Part shown: in pieces, positions 1-46,900 of the stretch
How the letters are laid out: each line of letters starts with the position of its first letter
How positions within the stretch are numbered: position 1 is the first letter of the stretch
NCBI GenBank assembly: GCA_016342495.1
Contig: JAEIOG010000033.1
Location: 1 to 46,900, forward strand
Direction of reading: 5' to 3'
DNA length: 46,900 bases
Source of the DNA: Phycisphaerae bacterium
GTDB lineage: Bacteria > Planctomycetota > Phycisphaerae > Sedimentisphaerales > SM23-30
Notes under the pieces: model-generated
What the model saw: only the letters and a program-made list of their open reading frames with translations
What the model was told of the DNA's origin: nothing
The model's database searches: none
Made by a program: the position numbers and the translations under genes

Positions 1-57
1 CAATTTCAACCATATTGTGCATTGTGAGAATATCTTTATATATACACTTCTATTCAT
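1..57 (-). CDS. Possible 5' end of a gene leaving the window
   Basis: On the minus strand an ATG at 57-55 opens a frame of 19 codons with no stop before the window edge. A GGAG (bases 68-71 on the + strand) lies 10 nt upstream. The visible residues (MNRSVYIKIFSQ...) resemble no family I know. The stretch is too short to separate from chance; the next 57 codons of the neighbouring sequence would decide. Confidence 0.22.
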   Translation of the reverse strand, partial: MNRSVYIKIFSQCTIWLKL

Positions 58-401
58 ACTCTTTTCACTCCAATACTGTTTTCTACAAACACACACTCAG
101 AATAGCCAGCCAGGTTGGGTAAATCATTTACCTATCCCGTTATCATATTTTACCTCAATCGCAAACACGAAGCAGCCGGATCTACAAATACATCTACCAG
201 CGATCGGTAGGGTGGGCCATGCCCACGCGGATAAGAATTATATGAGCAAAGCGAATACCTATTAATCACGCCTTTCACATTCAATATTATTCCCCAAAAT
301 CGGTATCGTCAAGACAATTATAATTACTGCATAGTTCTTTTTCGCAAATATGTAATCACCGTCATAGAGAGCCATCAGTCACGTCCAAATCAGAATAGGG
401 T
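58..401. other. Intergenic region, no convincing gene
   Basis: AT-rich sequence ahead of the transposase. It holds one copy of the GGATGGGC-type two-hairpin repeat (206-238). A plus-strand frame over 17-265 runs through that repeat, has no ribosome binding site and no family resemblance, so it is not called a gene. Confidence 0.5.
206..238 (+). repeat. Dispersed two-hairpin repeat (family A), copy 1
   Basis: Degenerate copy of a repeat seen six times in this window. Its core is GGTAGGGTGGGC, CAT, GCCCACGC, GGATAAGAAT. The first dyad (GTGGGC/GCCCAC) is intact; the second hairpin is only faintly visible after 238. Confidence 0.65.
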
Positions 402-426
402 AAATAGGGGACAGTCACCTGTTTTT
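402..426 (+). repeat. RAYT-flanking repeat (family B), copy 1
   Basis: Contains AAATAGGGGACAGTCACCTG. It is one of five copies of a GGGGACAGTCACC element clustered around the transposase gene; this one lies just upstream of the gene's promoter. The two orientations of the element are seen on either side of the gene, as in REP/BIME arrangements. Confidence 0.8.
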
Positions 427-429
427 AGC

Positions 430-458
430 TTGACAATTATGTTTTAAGAGTGTAAGAT
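430..458 (+). promoter_or_regulatory. Candidate sigma70-type promoter of the RAYT gene
   Basis: A perfect TTGACA (430-435) is followed after exactly 17 nt by TAAGAT (453-458). Transcription would begin around 465, about two bases before the ATG at 467. No Shine-Dalgarno precedes that ATG, so the transposase mRNA may be leaderless. Confidence 0.5.
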
Positions 459-466
459 TCACTATT

Positions 467-1141
467 ATGTCAAGATTAGCAAGAATAGTAATACCGGGTT
501 TGCCGCATCATATTACGCAGCGAGGAAATAATCGTCAGGACGTTTTTTTTGTCGATGAGGATAAGCAGCAATATTTACGGATTCTGCATGAGCAGTCCGC
601 CGAATATGATTTTTCGGTTTTGGGTTATTGCCTGATGACCAATCATGTTCATATTATCGGTGCGCCGGGCCGGGAAGAATCTCTGGCGCGGGCTGTTGGC
701 CGGACGAACTATCTTTACACACTTTATGTCAATCGTATGCATGGCCGCAGCGGACATTTATGGCAGAACCGTTTTTATTCCTGCGGCCTTGATGACCACC
801 ATTTCTGGCTGGCTTTGCGTTATGTCGAGCAGAATCCCGTGCGGGCTAAGATGGTGCGGGTGCCGTGGCGTTATGAATTTTCCAGTGCGGCGGTTCATGT
901 CGGCGAAACGAATAAAAATGAAATTATCGATATTAAAGCATGGGAAAAATTGTCACACGGACTGAATTGGAAAGAAATCCTGAAACAGAATCTTGAAAGT
1001 GAAGTCAGTGAAAACTTTAGAAATAATTACCGCCGCGGCCGCCCCCTAGGCAGCGACAACTTCATCAGCAAACTGGAAACATTACTGAACCGAAGACTAA
1101 GACCATTGCCTGTAGGCAGACCGAAAAAGAGCAAAAAATAG
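467..1141 (+). CDS. REP-associated tyrosine transposase (RAYT, Y1/HUH family)
   Basis: A 224-residue single-strand DNA transposase of the IS200/RAYT family, which nicks and joins through a tyrosine and moves or maintains REP palindromes. Residues 1-25 carry the usual start (LARIVIPGLPHHITQRGNN). The HUH metal site is TNHVHII with His60 and His62, and the catalytic Tyr119 lies in RYVEQNPVRA. The C-terminal segment GRPLGSDNF...RRLRP...GRPKK is the accessory tail common in this family. The length is normal and the frame intact, so the enzyme may be active. It sits among five copies of a GGGGACAGTCACC palindrome (family B); one of them overlaps its stop codon. No second IS gene or target-site duplication is seen. 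The start has no ribosome binding site but does have a close promoter. Confidence 0.93.
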   Translation: MSRLARIVIPGLPHHITQRGNNRQDVFFVDEDKQQYLRILHEQSAEYDFSVLGYCLMTNHVHIIGAPGREESLARAVGRTNYLYTLYVNRMHGRSGHLWQNRFYSCGLDDHHFWLALRYVEQNPVRAKMVRVPWRYEFSSAAVHVGETNKNEIIDIKAWEKLSHGLNWKEILKQNLESEVSENFRNNYRRGRPLGSDNFISKLETLLNRRLRPLPVGRPKKSKK

Positions 1142-1158
1142 GTGACTGTCCCTTATTT
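1135..1158 (-). repeat. RAYT-flanking repeat (family B), copy 2
   Basis: Reads AAAATAGGTGACTGTCCCTTAT on the + strand, the inverse orientation of copy 1. It supplies the last codon and stop (TAG) of the transposase gene, so gene and repeat are joined end to end. Confidence 0.8.
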
Positions 1159-1176
1159 CCCCCCTATTTCCCTATT

Positions 1177-1350
1177 CTAAAATAGGTGACTGTCCCCTAT
1201 TTCCATATAAGCATAGCCTTGTTTTTCCGCTAAAACGTTTGTGATAAAATTTTCTTTGTGTAATAAGAAATAGCAAACTATAAAAAATACAATCAAACAC
1301 ACAGGTAACCATAAAATACATAAATGTTTTTGTAAATTATTTTTTTTCAC
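1177..1350 (-). pseudogene. Small membrane-protein ORF cut by a repeat
   Basis: A 57-codon minus-strand frame. It begins at a GTG (1350-1348) with a strong GGAGG (1359-1363) exactly 8 nt upstream. It has a Lys-rich start (MKKNNLQKH), one clear transmembrane helix at about residues 12-30 (ILWLPVCLIVFFIVCYFLL) and a short outward segment (HKENFITNVLAEKQGYAYM). The last eight or so codons (EIGDSHLF, stop) come entirely from the family B repeat at 1179-1203. The real C-terminus therefore seems to have been replaced when the repeat/transposase arrived. Good start signals and membrane topology suggest the 5' end of a once larger gene. I do not recognise the family, and an intact small membrane protein remains possible. 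Confidence 0.45.
1179..1203 (-). repeat. RAYT-flanking repeat (family B), copy 3
   Basis: AAAATAGGTGACTGTCCCCT on the + strand, in the same orientation as copy 2, 20 nt further on. It encodes the tail of the truncated minus-strand ORF. Confidence 0.8.
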
Positions 1351-1375
1351 TCAAAAAACCTCCATTTAAATAGGA

Positions 1376-1400
1376 AAATAGGGGACAGTCACCTATTTTA
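1376..1400 (+). repeat. RAYT-flanking repeat (family B), copy 4
   Basis: AAAATAGGGGACAGTCACCT, orientation as copy 1. It lies just outside the ribosome binding site of the small minus-strand ORF and forms an inverted pair with copy 5. Confidence 0.8.
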
Positions 1401-1407
1401 GAACAAA

Positions 1408-1430
1408 TTAATAGGTGACTGTCCCCATTT
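1408..1430 (-). repeat. RAYT-flanking repeat (family B), copy 5
   Basis: AATAGGTGACTGTCCCCATT. With copy 4 it makes a head-to-head inverted pair separated by 7 nt, able to form a long hairpin, like a BIME. Confidence 0.8.
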
Positions 1431-1656
1431 ATTAAAGCATTATTATAGTAATGTTTTTCCATATACGATTGGTATAAATGATACCAGAGAACTTAAAAAA
1501 ATAATTATCTTATTCAATAGCCTTCAATTATATCACAATAGGCAAGTTTTTTTGCCTATCATCTTATTTATTTTGAATTTCACCAATTTTTTTATACCCA
1601 AAGTGGTATCCTAAACGTTCTAATGGTAACGAATGTTCGTTTACTAAGAGGATATC
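1431..1656. other. Sigma-gene upstream region with hairpins and a dyad
   Basis: Very AT-rich. It holds an 8-bp perfect hairpin (ATAGGCAA at 1538-1545 with TTGCCTAT at 1552-1559), a GGTAT/ATACC inverted pair near 1470-1484, and the dyad listed separately at 1628. No ORF is evident. Confidence 0.5.
1628..1641. promoter_or_regulatory. Dyad, possible operator of the sigma gene
   Basis: AACGAA-TG-TTCGTT is a perfect inverted repeat with 6-bp arms. It lies four bases before the AAGAGG ribosome binding site of the sigma gene. Its position fits a repressor site or a translation-blocking hairpin; it is equally possible that it has no role. Confidence 0.3.
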
Positions 1657-2151
1657 ATGATCGAAGATGAAATACTGGTGATTCGCTGTCGGCAGAGAAG
1701 CCAACAGGCATTGACCCAAATATACAAAAAATATCGAGATAAACTGCTTATTCTTGGCATTGCATTATCTAATAATGAGGCACTGGCTGAAGATGCGCTG
1801 CATGACACATTTGTGCGGTTTGCTCAACAGATACAAAGCTTCAAATTAAAAGGTAATCTCAAAAGTTATCTTTCGGTTTGTATGGCTAACCGTATAAGAG
1901 ATTTGCAGCGGTCAGGTAAAAGCAAAAAAGCCGTGAGCTTGGATGAAGCAAATAGCCATATTGCCAACACTCCAAAACCATCAGAGCAGATTGTACGAAA
2001 TGAACAGCTTGATATTTTAGCTAAAGCACTTGTGCAATTACCAACTGAACAGCGGGAAGTAATTGCCCTGCGGATTTACTGCCAAATGGCATTTAGTAAA
2101 ATTGCCCAAATGCAAGAAGTCTCGGTCAATACTGTCAAAGGTCGATATTGA
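1657..2151 (+). CDS. ECF-type RNA polymerase sigma factor, prematurely terminated
   Basis: A 164-residue sigma-70 family protein. Region 2 spans about residues 20-85, with the core-binding block AEDALHDTFVRF. Region 4 starts near residue 110, with LPTEQREVIALR and the helix-turn-helix FSKIAQMQEVSVNTVKGRY. The start is supported by AGAGG upstream of the ATG. The frame stops at TGA 2149-2151, where the family nearly always continues (R/Y-G-x-x-K-L-R). Reading past this codon gives YGIDKLRSIMKDKVII and a natural stop at 2200-2202. That stop overlaps the next gene's ATG as ATGA. A CGA-to-TGA change is therefore likely, removing 17 residues after the recognition helix. Whether the shortened protein still works is unclear. 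Confidence 0.85.
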   Translation: MIEDEILVIRCRQRSQQALTQIYKKYRDKLLILGIALSNNEALAEDALHDTFVRFAQQIQSFKLKGNLKSYLSVCMANRIRDLQRSGKSKKAVSLDEANSHIANTPKPSEQIVRNEQLDILAKALVQLPTEQREVIALRIYCQMAFSKIAQMQEVSVNTVKGRY

Positions 2152-2198
2152 TATGGAATTGATAAACTGCGGTCTATTATGAAAGATAAGGTGATTAT

Positions 2199-3365
2199 AT
2201 GAAGACAGCAGAAAAAATAAAAATGATGTTTGATAAATCTAAAATAGAGGTTAGTTCAGCAGCTGATCGAAATATCTTGACTGATAGCTTTGAAGCTTTG
2301 GGCAAATCTGAAAATATAAACCTGGCAAATGAAAAGTCAGGGCTATGGAGAATAATAATGAACAATAATATGTTTAGATACGCAGCTATCGCGATTGTAG
2401 TGTTGGTTGTTTTTACGGGAGTTAATTTTTTAACAGGTGACACTAATGGGAATTCCGCTTATGCAGAAGTAGTAAAACAATTTAGAAAGGCTCTGACACT
2501 CAGTTATACTATGACCGACAATACAGAGACGATTCAATGGCAATTTAAGAATCCCGGCTTGTTGCGATCATCGACCGATGATGGGTATATTACAATTCTG
2601 GATGCCAACAAGGGAAAAATGCTGAGTCTGGTGCCATTTGACAAAACCTATATAACAGTTGATCTATCACAGATGGGAGAAGATAATGGCACAAATCCAT
2701 TTGCGATTATTGAGAAGATGCGGTCTTTTCCCGAAAATAAATATGAAGTTGTTGGAGAAAAATTAATTGATGGTGTCAAAACCAAGGGGTATCGCATTGT
2801 TGAAAAGGATTTGACGACAACTATCTGGATTAATCTTGAGATAGACCAACCTGTTGAGATTCATATGGAATATGCAAAAGCAACAGAGATGAATTGTGTC
2901 ATAAGTAAAATTAAATTTGATGAACCGATGGCTGATTCGCTATTTGACCTTAGTCCGCCAGATGATTATAAAAAGATTTCGAATTATACCCTCAATGCAA
3001 AAAACAACAAGGAAGCAGACCTGATTAAATTTCTTAAATTTTGGGCTGATTCTACCACAGACAAAACGTTTCCGCCTATTGTAACAGGGCCGCAGATGGC
3101 TAGAATAATCCCTGATATGTTTAAAGAAGGCAAATTTAGTAATATGAACTGGACCAAGGAAGATACTCAAAACATCATGAAAGGCGGTATGTTCGTTGCG
3201 ACCTTACCGCTAGATAGTAACTGGCGATATGTTGGACAGAATGTAAAGTTTGGCGATCCGACTAAGGCGATTTTCTGGTATAAAATCGAAAACAGTGAGA
3301 TATACCGTGTGATATATGCAGACTTGAATGTGCGTGATGTTAAGGAAAGTGATTTGCCTGAATAA
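2199..3365 (+). CDS. Membrane anti-sigma-like protein with LolA-like outer domain
   Basis: 388 residues. A cytoplasmic segment of about 58 residues precedes one transmembrane helix (about 60-78, YAAIAIVVLVVFTGVNFL). A large external domain follows, beginning AYAEVVKQFRKALTLSYTM, that resembles the LolA/LolB-like fold of planctomycete proteins encoded next to ECF sigma genes. The ATG overlaps the ancestral stop of the sigma gene (ATGA), implying translational coupling and a sigma/anti-sigma pair. The N-terminal segment shows no zinc-binding ASD motif (HxxxCxxC), so the anti-sigma role rests on position and topology. A rho-independent terminator follows the gene. The coupled start also suggests that the upstream nonsense codon could lower expression of this gene. 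Confidence 0.72.
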   Translation: MKTAEKIKMMFDKSKIEVSSAADRNILTDSFEALGKSENINLANEKSGLWRIIMNNNMFRYAAIAIVVLVVFTGVNFLTGDTNGNSAYAEVVKQFRKALTLSYTMTDNTETIQWQFKNPGLLRSSTDDGYITILDANKGKMLSLVPFDKTYITVDLSQMGEDNGTNPFAIIEKMRSFPENKYEVVGEKLIDGVKTKGYRIVEKDLTTTIWINLEIDQPVEIHMEYAKATEMNCVISKIKFDEPMADSLFDLSPPDDYKKISNYTLNAKNNKEADLIKFLKFWADSTTDKTFPPIVTGPQMARIIPDMFKEGKFSNMNWTKEDTQNIMKGGMFVATLPLDSNWRYVGQNVKFGDPTKAIFWYKIENSEIYRVIYADLNVRDVKESDLPE

Positions 3366-3386
3366 GCAATATGGATTTAAAATAAA

Positions 3387-3420
3387 AAAGGCCCCGGTGA
3401 AAATGGCGGGGCCTTTGATA
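3387..3420 (+). terminator. Rho-independent terminator after the sigma/anti-sigma pair
   Basis: A 10-bp perfect stem (AAAGGCCCCG at 3387-3396, CGGGGCCTTT at 3407-3416) with a 10-nt loop, followed by a T-rich stretch. It starts 21 bases after the stop codon of the membrane protein gene. Confidence 0.85.
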
Positions 3421-3441
3421 TTTTAAACATTTCTTTAATGT

Positions 3442-3492
3442 TTAATTTTCATCCAGCCAGTTAGCTGCGATGATTGCAAAGTCATTGATATC
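3442..3492 (-). pseudogene. Relic of a dockerin-like C-terminal tail
   Basis: Read on the minus strand, this stretch gives VDINDFAIIAANWLDEN and a stop (TAA at 3444-3442). That is the end of the single-loop dockerin-like tail found in this lineage; compare VDLQDFIVFANNWLWSAY at the end of the gene at 24985-26622. Upstream in the same frame the expected DxNxDG loop is missing and the frame runs into the CGGATT-type repeat at 3521-3564. It is therefore a decayed 3' end of a secreted protein gene whose body has gone. Confidence 0.6.
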
Positions 3493-3778
3493 AACTCGCA
3501 AAAAAATCACAAACTATTCAAATCCGCATTTATCCGTTTAATCCGTCAAAATCCGTGTCCTATTTCTTACTCTCTACCCCAACCATTTGCGCATCCCCCC
3601 TCAACCCAAAAATAAAAAAAATCCCAACAGAAAATCCCCCTTCCCACCTCAATATCAAAGCTTCCCAACTCCACCCCTAAAAATAACTATACCGATTGCG
3701 CATATTCACCAGTAATATAGAGACAACTATGTTCTTTTACAAGTAAATACAAAACTGCCAACCAAACAAATCCGCGTC
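3493..3778. other. Intergenic region, C-rich on the + strand
   Basis: Beyond the CGGATT repeat, 3565-3720 is unusually rich in C and A on the + strand, with several runs of four to six C. No ORF, terminator or promoter could be supported. Confidence 0.4.
3521..3564 (-). repeat. CGGATT-type dispersed repeat (family C), copy 1
   Basis: Minus-strand reading: ATAGGACACGGATTTTGACG followed by GATTAAACGGATAAATGCGGATT. It shares more than 40 aligned bases with the copy at 9055-9100. Internal CGGATT units recur at 10-12 nt spacing. Its border coincides with the truncated dockerin relic. Confidence 0.75.
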
Positions 3779-4426
3779 TTATTCATGACTATAGTCATAA
3801 GGCTCTTTACCAATCTTCGTCCGCAACTCAGTTTGCATATCACGCAGGGTTTTTGTCAGTAGCGGCGCTAATTCATTTTTGCCCATATTCTTTAATTGCT
3901 CTGGCGTAATCGGCTCGGCATATTGCACATAAACTTTTTTAGGCCATGGCAAAAGTTGTTTCTTTGGCCACGCTTCATATGCCCCTTCTATCAATACCGG
4001 CACCAGGGTTGCTCCAGATCTTCTGGTTATCAGTTCCAGCCCGCTCTTAAATTCCTTGATCTTTCCTGTCAGGGTTCTCGTCCCTTCCGGGAAAATATTA
4101 ACCATATTGCCATCATTCAACCGTTTGATAATTTCTTTGATGGCTTTGACATCGCCGGAATCTCTTTTAACCGGAAAAGCATTTATCTTGCGGATGTATC
4201 GCCCGAAAAATTTATTTCTGAAAAGGGATTCTCGCGCCATAAAATGACATGCACGTTTTATACCCGAGCCCATGAACAAAGGGTCCATATAGCTTTGATG
4301 ATTAGTAACTAAAAGCACCGCCCCATCTGATGGAACATTATGTTTATCAATCAATTTCAATCGAAAATAGGCTTTGCTGATAAAGAGCCCAAGATTTTTA
4401 CTGAATGTATAAGTCAGGTTTGCCAC
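3779..4426 (-). CDS. plsC: 1-acyl-sn-glycerol-3-phosphate acyltransferase
   Basis: A PlsC-type acyltransferase that adds the second acyl chain in phospholipid synthesis at the inner membrane. Counting from the GTG at 4426 (215 residues), motif I is NHQSYMD at 42-48 and the acceptor-binding motif is FPEGTRT at 112-118; VPVLIEGAYEAWP provides the later block. I chose the GTG because AAGGA lies 7 nt upstream on the minus strand (4434-4438). The longer frame starting at 4465 has no ribosome binding site, and its first residues (MGIAHPT) are encoded by dispersed repeat A, copy 2. The gene lies downstream of cmk on the same strand, a neighbour pairing known in other bacteria, so the two may be co-transcribed despite a 123-bp gap holding the repeat. 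Confidence 0.9.
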   Translation of the reverse strand: MANLTYTFSKNLGLFISKAYFRLKLIDKHNVPSDGAVLLVTNHQSYMDPLFMGSGIKRACHFMARESLFRNKFFGRYIRKINAFPVKRDSGDVKAIKEIIKRLNDGNMVNIFPEGTRTLTGKIKEFKSGLELITRRSGATLVPVLIEGAYEAWPKKQLLPWPKKVYVQYAEPITPEQLKNMGKNELAPLLTKTLRDMQTELRTKIGKEPYDYSHE

Positions 4427-4444
4427 AAATTTATCCTTTTCACA

Positions 4445-4512
4445 GGTAGGATGGGCTATGCCCATGCTGATAAAAATAACATCGCAATAGCGATGCCGAT
4501 TATTGAATATAG
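4445..4512 (+). repeat. Dispersed two-hairpin repeat (family A), copy 2
   Basis: The fullest copy. Dyad 1 is ATGGGC-TAT-GCCCAT, then GCTGATAAAAAT, then dyad 2 ATCGC-AATA-GCGAT, then a GATTATT tail. It lies between cmk and plsC and provides a false upstream start codon for plsC. Confidence 0.85.
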
Positions 4513-4549
4513 CTTCAATTGGCTAAAATAACACATAAGTTTTTCAATT

Positions 4550-5212
4550 TTAGCGGTCATTTTGAATAATACTGATTAATTTTTGTACTACTTGTCCTAT
4601 TGACATTTCGGTGGTATCAATAACCCGGGAATCTTCAGCTGGCTTTAATGCCCCAAGCTTGCGGTTGGCATCCCGATTATCCCTTTGTAACTGAGCGTCT
4701 AATATTTCTTCATAGCTGAGCTCTTTGTTTTTTTGTTGCTGATACCTCCGCATTGCCCGGCATTGAGCCGATGCATCCAGGTAAAACTTAAATTGCGCAT
4801 CCGGAAATACCAGAGTTCCCTGATCTCGCCCTTCAGTTACCAGCATAGCAGTATCTTTGGCATAAAGTTGCTGTTGCCCAACTAGAAACCTACGAATCTC
4901 ATCATTGCCAGCAACTTTAGCTGATGCAGCAGTTACCTCTGCTGTTCGGATTTCACTTGTAACATCATGACCATTCAGGAAAACATTGTTTGTATCATTG
5001 TGAAATTCAAAGTCGATTTGGCAATTTTCAGCAATCGCCAACATTGCCGCTGCATTATCCATGTCAATTTCAGCCCGCAGACAAGCCAGAGTAATAGCCC
5101 GATACATAGCTCCGGTATCCAGGTAGGTTGCTTGTAAATTTTGGGCCAACAAAAAAGCTACCGTACTTTTACCAGACCCGGCAGGCCCATCTATTGTAAT
5201 TATTGTAGTCAT
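4550..5212 (-). CDS. cmk: Cytidylate kinase
   Basis: Phosphorylates CMP and dCMP with ATP in the cytosolic pyrimidine nucleotide pathway. Counting from the ATG at 5212 (220 residues), the P-loop is GPAGSGKST at 9-17 and the substrate block LDTGAMYR at 31-38. The conserved GRDQGTLVFPDA is followed by the lid region with FYLDASAQCRAMRR. The family usually has Ile or Met where this protein has Gln in GRDQGT, a mild oddity. The length is typical of the family. A GTG three codons upstream is an alternative start; neither has a strong ribosome binding site. The gene leads a likely operon with plsC on the minus strand. Confidence 0.94.
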   Translation of the reverse strand: MTTIITIDGPAGSGKSTVAFLLAQNLQATYLDTGAMYRAITLACLRAEIDMDNAAAMLAIAENCQIDFEFHNDTNNVFLNGHDVTSEIRTAEVTAASAKVAGNDEIRRFLVGQQQLYAKDTAMLVTEGRDQGTLVFPDAQFKFYLDASAQCRAMRRYQQQKNKELSYEEILDAQLQRDNRDANRKLGALKPAEDSRVIDTTEMSIGQVVQKLISIIQNDR

Positions 5213-5401
5213 TTTTATCACTTTTAATAAGTTCTGTATTATTTTTCGATGCTATTATAGTCTCAAATTATATAAAAGCAACCGCCGGTACAAAGATCAT
5301 AGGCAAAAGAGGCGGGCCCATATGTCGAGTTTTATTTGAACTATTCAGATAAAACTAACATTTCTGTCAACTTTGTTTAATTGTGTTGGATATTTATTTG
5401 G

Positions 5402-5650
5402 TCATTGATATAATAATAACTGAAATTTTGCCGATAAATATAAATATGCGATGTAACTTTGGTATTTACGTACATAAAGACTAAATAATGATAAGTAGTT
5501 TATGTATACCAAAACCGGATAGAAAAGCCGCAGGGCAGTCCACATTGGCATTGATAATAAATTTGCTATAAAAGCAAAAGGAATTGATAGAAAACCGAAA
5601 ATACAGCTAATACTGTAATAAACGGCAATAAAAGTGGAAATTATACCCAT
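5402..5650 (-). CDS. Doubtful small hydrophobic membrane protein
   Basis: An 82-residue frame rich in Ile, Leu, Phe and Tyr with two or three possible membrane spans (for example IFGFLSIPFAFIANLL and LFYPVLVYINYLSLFSLYV). No Shine-Dalgarno precedes the ATG at 5650. In AT-rich DNA, hydrophobic frames of this size occur by chance. I recognise no family. The spaced charges (RKYQSYIAYLYLSAKFQ) are compatible with a real small protein, but support is weak. Confidence 0.25.
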   Translation of the reverse strand: MGIISTFIAVYYSISCIFGFLSIPFAFIANLLSMPMWTALRLFYPVLVYINYLSLFSLYVRKYQSYIAYLYLSAKFQLLLYQ

Positions 5651-5787
5651 TGGGTCTGAATTACTCTGGCCAATTTGCTATAAAGTTTTGAAAATCAGGA
5701 TTTTAAGGCAGGCATAACAGAAAATTTAAAATTGATGTGTATAACAAAAGATTAAAAATTATTATAAAATTACCAGGAAGTCAACTT

Positions 5788-5904
5788 ATGCAAAGCTGGC
5801 CCAATAGAGTTACCGAAACCTCAAATGCTATAGATATAGCTATTTTTGACGGAATATTTCGGGCGCGAAAAGGCAGTTTTTCGACAGTTTTCGACCGAAT
5901 TTGA
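5788..5904 (+). pseudogene. Truncated DUF3175-like fragment
   Basis: A 38-codon frame beginning at ATG 5788 with AGGA about 9 nt upstream. Its first half, SWPNRVTETSNAIDI followed by GIF, resembles from memory the N-terminus of DUF3175 proteins (W-x-x-x-V-T-E-T-S-x-A-L-D-L...G-V-F). Full members are roughly 90-100 residues with a conserved SAMSMLTFYINRAG block, which is absent here. After GIF the match ends and the frame closes at TGA. It is likely the broken 5' end of such a gene; no remainder is visible nearby. Confidence 0.4.
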
Positions 5905-6093
5905 TCTTTTTTTACATTTTTTTGCTAGTTTCTGTCATTTCTTTTTTTTGTTTTTATACAAAATTTTGTCTCTGCTAATATATCTATCTGTCTTTGGTGG
6001 TACCACATAGAGCGAATAATTTTGCAAAGAGTGGCCATTATTTTGGGCTTATTGCCTCTTAAAATGAATGCCCTCATCCTATAGGAGATAGAT

Positions 6094-7680
6094 ATGATAG
6101 AATATGTTTTAGCTGAGATGTCAATACCACTAGCAATTGGTATTGCCGTAGCGACACTGTTTGCCGGGATAATCGCAACAGTGCTATTTCAAAAGAAAGT
6201 CGCCAGTTCTAAACTTCAGGCGGCAGAACAGCAGGTAAAAAACGTTGTTGCTGAAGCTCAGGCCAAGGCCAGCAATATTATCAAGACAGCTGAGCTTGAA
6301 AGCAAATCCGAAATAATCGCCAAACGTGAAGAATTCGAAAAAGAAATAAATATAACCCGTAATGAATTGCGGGAATCCGAAAGGCATCTTAATAAAAGAG
6401 AAGATTCAGCCGAACGCCGTTGGGAATCTGCGGCAAGCAAAGAGAAATCTTTGGAAAAACGGGAAAATAAACTGCAGCAGAAAGAAAAATCCTTGCAGTC
6501 CAAGGACGAGCAGCTAAGTACCACATTAAATGAGCAAAGGGCGATATTATTGAGAATTTCAAATCTTTCAGCCGAAGAGGCCAAAGAGATTCTTCTGGAA
6601 AGACTCGAAGATGAAGTAACCCATGAATCTTCAACTATGATTGAAAGTATAGTAACTCGGGCGAAAGAAGAAGCAGAAGCTCGCAGTCGGGAAATTACCT
6701 TAAATGCTATTCAGCGTTATGCCGCTGAGCATACCTGTGACAGTACAGTTTCTACTGTGAATATCCCATCTGATGACATGAAAGGCCGGGTAATTGGTCG
6801 CGAAGGTCGTAATATCCGGGCATTTGAAAAAGCTACCGGTGTTGATGTAATTATTGATGATACCCCTGGTGCTGTTGTAGTATCAGCTTTTGACCCGGTT
6901 CGCCGTGAAGTTGCCCGCCGTTCACTGGAAAAACTTATTCAAGATGGCCGAATCCATCCAGCTCGTATCGAAGAACTGGTTATTGAAACTCAAAAAGAAG
7001 TTGAAAATCAGCTAACCGAAATAGGTAAACGGACAACATTAGAAGCCAACGTTAATGGCTTGAATTCTAAGCTCATGACTTATCTGGGTCGACTGAATTA
7101 TCGAACAAGTTATGGTCAAAATGTATTGCGTCATAGTATTGAAGTTGCATTTTTAGCACAATGTATGGCAGAAGAGCTTGGTCTTGATGGCAATATGGCA
7201 CGTCGTTGCGGTTTGTTACATGATATTGGTAAAGCCGTCGATCATGAAGTTGAAGGTGGGCATCCTCAAATTGGTGCTGATTTATTAAGAAAATTCAAGG
7301 AAAGGCCAGAAGTGCTTAATGCTGTTGCTGGTCATCATGGCGATGTAGCGGCGATTTCTCCTTATACGCCATTGGTAGCGGCCGCCGATGCAATGAGTGC
7401 GTCGCGACCTGGTGCCCGTCGTGAAACGCTGGAACGTTATATTAAACGTCTGGAAAATCTCGAAGGGATCGCAACTGGCTTTAATGGTGTTAAAAATGCA
7501 TATGCCATCCAGGCTGGCCGTGAGGTTCGCGTTATTGTCGATCCGGAAAATGTTGATGACGGTACCGCCTGGAAGATTGCCCGTGATATCGCTAAAAAGG
7601 TTGAAGATGAACTGACCTATCCAGGTGAAGTGAAAGTAACCCTGTTACGCGAAGTCCGCTGTATCGAGTTTGCCCGTTAG
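6094..7680 (+). CDS. rny: Ribonuclease Y
   Basis: A membrane-anchored endoribonuclease that starts mRNA decay. 528 residues in the family order: N-terminal transmembrane helix (about 13-31, [20 protein letters not shown]), a long charged coiled coil (about 35-205), a KH RNA-binding domain with [15 protein letters not shown] at about 231-245, then a HD hydrolase domain. The metal residues are in HSIEVAFLA (about 346) and [12 protein letters not shown] (His376-Asp377). The C-terminal block [19 protein letters not shown] is typical. The ATG is preceded by AGGAGA. ymdB follows on the same strand after 446 bases of repeats, the same gene order as in Firmicutes. Confidence 0.97.
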
Positions 7681-7689
7681 GCAGACAGG

Positions 7690-7754
7690 CAGGCTGAGCC
7701 TGCACACTGCTCGTTGTTGTCGGTGATGGTTTTTGCCGCTTCCGTTGGGCGCTG
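7690..7754 (+). repeat. 65-bp repeat (family D), copy 1
   Basis: Starts with the palindrome CAGGCTGAGCCTG and ends with CGCTTCCGTTGGGCGCTG. It aligns without gaps to 7802-7866, with four mismatches by eye. Confidence 0.85.
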
Positions 7755-7801
7755 TAGCTGTCTGCTTCGTGCTTGGGTTTGAGACGGATTATGGTTTAGG
7801 A

Positions 7802-7866
7802 CAGGCTGAGCCTGCACCCTGCTCGTTGTTGTCGGTGATGTTGTTTGTCGCTTCCGTTGGGCGCTG
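7802..7866 (+). repeat. 65-bp repeat (family D), copy 2
   Basis: Second copy, 112 bp after the first. The intervening 47 bp are not repeated. The palindromic start and the identical ends suggest a REP-like unit duplicated locally. Confidence 0.85.
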
Positions 7867-7871
7867 GAGGT

Positions 7872-7937
7872 GTATGTAATAATTGGTATTGCTATTGCGA
7901 TATGGGTTTTATCAGCATGGGCAGAGCCCATCCTACC
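7872..7937 (-). repeat. Dispersed two-hairpin repeat (family A), copy 3
   Basis: Minus-strand reading: GGTAGGATGGGC, TCT, GCCCATGCTGATAAAA, then ATCGC-AATA-GCAAT. The match to copy 2 continues through the second hairpin into an AATTATT tail. Confidence 0.85.
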
Positions 7938-8126
7938 GGTTTGAGTTTGAGATGAATTTTGTTAGGAAGATGTGTTCGGCGCCTACGCGGGAATGACATA
8001 TGCCAAGGGGCTGCTTTGGCAGACCCTTGCCACCCAGTGGGGTTTTGAATTTTATTGTGACAATCGAAAAGTTTCCACCTGGATGGGGTGGGTGATTTTG
8101 TTTATTAGGTTAGATTGGAAAGTTTC

Positions 8127-8954
8127 ATGCAGATTAAAGTTTTATGTATTGGTGATCTTGTCGGAAGGCCGGGTCGGCATGTGCTGCATGAAAAATTAGC
8201 TGGTATCGTCGAAGAAAATGAAATCGATTGTGTCATTTGCAATGTAGAAAATGCCGCTGGTGGGTCAGGGCTTACCGATAAAATTCATTCTAAATTGCTG
8301 AATCAAGGTGTGCATTTAATGACGATGGGCGATCATATTTATCGTAAAAGAGATATTATCGCTACCCTTCAGAATTCCAAGGCTTTAGTTAAACCCGCAA
8401 ATTTAGCTATAACCGCTGCCGGTCAGGATTATGCGGTTTATCACACGGCAAAAGGGGCATCGGTTGCGGTGGTTTCTTTATTGGGGCGGATGTATATGAA
8501 TCTGCAAGCCGACAATCCTTATAATGCTATCGATAGAATCCTGTCAAGAATTCCCAGTGATATACGAATTATTATTGTTGATATGCATGCCGAAGCGACC
8601 AGCGAAAAAATCGCGATGGGTTGGCATCTTGATGGCCGTGTTAGTGTTGTCTTTGGTACTCATACCCATGTGATGACAGCTGATGAAAGAGTTTTGCCCA
8701 AGGGCACAGGCTATATAACTGATGTTGGTATGACTGGCCCACATGAATCGGTTATTGGCAGGAATGTCGAACCGGTGCTGAAAAGCCTGACGACTAATAT
8801 GCCATTTCCTTTCAGCATTGCCACCAATGATCTGCGGATGAATGGTATCATTGCGACGATCAATTCTCATACTGGCCAAACTTCTGAGATCAAACGCATA
8901 ACCGTCAGTTGCGACTATGACAATGGCGGGTCTTATGACCAGGATGATCGGTAA
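8127..8954 (+). CDS. ymdB: YmdB-family metallophosphoesterase (2',3'-cyclic nucleotide phosphodiesterase)
   Basis: 275 residues from the ATG at 8127. YmdB-type enzymes use a dinuclear metal centre and hydrolyse cyclic nucleotide phosphodiesters. Visible motifs are IGDLVGRPGR at the start, NVENAAGGSG, MGDHIY, DMHAEATSEK and GTHTHVMTADERVL, in the order expected for the family (TIGR00282 type). A TTG four codons earlier would extend the frame but lacks support; GGAAAG precedes the ATG closely. Its location after rny mirrors the rny-ymdB operon of Bacillus, supporting a role linked to RNA turnover and signalling. The C-terminal DYDNGGSYDQDDR is an acidic extension. Confidence 0.92.
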   Translation: MQIKVLCIGDLVGRPGRHVLHEKLAGIVEENEIDCVICNVENAAGGSGLTDKIHSKLLNQGVHLMTMGDHIYRKRDIIATLQNSKALVKPANLAITAAGQDYAVYHTAKGASVAVVSLLGRMYMNLQADNPYNAIDRILSRIPSDIRIIIVDMHAEATSEKIAMGWHLDGRVSVVFGTHTHVMTADERVLPKGTGYITDVGMTGPHESVIGRNVEPVLKSLTTNMPFPFSIATNDLRMNGIIATINSHTGQTSEIKRITVSCDYDNGGSYDQDDR

Positions 8955-9054
8955 TAGATTGCTGTTTATACCATTTCATTGAGATATTTACTGAATTAGT
9001 ATATGAACAAGTTATGATGTGATTTAGAATTTTACTGGCAGGGAAAGAATATAA

Positions 9055-9100
9055 GAATAGGACACGGATTTTGACGGATTGAACGGATTTTGCGGATTTG
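9055..9100 (+). repeat. CGGATT-type dispersed repeat (family C), copy 2
   Basis: ATAGGACACGGATTTTGACG, then GATTGAACGGATTTTGCGGATT. Near-identical to the minus-strand copy at 3521-3564. Confidence 0.75.
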
Positions 9101-9149
9101 ATTGGGCGGGTTTTTTTAATGGCTATTGGTGAATACAAGCCTGGAATGT

Positions 9150-9210
9150 ATGATTTGGGTATCGCTAACGCGATGTGATTTTTATCAGCATGGGCATAGC
9201 CCATCCTACC
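9150..9210 (-). repeat. Dispersed two-hairpin repeat (family A), copy 4
   Basis: Minus-strand reading: GGTAGGATGGGC, TAT, GCCCATGCTGATAAAAAT, CAC, then ATCGC-GTTA-GCGAT. The second stem matches copy 2 but the loop differs, indicating that the hairpin is what is conserved. Confidence 0.85.
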
Positions 9211-9250
9211 TGCAGTTGGCACAAGCTGGAAGTTTGTGCTACTTTGCTGT

Positions 9251-9283
9251 AAAAAAAGCCCGCGACGAATTGCCGTGGGCTTT
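9251..9283 (-). terminator. Rho-independent terminator of topA
   Basis: On the minus strand AAAGCCC (9283-9277) pairs with GGGCTTT (9261-9255), followed directly by more T (GGGCTTTTTTT). It starts nine bases after the topA stop codon. Confidence 0.8.
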
Positions 9284-9291
9284 GATTGTTT

Positions 9292-11814
9292 TTATATTCC
9301 CAGGTCTTCGGTTGGTTCTGTTTCAGTTTTTTTGGCAGTTTTCTTTTTGGTTGCCTTTTTCGTAGTTTTTTTGACGGTTTTTTTTGTTGTCTTTTTTACC
9401 GTTTTTTTCTTAGTCTTGGTGGTTGTTTCGCTGTCATCATCATCGGCTTTTTTCTTTTTCTTACGGCCTAGCAGTTCGTCGGCTTCTTCATAAGTTTTTG
9501 GTGGCCAGATGCCTTTTTCCTGAAGTTCTTTCAGATGGTCGAATTCTTTCATGCTGATAATAGTGCGGCAGCGAGGGAAGCGGCCACAGCCGAGGAATTC
9601 GCCACGTTTGCTATCGCGGATGACCAGTTCGCCTTCACATTTATAACAGCGGATGCCGGATGGTTTAGCTGGTGCTTTAGGCGGCAATGGAGTGCCATCT
9701 TTGTCGAGTTTCTGAGTTGTTTTGCATTCGGGATAATCCTGGCAACCAAGGAAATCGCCAAATCTGCCTTTGCGCAAAATCATAGGTTTGCCACAATTTG
9801 GGCATTTATGTTCGGTTTCTTCCGGGCCACACATTTTGCCATCACGATCGCAAGGTGAAGCGAATTTACAGGTTGGATATGTGCCACAGGAAAGGAAGCG
9901 ACCATTTTTTCCAAAGCGGTAGACCATGGGTTCGCTACATTCGGGGCATTTGTATTCGGATGGTTGAGTTTCAGCCTTGGCGTGAGTCATTTCTTCATGA
10001 GCCCGGTCAAGGTTTTCCTTGAAAGGAGCGTAAAAGTCTTTCAGGACCTGAACCCAGTTGAGATGTTGTTCTTCGATTTTATCAAGCTGTTCTTCGACAT
10101 GGCTGGTGAAAGCCAGATCCATAATACGAGGGAAATGTTCGGTTAGTTTGTCGGTTACAACTATGCCCAGGTCGGTGGCGTGGAATTTCTTTTCGAGCTG
10201 TTCAACATATTCACGGTCCTGGATAGTCGAAATGATCGAGGCATAAGTTGATGGACGGCCAATGCCTTTGGCTTCAAGCATTTTCACCAGTGATGCTTCA
10301 GTATAACGTGCCGGTGGCGAGGTGAAATGCTGGGTCGGGTCGATATTAACAGGGAAAACCTGCTGGTCGATATTGATTTCGGGCATGATCTGGTCGTCAG
10401 TCATGGTCAAGCCAGCTATCTTGGTAAAGCCATCGAAAACTAATACACGGCCCGATGCTTTGAATATTGCGTTGACTGATTTGTTATCTGTATCGGTGCC
10501 TTTAGCTTCGATGTTGACGGTGGTAACATTCCATTTAGCCGGGGTCATCTGACAGGAAACAAATCTGTTCCAGATCAGCTGATAAAGTTTGTGTTGCTGG
10601 GGAGTAGAAGAGTTTTTTATCATATCAGGGGTGATATTGACATCGGTAGGGCGTATAGCTTCGTGAGCTTCCTGGGCTTTTTTATTGGAAGAGCCATAGA
10701 AATTTGGCTTGGCCGGTAGATATTCCGGGCCGAAGTTACCGGATATAAAGCCACGAGCAGCATTAAGAGCTTCTGGAGCAAGTTGGGTACTGTCGGTACG
10801 CATATAGGTGATAAGACCGACACTGCCCATGCCATCAACTTCGATACCTTCATAAAGATTTTGAGCCAACCGCATGGTGTTTTTGGCTGCATAGCCGAGT
10901 CGGTTAGCTGCCTGTTGCTGGAGGGTACTGGTGATAAATGGGGCCGAAGGACGAGTTAAGCTCTGTCTTGTATTTATGTCACTGACTTTATAATCGCTGT
11001 CTTTGATAGCGTTATAGACAGCCATTGTATCTTTTTCATTGTCTGGTTTGAAAGGTTTATTATTGATGTTAACTAGTTGTGTTTCCAGACAGTTATGTTC
11101 AAGGAACCATTGAGCTTTTTGTTTTTGAGTTGGTTTGCCCTTGTCATGGGATTCTAAGAAAGTTTTATATTTGTCGTTTAGGTCACCTGGCTGATTAACG
11201 CAGAAGATTCCACCGATTTTCCAATATTCATCGGGGATGAAAGCTTTGATTTCTTTTTCACGATCTACGACAAGTTTGACGGCTACAGACTGTACGCGGC
11301 CAGCAGAAAGGCCCCGAGCGATTTTTTTCCAGAGAAGGGGGCTGATCTGATAGCCTACGATCCGGTCAAGGATGCGGCGGGCCTGCTGAGCGTAAACCTT
11401 GTCCATGTCTAGATTTAGCGGATGAGCGAAGGCATGCTGGATGCTGTCTTTGGTGATAGAGTTAAAGACAACACGTTTGAACTGTTCGGGTTTGATTTTG
11501 AGAGCTTCGGTCAAATGCCATGCAATAGCCTCTCCTTCGCGATCCAAATCAGCTGCGAGATAGACAAAATCGCACTCTTTTAGAGCTTTGCGAAGATTTG
11601 TCAAAGTTTTTTGCCGGGTTGGCATAATTTCGTAGGTTGGCTCGAAGTCATTTTCGATGTCAACATTCATATTTTTGCCAGGCAGGTCGCGTATGTGTCC
11701 CATCGAAGCCATCACCTTGAAGTTTGGCCCAAGGTATTTGTTTATTGTTTTTGCTTTTGCGGGCGATTCGACGATTACCAGCGATTTTCCTGAAGTTTTG
11801 GTTTTGGCTGCCAT
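9292..11814 (-). CDS. topA: DNA topoisomerase I
   Basis: A type IA topoisomerase that relaxes negative supercoils. 840 residues from the ATG at 11814; an ATG three codons upstream is too close to the AGGT ribosome binding site. The Toprim domain comes first (VIVESPAKAKT, GHIRDLPG, DREGEAIAWHL). The active-site tyrosine is about Tyr337 in GLITYMRTDSTQ, and SAGRVQSVA is the other core block. Three C4 zinc ribbons follow (CPECSEPM, CPNCGKPM, CYKCEGELV). The last 65 or so residues are a Lys/Thr-rich tail of KKTVKKTTKK repeats ending in an acidic TETEPTEDL. This resembles histone H1-like tails on some bacterial topoisomerases and probably adds DNA binding. The gene is monocistronic, with its own terminator. 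Confidence 0.97.
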   Translation of the reverse strand: MAAKTKTSGKSLVIVESPAKAKTINKYLGPNFKVMASMGHIRDLPGKNMNVDIENDFEPTYEIMPTRQKTLTNLRKALKECDFVYLAADLDREGEAIAWHLTEALKIKPEQFKRVVFNSITKDSIQHAFAHPLNLDMDKVYAQQARRILDRIVGYQISPLLWKKIARGLSAGRVQSVAVKLVVDREKEIKAFIPDEYWKIGGIFCVNQPGDLNDKYKTFLESHDKGKPTQKQKAQWFLEHNCLETQLVNINNKPFKPDNEKDTMAVYNAIKDSDYKVSDINTRQSLTRPSAPFITSTLQQQAANRLGYAAKNTMRLAQNLYEGIEVDGMGSVGLITYMRTDSTQLAPEALNAARGFISGNFGPEYLPAKPNFYGSSNKKAQEAHEAIRPTDVNITPDMIKNSSTPQQHKLYQLIWNRFVSCQMTPAKWNVTTVNIEAKGTDTDNKSVNAIFKASGRVLVFDGFTKIAGLTMTDDQIMPEINIDQQVFPVNIDPTQHFTSPPARYTEASLVKMLEAKGIGRPSTYASIISTIQDREYVEQLEKKFHATDLGIVVTDKLTEHFPRIMDLAFTSHVEEQLDKIEEQHLNWVQVLKDFYAPFKENLDRAHEEMTHAKAETQPSEYKCPECSEPMVYRFGKNGRFLSCGTYPTCKFASPCDRDGKMCGPEETEHKCPNCGKPMILRKGRFGDFLGCQDYPECKTTQKLDKDGTPLPPKAPAKPSGIRCYKCEGELVIRDSKRGEFLGCGRFPRCRTIISMKEFDHLKELQEKGIWPPKTYEEADELLGRKKKKKADDDDSETTTKTKKKTVKKTTKKTVKKTTKKATKKKTAKKTETEPTEDLGI

Positions 11815-12532
11815 ATAAATCATTACCTATAAAGGAGATACAGTTTTCGTTACTATTAAAATATAATTTTGTTGGCCCAAAGTATTGCAGATTCTGCAGT
11901 TATTGTCAAATGCTATACCTATATTATGTGGGCGGTCAGTATGCCCGGAGGCAATATTGGTATCGGCCAAAAAAGGTCGATCTTAATAGTAAAATATAAA
12001 TAATCCAAGACAAGGCAAATATCAGAGGGAGAAAGTTATGTCAAGATAAAATAATAAATAATTAGGTTTGCAGGGGTGTTTTTAAGGGTCAAATAGAGTT
12101 ATTTAGGCTGGTGGGAATAGCTATTTTAATCATTTAAAAAAATAAATGAATATTTTGTTATGGGACCATGTGGGTTTTTGTTGTGCATTTAGCGATAAAA
12201 AACTAAGAAGTACAAAAAATAACTGGATTTTATGGGCTACCAGAGCGATAAAGGTATTGATAGCAAATAATTATAGCAATGGAGTTATAAGGCTATTAAG
12301 TAGAAGATTGTTATATGAGTGAGAGGTTAAGGTGGAATTCTGGTAGGACCGGATTGGTTATTGGGTATGTCAGAGTGGAAAAAATAGCCTAAAGAGAGAA
12401 TTCTTGTTTGCTATAAATGGCTAACATCCTTATACTACAAAGTTTACAGAAATGGCGTAAAGTGTCTAGAATCGATTTTTAACAGGTATCGTCATAGAAA
12501 TATAACCACAGATATGTTGGAGTTGAAATTAA
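11815..12532. other. Divergent intergenic region topA / SurA-like gene
   Basis: About 720 bases of AT-rich sequence between two divergently transcribed genes, presumably holding both promoters. A short CTGCAGATTCTGCAG-like direct/inverted motif lies near 11886-11900. I could not place a -35/-10 pair with confidence and found no ORF with a ribosome binding site. Confidence 0.4.
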
Positions 12533-14728
12533 ATGCAGTGGATTCATGATAATAAAAAGAAATTGTTAGTTGGCTTTGGTATTTTGATCATGGTTGGTTT
12601 TTTGATACCTAACCTTGGTGGTTTCGGTCGTTCCAGTGGTCGCAATGCCACGGTCGGCACCTATGTTGACAGCAATGGAGACAGCCATGAAATAGATTCT
12701 TATACGATGTCCCGGGCTGGTGCGGCTTTGTCAGTTATGCAGCAGATGGGCGTTGATAAAAATGGTGTGGCGATGAGTTTGAATTTGAGTCCTCAATCGC
12801 AAATGATAAACAATATCAGTGCGGTTGTATTTGGTTTCCCTGGCGACAGTGAAACCCAGATAAATAATATCAAAGAAAGCATCAATAGCAGCGAAGACCT
12901 TGACCAGGTGCGCAAAGATGCTTTGTGCAAACATGCTGAAAGTTTTGGCAAAGATGGCAAGCTTTCGCCACAGATGAAATTTATCATGCTGGCTCAGGAA
13001 GCACATGCAAATGGTATTTATGTTTCCGAAGAGACAGTTAACAGCGTTTTGAAAACATTAACTGCCTATGGAGCACCTTCGATATCTGTGGCTTCACAGA
13101 CTTCGCGGATGGCCAAGTCTGATTTGAAGGCTGCGATAGCTGATTATTTAGCGATAGCTCGTTATTATCAGATAATGGCTTCAGGTTTGAATTTTACCGA
13201 AGAACAAATTCGTAAAGCTACGATGGAGATTTATCAGAGATCGCATTTGAATGGTCGCTATGTTGAACTTAATAGCAGGGAATATATCAGCAAGGTTGCA
13301 GAGCCAACGATTGCCCAGCAGGCTGAGATGTTTGAAACCTATAAAGCGGTGAAACCTGATGCTATAGATGAAGAAACTAATCCAGCGGGCTATAGCTATT
13401 ATTTACCTGATCGGGTGCAGGTGGAATATCTGAAGGTTGATGCAGAAGAAATCAAAACAGCAGTTACTAAATCGCTGGAAGCAGAAGGCAAATTAAAAGC
13501 CAGTGCATTGCGTGATTACTGGCAGGAAAATAAGAGTAAATTCGGTGAAAGAGATTTTCCTGATGTAGAAGATTATGTTCGTCGCACATTGATAAATGCA
13601 GAAGTGGAAAATGTAGCCAAAGATTTACTGGTTAAGGCCAAGGCCAAAGCTACAGGCAAAGAGGTAAGCTTTGATCAAGTGGTTACTGCTCTTGCAGGAC
13701 AGGGCTATAAACTTACTGTTGGTACAACAGACTTTTTGAGCAGTGATGATTTGCGTAGCAGCCAAGATATTATGTGGGCTACAATGTTGACGGAAGTGCA
13801 GTCATATGATTTGTTTGCTGATGCGGCCTTTAACCTTGAAGGTATTGTTGCAGAAGCTGATGAAAAAACAGTTAAGCTTTATGATGTCATCGGCCCAGCC
13901 CAGAAATATTCAGGTGGTCAGGCTTATTTAATAGGTCGTGTTATCGCTGTGGACAAGGCTCGTGAGCCTAAGAATATTAAAGATGATGGTCGTTTTGGCG
14001 GAGTGGATGCTGAGATTAAACTGGCTGAAAACGAAAAGAGCAAAACGGAAGAACAGGTTATTTCAGATTTTAAGGCTAAACAGGCCGAAGCGATGATGAA
14101 AGCTGATGCTGACGAATTTGCCAAAGCCGCTAAGGTTGATTTTGCTGCGGCCCTGACAGCACTCAATGCTAAGATGAAAAAAGATCCTAAGGCTCCAGAT
14201 AGAATCCTGGCAGTTGATATTGCTGTATTATGTGAGGGCTTGGAAAAGGCCGTTGCTGAATCGGGAGCACTAAGTAAACAAGTAGCTGATTTGCAACAGG
14301 AATTTACCAAGGCAATGGAGCAGAGTAAAGATGAGGCAATGTTAAGCAGTTTCCAAAGTCGTTACCAGACATTGGATAATCAGATGAAACAAAAGCAGAA
14401 TGAAATTCAAAGGAAACAAGCTGAACTTTCAGAATTATATGAATTAAGTAAAGAAATTGAAGTTCCAGAAGATAGTCTTTATGTTCAAGATGATTTGGTT
14501 GGCAAGTGTCGTATTTTTGATAATCTTATGCCACAGCCAGTTCCACAGAGTCAATATGACATGGGCAAGTCAGCCTATGCCGGTCAGATGGCCAGCGTTA
14601 GCACGGGTCTGGTAATGTTTGACCATTTCAGCCCGGCAGCTATAACTGCCCGTAATCAGTGGAAACCTGAAAAAGAAGACGTGGACGAAACTGAGGCTGA
14701 AGATGGCGCAAAGGAAACAGAAAATTAA
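12533..14728 (+). CDS. Membrane-anchored SurA/PpiD-like periplasmic folding factor
   Basis: 731 residues. A short cytoplasmic start (MQWIHDNKKK) and one transmembrane helix (about 11-29, LLVGFGILIMVGFLIPNLGG) lead to a large external region. That region is helical and charged, with chaperone-like segments (for example SPQMKFIMLAQEAHANGIYVS) as in SurA N-terminal/PpiD proteins. Near 600-660 there is a Gln/Lys-rich coiled coil (QSRYQTLDNQMKQKQNEIQ) and the C-terminus is acidic. I see no clear parvulin catalytic block, so chaperone activity is more likely than isomerase activity. GGAG lies about 11 nt before the ATG. The following gene encodes a PPIC-type protein, supporting a shared role in outer-membrane protein folding. 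Confidence 0.72.
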   Translation: MQWIHDNKKKLLVGFGILIMVGFLIPNLGGFGRSSGRNATVGTYVDSNGDSHEIDSYTMSRAGAALSVMQQMGVDKNGVAMSLNLSPQSQMINNISAVVFGFPGDSETQINNIKESINSSEDLDQVRKDALCKHAESFGKDGKLSPQMKFIMLAQEAHANGIYVSEETVNSVLKTLTAYGAPSISVASQTSRMAKSDLKAAIADYLAIARYYQIMASGLNFTEEQIRKATMEIYQRSHLNGRYVELNSREYISKVAEPTIAQQAEMFETYKAVKPDAIDEETNPAGYSYYLPDRVQVEYLKVDAEEIKTAVTKSLEAEGKLKASALRDYWQENKSKFGERDFPDVEDYVRRTLINAEVENVAKDLLVKAKAKATGKEVSFDQVVTALAGQGYKLTVGTTDFLSSDDLRSSQDIMWATMLTEVQSYDLFADAAFNLEGIVAEADEKTVKLYDVIGPAQKYSGGQAYLIGRVIAVDKAREPKNIKDDGRFGGVDAEIKLAENEKSKTEEQVISDFKAKQAEAMMKADADEFAKAAKVDFAAALTALNAKMKKDPKAPDRILAVDIAVLCEGLEKAVAESGALSKQVADLQQEFTKAMEQSKDEAMLSSFQSRYQTLDNQMKQKQNEIQRKQAELSELYELSKEIEVPEDSLYVQDDLVGKCRIFDNLMPQPVPQSQYDMGKSAYAGQMASVSTGLVMFDHFSPAAITARNQWKPEKEDVDETEAEDGAKETEN

Positions 14729-14883
14729 TATATACCCAAAGGGTATGATTTTATCTGGCAGAGCCAATGCTAAAGCCTTACAGCATGTGAACTTATAGGT
14801 AGACAAAACGGACAAACTCAATTGTTATGAGTATAAATATAATATGAGATTTTTTGATCCCTTATAACAGTATTAAAAATGAT

Positions 14884-14915
14884 GGTGGCATGATTCATAA
14901 GTGGGTCATGTCACC
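14884..14915 (+). terminator. Weak candidate terminator hairpin
   Basis: GGTGGCATGA (14884-14893) pairs with TCATGTCACC (14906-14915) with one G-U pair on the + strand. Only a short TTTGT follows, so termination is uncertain. Confidence 0.35.
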
Positions 14916-14961
14916 TTTGTAATTATGGAATAATGGTAAGATTTTAGCGATCAGGGCAATT

Positions 14962-15023
14962 GGTGATTGTTGATATCGCCATGGCGGTATGATTTTTATC
15001 AGCATGGTATAGCCCATCGGACC
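14962..15023 (-). repeat. Dispersed two-hairpin repeat (family A), copy 5
   Basis: Minus-strand reading: GGTCCGATGGGC, TAT, ACCATGCTGATAAAAAT, then ACCGCCATGGCGAT. Stem 2 has a different sequence from copies 2 and 4 but is still self-complementary (CGCC/GGCG). Confidence 0.75.
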
Positions 15024-15090
15024 TGCTAAAAGTGAAAAGATGTGGTATTTTCCCTAAGTAAATGATATTTAAAACACAGGAGATTTAATT

Positions 15091-16002
15091 ATGAGAATGT
15101 TGGCAAAAGCAATGGTTTTGGTGATGGTGATGGCATTGGTGGCAATGGCCCAATATGGCGCACCGCCAGTGGCAGAGAAAGTTGAGCTTACCGCTGAACA
15201 GGCTAAAGAAGTTTTGGTGAAGGTCAATGATAAGACTTTGACTCGTGGCCAGGCGCAGATTATGATTGAAATCGGGGCGGCCCGCAGTGAAGTTCAGGCA
15301 GGGCAGGTTTGGTTGGATATTCAGTTGCTTAATGAGGAATTTAAGAGGCGTAAGCTTGACCAGACCGATCGCAATAAATTTGTTGGCAATCTCATTTGTC
15401 AGTATACATTTTCTAATATGTTAAATGAACAATGGACAAAAGAAGTGCCAGAGCCCAATGCAACTGACTTGAAAAAATATTATGAAAAGAATATCGATAA
15501 ATATACCATTCCTACAACCGCAAATGTACAACATATCAGTATGCAGAGTAATTCTGCAGCTAAGAAAGTTGCATTACAGGCTAAATCTGGTGATGATTTT
15601 GATGAGCTATATGCCAAAAATTGCACGGAATCCGCTAAGGATCGTACAAATGGCAAGCTCAATAGAATGCCTGTGCAGCGGCTGGAATTGTTATTGGGCA
15701 AAGAAGCCTGTGATGCTATATTGAAAGCCAAGCCAGGCGATGTTATTGGCCCATTTACTGGTGTTCGCGGTTTTGAGATCATCAAGGTCGAATCGGTTAC
15801 TGAAGGCAAAGTGAAAAAATATGAAGAAGTTGCTCAGCAGGTAACGGCTCAATTTAAGAATGAAACTATAAAGTCTTATATTGAAATGCAAAAGAAGGCG
15901 TTGGAACAGCAGGCCAAGATTGAAAAATCTGAGTTGATGAAAAAGCTGGAAAAAGAAGCTGAAGAACAAGCCAAGAATGCACCGCGTGGACCTGGACGTT
16001 AA
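15091..16002 (+). CDS. PPIC-type peptidyl-prolyl isomerase (SurA/PrsA-like)
   Basis: 303 residues with a Sec signal peptide (MRMLAKAMVLVMVMALVAMA, cleavage near residue 20). A SurA-N-like helical segment follows (VLVKVNDKTLTRGQAQIMIE). The parvulin domain runs from about 145 to 235: NVQHISMQSNSAAKK, the DFDELYAKNCTESAKD block, GKLNRMP, and GDVIGPFTGVRGFEIIKV. A Lys/Glu-rich coiled tail ends the protein. It should act in the periplasm on secreted or outer-membrane proteins. AGGAGA is well placed before the ATG. The polyprenyl glycosyltransferase gene starts only 37 bases after its stop, so the two are probably co-transcribed. Confidence 0.88.
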   Translation: MRMLAKAMVLVMVMALVAMAQYGAPPVAEKVELTAEQAKEVLVKVNDKTLTRGQAQIMIEIGAARSEVQAGQVWLDIQLLNEEFKRRKLDQTDRNKFVGNLICQYTFSNMLNEQWTKEVPEPNATDLKKYYEKNIDKYTIPTTANVQHISMQSNSAAKKVALQAKSGDDFDELYAKNCTESAKDRTNGKLNRMPVQRLELLLGKEACDAILKAKPGDVIGPFTGVRGFEIIKVESVTEGKVKKYEEVAQQVTAQFKNETIKSYIEMQKKALEQQAKIEKSELMKKLEKEAEEQAKNAPRGPGR

Positions 16003-16039
16003 TTTCGATGAAGGCAAAAGGCATAATAAGGCATAAGTG

Positions 16040-17035
16040 ATGAAAAAAGCTAAGAAGGTTTCAGTGGTTGTTCCTGTGTATAATGAACAGGACAATGTAA
16101 TTGAGTTGGCCGAGAAGGTTTATCAGGCATTGACGAAGGAAAGCTTCCAATGGGAGTTGATTATAGTTGATGATGGTAGCACCGATCAGACTGTCAAAGT
16201 AATTCGTGAATATCAAAAGCAAAACAAAGCTGGTTTTGCGCCAGATCAATTGCGGGTGGTTTCTTTACGTCGAAATTTTGGTCAGACATCAGCGATGGCA
16301 GCGGGTTTTGACCACGCCAGTGGCGATGTTATTGTACCAATGGATGGCGATTTGCAAAATGACCCGGCTGATATTGCGATGCTGGTAGGTAAGCTGGAAG
16401 ATGGCTATGATGTGGTAAGCGGTTGGCGTAAAAATCGCAAGGATAAAGCGATCAGTCGCAAGTTGCCATCGAAGATTGCCAACTGGGCCATCGGGGTTAT
16501 CACCGGTGTAAAACTCCATGATTATGGCTGTAGTCTAAAAGCTTATCGCCGGGAAATCGTGGAGCATATCAACCTTTATGGCGAGATGCATCGTTTTATT
16601 CCTGCTATTGCCAGCTGGGCCGGGGCGAAAGTTACCGAGATGCCGGTTAATCATCATGCCCGAACACGTGGCAAAACTAAATATGGGATTAACAGGACTT
16701 TCAAAGTTGTGCTGGATTTAATCACGGTTAAATTTCTGGGTACATTCAGCACTAAGCCTTTACATATTTTTGGCGGAATAGGGATGTGCTCTCTGTTGAT
16801 GTCATTTTTAACTGGCGGGATTATGCTCTGGCAAAAGTTCTCTGAGAGAAATTTGTCGATGAACAGGAATCCGCTTTTGATTTTGTCGGCTATATTGGTA
16901 ATGATGAGCGTTCAGTTTTTATTGATGGGATTGTTAGCGGAGATGATGTGCCGGACCTATCATGAATCACAGAATAAGCCTACTTATGTTGTTAGAGATG
17001 TAACTAATATTGGTGATGATTGGCAGGATGAGTGA
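16040..17035 (+). CDS. Polyprenyl-phosphate glycosyltransferase, GT2 (DPM1/GtrB-like)
   Basis: 331 residues from the ATG at 16040; a GTG directly before it is an alternative. The GT-A domain shows VSVVVPVYNEQDNV, IIVDDGSTD, a SLRRNFGQTSAMAAGFDHA block and the catalytic MDGDLQNDP, all diagnostic of enzymes that load a sugar onto a lipid phosphate. CSLKAYRREI and RTRGKTKYG are also family blocks. Two C-terminal transmembrane helices (about 243-263 and 280-303) anchor it. It probably supplies a lipid-linked sugar donor to the GT-C-like protein encoded next. It begins 37 bases after the PPIase gene. Confidence 0.92.
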   Translation: MKKAKKVSVVVPVYNEQDNVIELAEKVYQALTKESFQWELIIVDDGSTDQTVKVIREYQKQNKAGFAPDQLRVVSLRRNFGQTSAMAAGFDHASGDVIVPMDGDLQNDPADIAMLVGKLEDGYDVVSGWRKNRKDKAISRKLPSKIANWAIGVITGVKLHDYGCSLKAYRREIVEHINLYGEMHRFIPAIASWAGAKVTEMPVNHHARTRGKTKYGINRTFKVVLDLITVKFLGTFSTKPLHIFGGIGMCSLLMSFLTGGIMLWQKFSERNLSMNRNPLLILSAILVMMSVQFLLMGLLAEMMCRTYHESQNKPTYVVRDVTNIGDDWQDE

Positions 17036-17065
17036 GTGTTATTTGGAAGTTAAAATGAAAAGTAT

Positions 17066-17103
17066 GACTTGATTTTTATCAGCATGGGCATAGCCCATCC
17101 TAC
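17066..17103 (-). repeat. Dispersed two-hairpin repeat (family A), copy 6
   Basis: Minus-strand reading: GTAGGATGGGC, TAT, GCCCATGCTGATAAAAAT. Only the first hairpin and the spacer are kept. It sits in the 105-bp gap inside the glycosyltransferase gene run. Confidence 0.8.
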
Positions 17104-17140
17104 TTGCTTATGGCTAAAATGTTATTAAAGATTGAAAAAT

Positions 17141-19477
17141 ATGGCTAGCAGAAGAAAAAATAAAATTGCACAACCACGAGCTGCTTCGATAACTTCGGGC
17201 AATACTTTTTTTAATCGTTGGGGTGGCATTGTTCTGGTTGTTGCGATAGCTTTGATTCCTTTTATTATTGGCAAATATCTGGAATTTTCTCAGCCAGACG
17301 CTTATGATGGATCGCTGAATATTTATTCAGCCCGGCAGATTCAGTTAGATCGGCATTACAATAGTCCAATATCGGCGCGGCCAGCGACATTGCTGGTTAA
17401 TTATATAGGTGTATCGCTTTTTGGTTATAGCGAGACTGGGCCGAAAATTATTCAGATGTTGATGCAAATAGCCGGACTGGGTATGATGTTTTTTGTATTG
17501 CGAAAGCTGTATGGGATTTTGCCAGCGGGGGTAGCTTTGATTCTGGCGTCGTTTTATCTGAGTCATCCGCTTTTTGCTAAAACGGGTAATGTTAAAGAAC
17601 AGCATATGATAGGCTGTATGCTGATAATGGTGAGCTGTTATATTTTACGGCATCTGGCTGGTAAGAGTTTCTGGTTGATTATCGCTGGGGCATTTGCAGC
17701 TAATATCTATTATTTTAAGCCAACGGGTGTGTCGGCGATAATAGCGATCATGGTTTATATGGTAGTGTCGGTTGTTTTTCGCTGGCAGAAAATTCGGGCT
17801 GTGATTATTGATGCATTCTGGATTTATGTTGGGGTAAATATTGGTTTATTGCCATTGATTTCGTTTTATGCCTGGCGGGGAATGGCCCGGGGGATTATTA
17901 ATCAGTTTCCGGGTAATGTCATTATTTTCTTTTTACCGTTTTTGTTGGCTATAGGTTTGCTGTGGTTTTCGATTCAGTTGTGGAAGAAAAAAAAGCATAT
18001 TGTTACCCAAATAAAAATAAATCGGAAGATATATCGTGGCGGAATGTGGCTGGTTGCTGGAGTGTTTTTGATAACGCTTTTGTATTTTGTATTCCGGGGT
18101 GATACCTGGGGGTATTTGAAAAATATTTGGATTGTGGCATTATTTCTTGATATTAAGAATATGATTCCTTCTTTTAAAATGAGCATTATTTCTGGTGAAT
18201 ATGTTTCAGGCAGTAGAGCGGTTTCTGATTTGAGTACTCAAATTCATGATGTGATGAAATATTATTTGAGTTTTGTGGTGCCAATAGGTTTGTCGCTTGT
18301 GGGGATTTTCTGGTCGGTGATTAAAATATTTACCCGGCCTAAAAATGATGAGCTTATTGAAGAAAATTCGCTGCATTTTGACGAAAGAAACAGGCATGTT
18401 CTGGCAGAGCGATTAATGATTATTTTCGCGGTGTGGTGGATTCTCGATATGGCATTTGTGTGGGTTTCACCACGTAATTATGTTCAGTATTATTTGCCGC
18501 TGAATGCTTCGGCAGGTTTTATTATAGCTTATGTTCTTTATCATGGCAGGCATAAACCGGTTGGCTATTTGTATATGCTGGCGGCATTGTGGCTGGTTGA
18601 CCCGATTCTGGTCGCAATAAAATATGGTGCGGGTGGGTCGCCTGCGATAGGTTTGTGGCCATCGAATTACTGGGGGGAGCATTTTGTCAAGATCCTGCCA
18701 TTGATTTTAGGTTTTATCGCATTTTATTTTACTAGTGAAAAGAAAAATCAGAGATATCGTCCATTGGCTTTGGTAACGGTTTTGTTTTTGATGATATTTA
18801 TGATTAATGCGATGACATTAGGTTCGCAAGATAAAATTGATGCTAAAAATGAATATTGGCCGAGCAATTTTACTCAATATCAAGAACGTCTGGATAGGGT
18901 AGAAAAAAGCAAAGGGCCACAAGGTTTATGGCAGGCGGTTGGCAGTTATGTTAAAAGTAATTCCAGTGAGTCTGATTATATATATGTCTGGGGTTGGGTG
19001 CCAGGAATTTATGTTCAGGCACAGCGGAGTTGTGTGCCAAAGGTTCCGCCAGCGGAATCTAATATGCATTCGGATAGCCCGGAGTTTCTGGCAAAGAAGA
19101 TAAAAGATCTGCTTGCTCAATTTGAGAATAAGAAACCATTGTATATTGTAGATTCGCAGAAGAGTCATTATCCATATTATAGCCATCCGAATTTTGATTT
19201 GTGGCCAGTAAGCAGTAATGGCGCATATATGCCAGCGGACAAACTAGAGCAATATCAGGAAGTTCTGGATAAAAATGTTTATGTTCAGACTTTAGCTATG
19301 TTAACCGCTGAAAGAAGACCTGGCGGGCCATTAGCACAAGACCGGGCTGAGGAACTTGCAACTTTGGAACAGCAGCGACATCAGGCGATGGTGCCTTTGC
19401 GGAAGTTTGTTATGGGAAATTATGTTCCTGTAAATGGTGATTTTGGCAATATGAAACTGTATAAACGCAAAGACTAA
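17141..19477 (+). CDS. GT-C/ArnT-like membrane glycosyltransferase
   Basis: 778 residues from the ATG at 17141; a TTG three codons earlier is an alternative. Roughly ten to twelve transmembrane helices fill residues 30-580. The first external loop holds the acidic EFSQPDAYDGSLNIYSARQI stretch, in the place where GT-C enzymes keep their catalytic Asp. The soluble C-terminus (about 585-778) contains YIYVWGWVPGIYVQAQRSC, as in PMT/ArnT-like planctomycete proteins. It should transfer a sugar from a polyprenyl carrier to an acceptor on the outer face of the membrane, and its neighbour encodes a matching donor synthase. The acceptor is unknown. The GT4 gene follows after 3 bases. Confidence 0.78.
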   Translation: MASRRKNKIAQPRAASITSGNTFFNRWGGIVLVVAIALIPFIIGKYLEFSQPDAYDGSLNIYSARQIQLDRHYNSPISARPATLLVNYIGVSLFGYSETGPKIIQMLMQIAGLGMMFFVLRKLYGILPAGVALILASFYLSHPLFAKTGNVKEQHMIGCMLIMVSCYILRHLAGKSFWLIIAGAFAANIYYFKPTGVSAIIAIMVYMVVSVVFRWQKIRAVIIDAFWIYVGVNIGLLPLISFYAWRGMARGIINQFPGNVIIFFLPFLLAIGLLWFSIQLWKKKKHIVTQIKINRKIYRGGMWLVAGVFLITLLYFVFRGDTWGYLKNIWIVALFLDIKNMIPSFKMSIISGEYVSGSRAVSDLSTQIHDVMKYYLSFVVPIGLSLVGIFWSVIKIFTRPKNDELIEENSLHFDERNRHVLAERLMIIFAVWWILDMAFVWVSPRNYVQYYLPLNASAGFIIAYVLYHGRHKPVGYLYMLAALWLVDPILVAIKYGAGGSPAIGLWPSNYWGEHFVKILPLILGFIAFYFTSEKKNQRYRPLALVTVLFLMIFMINAMTLGSQDKIDAKNEYWPSNFTQYQERLDRVEKSKGPQGLWQAVGSYVKSNSSESDYIYVWGWVPGIYVQAQRSCVPKVPPAESNMHSDSPEFLAKKIKDLLAQFENKKPLYIVDSQKSHYPYYSHPNFDLWPVSSNGAYMPADKLEQYQEVLDKNVYVQTLAMLTAERRPGGPLAQDRAEELATLEQQRHQAMVPLRKFVMGNYVPVNGDFGNMKLYKRKD

Positions 19478-19480
19478 TTG

Positions 19481-20614
19481 ATGAAAATATTGATGTTAAA
19501 TTATGAGTTTCCGCCTATTGGTGGGGGCGGAGGGCAGGCCCATCGTAATATTTTGCTGCAATATGCCAAGGTAAATGATTTAGAAGTTGATGTATTGACT
19601 TGCGGTATGTCGGGTGTTTTAGAAAAAGAAAAGTTTGCTGATAATATTAATATATACCGGGTTGGAATCAGAAAAGAAAACCTGCATCACTGGAAAAAGT
19701 TTGAAGTGGTAAGTTGGCTTATGCGGGCCAAGAAATATTATTATAAATTAATAAATGAAAATAATTATGATTTGATCCACAGTTTTTTTGCTTTTCCTTC
19801 GGGTTTTTTATGCTATAAAAAAAATAAAGGTGTTCCGTATATTATTTCACTTAGAGGTTCTGATGTGCCGGGGACAAATGTGCGGCTGGGGCTGGAATAT
19901 ATTTTGTTGTCAAGTTTGTTTAAGAAGATATGGAATAATGCCGCGGTAATTGTTGCTAATAGCAGTGGGCAGGCAGAGTTAGCGAGTAAATTTGTACCTG
20001 AATTTGCTATACCGGTTATTCCTAATGGGATTGATTTGGAACGATTCATTCCATCGCAGTTTAATGTTATTGGTAAACAGGTTCGATTGTTGACTGTTTC
20101 GCGTCTGACACCCGGCAAGCGTATAGATATTCTTATTCGAGCAGTGAAAATATGTAATGATAATGGTATTGATGCGGTTTTGAATATCGCGGGGCATGGT
20201 CATTTAATGGAGCAATTGCGACAGTTTTCTGTTGATTTGAATGTTGCTGACAAGGTAAATTTTTTGGGCAGGGTGGAGTCGGTTGCTATACCGGAGCTTT
20301 ATCGTGAGAATAATATTTTTATAATGAGTAGTGCCCATGAAGGGATGAGCAATGCGATGCTGGAAGCGATGGCTTCGGGTTTGCCGATTGTCACAACTGA
20401 TTGTGAAGGTGTTCAGGAGCTGATAGCTGACAATGGTATTGTGTCGCCAGATGATTCGTCGGAAGAATTTGTCAGCTGTATTGAAGAATTAGTTAATAAT
20501 AAAAATTTGTTTGATGATATGAAAGTGCAAGCCAGGGAGCAGGCAGAAAAATTTAAGTGGGAAACTACTGCGGGAAAATATCTTGAGATTTATAAAAATA
20601 TTGTAGCGAAATAG
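19481..20614 (+). CDS. Glycosyltransferase family 4
   Basis: 377 residues from the ATG at 19481, 3 bases after the upstream stop. A GT-B fold enzyme: the N-terminal half has the Gly-rich EFPPIGGGGGQAHRN donor-site loop typical of GT4. The C-terminal half has VIPNGIDLERF, LLTVSRLTPGKRIDIL and the retaining-GT4 signature HEGMSNAMLEAMASGLPIV (Glu-x7-Glu). Cytosolic, using a nucleotide sugar, probably in assembly of a surface polysaccharide with the other enzymes of this run. The next gene starts 3 bases after its stop. Confidence 0.93.
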   Translation: MKILMLNYEFPPIGGGGGQAHRNILLQYAKVNDLEVDVLTCGMSGVLEKEKFADNINIYRVGIRKENLHHWKKFEVVSWLMRAKKYYYKLINENNYDLIHSFFAFPSGFLCYKKNKGVPYIISLRGSDVPGTNVRLGLEYILLSSLFKKIWNNAAVIVANSSGQAELASKFVPEFAIPVIPNGIDLERFIPSQFNVIGKQVRLLTVSRLTPGKRIDILIRAVKICNDNGIDAVLNIAGHGHLMEQLRQFSVDLNVADKVNFLGRVESVAIPELYRENNIFIMSSAHEGMSNAMLEAMASGLPIVTTDCEGVQELIADNGIVSPDDSSEEFVSCIEELVNNKNLFDDMKVQAREQAEKFKWETTAGKYLEIYKNIVAK

Positions 20615-20617
20615 ATT

Positions 20618-21721
20618 ATGAATGAATCTGTAAATAAAAAAAAGAAAATCTGTTTTGTATGTCCCAAGGCATACCCGCTTTTTAATGGTTCTGTTGAAGG
20701 GGTTATTGGTGGTGCTGAGGTAGATTTGTATTTTTTGGCTACTGAGCTGGCAAAAGATGAAGGTTATGAAATCAGTTGTGTTGTTGCTGATTATGGTCAG
20801 AAGGATGAGGAATTAATTGAAAATGTTCGTGTGATAAAAGGATTGGATTTTAAGACGAATATGATAATTCAAGCAGTTGGTCTTTGGAAGATTTGCAAAA
20901 TTGTGGATGCAGATATATATTTTCTTAAGACGGCTTCACCGGGTGTGCCTTTGCTTAGTATGTTTTGTAGCAGGTATGGTAAGAAATTTGTGTATAGGAG
21001 TGCAAGTTCAAAAGAGATAGTGGGAGATTACAAAAGTAAGATTCCTTTTTTTGGTAGATTTTTTGAAAGGGCGTTGAAGAAAGCTGATTTGGTTTTGGTA
21101 CAGAATCAGCAGGACCGGGCTGGATTGATTCGGCGGTGTGGTATTGATTCTGTTGTTATTGCTAATGGCCATCGGATTGGAAAATTGCAGCAGGATGAAG
21201 GCTCGGGTGTACTTTGGGTGGGGCGCAGTGCCAAAGTGAAAGGGCCGGAGGTTTTTCTGGAATTAGCGAGGCAGAATCCGGAACGAAAATTTACGATGAT
21301 ATGTCAATGTGCCACCGGTGATGATAAATATCAGGATTTGGCAGATGCAGCGGCGGGGATAGATAATTTAGATTTTATTGAGCATGTACCTTTTTCTGGA
21401 ATTGATAAATATTTTTCAAATGCTGGGGTTTTGATTAATACCAGTGTTGCTGAAGGTTTTGCCAATGTGTTTATTCAAGCGTGCATTTATGGCAGGCCTA
21501 TAATTACTCTTAATGTTAATCCTGATGATTTTCTTAATAAATATCAATGCGGTATTTGCTGTGAAGGTGATTTGGGGAAGATGAATGAAGCGTTGGAAGA
21601 AGTTTTGGGCGATAAGCATGGTATTTATTGTGCAAATGCTTTGACGTATTCCAGGGAAAATCATGATATTGTGAAGACTGTTGAGCAGTACAAAAAATGT
21701 TTTGAAAAACTTTTTGGCTAG
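20618..21721 (+). CDS. Glycosyltransferase family 4
   Basis: 367 residues, GT-B fold. The start KKICFVCPKAYPLFNG...GGAEVDLYFLA is the N-terminal domain of GT4 enzymes. VIANGHRIGK and VLWVGRSAKVKGPEVFLELA mark the second domain, and the signature region is TSVAEGFANVFIQACIYGRPIITL, where the first Glu is kept but the usual EAMA stretch reads IQACIYG. The donor site is therefore somewhat divergent. The gene lies 3 bases after the preceding GT4 gene and 25 before the next, as part of the same operon. Confidence 0.88.
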   Translation: MNESVNKKKKICFVCPKAYPLFNGSVEGVIGGAEVDLYFLATELAKDEGYEISCVVADYGQKDEELIENVRVIKGLDFKTNMIIQAVGLWKICKIVDADIYFLKTASPGVPLLSMFCSRYGKKFVYRSASSKEIVGDYKSKIPFFGRFFERALKKADLVLVQNQQDRAGLIRRCGIDSVVIANGHRIGKLQQDEGSGVLWVGRSAKVKGPEVFLELARQNPERKFTMICQCATGDDKYQDLADAAAGIDNLDFIEHVPFSGIDKYFSNAGVLINTSVAEGFANVFIQACIYGRPIITLNVNPDDFLNKYQCGICCEGDLGKMNEALEEVLGDKHGIYCANALTYSRENHDIVKTVEQYKKCFEKLFG

Positions 21722-21746
21722 AGTGATGAAATATAAGGGTAGCTGA

Positions 21747-22841
21747 ATGCGGATATTGCATGTAATAGGAAGTTTAGGTTTGGGTGGTGCTCAAGTTTGT
21801 CTTAAGCAAATCGCTGAGTATGGCTGTGGTGATGGGGTTAAGCATTATATTTATCCTTTACGCAGTAAAAAAAATCTTATTTCAATTAATGCTGAAATTC
21901 TTACAAAGCCTTATCGTAATTATGATTTGCGAAAGTTTTTTGCGATTATAAAGTTTTGTCGTCAATATGAAATCGATGTGCTTCATGCTCATTTGGAGAA
22001 ACCGGTTATAGGATGTTTATTAGCGAGTTTTTTTTGTAAGGCAAAAATTGTTGTTCATGAGCATGGGCCGGTGTGTCGGAAGAATTTGCGTTGTGGGATA
22101 TATCGATTTTTGTTCAGGCTATTGCAGAATAGGGCCGATGCAGTGGTTGCGGTTTCAGAAAATATTAAGGGTGAACTAGTTAAGAGAATTGGTTTAGATG
22201 AGTCGAAGGTTTCTGTTGTTTATAATTCGATAGATTGGAAAAGATTTCAGGTTGGTGTGAATGTCAGGTCAGAACAAAGGAAGATGCTGGGTATTGGTGA
22301 TGGGCAGTTTGTTGTAGGATATTTTGGCAGATTAAATTCTGTTAAAGGGGTGGATTTGTTTTTGAAGGCAATTCCGTTGTTGCTGAGACAGAGAAATGAT
22401 ATAGCTTTTATTGTCGCAGGTGCCGGGCCGATGCTGGCGGAGTTGAAGCAGTATAGCATAGACAATAATTTTGCGGATAAGGTGAATTTTACTGGATTTC
22501 GCGAAGATATGGAAAATGTTTATGCGGTAAGTGATGTGGCGGTTGTTCCTTCACGGCAGGAGCCGTTTGGTATTGCAGCGTTGGAATGCATGGCCAGCGG
22601 TGTGGGGATAGTTTCTTCTGGTGTTGATGGATTGGGAGAATTTCTGGTTGATGGGCAAACGGCATTGATTACCAAAGGAAATAACCCAGAGAGTATTTAC
22701 CAGTCGGTATTAACTCTTATCGATAATGCTGAGCTATTGCGAGCAATCCAAACAAATGCTTTGAAAGAAAGTAAAAAGTTTGGCGTTGAAACACAAATGA
22801 AACAGCTTAATGAAATTTACAGCGGCTTGGGCTGTGTTTAG
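21747..22841 (+). CDS. Glycosyltransferase family 4
   Basis: 364 residues, GT-B fold. Visible are the N-terminal LHVIGSLGLGGAQVCLKQIA, VHEHGPVCR, the inter-domain VVYNSIDWKRF, VGYFGRLNSVKGVDLFLKA, and the EPFGIAALECMASGVGIVSS signature with both glutamates of the E-x7-E pair. It is the last + strand gene of the glycan run. Its stop codon overlaps that of the convergent GT2 gene by 4 bp (22838-22841), with no terminator between. AGGGT lies upstream of the ATG. Confidence 0.93.
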   Translation: MRILHVIGSLGLGGAQVCLKQIAEYGCGDGVKHYIYPLRSKKNLISINAEILTKPYRNYDLRKFFAIIKFCRQYEIDVLHAHLEKPVIGCLLASFFCKAKIVVHEHGPVCRKNLRCGIYRFLFRLLQNRADAVVAVSENIKGELVKRIGLDESKVSVVYNSIDWKRFQVGVNVRSEQRKMLGIGDGQFVVGYFGRLNSVKGVDLFLKAIPLLLRQRNDIAFIVAGAGPMLAELKQYSIDNNFADKVNFTGFREDMENVYAVSDVAVVPSRQEPFGIAALECMASGVGIVSSGVDGLGEFLVDGQTALITKGNNPESIYQSVLTLIDNAELLRAIQTNALKESKKFGVETQMKQLNEIYSGLGCV

Positions 22842-23893
22842 GATTGTTCCTGTTGGATTTGCTGGATATATTTTTTTACTTCTTTACGGCTGTAGTTTCG
22901 GGTTACCTGTTTGGTCAAGCCGAGTTTGCGTTTCAGGGATGAATAGCTATAAGCTAGAAAAGATGTCAGGTCAGGGAAAATGGTCAGCAGGTAAGCAATG
23001 TATTTTGTATGCCATTTAAATAGCATGGGGAATTGTTTTATCGTTTGTCGGGCATCTTGTTTGAAGCCATTATAGAGCATGGTTCGCAGGCGAGGTTTCA
23101 TGATTGATGATGCGAATGGAATAAAAATATTGGTCATATTAGCCTGTTGTGCCAGTTGCAGATGACGTGCCATCAGTTCTCTTATCCAGGTCCCGCGTTT
23201 TTCCTGGATTCGGTGTTTTGTTAAAATATCGGGCTGGATTTCTAAATGTGCTTTGGCTAATGGTTCGGCTATATATCCAATTTTTTGATGTTTATAAGCA
23301 ATACGCCACCATAAGTCCAGATCTTCATTGCGGATGCGGTTTGGTTCAAAACAGCCAACTTCGTCAAACACATTTTTTCTTATCATCATGGTTTGGGTGT
23401 GTGCCTGGCAATGATGATCGGTGCAGGCGGTGAAGTAATTATCGAAATAATCTTTATCATTTAGCCCATTTTGGATTATGTCAATATTTCCGACAGGGGC
23501 TTGTTTTGATTCAAAACAACGAAAATAATTAGCGGCACACCAGCGAAGGTCGAGGTTATTCTGGATAATATTTACTTCACGTTCTTGCAGGTGGGGCAGC
23601 CATTGGTCGTCGGCATCTAAAAAGGCTATCCAGTTGCCTTTGGCATTTTGAATACCTTTGTTTCTGGCGGCACTTATTCCGGCGTTTTCCTGATAGAAAT
23701 ATCTTACCTGGTTGCCAAACTTTTTAACTTCTGTTGCGGTATTATCACTAGAGCCATCATCAATGACTATTATTTCTTCTACCGGGCGGGTTTGATTTAA
23801 TATGCTATTGATAGCCCGGCAGATGCATTGCTGGACATTGAATGCTGGAATTACCACGCTGACTTTTATTTCATTTGGATTGTTGCTGGTCAA
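22838..23893 (-). CDS. Glycosyltransferase family 2 (tandem paralog 2)
   Basis: 351 residues. A GT-A domain with VSVVIPAFNVQQCICRAI, IIVIDDGSSDNTA, the YQENAGISAARNKGI block and the catalytic FLDADDQW. The later EDLDLWWRIAY is the general-base region. The start codon is TTG (23893-23891), supported by a perfect AGGAGG 5 nt upstream. It overlaps the previous gene's stop as TTGA, so the two are translationally coupled. It is clearly similar to the neighbouring GT2 along its whole length, including QENAG and the C-terminal region, pointing to tandem duplication. No transmembrane helix is obvious. Confidence 0.92.
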   Translation of the reverse strand: MTSNNPNEIKVSVVIPAFNVQQCICRAINSILNQTRPVEEIIVIDDGSSDNTATEVKKFGNQVRYFYQENAGISAARNKGIQNAKGNWIAFLDADDQWLPHLQEREVNIIQNNLDLRWCAANYFRCFESKQAPVGNIDIIQNGLNDKDYFDNYFTACTDHHCQAHTQTMMIRKNVFDEVGCFEPNRIRNEDLDLWWRIAYKHQKIGYIAEPLAKAHLEIQPDILTKHRIQEKRGTWIRELMARHLQLAQQANMTNIFIPFASSIMKPRLRTMLYNGFKQDARQTIKQFPMLFKWHTKYIAYLLTIFPDLTSFLAYSYSSLKRKLGLTKQVTRNYSRKEVKKYIQQIQQEQS

Positions 23894-24885
23894 TTGGGCC
23901 TCCTGGAAGTGCTTTTTGAAAGCCTGAGCAGTCTTAATGTTTTAGAAATTAATCTTAGGGTAAATTTGGTTAGCGATGGGAATAATGTCAACATGCGAAC
24001 TTTTCTTTTGAATTTATTATCGAGCAAGTGATTATATTTATTGGTCAATTCCCGTATAATAAAAATCCTATCGTCGAATAGCCCCGAGCGTATCCAGGAG
24101 CGTATCATATAGGTTGCCAATGGGTGGAAATATTTGATTTGGCCGGCTTTTTCTGATAAATCCAGATGACGATCAATAAAATCAACGAAATAATCCAAGG
24201 ATTTACTGTGGGTCTGGGTGATGCTATTTGGAATGTCCAAGTGGACAATAGCTAATGGCTCATTAACAAAGCCAATTTGGGGATATAAGTAAGATATGCG
24301 AAACCATAAATCAATGTCATTATGTCTTTTTTGGCCATTGAAGAAGCCGCCAGTTTCTAAGATGGCGGATTTTTTTATGAGCATAGTGTCAGTATGGCCA
24401 AATACTGGAATAAGGCATGCCTGTAAATAATGATCAAAATATTCTTTGGTGCCTAAACCCAATTTTGTCTTTTCAAAATTTATAGCAAGACCTTGGCGAT
24501 TTTCTTTGCATAAACAATTTTTGAAATTTGCTGTTACCCATATCAAGTGAGGATTTCTTTTCAGTAGGGCTATTTGTTTTTCTATTCGATCAGGCGAAAA
24601 TTCATCGTCGCCATCCAGAAAAGCAATCCATTCATATTTACCGGCATTAATCCCGGTATTGCGGGCGACACTGGCCCCGGCATTTTCCTGGTAGATATAT
24701 CGCACCTTATCGCCAAAGCGTTTGACTTGCTCGGCGGTATTGTCGGTACTGCCATCATCGACAATGATAATCTCATCAGCTTTTCTGGTTTGAGTCAGCA
24801 CGCTATCGATGGCCCGGGCAATGTATTCCTGAGCATTATAAGCTGGGATTACGACGCTGACTTGATGATTTTGTTTGATTTCCAT
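23890..24885 (-). CDS. Glycosyltransferase family 2 (tandem paralog 1)
   Basis: 331 residues. A GT-A domain with VSVVIPAYNAQEYIARAID, IIIVDDGSTDNTA, YQENAGASVARNTGI and the catalytic FLDGDDEF; NDIDLWFRISY is the later acidic block. It is followed by the paralog through a 4-nt TTGA overlap. The ATG at 24885 has only a weak ribosome binding site. Directly upstream lies the terminator of the beta-helix gene, so this pair must have its own promoter in the roughly 50 bases between, or be served by read-through. Confidence 0.92.
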   Translation of the reverse strand: MEIKQNHQVSVVIPAYNAQEYIARAIDSVLTQTRKADEIIIVDDGSTDNTAEQVKRFGDKVRYIYQENAGASVARNTGINAGKYEWIAFLDGDDEFSPDRIEKQIALLKRNPHLIWVTANFKNCLCKENRQGLAINFEKTKLGLGTKEYFDHYLQACLIPVFGHTDTMLIKKSAILETGGFFNGQKRHNDIDLWFRISYLYPQIGFVNEPLAIVHLDIPNSITQTHSKSLDYFVDFIDRHLDLSEKAGQIKYFHPLATYMIRSWIRSGLFDDRIFIIRELTNKYNHLLDNKFKRKVRMLTLFPSLTKFTLRLISKTLRLLRLSKSTSRRPN

Positions 24886-24935
24886 GGTATGAATGTACGT
24901 TTTTTATTGAAATATTTCAAGTTTTATATAATAAA

Positions 24936-24963
24936 AAAGCCCTTTGATTTCTCGCAGGGCTTT
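24936..24963 (-). terminator. Rho-independent terminator of the beta-helix gene
   Basis: On the minus strand AAAGCCCT (24963-24956) pairs with AGGGCTTT (24943-24936), with a 12-nt loop, followed by a run of T. It lies 21 bases after the stop of the gene at 24985-26622. Confidence 0.85.
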
Positions 24964-24984
24964 AAGGTTTAATTATTAGATGTT

Positions 24985-26622
24985 TTAGTATGCGCTCCAG
25001 AGCCAGTTATTAGCAAAAACGATGAAGTCCTGCAGGTCAACGACCCCATCTTCATTAAAGTCGCATTTGTTGGTATTAGTTAATGATTTGCTGGCTTGGG
25101 ATGTTCCGCCATAGGCTCCCATGTTAATACGGTGCCCATTAGGTTTTGGCTCGTTTGAGTAATCCAGTTCAGGTTCACCTGTAGCAATGCATGGACTTGA
25201 TTTCTGATCTTTTATCCAGATTTGCTTGAAAAGTTTTTCAGTATAATAAATGCCGTCTGGATTAAAGGCTAGGTCAAAGTAAATTCTATCTTGTGATGGG
25301 TTCACATATAAAGGGATGTCTGGGATGGAATTACATGTAGGATAAATGATTTGATTAACATTGCTAAATAGGTGATTTCGTGTTGGACGTGTTGCTTTGA
25401 AAATATTGAATCTGTGAGGATTAGACCATTTTGTTGTTGTAAAGTATATAGATAAGCCATCTTGGCTAATAAACGGAAAAGAATCACAGTGGTCGGTATT
25501 TAATTCATCTAATGGTCTGATGTTACTGAAATTATCGTCAATTGAATCTCTTGAGGCAGTCCATAGATTGTGGCTTAATTTAGAACCTGGTTGAGTGCTA
25601 TTCCAAATAATTTCTTTTTCATCATAGGTTAAAGAGAACATTACTGGCCCATCTTCATAGTTAAAACCGCCTATAGACCTAGTATGTTCCCATTGTTGAG
25701 TTATTTGATTAAAAGTGGCCATTTGTAACTCACTTCGCATTGTATCTTTTTTATAATATAGCCTATTGCCATCGGCTGATATCCATGGAAAATGGATCGA
25801 ATCGCCTTCAAAAATTTCCATAAGTGGTCGCTGGGTGCTGAAAGGTTCGTTGATGCTATTGCGGCGAGCTTCAAAAACACATAATTTATATGTATCTTCG
25901 TATTGAATCCATTTAATGTAGTAAATTTTAAGTTCATCGGCTGTGAGTCTGCCTTCTCTGGCGTAATTACTTTGCCCTTGAACCATTTCATTTAATTCCC
26001 TTAGCATTATAGGTTCGGACCAGCCTGTATTTTCAATACGATCAAAATGACCTACGGTAGATTGAAGTCTGAAGTTGAGGCTTTCGGCATCAACAAATAG
26101 GGGATTTTCATGGATGTTTCCCTGACCGGGGTAGCCTTGTTCTGTACGGCTATAGATTGCCTGACAATTTTCCATGTCGAAATTATTATTAGCAAAAATA
26201 CAGCTGGTGATTTTAGGATTAGCCCCATTGGATGCCCGGATACCGGCATAATTATGATAAATTGTGAGGTTTTGCAGTATAGGAGAGCTGTTCTTACACC
26301 ATATACCGCATAAACTGTTTGTGACAATAATATTTTTAATTACTGAATTAGTAGATTGAGCATCCAGAAGTGCTATGGCAATTTTGTTTTGGCCATCAAT
26401 CATAGCCGCCTGGTCGTTGCCTGCAATAGTAAGTGATTTGTTAATAATATGTATGTTTTCAAAGAATTGTACTGGGTCAAGTAAAATGGTATCTCCATCT
26501 GATGCTGCGTCGATGGCAGCCTGGATGGTTTTGGTTGCTCTGGAGGGCCCAACATGGATGGTGTCGGCATAGCACTGGATGGCAAAACTGAAAAAGATCA
26601 CAAGAGAAAGTAGTTTTTTCAT
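24985..26622 (-). CDS. Secreted beta-helix protein with propeller insertion and dockerin-like tail
   Basis: 545 residues. A Sec signal peptide (MKKLLSLVIFFSFAIQCYA) is followed by a right-handed beta-helix: TIHVGPSRATKTIQAAIDAA, ILLDP, then NosD/pectate-lyase-like coils up to ENPLFVDAESLNFRLQS (about 185). Residues about 195-470 are WD40-like propeller repeats (ISADGNRLYYKKD, ISQDGLSIYFTTTK, LTYDEKEIIWNST). The chain then returns to the usual end of the beta-helix unit (SSPCIATGEP...RINMGAYGGTSQASKS). It ends in a one-loop dockerin-like tail, CDFNEDGVVDLQDFIVFANNWL, with the DxNxDGxVxxxD calcium loop. It is probably secreted and attached to a cell-surface or extracellular partner. No catalytic residues could be assigned. 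Confidence 0.85.
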   Translation of the reverse strand: MKKLLSLVIFFSFAIQCYADTIHVGPSRATKTIQAAIDAASDGDTILLDPVQFFENIHIINKSLTIAGNDQAAMIDGQNKIAIALLDAQSTNSVIKNIIVTNSLCGIWCKNSSPILQNLTIYHNYAGIRASNGANPKITSCIFANNNFDMENCQAIYSRTEQGYPGQGNIHENPLFVDAESLNFRLQSTVGHFDRIENTGWSEPIMLRELNEMVQGQSNYAREGRLTADELKIYYIKWIQYEDTYKLCVFEARRNSINEPFSTQRPLMEIFEGDSIHFPWISADGNRLYYKKDTMRSELQMATFNQITQQWEHTRSIGGFNYEDGPVMFSLTYDEKEIIWNSTQPGSKLSHNLWTASRDSIDDNFSNIRPLDELNTDHCDSFPFISQDGLSIYFTTTKWSNPHRFNIFKATRPTRNHLFSNVNQIIYPTCNSIPDIPLYVNPSQDRIYFDLAFNPDGIYYTEKLFKQIWIKDQKSSPCIATGEPELDYSNEPKPNGHRINMGAYGGTSQASKSLTNTNKCDFNEDGVVDLQDFIVFANNWLWSAY

Positions 26623-27017
26623 AATCGAAACTCCCTAAATTTTGAAAACAAGTAAAATTTGTCACTAAAAACTAAAACGAAATCGTACTGTCGATATTCA
26701 ATTATAACAATTATATCAGAAATATCTACATATTTTCTAGTAAAAATTTTCTAGGTGGCCCCATTTATTAGTATTGTCAGGGTGGATGTTAAGGGTAAAT
26801 GGGCATAAATCACAGCTTATCCACATCGAAAAGGATAAATTTGACTTTATTTTATTTCAAATTGTCAATTGTCAGCTAAAGAAAAACTCAAGTAATGACC
26901 GATAAAAATTCTAACTCTTATGGGACTAATATGCTCATAAAATAACGAAATTTAGCTAATATTGGGCATTGCAAAGGCCGATAAAGTTATTAGGTTATTG
27001 AAATAGAGATAAATGAT
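26623..27017. other. AT-rich intergenic region
   Basis: Divergent region between the beta-helix gene (-) and the candidate RNA/TolB-like gene (+). It contains an 8-bp inverted repeat (CCCATTTA at 26760-26767, TAAATGGG at 26796-26803), a repeated TTTTCTAG, and one perfect TTATCCACA (26817-26825). Promoters for both sides must lie here but none is clear. Confidence 0.45.
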
Positions 27018-27155
27018 ACTGTCTTTGATCTTTCAACTGTCTGGCCGACGGTTGAATTAAGTGTTTTATACGCTTAAACCAGGACGCGCAACCCCAAAAG
27101 GTCAAAGATGGTAGAATTAAATAACGTAAAGCTGCCGAACAGGATGTTCGGCAGC
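27018..27155 (+). ncRNA. Candidate structured RNA in the leader of the TolB-like gene
   Basis: A closing 14-bp helix pairs 27018-27031 with 27099-27112. Inside it are a 10-bp hairpin (27032-27041 with 27047-27056, loop TGGCC) and an abutting 7-bp hairpin (27057-27063 with 27071-27077). A 21-nt single-stranded GC-containing linker follows. After this three-way junction comes a 10-bp hairpin (GCTGCCGAAC 27131-27140, GTTCGGCAGC 27146-27155). Five of the pairs are G-U when read on the + strand and would be A-C mismatches on the other, which favours a + strand transcript. CTGG at 27041-27044 could also pair with CCAG at 27079-27082. The structure lies 108-245 bases before the TolB-like start. I recognise no known riboswitch class. 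Confidence 0.45.
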
Positions 27156-27262
27156 GTATGGAAAAAACAACGGATCCACGTTGCAAAGCATGAAGCGCAC
27201 AACGCCGGAGTAGCACGACAAAGAATCATTTTTGCAGATGTTTCTTTGCAAAGGTTTGGAAA

Positions 27263-28396
27263 TTGAAAACCACACGTGCAATAATAAGGATCGTATTACT
27301 GGCATTAATGGCTGGCTTGGCAGGTTGTTCATGGGTATCCCAGCAATTTGTAAGCAAAGATGACGGCCCAAATATTGTCAAGGCATCGGTAAGGGTAGGA
27401 GTCAATGGTGACGTTGACGGTGCCTGGGAAAATGTCGATTACGCATCCACATCTCCATTTGCTTCACTTAGCCAACATAGTTTTTGCCAGGAAGGCGGGG
27501 ACTATGACCCTGTTGTCAGTAAAGATGGCAAGATGCTGGCTTTTTGCTCAATGCGACGGACTCCGAATCCTGATATTTATATAAAGGCTGTTTCTGGGCG
27601 TACTGCAACGCGGTTAACATCTGATCCTGCCAGTGAAATTCAGCCTTGTTTTTCACCTGATGGCACAAAAGTAGCTTATGCGGCTAACCGCAGTGGCAAC
27701 TGGGATATCTGGATTGTCGATGTCAATGGTCGTAATCCTATGCAGGTAACTGATGATGTCAGTAGCGATATTCATCCTTCATTTTCCCCAGATGGGAAAT
27801 TTATGGTATACAGCTCGCTGAGCCCGCGTACAAACCAATGGGGCCTGTGGATAGTCAGTGTCGATAATCCCAGTTTGAAAAGATGGATAGGCTATGGCCT
27901 ATATCCTGAATGGAATCCAAACCCAAAAATTAACAAAATAGCTTATCAGCTTCCTCGTTATCGAGGCAGTCAATGGTTTAGTATCTGGACTGTTGATATT
28001 GTCGATGGCGAAGCTTTGCATCCTACTGAAATCGCTACCGCTCCTAACAGTGCCTGCATTACCCCTTCGTGGTCACCGGATGGCAAAAAAATTGCATATT
28101 GTTCGGTCAGTAGTGCGATATATGAAAAAGAAGCCATGGAAAAGAATAAAAACAATATAAATGCAGCTGGTGAAGATATCTGGGTGATTGACCTTGATGG
28201 CTATAATAATGTTCGTTTGACAGGAACTGATGCTTCTGATTTTTCACCCACCTGGTCGCCTGATGGGAGAGTATTTTTCTGTTCGGATAGAAAAACAATT
28301 GATAATGTCTGGTCGATCAAGCCACAAGGCGTTGATTTTAATGTCACAGAGCCTGTGGAAATCAGCACTGCTGCTGCGGGTTTAAGTGCTAACTAA
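27263..28396 (+). CDS. TolB-like beta-propeller lipoprotein
   Basis: 377 residues. The start is a TTG with AAAGG about 8 nt upstream; no ATG is available. A lipoprotein signal peptide ends in the lipobox LAGC (Cys22). WD40-like/PD40 repeats fill the rest: SKDGKMLAFCSMR, FSPDGTKVAYAANRSGNWDIWIVD, FSPDGKFMVYSS, WSPDGKKIAYCS and WSPDGRVFFCSD. These are the blades of TolB-type propellers, periplasmic partners of the Tol-Pal envelope system. The N-terminal TolB domain seems short or absent and lipidation is unusual for TolB, so it may be a TolB-like relative. The CsgG/LpoB-like gene follows 48 bases later. A candidate structured RNA precedes it. Confidence 0.8.
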   Translation: MKTTRAIIRIVLLALMAGLAGCSWVSQQFVSKDDGPNIVKASVRVGVNGDVDGAWENVDYASTSPFASLSQHSFCQEGGDYDPVVSKDGKMLAFCSMRRTPNPDIYIKAVSGRTATRLTSDPASEIQPCFSPDGTKVAYAANRSGNWDIWIVDVNGRNPMQVTDDVSSDIHPSFSPDGKFMVYSSLSPRTNQWGLWIVSVDNPSLKRWIGYGLYPEWNPNPKINKIAYQLPRYRGSQWFSIWTVDIVDGEALHPTEIATAPNSACITPSWSPDGKKIAYCSVSSAIYEKEAMEKNKNNINAAGEDIWVIDLDGYNNVRLTGTDASDFSPTWSPDGRVFFCSDRKTIDNVWSIKPQGVDFNVTEPVEISTAAAGLSAN

Positions 28397-28444
28397 ATAA
28401 AATAACCATGTCAGGTCTCTGGCATAATACCTGCGGGTATAAAA

Positions 28445-29176
28445 GTGAATAGAGTAAACGGAAAAAAAGTTGTCGAGCTAAAAAGGTTCAAATTTATTTG
28501 TGCCCTGGCTATGCTGATGGCATTTGCTGGCTGTCCTAAGCCACAGAGCAATTATCGCAGCCCTTATTATCCGCGAACCTGGAATGTAGCGATTGTTCCT
28601 TTTATAAATCATTCCGGATCGATAGCTATCAATCCTTTAGCATTGACCGATAGTTTTTTTACGGAATTGCAGATGGCCGATAGAGTTGAAGTTGTCGCTG
28701 TCAATAGAGTTTTGGCGGCAATGGAACATCTGAAGATGAATTCAATCGAATCTCCGGCAGATGTATCACTGTTAGCACAGGAATTACAGGTAGATGCGGT
28801 TATTGTTGGCGAGGTAATGGGTTATGACCCTTATAAGCCACCAAGGATTGAATTGCGATTGCAAATATATGAAAAGCCTGAGCTAAATAATCAGGTACCA
28901 GTTGGCGTTAATCCTGGTGAGATAGCCCGTGCAGGAACAACTTTTATTTTAACGCCGGGTTATCAGCTGAGTCCTTCCCGGCAGGTTAGTCGGATATTTG
29001 ACGCTGATAGGAAAGACGTGATTGATAAAATAAAAGCTTATGCAAAAGCTTATAGCGACGAGAATGACCCTGCTGGCTGGGAAGCTTATCTTACCAGTCA
29101 AAAATATCTCAGGTTTACTTCTTATGTATTAGTGGGTGATGTGCTGGAAGAAATTTCCGCGATGCATCCGAACTGA
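28445..29176 (+). CDS. CsgG/LpoB-like lipoprotein
   Basis: 243 residues from a GTG start, the only start before the signal peptide. The lipobox is FAGC at about residue 30. The mature part has TWNVAIVPFINHSG, a strand-loop typical of CsgG/LpoB/GNA1162-type periplasmic domains. ALTDSFFTELQMADRVEVVA, LAQELQVDAVIVGEVMGYDPY and IELRLQIYE follow in the fold's order. Such proteins sit in the outer membrane or periplasm and act as channel subunits or activators of cell-wall enzymes; the exact role here is not known. It lies between the TolB-like lipoprotein gene and a small gene, with gaps of 48 and 17 bases, so all three probably form one operon. Confidence 0.68.
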   Translation: MNRVNGKKVVELKRFKFICALAMLMAFAGCPKPQSNYRSPYYPRTWNVAIVPFINHSGSIAINPLALTDSFFTELQMADRVEVVAVNRVLAAMEHLKMNSIESPADVSLLAQELQVDAVIVGEVMGYDPYKPPRIELRLQIYEKPELNNQVPVGVNPGEIARAGTTFILTPGYQLSPSRQVSRIFDADRKDVIDKIKAYAKAYSDENDPAGWEAYLTSQKYLRFTSYVLVGDVLEEISAMHPN

Positions 29177-29193
29177 TCAACGAGGATGAAATT

Positions 29194-29415
29194 ATGTCAG
29201 AAAGAAAAATATTAACATTGAACAAAGACGGGCAGCAGTTTCTGTTTCGTTATGATGGAGGCTCAGAAGAGCAGTTATTAGACTCTTTTGTTGATATGGC
29301 CAATGATCAGGACAATGAATTTGACTGGTTTGACGCGGCAGTTTTGAGCTTTCAGTTATCCAGAGAGCTGGTAGAGAAGGCTGATGAGCTATTGACCTGC
29401 CCCAGTGAAATATAA
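29194..29415 (+). CDS. Small acidic protein of unknown function
   Basis: 73 residues, 17 bases after the CsgG/LpoB-like gene, with GAGG about 9 nt before the ATG. Sequence features: a basic/hydrophobic start (SERKILTLNKDGQQFLFRYDGG), then a very acidic helix-rich body (EEQLLDSFVDMANDQDN, FDWFDAAVLSFQLSRELVEKADELL). There is no signal peptide or membrane helix, so it is probably cytosolic. Good codon structure and operon spacing make it a real gene. I do not recognise the family. Confidence 0.7.
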   Translation: MSERKILTLNKDGQQFLFRYDGGSEEQLLDSFVDMANDQDNEFDWFDAAVLSFQLSRELVEKADELLTCPSEI

Positions 29416-29440
29416 TATTAAAATAAATAGAAATAAGTGA

Positions 29441-29527
29441 ATATCGGCTAAAAATAAACCATGTGTTTTGCCGATATATATAAAACCGGATGAGAATTGG
29501 ACGTTCGCTGCAAAGCAGTAATCCGGT
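29441..29527 (+). other. Hairpin-rich leader upstream of xerC/D
   Basis: Two consecutive inverted repeats: ATATCGGC (29441-29448) with GCCGATAT (29470-29477), and ACCGGAT (29485-29491) with ATCCGGT (29521-29527). The second encloses a small CTGC-AAA-GCAG hairpin. The first may end the preceding operon. The following 29530-29605 has CTCCGAGCTTTGGCGGA and two related blocks (GACCCCTGCTGG, GGACCCTGCCAGGG), which look like intergenic repeat debris. No protein is seen. Confidence 0.35.
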
Positions 29528-29643
29528 ATATCCCTCCGAGCTTTGGCGGATTGACCCCTGCTGGAGAATCGGTTTTGTGGTGGTGGACCCTGCCAGGGAA
29601 AATCAAAATATTAGTGGACTTATCGCCGTGAGATGCCAGAATC

Positions 29644-30741
29644 ATGCAAAATAATAATTTAATTCAGGAATTTTTGGATTATCTCAATTACGAGAAGCAT
29701 TTCTCAGCCCATACCGCAAAGTGCTATTCAGCGGACCTTAAACAGTTCGTTGGCTTTCTTGGCACTCAGCAACAAATGGGCCAGAGCAATGCCGGACATA
29801 TGTCCGATTCTTCATATTCAGAAGAACTTGGTGGGACAGCTCTTGCTGTTGCGCCTGAAACTCAAACTGAAATGCAGATGATCGTAGCTGTTGATGTCAA
29901 TATAGTCAGAGCATATCTGGCTGAGCTAAACGAAAAGAATTACACCAAAACTACTTCGGCTCGTAAGCTTGCTACTTTACGTAGCTTTTTCAAATATCTG
30001 GTTCGCAGAGGGCATGTGCAATCAAGCCCGGTTTCTGCGATCAGAACGCCCAAGCAGGACAAGCGATTGCCTCGTTGCCTGGATCCCGAACAAATCAATA
30101 AGCTTTTGAATTGCCCGGACACAGACTCTATGCTCGGAGCTCGAGATAGAGCAATTCTCGAAACGTTGTATAGCAGCGGTCTTCGTGTAAGTGAACTGGT
30201 TGGTTTGAATTTAAGTGATGTCGATTTCCTTGGTGAATCGCTTCATCTTTGTGGCAAAGGCAAAAAAGAAAGAATGTCTCCGATTGGTGCATCTGCATTG
30301 CAGTCGATTCAGCGTTATCTGACTTTCCGAGATTCTGATTCAAGGAGTAAAATTCCCGAAGATCAGGTTGTCGATGGTCAAAGAGGTTTTGATCGTCAGG
30401 CTTTGTTTATTAATAAACATGGTCAGCGACTAAGTACACGCAGTGTGCGGCGTAAACTTGATAAATACCTAAAGATGGCAGGCTTGGACTCTCGTATCAG
30501 TCCCCATACCCTGCGACATAGCTTTGCTACACATATGCTAAATAATGGCGCAGATTTGCGTATTGTTCAGGAACTTCTGGGTCATCGATCACTTAGCACG
30601 ACTCAGATATATACTCATCTGACCACCAATAAAATAAAACGAGTTTATGATAATACGCATCCAAGGCAAAATCAATGGCCTCAGGAACAGCCGACCCAAC
30701 CTGTGGTCGACCCAAATGATGATCCGCTGCTGAACTGGTAA
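29644..30741 (+). CDS. Tyrosine recombinase XerC/XerD type
   Basis: A 365-residue site-specific recombinase of the family that resolves chromosome dimers at dif. The N-terminal SAM-like DNA-binding domain is at about 3-130, the catalytic domain at about 145-335. The catalytic set is complete: Arg181 (GLRVSEL), Lys205 (GKGKKER), His288 and Arg291 (HTLRHSFATH), His314 (LLGHRSL) and nucleophile Tyr323 (QIYTH). It is some 65 residues longer than usual. An insertion of about 40 residues (42-82, Gln/Ser/Thr-rich) splits the N-terminal domain, one of about 20 lies near 230-252, and the tail is Pro/Gln-rich. No integrase-type neighbours or att repeats are seen, so a housekeeping Xer role is likely. 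Confidence 0.93.
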   Translation: MQNNNLIQEFLDYLNYEKHFSAHTAKCYSADLKQFVGFLGTQQQMGQSNAGHMSDSSYSEELGGTALAVAPETQTEMQMIVAVDVNIVRAYLAELNEKNYTKTTSARKLATLRSFFKYLVRRGHVQSSPVSAIRTPKQDKRLPRCLDPEQINKLLNCPDTDSMLGARDRAILETLYSSGLRVSELVGLNLSDVDFLGESLHLCGKGKKERMSPIGASALQSIQRYLTFRDSDSRSKIPEDQVVDGQRGFDRQALFINKHGQRLSTRSVRRKLDKYLKMAGLDSRISPHTLRHSFATHMLNNGADLRIVQELLGHRSLSTTQIYTHLTTNKIKRVYDNTHPRQNQWPQEQPTQPVVDPNDDPLLNW

Positions 30742-30763
30742 TTTTTCCAGGACCGACAACATA

Positions 30764-30790
30764 AGCCCAATCGAAAATATCGATTGGGCT
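30764..30790 (+). terminator. Hairpin terminator after xerC/D
   Basis: An 11-bp perfect stem (AGCCCAATCGA 30764-30774, TCGATTGGGCT 30780-30790) with the loop AAATA. It lies 22 bases after the stop. The following AATTTATTAT is only moderately T-rich. Confidence 0.7.
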
Positions 30791-31030
30791 AATTTATTAT
30801 AAGCCTTTTTATGATTAATTAGAGACAGCTTTGAATTGTGTAGTAAAAGAATATTGAAAATCTGTAAATGATTATTGTAAAATTTGCTATTATTTTACGG
30901 ATGATTTATATAATATCTAATTTGTCGATAAATCGACCCGAATAGTTGTATGATAATATAGGTAACTTCTAAGAATTCAATTTTGCCAGAGAGCAATTAT
31001 TAGAGGTAGTCTATAGGCACTAATATTTTT
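30791..31030. other. Intergenic region with a palindromic site
   Basis: AT-rich. GTCGAT-AA-ATCGAC (30924-30937) is a perfect dyad that could be a regulator site for the downstream signalling gene. No ORF is seen. Confidence 0.4.
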
Positions 31031-31052
31031 GGCGAAGTCGCCGGTTTTTTTT
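31031..31052 (+). promoter_or_regulatory. Short hairpin plus T8 just before the PAS-GAF-REC gene
   Basis: GGCGAAGTCGCC (31031-31042) forms a small GC stem, followed after GG by eight T (31045-31052), only 16 bases before the TTG start. The layout resembles an intrinsic terminator inside the leader, that is a possible attenuator. The stem is only 4-5 bp, so activity is uncertain. Confidence 0.35.
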
Positions 31053-31068
31053 AGTATTGAGGGAACAC

Positions 31069-32742
31069 TTGAACGCAGATTCCAAAAAACTCAAATGTTT
31101 ATGGGTAACTCAGAAGCCATCAGAGTCATTTGAAAATTTACTGACTAATTTTTTTGATGTTGAGCAAATAGGTGATATTTCACATTGGCTTAGAGAAAAC
31201 CATGAAGTGCATGATGCTGTTGTGATAGATCCGGAAATGTTCCGGGCATTGGCATCTGAATCTTTTTCTGGTCAGGCCATTGATATATTAAATACTATCA
31301 ATGAAGCGGTTCTGGTTCTGGACCGCCATGATAATATTCTCTGGGCAAACAAAATGGTCAAAGGTTTTCCTGATGAAATAAGACAAAATATTTCTCAGCA
31401 ATGTAGCCAGGGATTTGCTCATTTTGATAATTATCTTCAGGATGCCGGAGTTGATGTTCAAAAGCTTGCACCGTGTAAGTATGGTTACTTTAATGATAAA
31501 GCCAACCGTTATTTTGAAATTACTGTTTTTGCTATGCCTACAGATCAGTCAACGGTTCAGCAGGTCGCAGCAGTTGTCCGTGAATCTACTGCAAGGCGAA
31601 GGTTGCAGCAAAGAATTGATGCAATAGATCAGGCTGGACGAGAACTGGTAAGGTTGGAAGCTGAATCATTTGCACAGATGACAGCTGAGCAGCGAATTAC
31701 TTTGCTGCAGGAAAAAATAATAAAATATGCGCGCAAATTATTACGTTTTGATAATTTTGCTGTTTGGCTCGTCAATTCGAAAAAGAATAAGCTGGAAGTT
31801 TTGTTCGCCTTGGGTATCCCGATTGAATATTGTCAGGATATTTTTGTTAGTCCCGAAGGTAATGGCATTAGTGGCTATGTTGCCTCAACCGGGCGGAGCT
31901 ATATTTGTAATAACCCGGCTAATGATGAGCACTATCTTCCTGGGCTATCCAATTCAGCCAGTTCATTGACTGTTCCGTTGCGATTGAACGATAAAATTAT
32001 TGGAGTGCTTAATGTCGAATCCGGCACCGAAAAATTCTTTACTGAAGAAGATCGTCAGATGGCCGAGATTTTTGGCAGGTATATCGCCATTGCTATTAAT
32101 ATTCTTGATTTGGTAGTCGTTGAGCGTCATCAAACAACGGGTCAGGCGGTTGATATGCTTAATCAGTGTATCTCTGAACCAGTTAACCGCATTATTTCGC
32201 AGGCTTCTACTTGTCTGGATGAATCTATTGACCCAAAAGAGCTAAAACAAAGACTTAAACAAATCATTGATAGTGCTGGCAAAATAAAAACTTCAGTTTT
32301 GCAGATGCAGGCCGGTCCTCGCGGAATATTTGATATTGCCAACGCCACTGCGATAGGCCCAGAGGCCGCATTATGTGGTAAAAAAGTGTTAGTTGCCGAC
32401 GATGAAGATTTTATTCGCCAGACAATAGCCGATGTCGTTCAGCGGTATGGTTGTATAGCAGATACCGCAGCCGATGGCCAACTGGCGGTAAATATGCTTC
32501 AGCAAAAACAATATGATCTGGTAATTTCTGATATAAAGATGCCAAGAATTACTGGTTATGAGGTTTTTTCTCAGGCTCGCAAGCTTTATCCGGAAATTCC
32601 GGTTATTTTGATGACAGGTTTTGGTTATGACCCCAATCATTCGCTGGTTCGGGCCAACCGTGAGGGTTTGGATGCTATTTTATACAAACCTTTCAAGGCT
32701 GATCAGCTAATGGAAGAGGTTCGAAAAGCGTTTTCAAGTTAA
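31069..32742 (+). CDS. PAS-GAF-receiver signalling protein without kinase domain
   Basis: 557 residues from a TTG at 31069, chosen because GAGGGA lies 6 nt upstream; the TTG at 31057 overlaps that site. Order: an N-terminal receiver-like segment lacking clear phosphoacceptor residues (about 1-65), a PAS domain (about 72-175, ILNTINEAVLVLDRHDNILWAN), a coiled linker, and a GAF domain (about 205-345, FDNFAVWLVNSKKNKLEVLF...GISGYVAS). Then come helices resembling a histidine-kinase dimerisation region, and a C-terminal receiver domain (about 430-555) with ADDEDF, phosphoacceptor Asp488 in VISDIKMP, and YKPF. There is no HATPase domain and no GGDEF, EAL or DNA-binding output. It presumably senses a small molecule or redox state and passes the signal through another protein. 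Confidence 0.85.
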   Translation: MNADSKKLKCLWVTQKPSESFENLLTNFFDVEQIGDISHWLRENHEVHDAVVIDPEMFRALASESFSGQAIDILNTINEAVLVLDRHDNILWANKMVKGFPDEIRQNISQQCSQGFAHFDNYLQDAGVDVQKLAPCKYGYFNDKANRYFEITVFAMPTDQSTVQQVAAVVRESTARRRLQQRIDAIDQAGRELVRLEAESFAQMTAEQRITLLQEKIIKYARKLLRFDNFAVWLVNSKKNKLEVLFALGIPIEYCQDIFVSPEGNGISGYVASTGRSYICNNPANDEHYLPGLSNSASSLTVPLRLNDKIIGVLNVESGTEKFFTEEDRQMAEIFGRYIAIAINILDLVVVERHQTTGQAVDMLNQCISEPVNRIISQASTCLDESIDPKELKQRLKQIIDSAGKIKTSVLQMQAGPRGIFDIANATAIGPEAALCGKKVLVADDEDFIRQTIADVVQRYGCIADTAADGQLAVNMLQQKQYDLVISDIKMPRITGYEVFSQARKLYPEIPVILMTGFGYDPNHSLVRANREGLDAILYKPFKADQLMEEVRKAFSS

Positions 32743-32964
32743 GAACAGAGCTTGTTTTATCAAATTAATGCTAAAAACAACATTAATTCTGAATAAATTA
32801 CGCCTAAGGGCCGATAATAATATTATCATTGACGCCAGCGTCAAAACCTACTGTTCCCTTTAATATTGAGGTCAGAGGTTGGTATTTTAAGCATAAAATT
32901 GACTTTTGGTGTGGCCGTTATCATTTATATATAATTCAGATTTTCATTTTTTGAGGCACTCATT

Positions 32965-33426
32965 ATGTACCAGCACCTAACAGAAACTGCAAAAGATGTT
33001 CTTAAACTTGCTCAATCTTTGGCCCACCAGGATCATTTAGAATATGTTGGAACTGAGCATATTCTTCAGGCAATTATCCAAAAGGATACTGGTGTAGCGA
33101 TAAAAGTGCTCAAAAATAAGGGTGTCGGTCTGGATGAACTTCAGGATCGGATAGCTCAACTGGTGAAACGTTCTAATGAAGAAACCTGGGTGGTGGGAAG
33201 GTTACCGGGTTCACCACATTTCAGGGGAGTTGTTACATTAGCTATCAAAGAAGCGGAGAAATTTCAGGACAATGTTGTAGGCAGTGAATATTTGCTACTG
33301 GGTTTGTTACGCGAATCGGGCTGTATAGCAGAAAAGGCGTTGGCTGATTTTGGTATTACCTATAAAGATATTGCAGGGGAAGTTACATTTTTAAAGGGCA
33401 GTCCACTTGCCTCTAATGGAATTTAG
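32965..33426 (+). CDS. Standalone Clp N-terminal (ClpN) domain protein
   Basis: A 153-residue protein made of the two helical repeats of the Clp_N domain. Repeat 1 is YQHLTETAKDVLKLAQSLA...VGTEHILQAIIQ, and repeat 2 is FRGVVTLAIKEAEKFQDNVVGSEYLLLGLLRE. In ClpA/ClpC this domain docks adaptors and substrates. Here no AAA+ ATPase module follows, and the frame ends cleanly, so it resembles ClpS/ClpN-like free domains that may act as adaptor or competitor. GAGG precedes the ATG. It is separated from the signalling gene by 222 bases and has no clp gene nearby in this window. Confidence 0.88.
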   Translation: MYQHLTETAKDVLKLAQSLAHQDHLEYVGTEHILQAIIQKDTGVAIKVLKNKGVGLDELQDRIAQLVKRSNEETWVVGRLPGSPHFRGVVTLAIKEAEKFQDNVVGSEYLLLGLLRESGCIAEKALADFGITYKDIAGEVTFLKGSPLASNGI

Positions 33427-33922
33427 TGATATAGTTATAATAGATTAATAAGAGTTTTTATAATTTAAATAATTCAATTAGTATATTTTTTGCCTGACAG
33501 AGTTTGCTTGTGGCAGGGTCGGTATTTGTCTGGTATTTGTAAGTTATTGTGCAATACATACTTATATTCATTCATATTTCATTCCTGAAAATCATTTTGT
33601 ATATCTGGCGATTTGTTATTTTGCATTTAACTGGAAATGGCATCAGCTTTGATGTATAATGCGCAGCTATTGTGTGTATGTGTTCATACCCAAAATCCTC
33701 CGATGTTATTTACAGTAGGACTTCATTGCTGAAGATAATAATATCAGGACTGCAAACCAAGACGCTGATTTAACGTATAGAATGTTAGAGCGTTGCTGGA
33801 AAGTAAGGTTTTATTTACATAAACCGCCCAAAATTAAGTTATAATATAGAAATTTTTATTATGTCGCATAGTGTAGCGGCATTTTGACAATATAATTATC
33901 CCGAAACGATAGGACATAAACC
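33427..33922. other. Long leader region of the pilus operon
   Basis: AT-rich, no ORF. It contains a promoter candidate (33632-33660, listed). A second TTGACA at 33884-33889 has no fitting -10. The AGGA ribosome binding site of the first gene is at about 33911-33914. If the first promoter is used, the transcript has a leader of about 255 nt. Confidence 0.45.
33632..33660 (+). promoter_or_regulatory. Candidate promoter of the pilus operon
   Basis: TGGAAA (33632-33637), a 17-nt spacer, then a perfect TATAAT (33655-33660). The -35 matches consensus at four of six bases. It lies about 260 bases upstream of the first gene. Confidence 0.35.
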
Positions 33923-36355
<2,433 letters not shown>

Positions 36356-36422
36356 ACTAATTTGACTTTTATTTAAGTTTGATTTTTGTTAATAATTATT
36401 CTCGGAAGCGAGGTTTACAATA

Positions 36423-37832
36423 ATGGATTTTATTAAAAAAAATGTATTTCTGATAAGTTGTGTAGCGGTATGTCTTGTTGGTATAGGACTTCATGTTATG
36501 GGGTACTTAGGCAACGGGAAAAATAAAGGGCAGCTGGAACAGCTGGAAAAGAAAATTCAAGCTGTCAATTCGCTTAAAGTCGTTAAAAATGGTGTGATTG
36601 ATATTCTGGATAAAAATAAGAACGTTGTTCAGAAAGAATATGATGCCCTGATAGATACCGTTAAGAAATCAACAGCTCGAGAGCTTTTGAATCCTAAGGT
36701 GTTTCCCGAGCCTAAAGAAGTCAGGTCCAGTCAGATATATTATAAGAAATTCGCAGATGCGTATTGTGAAAAGATCGCAGAGCTTTTGGGACCAAATATG
36801 TTAAATGGTAAGGATAGGCCATCTGCTATTGAAGAAAAACAATACTTAGATAAGCATCTCAGTGGTTCGTCAGGACGAGGCACCGGTATGAATATGGGTA
36901 ATATGGGTATGGGTATGGGAGGTGGTGTATCCGCTGTACAAGGTGCTAAATCACCGGAAGAAAGTTTAAGAGAGGAATTACGTGGTAAACGGGCTCTTGA
37001 GATTTCAATTTATGCCAGCCCAGAATCATTTTGTGTTTATAATTATTGGAATAATCATGATGGTGATGCTTCTGTTCCAGAAGAGATTCAAAAGAATAGC
37101 TGGTTTACACTGGTAGCTTATTGGATTCAGCAGGATGTAGCATTAAGTATAGTCAATATGAATAAAGGAAATAATGTTTTTGAGAATCCTATTAAGCGTT
37201 TAGTGGAGGTATCTTTCTGTGGTCAAACAGTTACTCCAGGGGCTTCTTTGACACCAGGTAGAACATCGGTGGCCTCAAGTAGTGCTCGCAGTAATGCCAA
37301 GGCAACCGAACGAAAACCGGGTTCTGAAAACACTTTACCTTGTTATGTTATCAAGGCTGGAGTTTCTGCAGCTTCATCACGACCAGGGAGAGCAGCAACA
37401 ATAGGACCTGAAGCTAAACCAAGTGGTATTATTGCTGTGGGTTACACAAAGAATACCAGCGATGATCTGGTTGATATTGTGCAGTTTGAAATTGTGGCAG
37501 TGATAGATGCATCAAAAACTTTTGATTTTTTGAATGAATTAGAATCTGTTAAGGATGCCGGAAAGCCCGAACAGCGCAATCAAATAGCGGTGTTGGATTT
37601 TGAGGTTTCAGCAGTAGATTATACAGAAGAAAAAGCGGCTGGGTATATTTATGGTTCAGGGGCTTTATCTGTTGTTAATATTCTTTGCGAGTATAGATTT
37701 TTCAAGTCTGGCTATGAAGAATACAAACCTAAGCCAGTGAAAGATTTGCTCAATCCACCCAAAGATGATAAGCCTACAATTAGTCGAAGTGTGATAAAAC
37801 CTAAGAAACCAAAAAAAGATGATGATATGTAA
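36423..37832 (+). CDS. PilO-like inner-membrane protein of the pilus operon
   Basis: 469 residues. N-terminal transmembrane helix (about 8-28, VFLISCVAVCLVGIGLHVMGY), a Lys/Gln-rich coiled coil (about 30-85), then a periplasmic region. This topology and the place after the PilM-PilN fusion suggest PilO or a PilO-like partner; primary-sequence motifs are not decisive. A shorter Met/Gly-rich stretch lies at about 155-168 (MNMGNMGMGMGGG). The later part contains low-complexity Ser/Ala/Arg (about 280-320) and a Lys/Asp/Pro-rich C-terminus. GAGG precedes the ATG. The gene lies 67 bases after the first gene and 100 before the third. Confidence 0.65.
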   Translation: MDFIKKNVFLISCVAVCLVGIGLHVMGYLGNGKNKGQLEQLEKKIQAVNSLKVVKNGVIDILDKNKNVVQKEYDALIDTVKKSTARELLNPKVFPEPKEVRSSQIYYKKFADAYCEKIAELLGPNMLNGKDRPSAIEEKQYLDKHLSGSSGRGTGMNMGNMGMGMGGGVSAVQGAKSPEESLREELRGKRALEISIYASPESFCVYNYWNNHDGDASVPEEIQKNSWFTLVAYWIQQDVALSIVNMNKGNNVFENPIKRLVEVSFCGQTVTPGASLTPGRTSVASSSARSNAKATERKPGSENTLPCYVIKAGVSAASSRPGRAATIGPEAKPSGIIAVGYTKNTSDDLVDIVQFEIVAVIDASKTFDFLNELESVKDAGKPEQRNQIAVLDFEVSAVDYTEEKAAGYIYGSGALSVVNILCEYRFFKSGYEEYKPKPVKDLLNPPKDDKPTISRSVIKPKKPKKDDDM

Positions 37833-37932
37833 GCTAATGAGATAATCAGCTTTGGCGATATTGAATAAGTGATTATATATAGATAATACAGGCATTGAAT
37901 GTCTTTTAGTTATATTCAGAAGGAATTAAAAA

Positions 37933-39717
37933 ATGGCCAGAAAAATTAACATGAATTTGTTTGAGGCTCATGTAGAAAAATTAGCTATGGGGTTGGCGGC
38001 AGTGGCTTTTTTGCTGGTGTTGTATTTAGGCATAATCAGTCCAGCTGAAATTGCTGATAAATCTCCATATGAAGCTGCGCGGGAAGCTCAAAAGAAGGTT
38101 GAATCGCTAAAAGGTAGATTGTCTGAGCCGCTGGCAGCGGGCGAAGGGCCTCAATTGTTAGCTGATACTGGTGGTATTGATGAAATAATAAAGTCTAATG
38201 GTCTGGAAGAAATTAGAGTTGATATTGCTGGCTTGCCGGTTTATCAAATGTATCCAGGTGATGGTGGTCCCAAAGATAATCTAGAAATTCGTTTGCCGGA
38301 AGTTACCGAAGTTGCCCAGCTGACGGCCCCTAAGATGCAATTTACTCGCGCTAGAGCTATGATTCCAGAAGAAGTAAAACAAGACCAGACCGCTATGGCG
38401 GGTATGGGAATGGGAATGGGTATGGGTATGCCGGGAATGGGCATGACTGCGGGCGGAGTATCGGGTACAGCTGTCAAGGATATAGATTTTGTTAGCGTCG
38501 AAGCTGCTTTTGATATGGCCGCATGGCGAGAAGAATTTCGAAAACGCATGACCAGTGCTGATATACAAGGTGTTGAATTATTGGATACAACAGCTCAGGA
38601 AGCTGTTGTTGCAGTAGTTGAATTACAGAGAATGGAGCTTTTGGAAGATGGTCAGTGGGTAGGCCCTATTGTTGTTTCTCGGCTGAAAAATGATCCGATG
38701 GCAAAATTTGCTACAGCCCAAGAGCTTGCGTCTACACCTCATGCTGCTCTAAAAGTTAAGATGCAACAGACCAATGATAAAGCCCAGTTGGCATTGCTTC
38801 AACCCAAAGGTTATGATCTGGTTGGAACAGAACAGTGGAAACCCAAAACGCAGTCAAGTTCAAGCTCTGGCAGAGACCGAGACAATAATCGGCGTAATAA
38901 TCGCAATCAACGCCAAAACCAGCCAAATGATATGGGCATGGGCATGCCAGGAATGGGAATGCCTGGAATGGATGGAATGGGCATGGGAATGCCTGGCGTA
39001 GGTATGGGTAATACTACTGATGCTGAAGCTCAGGCAGAATTTGCTAAAAAAGATATGTTGATATGGGCTCATGATGATTCAGTGGAACCAGGCCATGTTT
39101 ATAAATATAGTATGAGGGTGGGTTTCTTTAATCCAATCGCTAAAAGTCCGCGTTTTGTCGCTGCCCAGAAAGAATTACAAAGTGCAATAATTTTATGGTC
39201 AAACTGGGTTGAACCAGGGAATTTGATTCAGATACCCCCTCGAACGGTTTTTTATCCTAAAGCCTCAACTTCTAAGAAAGACAATACTAAAGTGGTCAGA
39301 TTTGAAGTGGTGCATTATCATGCGGATAAATGGTTAAGAGAGACATTTGATGTTGCAGTTGGTTCTGAGATAGGTTCAGTTTTAGAAAAAACAATTGTAG
39401 CTGAGACAGATAATCGCCGTGGTGGCAGAGCCGCAGCCGGTGATATGGGGATGGGCATGCCGGGTATGGGAATGGCTGGTGCTGCTGCTGACCCAGCTGC
39501 TTCAGGAAAACAGGAAGTGGATTATCGAACCGGAGCAATTTTACTTGATATTATTCCGGATTCAGTGCATTGGGTTAAATCTGGCAGTAAAATGGTTAAA
39601 ATTGTCTGCGACGATATAGCTTTTCGTCAATCTGATGGAAAGGTAGTAAGATTGGGTACTGACAAAAAAACATGGCCCGATGAATTTGATAAGATGATAA
39701 AGAGTGCTCGAGATTAA
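37933..39717 (+). CDS. Third inner-membrane protein of the pilus operon, Met/Gly-rich
   Basis: 594 residues. A short cytoplasmic start (MARKINMNLFEAHVEK) and one transmembrane helix (about 18-36, MGLAAVAFLLVLYLGII) precede a large periplasmic part. Three Met/Gly-rich blocks occur at about 155-176, 334-359 and 504-517 (for example GMGMGMGMGMPGMGM). One lies next to an Arg/Asn-rich segment (RDRDNNRRNNRNQRQNQ). Between the blocks are beta-rich sections (VEPGHVYKYSMRVGFFNPI, VHWVKSGSKMVKIVCDD). I recognise no family; position suggests a PilP-like or accessory role. AAGGA precedes the ATG. A strong terminator follows 18 bases after the stop. Confidence 0.7.
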   Translation: MARKINMNLFEAHVEKLAMGLAAVAFLLVLYLGIISPAEIADKSPYEAAREAQKKVESLKGRLSEPLAAGEGPQLLADTGGIDEIIKSNGLEEIRVDIAGLPVYQMYPGDGGPKDNLEIRLPEVTEVAQLTAPKMQFTRARAMIPEEVKQDQTAMAGMGMGMGMGMPGMGMTAGGVSGTAVKDIDFVSVEAAFDMAAWREEFRKRMTSADIQGVELLDTTAQEAVVAVVELQRMELLEDGQWVGPIVVSRLKNDPMAKFATAQELASTPHAALKVKMQQTNDKAQLALLQPKGYDLVGTEQWKPKTQSSSSSGRDRDNNRRNNRNQRQNQPNDMGMGMPGMGMPGMDGMGMGMPGVGMGNTTDAEAQAEFAKKDMLIWAHDDSVEPGHVYKYSMRVGFFNPIAKSPRFVAAQKELQSAIILWSNWVEPGNLIQIPPRTVFYPKASTSKKDNTKVVRFEVVHYHADKWLRETFDVAVGSEIGSVLEKTIVAETDNRRGGRAAAGDMGMGMPGMGMAGAAADPAASGKQEVDYRTGAILLDIIPDSVHWVKSGSKMVKIVCDDIAFRQSDGKVVRLGTDKKTWPDEFDKMIKSARD

Positions 39718-39735
39718 AAAAAGAAGATATTAATG

Positions 39736-39764
39736 AACCCCGTATTAAAAGCGGGGTTTTTTTT
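39736..39764 (+). terminator. Rho-independent terminator of the pilus operon
   Basis: AACCCCG (39736-39742) pairs with CGGGGTT (39752-39758), followed by a run of eight T from 39757. Confidence 0.9.
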
Positions 39765-39978
39765 GTTTATATTTAATTACGTTATGATTTGGTTAATATG
39801 GCCTGCCCGTTTTTTAGAAAATGCAATGATAACAAAATCGAAATAGTTTGGCGATGGCCATATTACCTATATTGCTAATTTGCCATATTTGATGGTAATA
39901 AGGGCAAGATGCAGTGTTATGTGAATAAATAATTAAAAAAAAGGGACTTTTTTCTTTCAATTGTGGTTTTTTTCCGTT
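39765..39978. other. Intergenic region before the sRNA candidate
   Basis: AT-rich and without an ORF. It leads into a T-rich stretch containing the promoter candidate at 39956-39984. Nothing else was identified. Confidence 0.4.
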
Positions 39979-39984
39979 TATAAT
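39956..39984 (+). promoter_or_regulatory. Candidate promoter of an intergenic transcript
   Basis: A perfect TATAAT (39979-39984) lies 17 nt after a poor -35 (TTCAAT, three of six). There is no gene in the following 490 bases, but a strong terminator occurs at 40184-40226. Confidence 0.35.
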
Positions 39985-39990
39985 GGATAA

Positions 39991-40226
39991 AGTAAGGTAA
40001 TGCTCTCTTTAGAAATGTGTCGATTCCGACTTATCTGGTTTTCATGAGTTTGCCTGTTGGTTGATTTATAAGTTAATTTATAAAAGCTGTGTTTTCGGCA
40101 TATAGGCTTTTTGGCCTTGATAATAATAAAATAATGCGAAGAGAAATTTTCGTATAGCGATTCTCTTTTCTCCTCCTTTGCTTGGTGAGGCAGTGCAACC
40201 CCTCCTGTTACTGCTTCACCTTTTTT
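39991..40226 (+). ncRNA. Candidate small RNA upstream of uvrA
   Basis: Bounded by a perfect -10 box (39979-39984) and a strong rho-independent terminator, with no ORF between. It would be about 235 nt long. Besides the terminator it has a 7-bp hairpin (AAGAGAA 40139-40145, TTCTCTT 40161-40167) followed by a pyrimidine-rich, single-stranded-looking TTTCTCCTCC that could bind Shine-Dalgarno sequences. The uvrA start is 255 bases beyond the terminator. It matches no 6S, SRP, RNase P or tmRNA signature I know. It could also be an attenuated uvrA leader. Confidence 0.35.
40184..40226 (+). terminator. Orphan rho-independent terminator
   Basis: GGTGAGGCAG (40184-40193) pairs with CTGCTTCACC (40211-40220), ten pairs including one G-U that fits the + strand only, followed by six T (40221-40226). 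No upstream gene uses it, since the pilus operon already ends at 39764. Confidence 0.7.
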
Positions 40227-40481
40227 ATTTTAAATAAAAATCGGGTACATTTTAGAATAATATAATTGAAGAGAAAATAATTCATGTCTTTCTTTAAGTG
40301 TTTGTATAGAAGCTACTTATGGTTATTTATAAATTTGTCTGCCCAAAAAATACACACTTTTTATTTCCTAATAAATTCTTAAAGGGTTAGAATGAAGGTT
40401 TGCTCTATGAGTAGATAAGTGCGGTAGGGGGTTAAGTGCCACCTGAACCGATATTTTCAAACAGCAAGAGGATAGTCTTAG

Positions 40482-43286
40482 ATGACAGATAAGTATATAA
40501 ATGTAAGAGGTGCCAAAGAGCATAACCTCCGTAATATAAATGTTAGGATACCGCGTGATAAGGTCGTTATTGTTACTGGTTTGTCGGGTTCAGGAAAAAG
40601 TTCGCTGGCATTTGACACTATTTATGCTGAAGGGCAGCGGAAATATGTCGAGTCATTGTCAGCTTATGCCAGGCAGTTTCTTGAGCAGATGAAAAAACCT
40701 GATGTTGAATATATCGAAGGGTTGCCTCCTACTATAGCCATTGAACAGCGAAGTGGTGGGCGCAATCCTCGTTCGACGGTGGCGACCACAACTGAAATAT
40801 ATGATTATTTGCGTTTGCTTTTTGCCCGTGTAGGCCAGCCACATTGTTATGTTTGTGGCAAAGAGATACAGACTCAGCATGCTGGCAAGATAGTTGATGC
40901 TATTTTGAAGAATGACGATGGCAAAAAGATTCAGATCTGTGCGCCTCTGATTAGGGGACAAAAAGGTGAGCATCAGGAAATTCTCCGTCGGGTTCAGCGT
41001 GACGGCTTTGTGCGGGTTCGTGTTGATGGCGAATTTTATGAAGTTAAGGATATTCCTGACTTAAAGAAAAATAATCTGCATAATATTGAAGCTATTGTTG
41101 ACAGGTTGGGGGTTAAAGAAGCGATTCGGTCACGTCTTGCGGATTCGGTGGAGCTTGCTTTAAAGCATGGTGAAGGTTTGGTTCTTATCCTAAAACAGGA
41201 AGAAGATGAATCCTGGTCGGAAATGTATTATAGTGAAAAATATGCATGTCTGGATCATCCTGAAGTTAATATGCCGGAATTATCGCCACGCTGTTTCAGT
41301 TTTAACAGTCCGTATGGGGCGTGCAAAAGTTGCGATGGGCTGGGGACAATTCTGGAATTTGACGAAGAGTTGATCGTTCCAGATGTAAATATCTCGTTGG
41401 CTGACGGGGCGATTGATGCCTGGCGACGGGGCGGCAAGAGGATGAACATATTATACAATCGTGTCATCAAAGATTTTTGTGAAGAATTTGAGATTTTCCC
41501 GGATATGCCATATAAGAAAATTCCAGTTGCGACTCGTCGTATATTAATGTATGGCTCGGATAAAAGTAAATCTGGCTCTGAATTTGAGGGTGTTTTACCC
41601 AATCTTACCCGCCGTTTTCATAATACCGATAGTGAATTTGTAAAGACACGTTTGCATTCGTATATGTCTGAGCAGCCATGCCAGCATTGCGGTGGGGCGA
41701 GACTGCGGCCTGAATCACTGGCGGTAATGTTTCATGGCTATAATATTTGTGATATTACCCGGATGAGCATTGTCAATGCCAAGTCATTTTTCGATAGTGT
41801 TGAATTGCCTATTGAGCATATGAAAATCGCCCGCCCGATTCTTAAAGAAGTTCGCAATCGTCTGAGCTTTATGGTTAATGTGGGTTTGAGTTATCTTACC
41901 CTTGATAGAATGAGCGGGACGCTTTCTGGTGGTGAAGCCCAGCGTATTCGATTGGCGACGCAGGTTGGCTCGGCTTTAGTCGGGGTATGCTATGTGCTGG
42001 ATGAACCTTCGATCGGTTTGCATCATCGGGACAATCAAAAACTTATCAGCACTATGCGTTCTCTGGCTGATATGGGCAATACAGTTTTAGTTGTTGAACA
42101 TGATGAAGATACGATGCTGGAAGCTGATCATATTATAGATATAGGCCCAGGTGCCGGCCATCGTGGCGGTGAAATTATAGCTCAGGGCACCATTGAAGAT
42201 ATTATTAATTCCGAGCGGTCGATTACGGGTAAATTTCTGTCGGGTAAGCGCAAAATTTCATTGCCAGAAAAACGTCGCAAAGTTAATTTGAAATATTGTA
42301 TATCGATTCATGGCGTAACGCAGAATAATCTGCAAAATGTTGATGCGGCATTTCCTTTAGGCTGCTTCGTTTGCGTTACAGGGGTTTCAGGTTCGGGCAA
42401 AAGCTCACTGGTTCGCCAGGTGCTACTGCCGGCATTACGTCGCAAGCTTTATAATTCGCGCGAAAAACCTGGTCCGCATAAAAAACTGCTGGGCTTAAAT
42501 CGCATTGATAAAGTTATTCAGATTGACCAGAGCCCTATTGGCCGCACGCCTCGTTCTAATGCTGCGACTTATACAGGTGTTTTTGATCTGATTCGTAATC
42601 TCTTTAGCAAAACCCGTGAAGCAAAAATCAGGGGCTATACTCCTGGACGTTTCAGTTTTAATGTTAAAGGTGGCCGCTGTGAATATTGCCAGGGCCAAGG
42701 CACAAAGAAAATTGAAATGCATTTTTTGCCCGATGTTTATGTCGAATGTGAACAATGCAAAGGTACGCGTTATAACCGTGAAACGCTTGATATTAAATAT
42801 CGCGGCATGAATATTGCTGATATTCTTAATATGTCGGTGGCAGATGCGGTTAGCTTTTTTGATAATTTCCCGAAGATAAAACAAATGCTCCGTGCATTAT
42901 ACGATGTCGGTTTAGGTTATCTGGCTTTAGGTCAGGCATCGACTACTTTATCCGGTGGTGAAGCTCAGCGAGTTAAGCTTGCTTCTGAATTGGGTAAAAC
43001 TTCGACAGGCCATACGCTTTATGTTCTGGATGAGCCAACGACTGGTTTGCACTTTGCCGATATCCATATGCTTCTTAGCGTTTTGGACCGTTTAGTTGAT
43101 CGAGGTAATACTGTCGTGGTTATTGAGCATAATCTTGATGTGATAAAGGTAGCCGACCATATAATCGATTTGGGCCCGGAAGGTGGAGATGGTGGGGGTC
43201 AGATAATAGCTATTGGCACCCCTGAAGAAATAGCCGAAGTGCCGGAATCTTATACCGGTCAGTTTTTGAAACCGAAGTTGAAATAA
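40482..43286 (+). CDS. uvrA: Excinuclease ABC subunit A
   Basis: A 934-residue damage-recognition ATPase of nucleotide excision repair. It starts [18 protein letters not shown]. First Walker A is GLSGSGKSS (33-41), second GVSGSGKSS (about 634-642). Two ABC signatures ([13 protein letters not shown] and [13 protein letters not shown]) are each followed by Walker B VLDEPS/VLDEPT. The DNA-binding block [21 protein letters not shown] is present, and zinc sites include [15 protein letters not shown] and CEYCQGQG...CEQCKGTRY. The length is typical. AGAGGATAG precedes the ATG. The gene is single, ending at the shared terminator at 43344. Confidence 0.98.
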
Positions 43287-43343
43287 ATATCAATACCAAT
43301 GCGGGAAGTTGTGGCATATATTGATTGATTTGACCCAAGAAAA

Positions 43344-43373
43344 AAGGGCATAGCGAGTCGGCGCTATGCCCTT
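43344..43373. terminator. Bidirectional terminator between uvrA and the YbaK-type gene
   Basis: A 12-bp perfect stem (AAGGGCATAGCG 43344-43355, CGCTATGCCCTT 43362-43373), loop AGTCGG. It lies between convergent genes, with A-rich sequence on one side and T-containing sequence on the other, so it can serve both. Confidence 0.8.
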
Positions 43374-43497
43374 ATATTCTCTAACTCTGCCAAAAAATAA
43401 ATGCAGAGATTTTTAGAGTTATAAAACCGTGTTCATACAGCTATAACCCAAAAGCAGACCATTCTAATTCAAATCACCAAATAATATATTGTTCTTA

Positions 43498-43959
43498 TCA
43501 ATGCAGATGATAGCTGAACGACAAAATTTTTGGTTTAACAATTTTGTAATAATCTCTCATATGCATTTCGATGGCCATATCATGGCGATCTGCCTGGAAA
43601 ACTATATAGTCATCAGGGGCCAAAGTATTATCCATCAAAGTTGGCATATTATAAAGGTTGCCAAAAGGCGGCTCGGCGCCCAGTTGGCAATTAGGGAACA
43701 GATGGGCCAATTCGTATTCGCTGGCTAATCTTAAGGAATCGGCCTGGATTTGTTCGCGCAGAGTTTCGACATCGACTTTGCAACATGCTGGCAGGACGCA
43801 CATGTAAAATTTGCCATCAGCATTAATTATGACTGGTTTGGCAACATCCATACCCGAAATATGCTCTGTGGCAGCTAATCGTTGGGAATCATAACTGGGC
43901 TTGTGGCTACGAAGTACAAAGTGAATGTGTTCGTTTTCCAGATAGTCTTGAATATGCAT
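43498..43959 (-). CDS. YbaK/EbsC-type aminoacyl-tRNA deacylase domain protein
   Basis: A 153-residue single-domain protein of the YbaK/ProX/INS fold, enzymes that hydrolyse mischarged aminoacyl-tRNA in trans. Visible are HIQDYLENEHIHFVLRSHKPSYDSQRLA at the start and the conserved VAKPVIINADGKFYMCVLPA, which contains the catalytic Lys position of the family (AK). RLASEYELAHLFPNCQLGAEPPFG has the Gly-x-x-Pro-Pro-Phe-Gly loop. GGAGG lies upstream of the ATG on the minus strand. Substrate specificity cannot be read from the sequence. Monocistronic, convergent with uvrA and divergent from the phosphate transport pair. Confidence 0.88.
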   Translation of the reverse strand: MHIQDYLENEHIHFVLRSHKPSYDSQRLAATEHISGMDVAKPVIINADGKFYMCVLPACCKVDVETLREQIQADSLRLASEYELAHLFPNCQLGAEPPFGNLYNMPTLMDNTLAPDDYIVFQADRHDMAIEMHMRDYYKIVKPKILSFSYHLH

Positions 43960-44211
43960 AGAAATTTACCTCCGGTAGGCGGTTGTACCAATTTTAACTA
44001 TACTCATATTTATAACTTTCTATATTAATTATAGCACACTTTTTGGGGCGAAGACTTATAGTCGATAAAAAAAAGTAATAAATCAGCAAATTGCTGTCAT
44101 TACTATAGATTTTTACAAAAATATGGGCATGCCAACAGTTTGGCGGTAATACCTAAATTCTTAATGATTAATTAATAAAGACTTTCCCGGCAAATAACCG
44201 ACGATACCATT

Positions 44212-44859
44212 ATGTTTTTTATTAGCAAAAAAAGTAAAATTGAAGATCATTTAGCCCAATATCGAAAAGAGTTATTGTTGTGTATGAATCTTTTTCGACA
44301 GGCGATGGCACAATATATTAAAGACACTGACCATGATGTTTTTAAGGCCAAGTTTCGGCAAATCCATAAAGCTGAAAGTAAAGCCGACGATATTCGGGGT
44401 GAAATTGAAGTGCTTATGTATTCTAAGGGAATCTTCCCGGAATCCCGCGGTGATGTAATGATTTTACTGGAGTTTATGGATAAGGTTCCCAATCAAATTG
44501 AAGCTGCAGCCCGGCTGGCTATAAATCAGTTTGTTACTGTCCCAGATATTATTGCCAATTCGGTGGCAGAATTGCTTTATGTTGGGCAGCGATGTGTTGA
44601 AGCTATGTTGGATGGGTCGGCAGCGCTTTTTGATAATTATACCGCTGCGGTGGTGCCGGTTGGCAAAGTTGATGAACTGGAATCACAAGCGGATCATATT
44701 CAAGACCATATTATAGAAATAATATTTTCAAATCCCGACATCAAGGATTTTGATAAGATCATGTTGCGTGACCTGATAAATTATATTGCCAATATTACCG
44801 ATCGATGTGAAAATGTTGGTGATCGCATTCGTGTGATTGCTGCCAAAAGGAGCGTTTGA
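44212..44859 (+). CDS. DUF47 (PhoU-like) phosphate transport accessory protein
   Basis: A 215-residue, wholly helical cytosolic protein of the DUF47/PhoU-like family, which usually accompanies PiT transporters and is thought to regulate them. Typical segments are HKAESKADDIRGEIEVLMY (first metal-binding helical motif, E-x3-D), DVMILLEFMDKVPNQIEAAAR, and DELESQADHIQDHIIEIIF followed by LRDLINYIANITDRCENVGDRI. The length is normal. Its stop overlaps the start of the PiT gene by one base (TGATG), so the two are translationally coupled. The ATG has a weak ribosome binding site. Confidence 0.92.
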   Translation: MFFISKKSKIEDHLAQYRKELLLCMNLFRQAMAQYIKDTDHDVFKAKFRQIHKAESKADDIRGEIEVLMYSKGIFPESRGDVMILLEFMDKVPNQIEAAARLAINQFVTVPDIIANSVAELLYVGQRCVEAMLDGSAALFDNYTAAVVPVGKVDELESQADHIQDHIIEIIFSNPDIKDFDKIMLRDLINYIANITDRCENVGDRIRVIAAKRSV

Positions 44860-45800
44860 TGCTTCCTTTATTACCTTTTTCAGGTGGGGCCTTTTTAGGC
44901 TTTGTTCTTGGAGCCAATGATGCCGGGAATGTTTTTGGTACCGCAGTAGCTACACGCATCGTTTCATTTCGTACAGCTACTATCTTGGCCAGTATTGCGA
45001 TAATTGTTGGTGCATTTCTTCAGGGCAGTCATGGAATGGCGACATTAAAATCCCTTACCCAGTCATATTCAATGACAACTTTAACTGTAATTACCATGAC
45101 AGCTGCTTTTGCGGTTTCGGTTATGACTTTTTTGCATTTACCGGTTTCTGCTTCTCAGGCAATTATTGGTTCAATTACAGGTGTAGGTTTGGCAACCGGA
45201 ACGGTTAATTATTACCTGTTGGAAAAAGTTATAATCTGTTGGCTGGCTACCCCGGTTGCCGCTATGGTTATCGCCTGTGTGGTTTATTTTATTCTTTCAG
45301 CTGCTATGCGTTATATTCCAATGAGTATTCTGGCTCGTGATAATTTTCTCTGGTCATCGCTTATTATTGTTGGTGTTTATGGTTCATACGCACTTGGTGC
45401 TAATAATGTCGCCAACGCTACCGGGATTTTTTCGGGCCAATTTGAAAGTGTATCTGATACTCATCTTGCTCTGATTGGCGGAGGCGCAATTGCCGCAGGT
45501 GTGTTGACTTATAGCAAGCGTGTTATGATGATGGTTGGCTCGGGGATAATGCCTTTAGATGCTTTTACTTCATTAGTCGCTGTTTTGGCGATGTCAATTA
45601 CCGTGCATATTTTCGCAATGTTAGGCGTTCCGGTCAGTACCAGCCAGGGCATTATTGGGGCAATTATTGGTGTTGGTATTATGCAGCAGTCCAATTCGAT
45701 TCACCTGAGGTCGCTATCTACCATTGTGGTAGGTTGGATTATGACGCCAGTGCTGGCCCTGATTTTATCGGCGGCTGGTTTTGCTATTTTTGTGAAATAA
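44859..45800 (+). CDS. Inorganic phosphate transporter, PiT family
   Basis: 313 residues from the ATG at 44859; AAAGGAG lies about 7 nt upstream. Two inverted PiT halves are visible. The first has GANDAGNVFGTAVATRIVSF near residue 20 and LPVSASQAIIGSITGVGLA near 106. The second has LGANNVANATGIFSG near 182 and LGVPVSTSQGIIGAIIGVG near 254. GAND/GANN and the S-x-S-Q-A/G-I-I-G helices bind phosphate and cation. It is an inner-membrane, probably Na+ or H+ coupled, low-affinity uptake system. It is on the short side for the family but complete. It forms an operon with the DUF47 gene. Confidence 0.94.
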   Translation: MLPLLPFSGGAFLGFVLGANDAGNVFGTAVATRIVSFRTATILASIAIIVGAFLQGSHGMATLKSLTQSYSMTTLTVITMTAAFAVSVMTFLHLPVSASQAIIGSITGVGLATGTVNYYLLEKVIICWLATPVAAMVIACVVYFILSAAMRYIPMSILARDNFLWSSLIIVGVYGSYALGANNVANATGIFSGQFESVSDTHLALIGGGAIAAGVLTYSKRVMMMVGSGIMPLDAFTSLVAVLAMSITVHIFAMLGVPVSTSQGIIGAIIGVGIMQQSNSIHLRSLSTIVVGWIMTPVLALILSAAGFAIFVK

Positions 45801-45884
45801 AAAGCTATTATTTATATTTTGGTATCTGACATTTTTAACTGGCGGTATAAAATGATAAAAAATAGGATATAATCTTATAGATGA

Positions 45885-46736
45885 TTAATTTGTGATATTG
45901 GGTATAATGCTTTTTTCAAAGATTTCTTCTATGTTACCGGTGATATATTTTTTGATTTTGGAAGGGGGATATCCAAAAATATCTTTGAAGACACGGCTGA
46001 AATAATATTGGCTGGAGAATCCGGTTTTGGCGGCAGTCTGTTGAACACTTAGCCCTTCTTCATAGAGCAGTCTGAAACCTTTGATGGCTCGTTCACGATT
46101 TAAGAAACGCGAAGGTGATATGCCCAATTCTTTCTTGAATAAATAATTGATATGTTCTGGGGTGTAATGGAATTTTTCAGCTAAATCCATTCGAGAAATT
46201 GGACGAGTCATATTATTACGCATATAGTTCATCATTTCGTTAACTTTTTCAGAAACAGTTTTTTGGGTCGTTTCAAACCATTTTTCAGCGACTTTGAGCC
46301 AAACTTGTCGAATAGAGCTATTAACTATTTCTTTATGGAATCTACTGTAAGAAATAAATTGTTCGCTGGCATATTTCATTGCCATATGAAAGAGATCGAA
46401 TTGGCTGGCAATGGTTTTTCGCTGTGGTTTGCAGCCAAGTTGATGCATAAAATAGATATTACCAGCATTATCAATAAGGTCAAAATGTGCACATACATGT
46501 ATTCCTTCATCTTCTGGAAGCTTGCGAAAGACATGCTGGTATTCAGGTTCAATGAAAAGAATATCTCCTGGAGTGAGAAGGACTTGCCCATTAGTGTCAA
46601 TGTAAAGGTATTGGCCTTTGATTATGAGTATAAGTTCATAATCGGGAATGGTTCTGGGGCCCCATTCTCGACCGGGGGGGTCTTGCATGTATCGGCAGTG
46701 TCTGACATTTAAGTATATATCATTGAGATCTGTCAT
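45885..46736 (-). CDS. AraC-family transcriptional regulator
   Basis: 283 residues from the ATG at 46736; a TTG three codons upstream is an alternative. An N-terminal cupin-like sensor domain is at about 20-110: PDYELILIIKGQYLYIDTNGQVLLTPGDILFIEP, the strand pattern of AraC arm domains. A C-terminal double helix-turn-helix spans about 180-275, with ISRMDLAEKFHYTPEHINYLFKKELGISP and the second-helix signature GFSSQYYFSRVFKDIFGYPPSKIKK. Such regulators often control sugar use in this lineage; the effector and target are not visible here. It is transcribed away from the right edge, and its promoter should be in 46737-46900. Confidence 0.93.
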   Translation of the reverse strand: MTDLNDIYLNVRHCRYMQDPPGREWGPRTIPDYELILIIKGQYLYIDTNGQVLLTPGDILFIEPEYQHVFRKLPEDEGIHVCAHFDLIDNAGNIYFMHQLGCKPQRKTIASQFDLFHMAMKYASEQFISYSRFHKEIVNSSIRQVWLKVAEKWFETTQKTVSEKVNEMMNYMRNNMTRPISRMDLAEKFHYTPEHINYLFKKELGISPSRFLNRERAIKGFRLLYEEGLSVQQTAAKTGFSSQYYFSRVFKDIFGYPPSKIKKYITGNIEEIFEKSIIPNITN

Positions 46737-46900
46737 AGTAGCCAATCTTATTATTGTGCATCCTTTTGTTATGTGTGTCCATTTTATTATGCCGACATAT
46801 AGTGTATATTAACTATATAAAGCTTTTCACAACCATCCCATAGTCTAGGGAATAGGTGTGTTAAGCTGATTTGCGGTAGCAAAAATAGCTTTTTTTTGGG

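Follow-up and report, generated by a model that had tools for sequence, protein, structure and literature searches.

The Campylobacter jejuni flaA leader (PMC4894983) belongs to a flagellar-regulon mRNA, carries two GGA-loop stem-loops with compensatory changes, and is found alongside csrA and fliW. In the Bacillus subtilis hag leader, a CsrA site lies over or near the ribosome-binding site and FliW is the antagonist, and in the Escherichia coli iraD leader, on which CsrA acts via an upstream short ORF, there are several GGA sites (both PMC7652899). Repeated GGA in hairpin loops is also found in the RsmX/RsmY/RsmZ and CsrB/CsrC small RNAs (Rfam, e.g. RF02144). FliW has been proposed as a CsrA antagonist in Planctomycetes as well (PMC4682653).

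Features of these systems are seen or predicted at a locus in a Phycisphaerae bacterium of the Sedimentisphaerales (GCA_016342495.1, contig JAEIOG010000033.1, positions 1-46,900; these 46,900 nt are termed the window). There, 26876-27262 would comprise the promoter and 5' leader of a TolB-like lipoprotein operon (Table 1), and it is with moderate confidence that we read it as an mRNA leader controlled by sigma28 and by CsrA-FliW, with CsrA binding predicted. The leader is new as a described element; the kind to which it would belong, the CsrA-controlled leader, is already known.

Table 1. Features of the leader and operon in the window
Feature	Position	Strand	Basis
Box 1, probable sigma28-type promoter, CTAAAG-N16-ACCGATAA	26876-26905	+	leader alignment
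TTATGGGAC element (TTATRGGAC)	26918-26926	+	counts in leaders and upstream of flagellin genes
Box 2, probable second sigma28-like -10 element, AAGGCCGATAAA	26974-26985	+	leader alignment, L139
Three-way junction, private to the window genome	27017-27113	+	RNA fold and pair list
Closing helix of junction, 16 bp	27017-27032/27098-27113	+	pair list
First inner hairpin of junction, 9 bp	27033-27055	+	pair list
Second inner hairpin of junction, 8 bp	27057-27077	+	pair list
Junction linker, 20 nt, with AGGA at 27081-27084		+	pair list
H_A hairpin, GCUGCCGAAC[AGGAU]GUUCGGCAGC, apical-loop GGA, proposed CsrA site	27131-27155	+	covariation, model match
H_B, degenerate counterpart, GUUGCAAAGCAUGAAGCGCACAAC, loop UGA (GGA in relatives)	27180-27203	+	alignment
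Hairpin immediately 5' of the ribosome-binding site	27219-27248	+	inverted repeat and fold
Shine-Dalgarno AAAGG, GGA 27258-27260 within the ribosome-binding site, TTG start codon	27250-27265	+	sequence, ORF
TolB-like beta-propeller lipoprotein gene	27263-28396	+	PD40 repeats, TolB structures, orthologs
Second operon gene, conserved lipoprotein without a family	28445-29176	+	adjacent in orthologous loci

The operon and its probable promoter region

The structured region sits within a 640-bp gap preceding the TolB-like gene. PD40 repeats are detected in the TolB-like protein (E 1.6e-37), TolB structures also match it, and 10 orthologs, 53-65% identical, are found in the same family. For the product of the second gene, Pfam and PDB gave no match above chance; among flagellar and peptidoglycan factors already known, it comes closest to LpoB, a very weak match that was rejected (E 0.07). 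The product contains an AVVPF.NQSG motif. On the complementary strand, a divergent gene (24985-26622) has a product with a parallel beta-helix, PD40 repeats and, at its C-terminus, a dockerin-like segment (DFNEDGVVDLQDF).

Because a DNA similarity search for relatives with the leader returned only the window, orthologs were sought via the TolB-like protein, and a repeat of that search in another genome collection gave an identical set. The 11 leaders so assembled all come from Sedimentisphaerales metagenome-assembled genomes of one family. Their elements follow the order TAAAG-N16-GNCGATAA box, TTATRGGAC, AAGGCCGATAAA box, H_A and H_B.

The first box, as TAAAG-N16-[GA]NCGATA, is present in 8 of the 10 aligned leaders and in a held-out leader described below. 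Boxes of the TAAAG-N15/16-GNCGA type also lie upstream of flagellin 3 in four genomes and of fliD in two, and the window genome encodes FliA (TIGR02479, 250.5 bits, above the cutoff). The E. coli sigma28 consensus is TAAAGTTT-n11-GCCGATAA (PMC2859248). Set against a promoter of this class, with a TAAA -35, a GCCGATAA -10 and fixed spacing, the leader boxes read TAAAG-N16-GNCGATA, their spacing exceeds that at FliA sites of E. coli by 2 nt (PMC2859248), and genome-wide the pattern shows no enrichment; for these last two reasons their assignment as sigma28 promoters is only probable. A transcript from box 2 would start near 26990.

TTATRGGAC occurs in 9 of 10 leaders and in the held-out one. DNA upstream of the TolB-like genes has 10 copies in 6 kb, of which one, in L008, is on the opposite strand. 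Counting either strand, the 700-nt regions ahead of 12 flagellin genes contain 11 copies, where shuffled sequence has 0.15; across 174.5 kb of other loci the background is 5, with one TolB-like and one flagellin locus among them. As genome-wide regulon markers, CGATA-N-TTATRGGAC and TAAAG-N16-GNCGAWAA were both rejected, neither being enriched over reversed-pattern controls, and only upstream-region counts are used here for that reason.

A private junction and two GGA hairpins

On the + strand, 27018-27155 folds with -54.0 kcal/mol (RNAfold). Dinucleotide shuffles average -30.6 (sd 3.4), which gives z = -6.98, and 0 of 200 equal it in stability. The - strand gives z = -3.8, a large share of which is due to the palindrome at 27131-27155. 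The structured leader RNA is real and strand-specific, as proposed by a first-pass annotation, which had placed it in the operon's 5' leader. That annotation was also right that the helices are uninterrupted and that the junction has five non-Watson-Crick pairs, G-U on the + strand and A-C on the other (27020-27110, 27021-27109, 27029-27101, 27038-27050 and 27062-27072). Its closing helix and two abutting inner hairpins exist, with lengths corrected by the pair list from 14, 10 and 7 bp to 16, 9 and 8 bp, and the further 10-bp hairpin that it described can be drawn with either 11 bp and a GGA triloop or 10 bp and an AGGAU loop. A loop/linker pseudoknot pairing is weak, consisting of UGG (27042-27044) with CCA (27079-27081) only, if the loop-closing pair is kept shut.

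One reading would make the junction a cis-regulatory RNA conserved among relatives, possibly a riboswitch of a new class; in the first-pass annotation, conservation of the helices in relatives was the test set for the structure. The fold is certainly very stable and strand-specific, and L008 has a hairpin with an identical GUC[UGGCC]GAC tip followed by UUAAG, which is possibly a partial relic of the junction. However, a model of the junction searched against 40 genomes matches the window alone, with 0 matches in the 39 others, and among the orthologous leaders nothing else matches but the opposite strand of the window itself. The interval from box 2 to H_A contains no structure common to the leaders, and its length is just 21 nt in L006 and 66 nt in L014 (about 100 nt in most leaders, and 146 nt in the window, junction included). 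Its helices, present in this one sequence, were not found in relatives, and the riboswitch view is now highly improbable; of the helices annotated, it is the fourth hairpin, 27131-27155, that is conserved with covariation. The junction is a lineage-specific addition, private to the window genome, and 5'-end stabilisation or the display of its own AGGA would be a guess at its role.

Known families offer no assignment either. Scanned against Rfam, the window has no match at gathering score, and permissive thresholds give chance-level matches only, in agreement with the earlier remark that the fold fits no nameable riboswitch class; a known riboswitch or other Rfam family was rejected on this ground. 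A tRNA/tmRNA search of the window found none.

The hairpins downstream are a different matter. All 10 orthologous leaders, from the same family, retain H_A or a counterpart, and 9 fit the model. Across the 10 aligned leaders the loop GGA of H_A is invariant and the stem covaries, and about 48 nt 3' of it most leaders have a second GGA-loop hairpin, H_B. RNAalifold predicts both unprompted from a MAFFT alignment fitted to no structure. In that alignment (10 sequences), 85% of cells are paired, against 69.8% in column shuffles (0 of 500) and 50% after a one-column slide, and 16 cells are changed on both sides of the stem, against 4.9 expected. A table compiled by hand gives 69 of 69 pairs, with compensatory changes at all seven positions, provided that L007, L008 and L014 may contain single bulges or small internal loops; these bulges were the author's choice, and the MAFFT count is thus the safer figure. 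In the ten leaders GGA is the commonest of the 64 loop trinucleotides, with 18 GGA-loop hairpins against 3.5 in shuffles (sd 1.8, maximum 10), a fivefold enrichment. The paired changes show that both hairpins are conserved at the RNA level.

A model built from nine leaders matches 27124-27213 at E 8e-12, the window's sequence being in its training set. The same model recovers the held-out leader (E 2e-8) at the end of C134, a contig of genome G011. This contig overlaps by 87 nt the one with the G011 TolB-like gene; the latter breaks off 151 nt before the protein match. Both boxes and TTATGGGAC are present in the held-out leader. In 59 genomes no other locus scores better than 1e-3, and L008, which is differently arranged, gives no match. 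As a repeated operator, the 25-bp palindrome at 27131-27155 was rejected, there being one copy in the genome.

In 7 of the 11 genomes (L005/L139, L007, L009-L013), the leader stays open, in the reading frame of the gene, for about 50-75 codons from an AUG that follows GGAG. This frame is possibly a leader peptide or N-terminal extension, and H_A and H_B may lie in translated RNA in those genomes; the window leader has merely an 11-codon ORF at 27158-27193. It could be that the hairpin region is conserved as coding sequence, as the open frame and the comparison of L012 with L013 (0 of 17 changes at codon position 2) might suggest. Yet the window, L006, L008 and L014 have interrupted frames and still keep the hairpin or a GGA hairpin, the compensatory changes track base pairs and not codons, and the lipoprotein signal peptides start further downstream, all of which makes a coding explanation very unlikely.

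CsrA and FliW as predicted regulators

Because the invariant part is the loop GGA, the conserved feature points to CsrA and not to a ligand. The window genome encodes a CsrA (PF02599, 90.6 bits) with the VHR..Y RNA-binding strand and an extended C-terminus, and csrA adjoins fliW and three flagellin genes. A leader under CsrA control is expected to expose GGA in a short hairpin's apical loop, to have two or more sites that a dimer could span, and to place one of them at or near the Shine-Dalgarno sequence. The first of these is seen at 27131-27155, where the loop, ACAGGAUGU, resembles the CsrA SELEX consensus RUACARGGAUGU (PMC7652899). A second GGA hairpin is present in most relatives; in the window other GGAs are present, and the strongest partner site is less certain because the H_B loop reads UGA. 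The GGA at 27258-27260 lies between AAAGG and TTG, outside any conserved hairpin.

Elsewhere, the flagellin 3 mRNA has a hairpin, CUUGUC[ACGGAG]GAUAAG, over its Shine-Dalgarno sequence, identical in four genomes (L094-L097). It is likely a CsrA site, of the type seen as ANGGA in the flaA leader of C. jejuni (PMC4894983).

In the model that we favour, transcription would begin at one or two sigma28-type (FliA) flagellar promoters, from predicted start sites, and the stable hairpin would display its loop GGA (27142-27144), with further GGA sites downstream, including that at the ribosome-binding site. By binding to the hairpin and to another GGA, CsrA dimers would block or modulate translation, both the binding and the sign of control being predictions. 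FliW, released in flagellar assembly, would lift this control, and expression of the lipoprotein operon would be coupled to the building of the flagellum.

It may instead be that another agent, such as a different RNA-binding protein, the ribosome or an antisense RNA, reads the GGA hairpins, as CsrA binding is predicted and the co-occurrence of promoters with flagellar genes is no proof. An invariant apical-loop GGA on freely varying stems, together with csrA/fliW and a similar flagellin hairpin, is however the textbook CsrA pattern, and such an agent has a low probability.

A further alternative accepts CsrA and changes the purpose: the leader could serve chiefly as a CsrA sponge, for which the flaA leader, which titrates CsrA (PMC4894983), is a precedent, or as a processed CsrB-like RNA. 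Each leader has 5-12 GGAs (ten leaders have 79 in total, their shuffles 57), and 27127-27247 gives a weak full-length rsmX-like match of 18.4 bits. The gathering score for rsmX is 56, though, no terminator-like site was found on the + strand between hairpin and gene, the majority of leaders have one or two strong GGA hairpins at most, and the leader is invariably attached to the tolB-like gene. A CsrB/RsmX-type small RNA was rejected on the first two of these points, and a mainly titrating role is unlikely. Also improbable is a dual leader, both regulated by CsrA and a sponge for it, which would tie an outer-membrane lipoprotein operon to flagellar assembly, the junction adding a lineage-specific layer of control.

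Comparison with described systems

To our knowledge, CsrA has scarcely been studied beyond Proteobacteria and Firmicutes, and a literature search for CsrA targets in Sedimentisphaerales found no work. The covarying GGA-hairpin leader and its flagellar-type promoter offer a concrete, testable CsrA-FliW target in these uncultured bacteria, and would tie the TolB-like lipoprotein operon, otherwise uncharacterised, to the flagellum. There is also a more general lesson, that a striking fold in one genome may be private while the conserved signal adjoins it.

The RsmX- and CsrB-type RNAs are stand-alone, whereas the window leader, for all its GGA sites, is not. The hag leader (PMC7652899) precedes another gene and has another architecture, and the control that it exemplifies is only predicted for the window leader. 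As for iraD (PMC7652899), several GGA sites are shared, and 7 of the 11 relatives have an upstream frame near the hairpins; the iraD upstream ORF overlaps its gene, whereas that of the relatives is in frame with theirs. The flaA leader (PMC4894983) belongs to a flagellin gene, measures 45 nt and has its second site over the Shine-Dalgarno sequence; that of the window belongs to a TolB-like lipoprotein gene and extends over about 270 nt, with its CsrA binding predicted from sequence.
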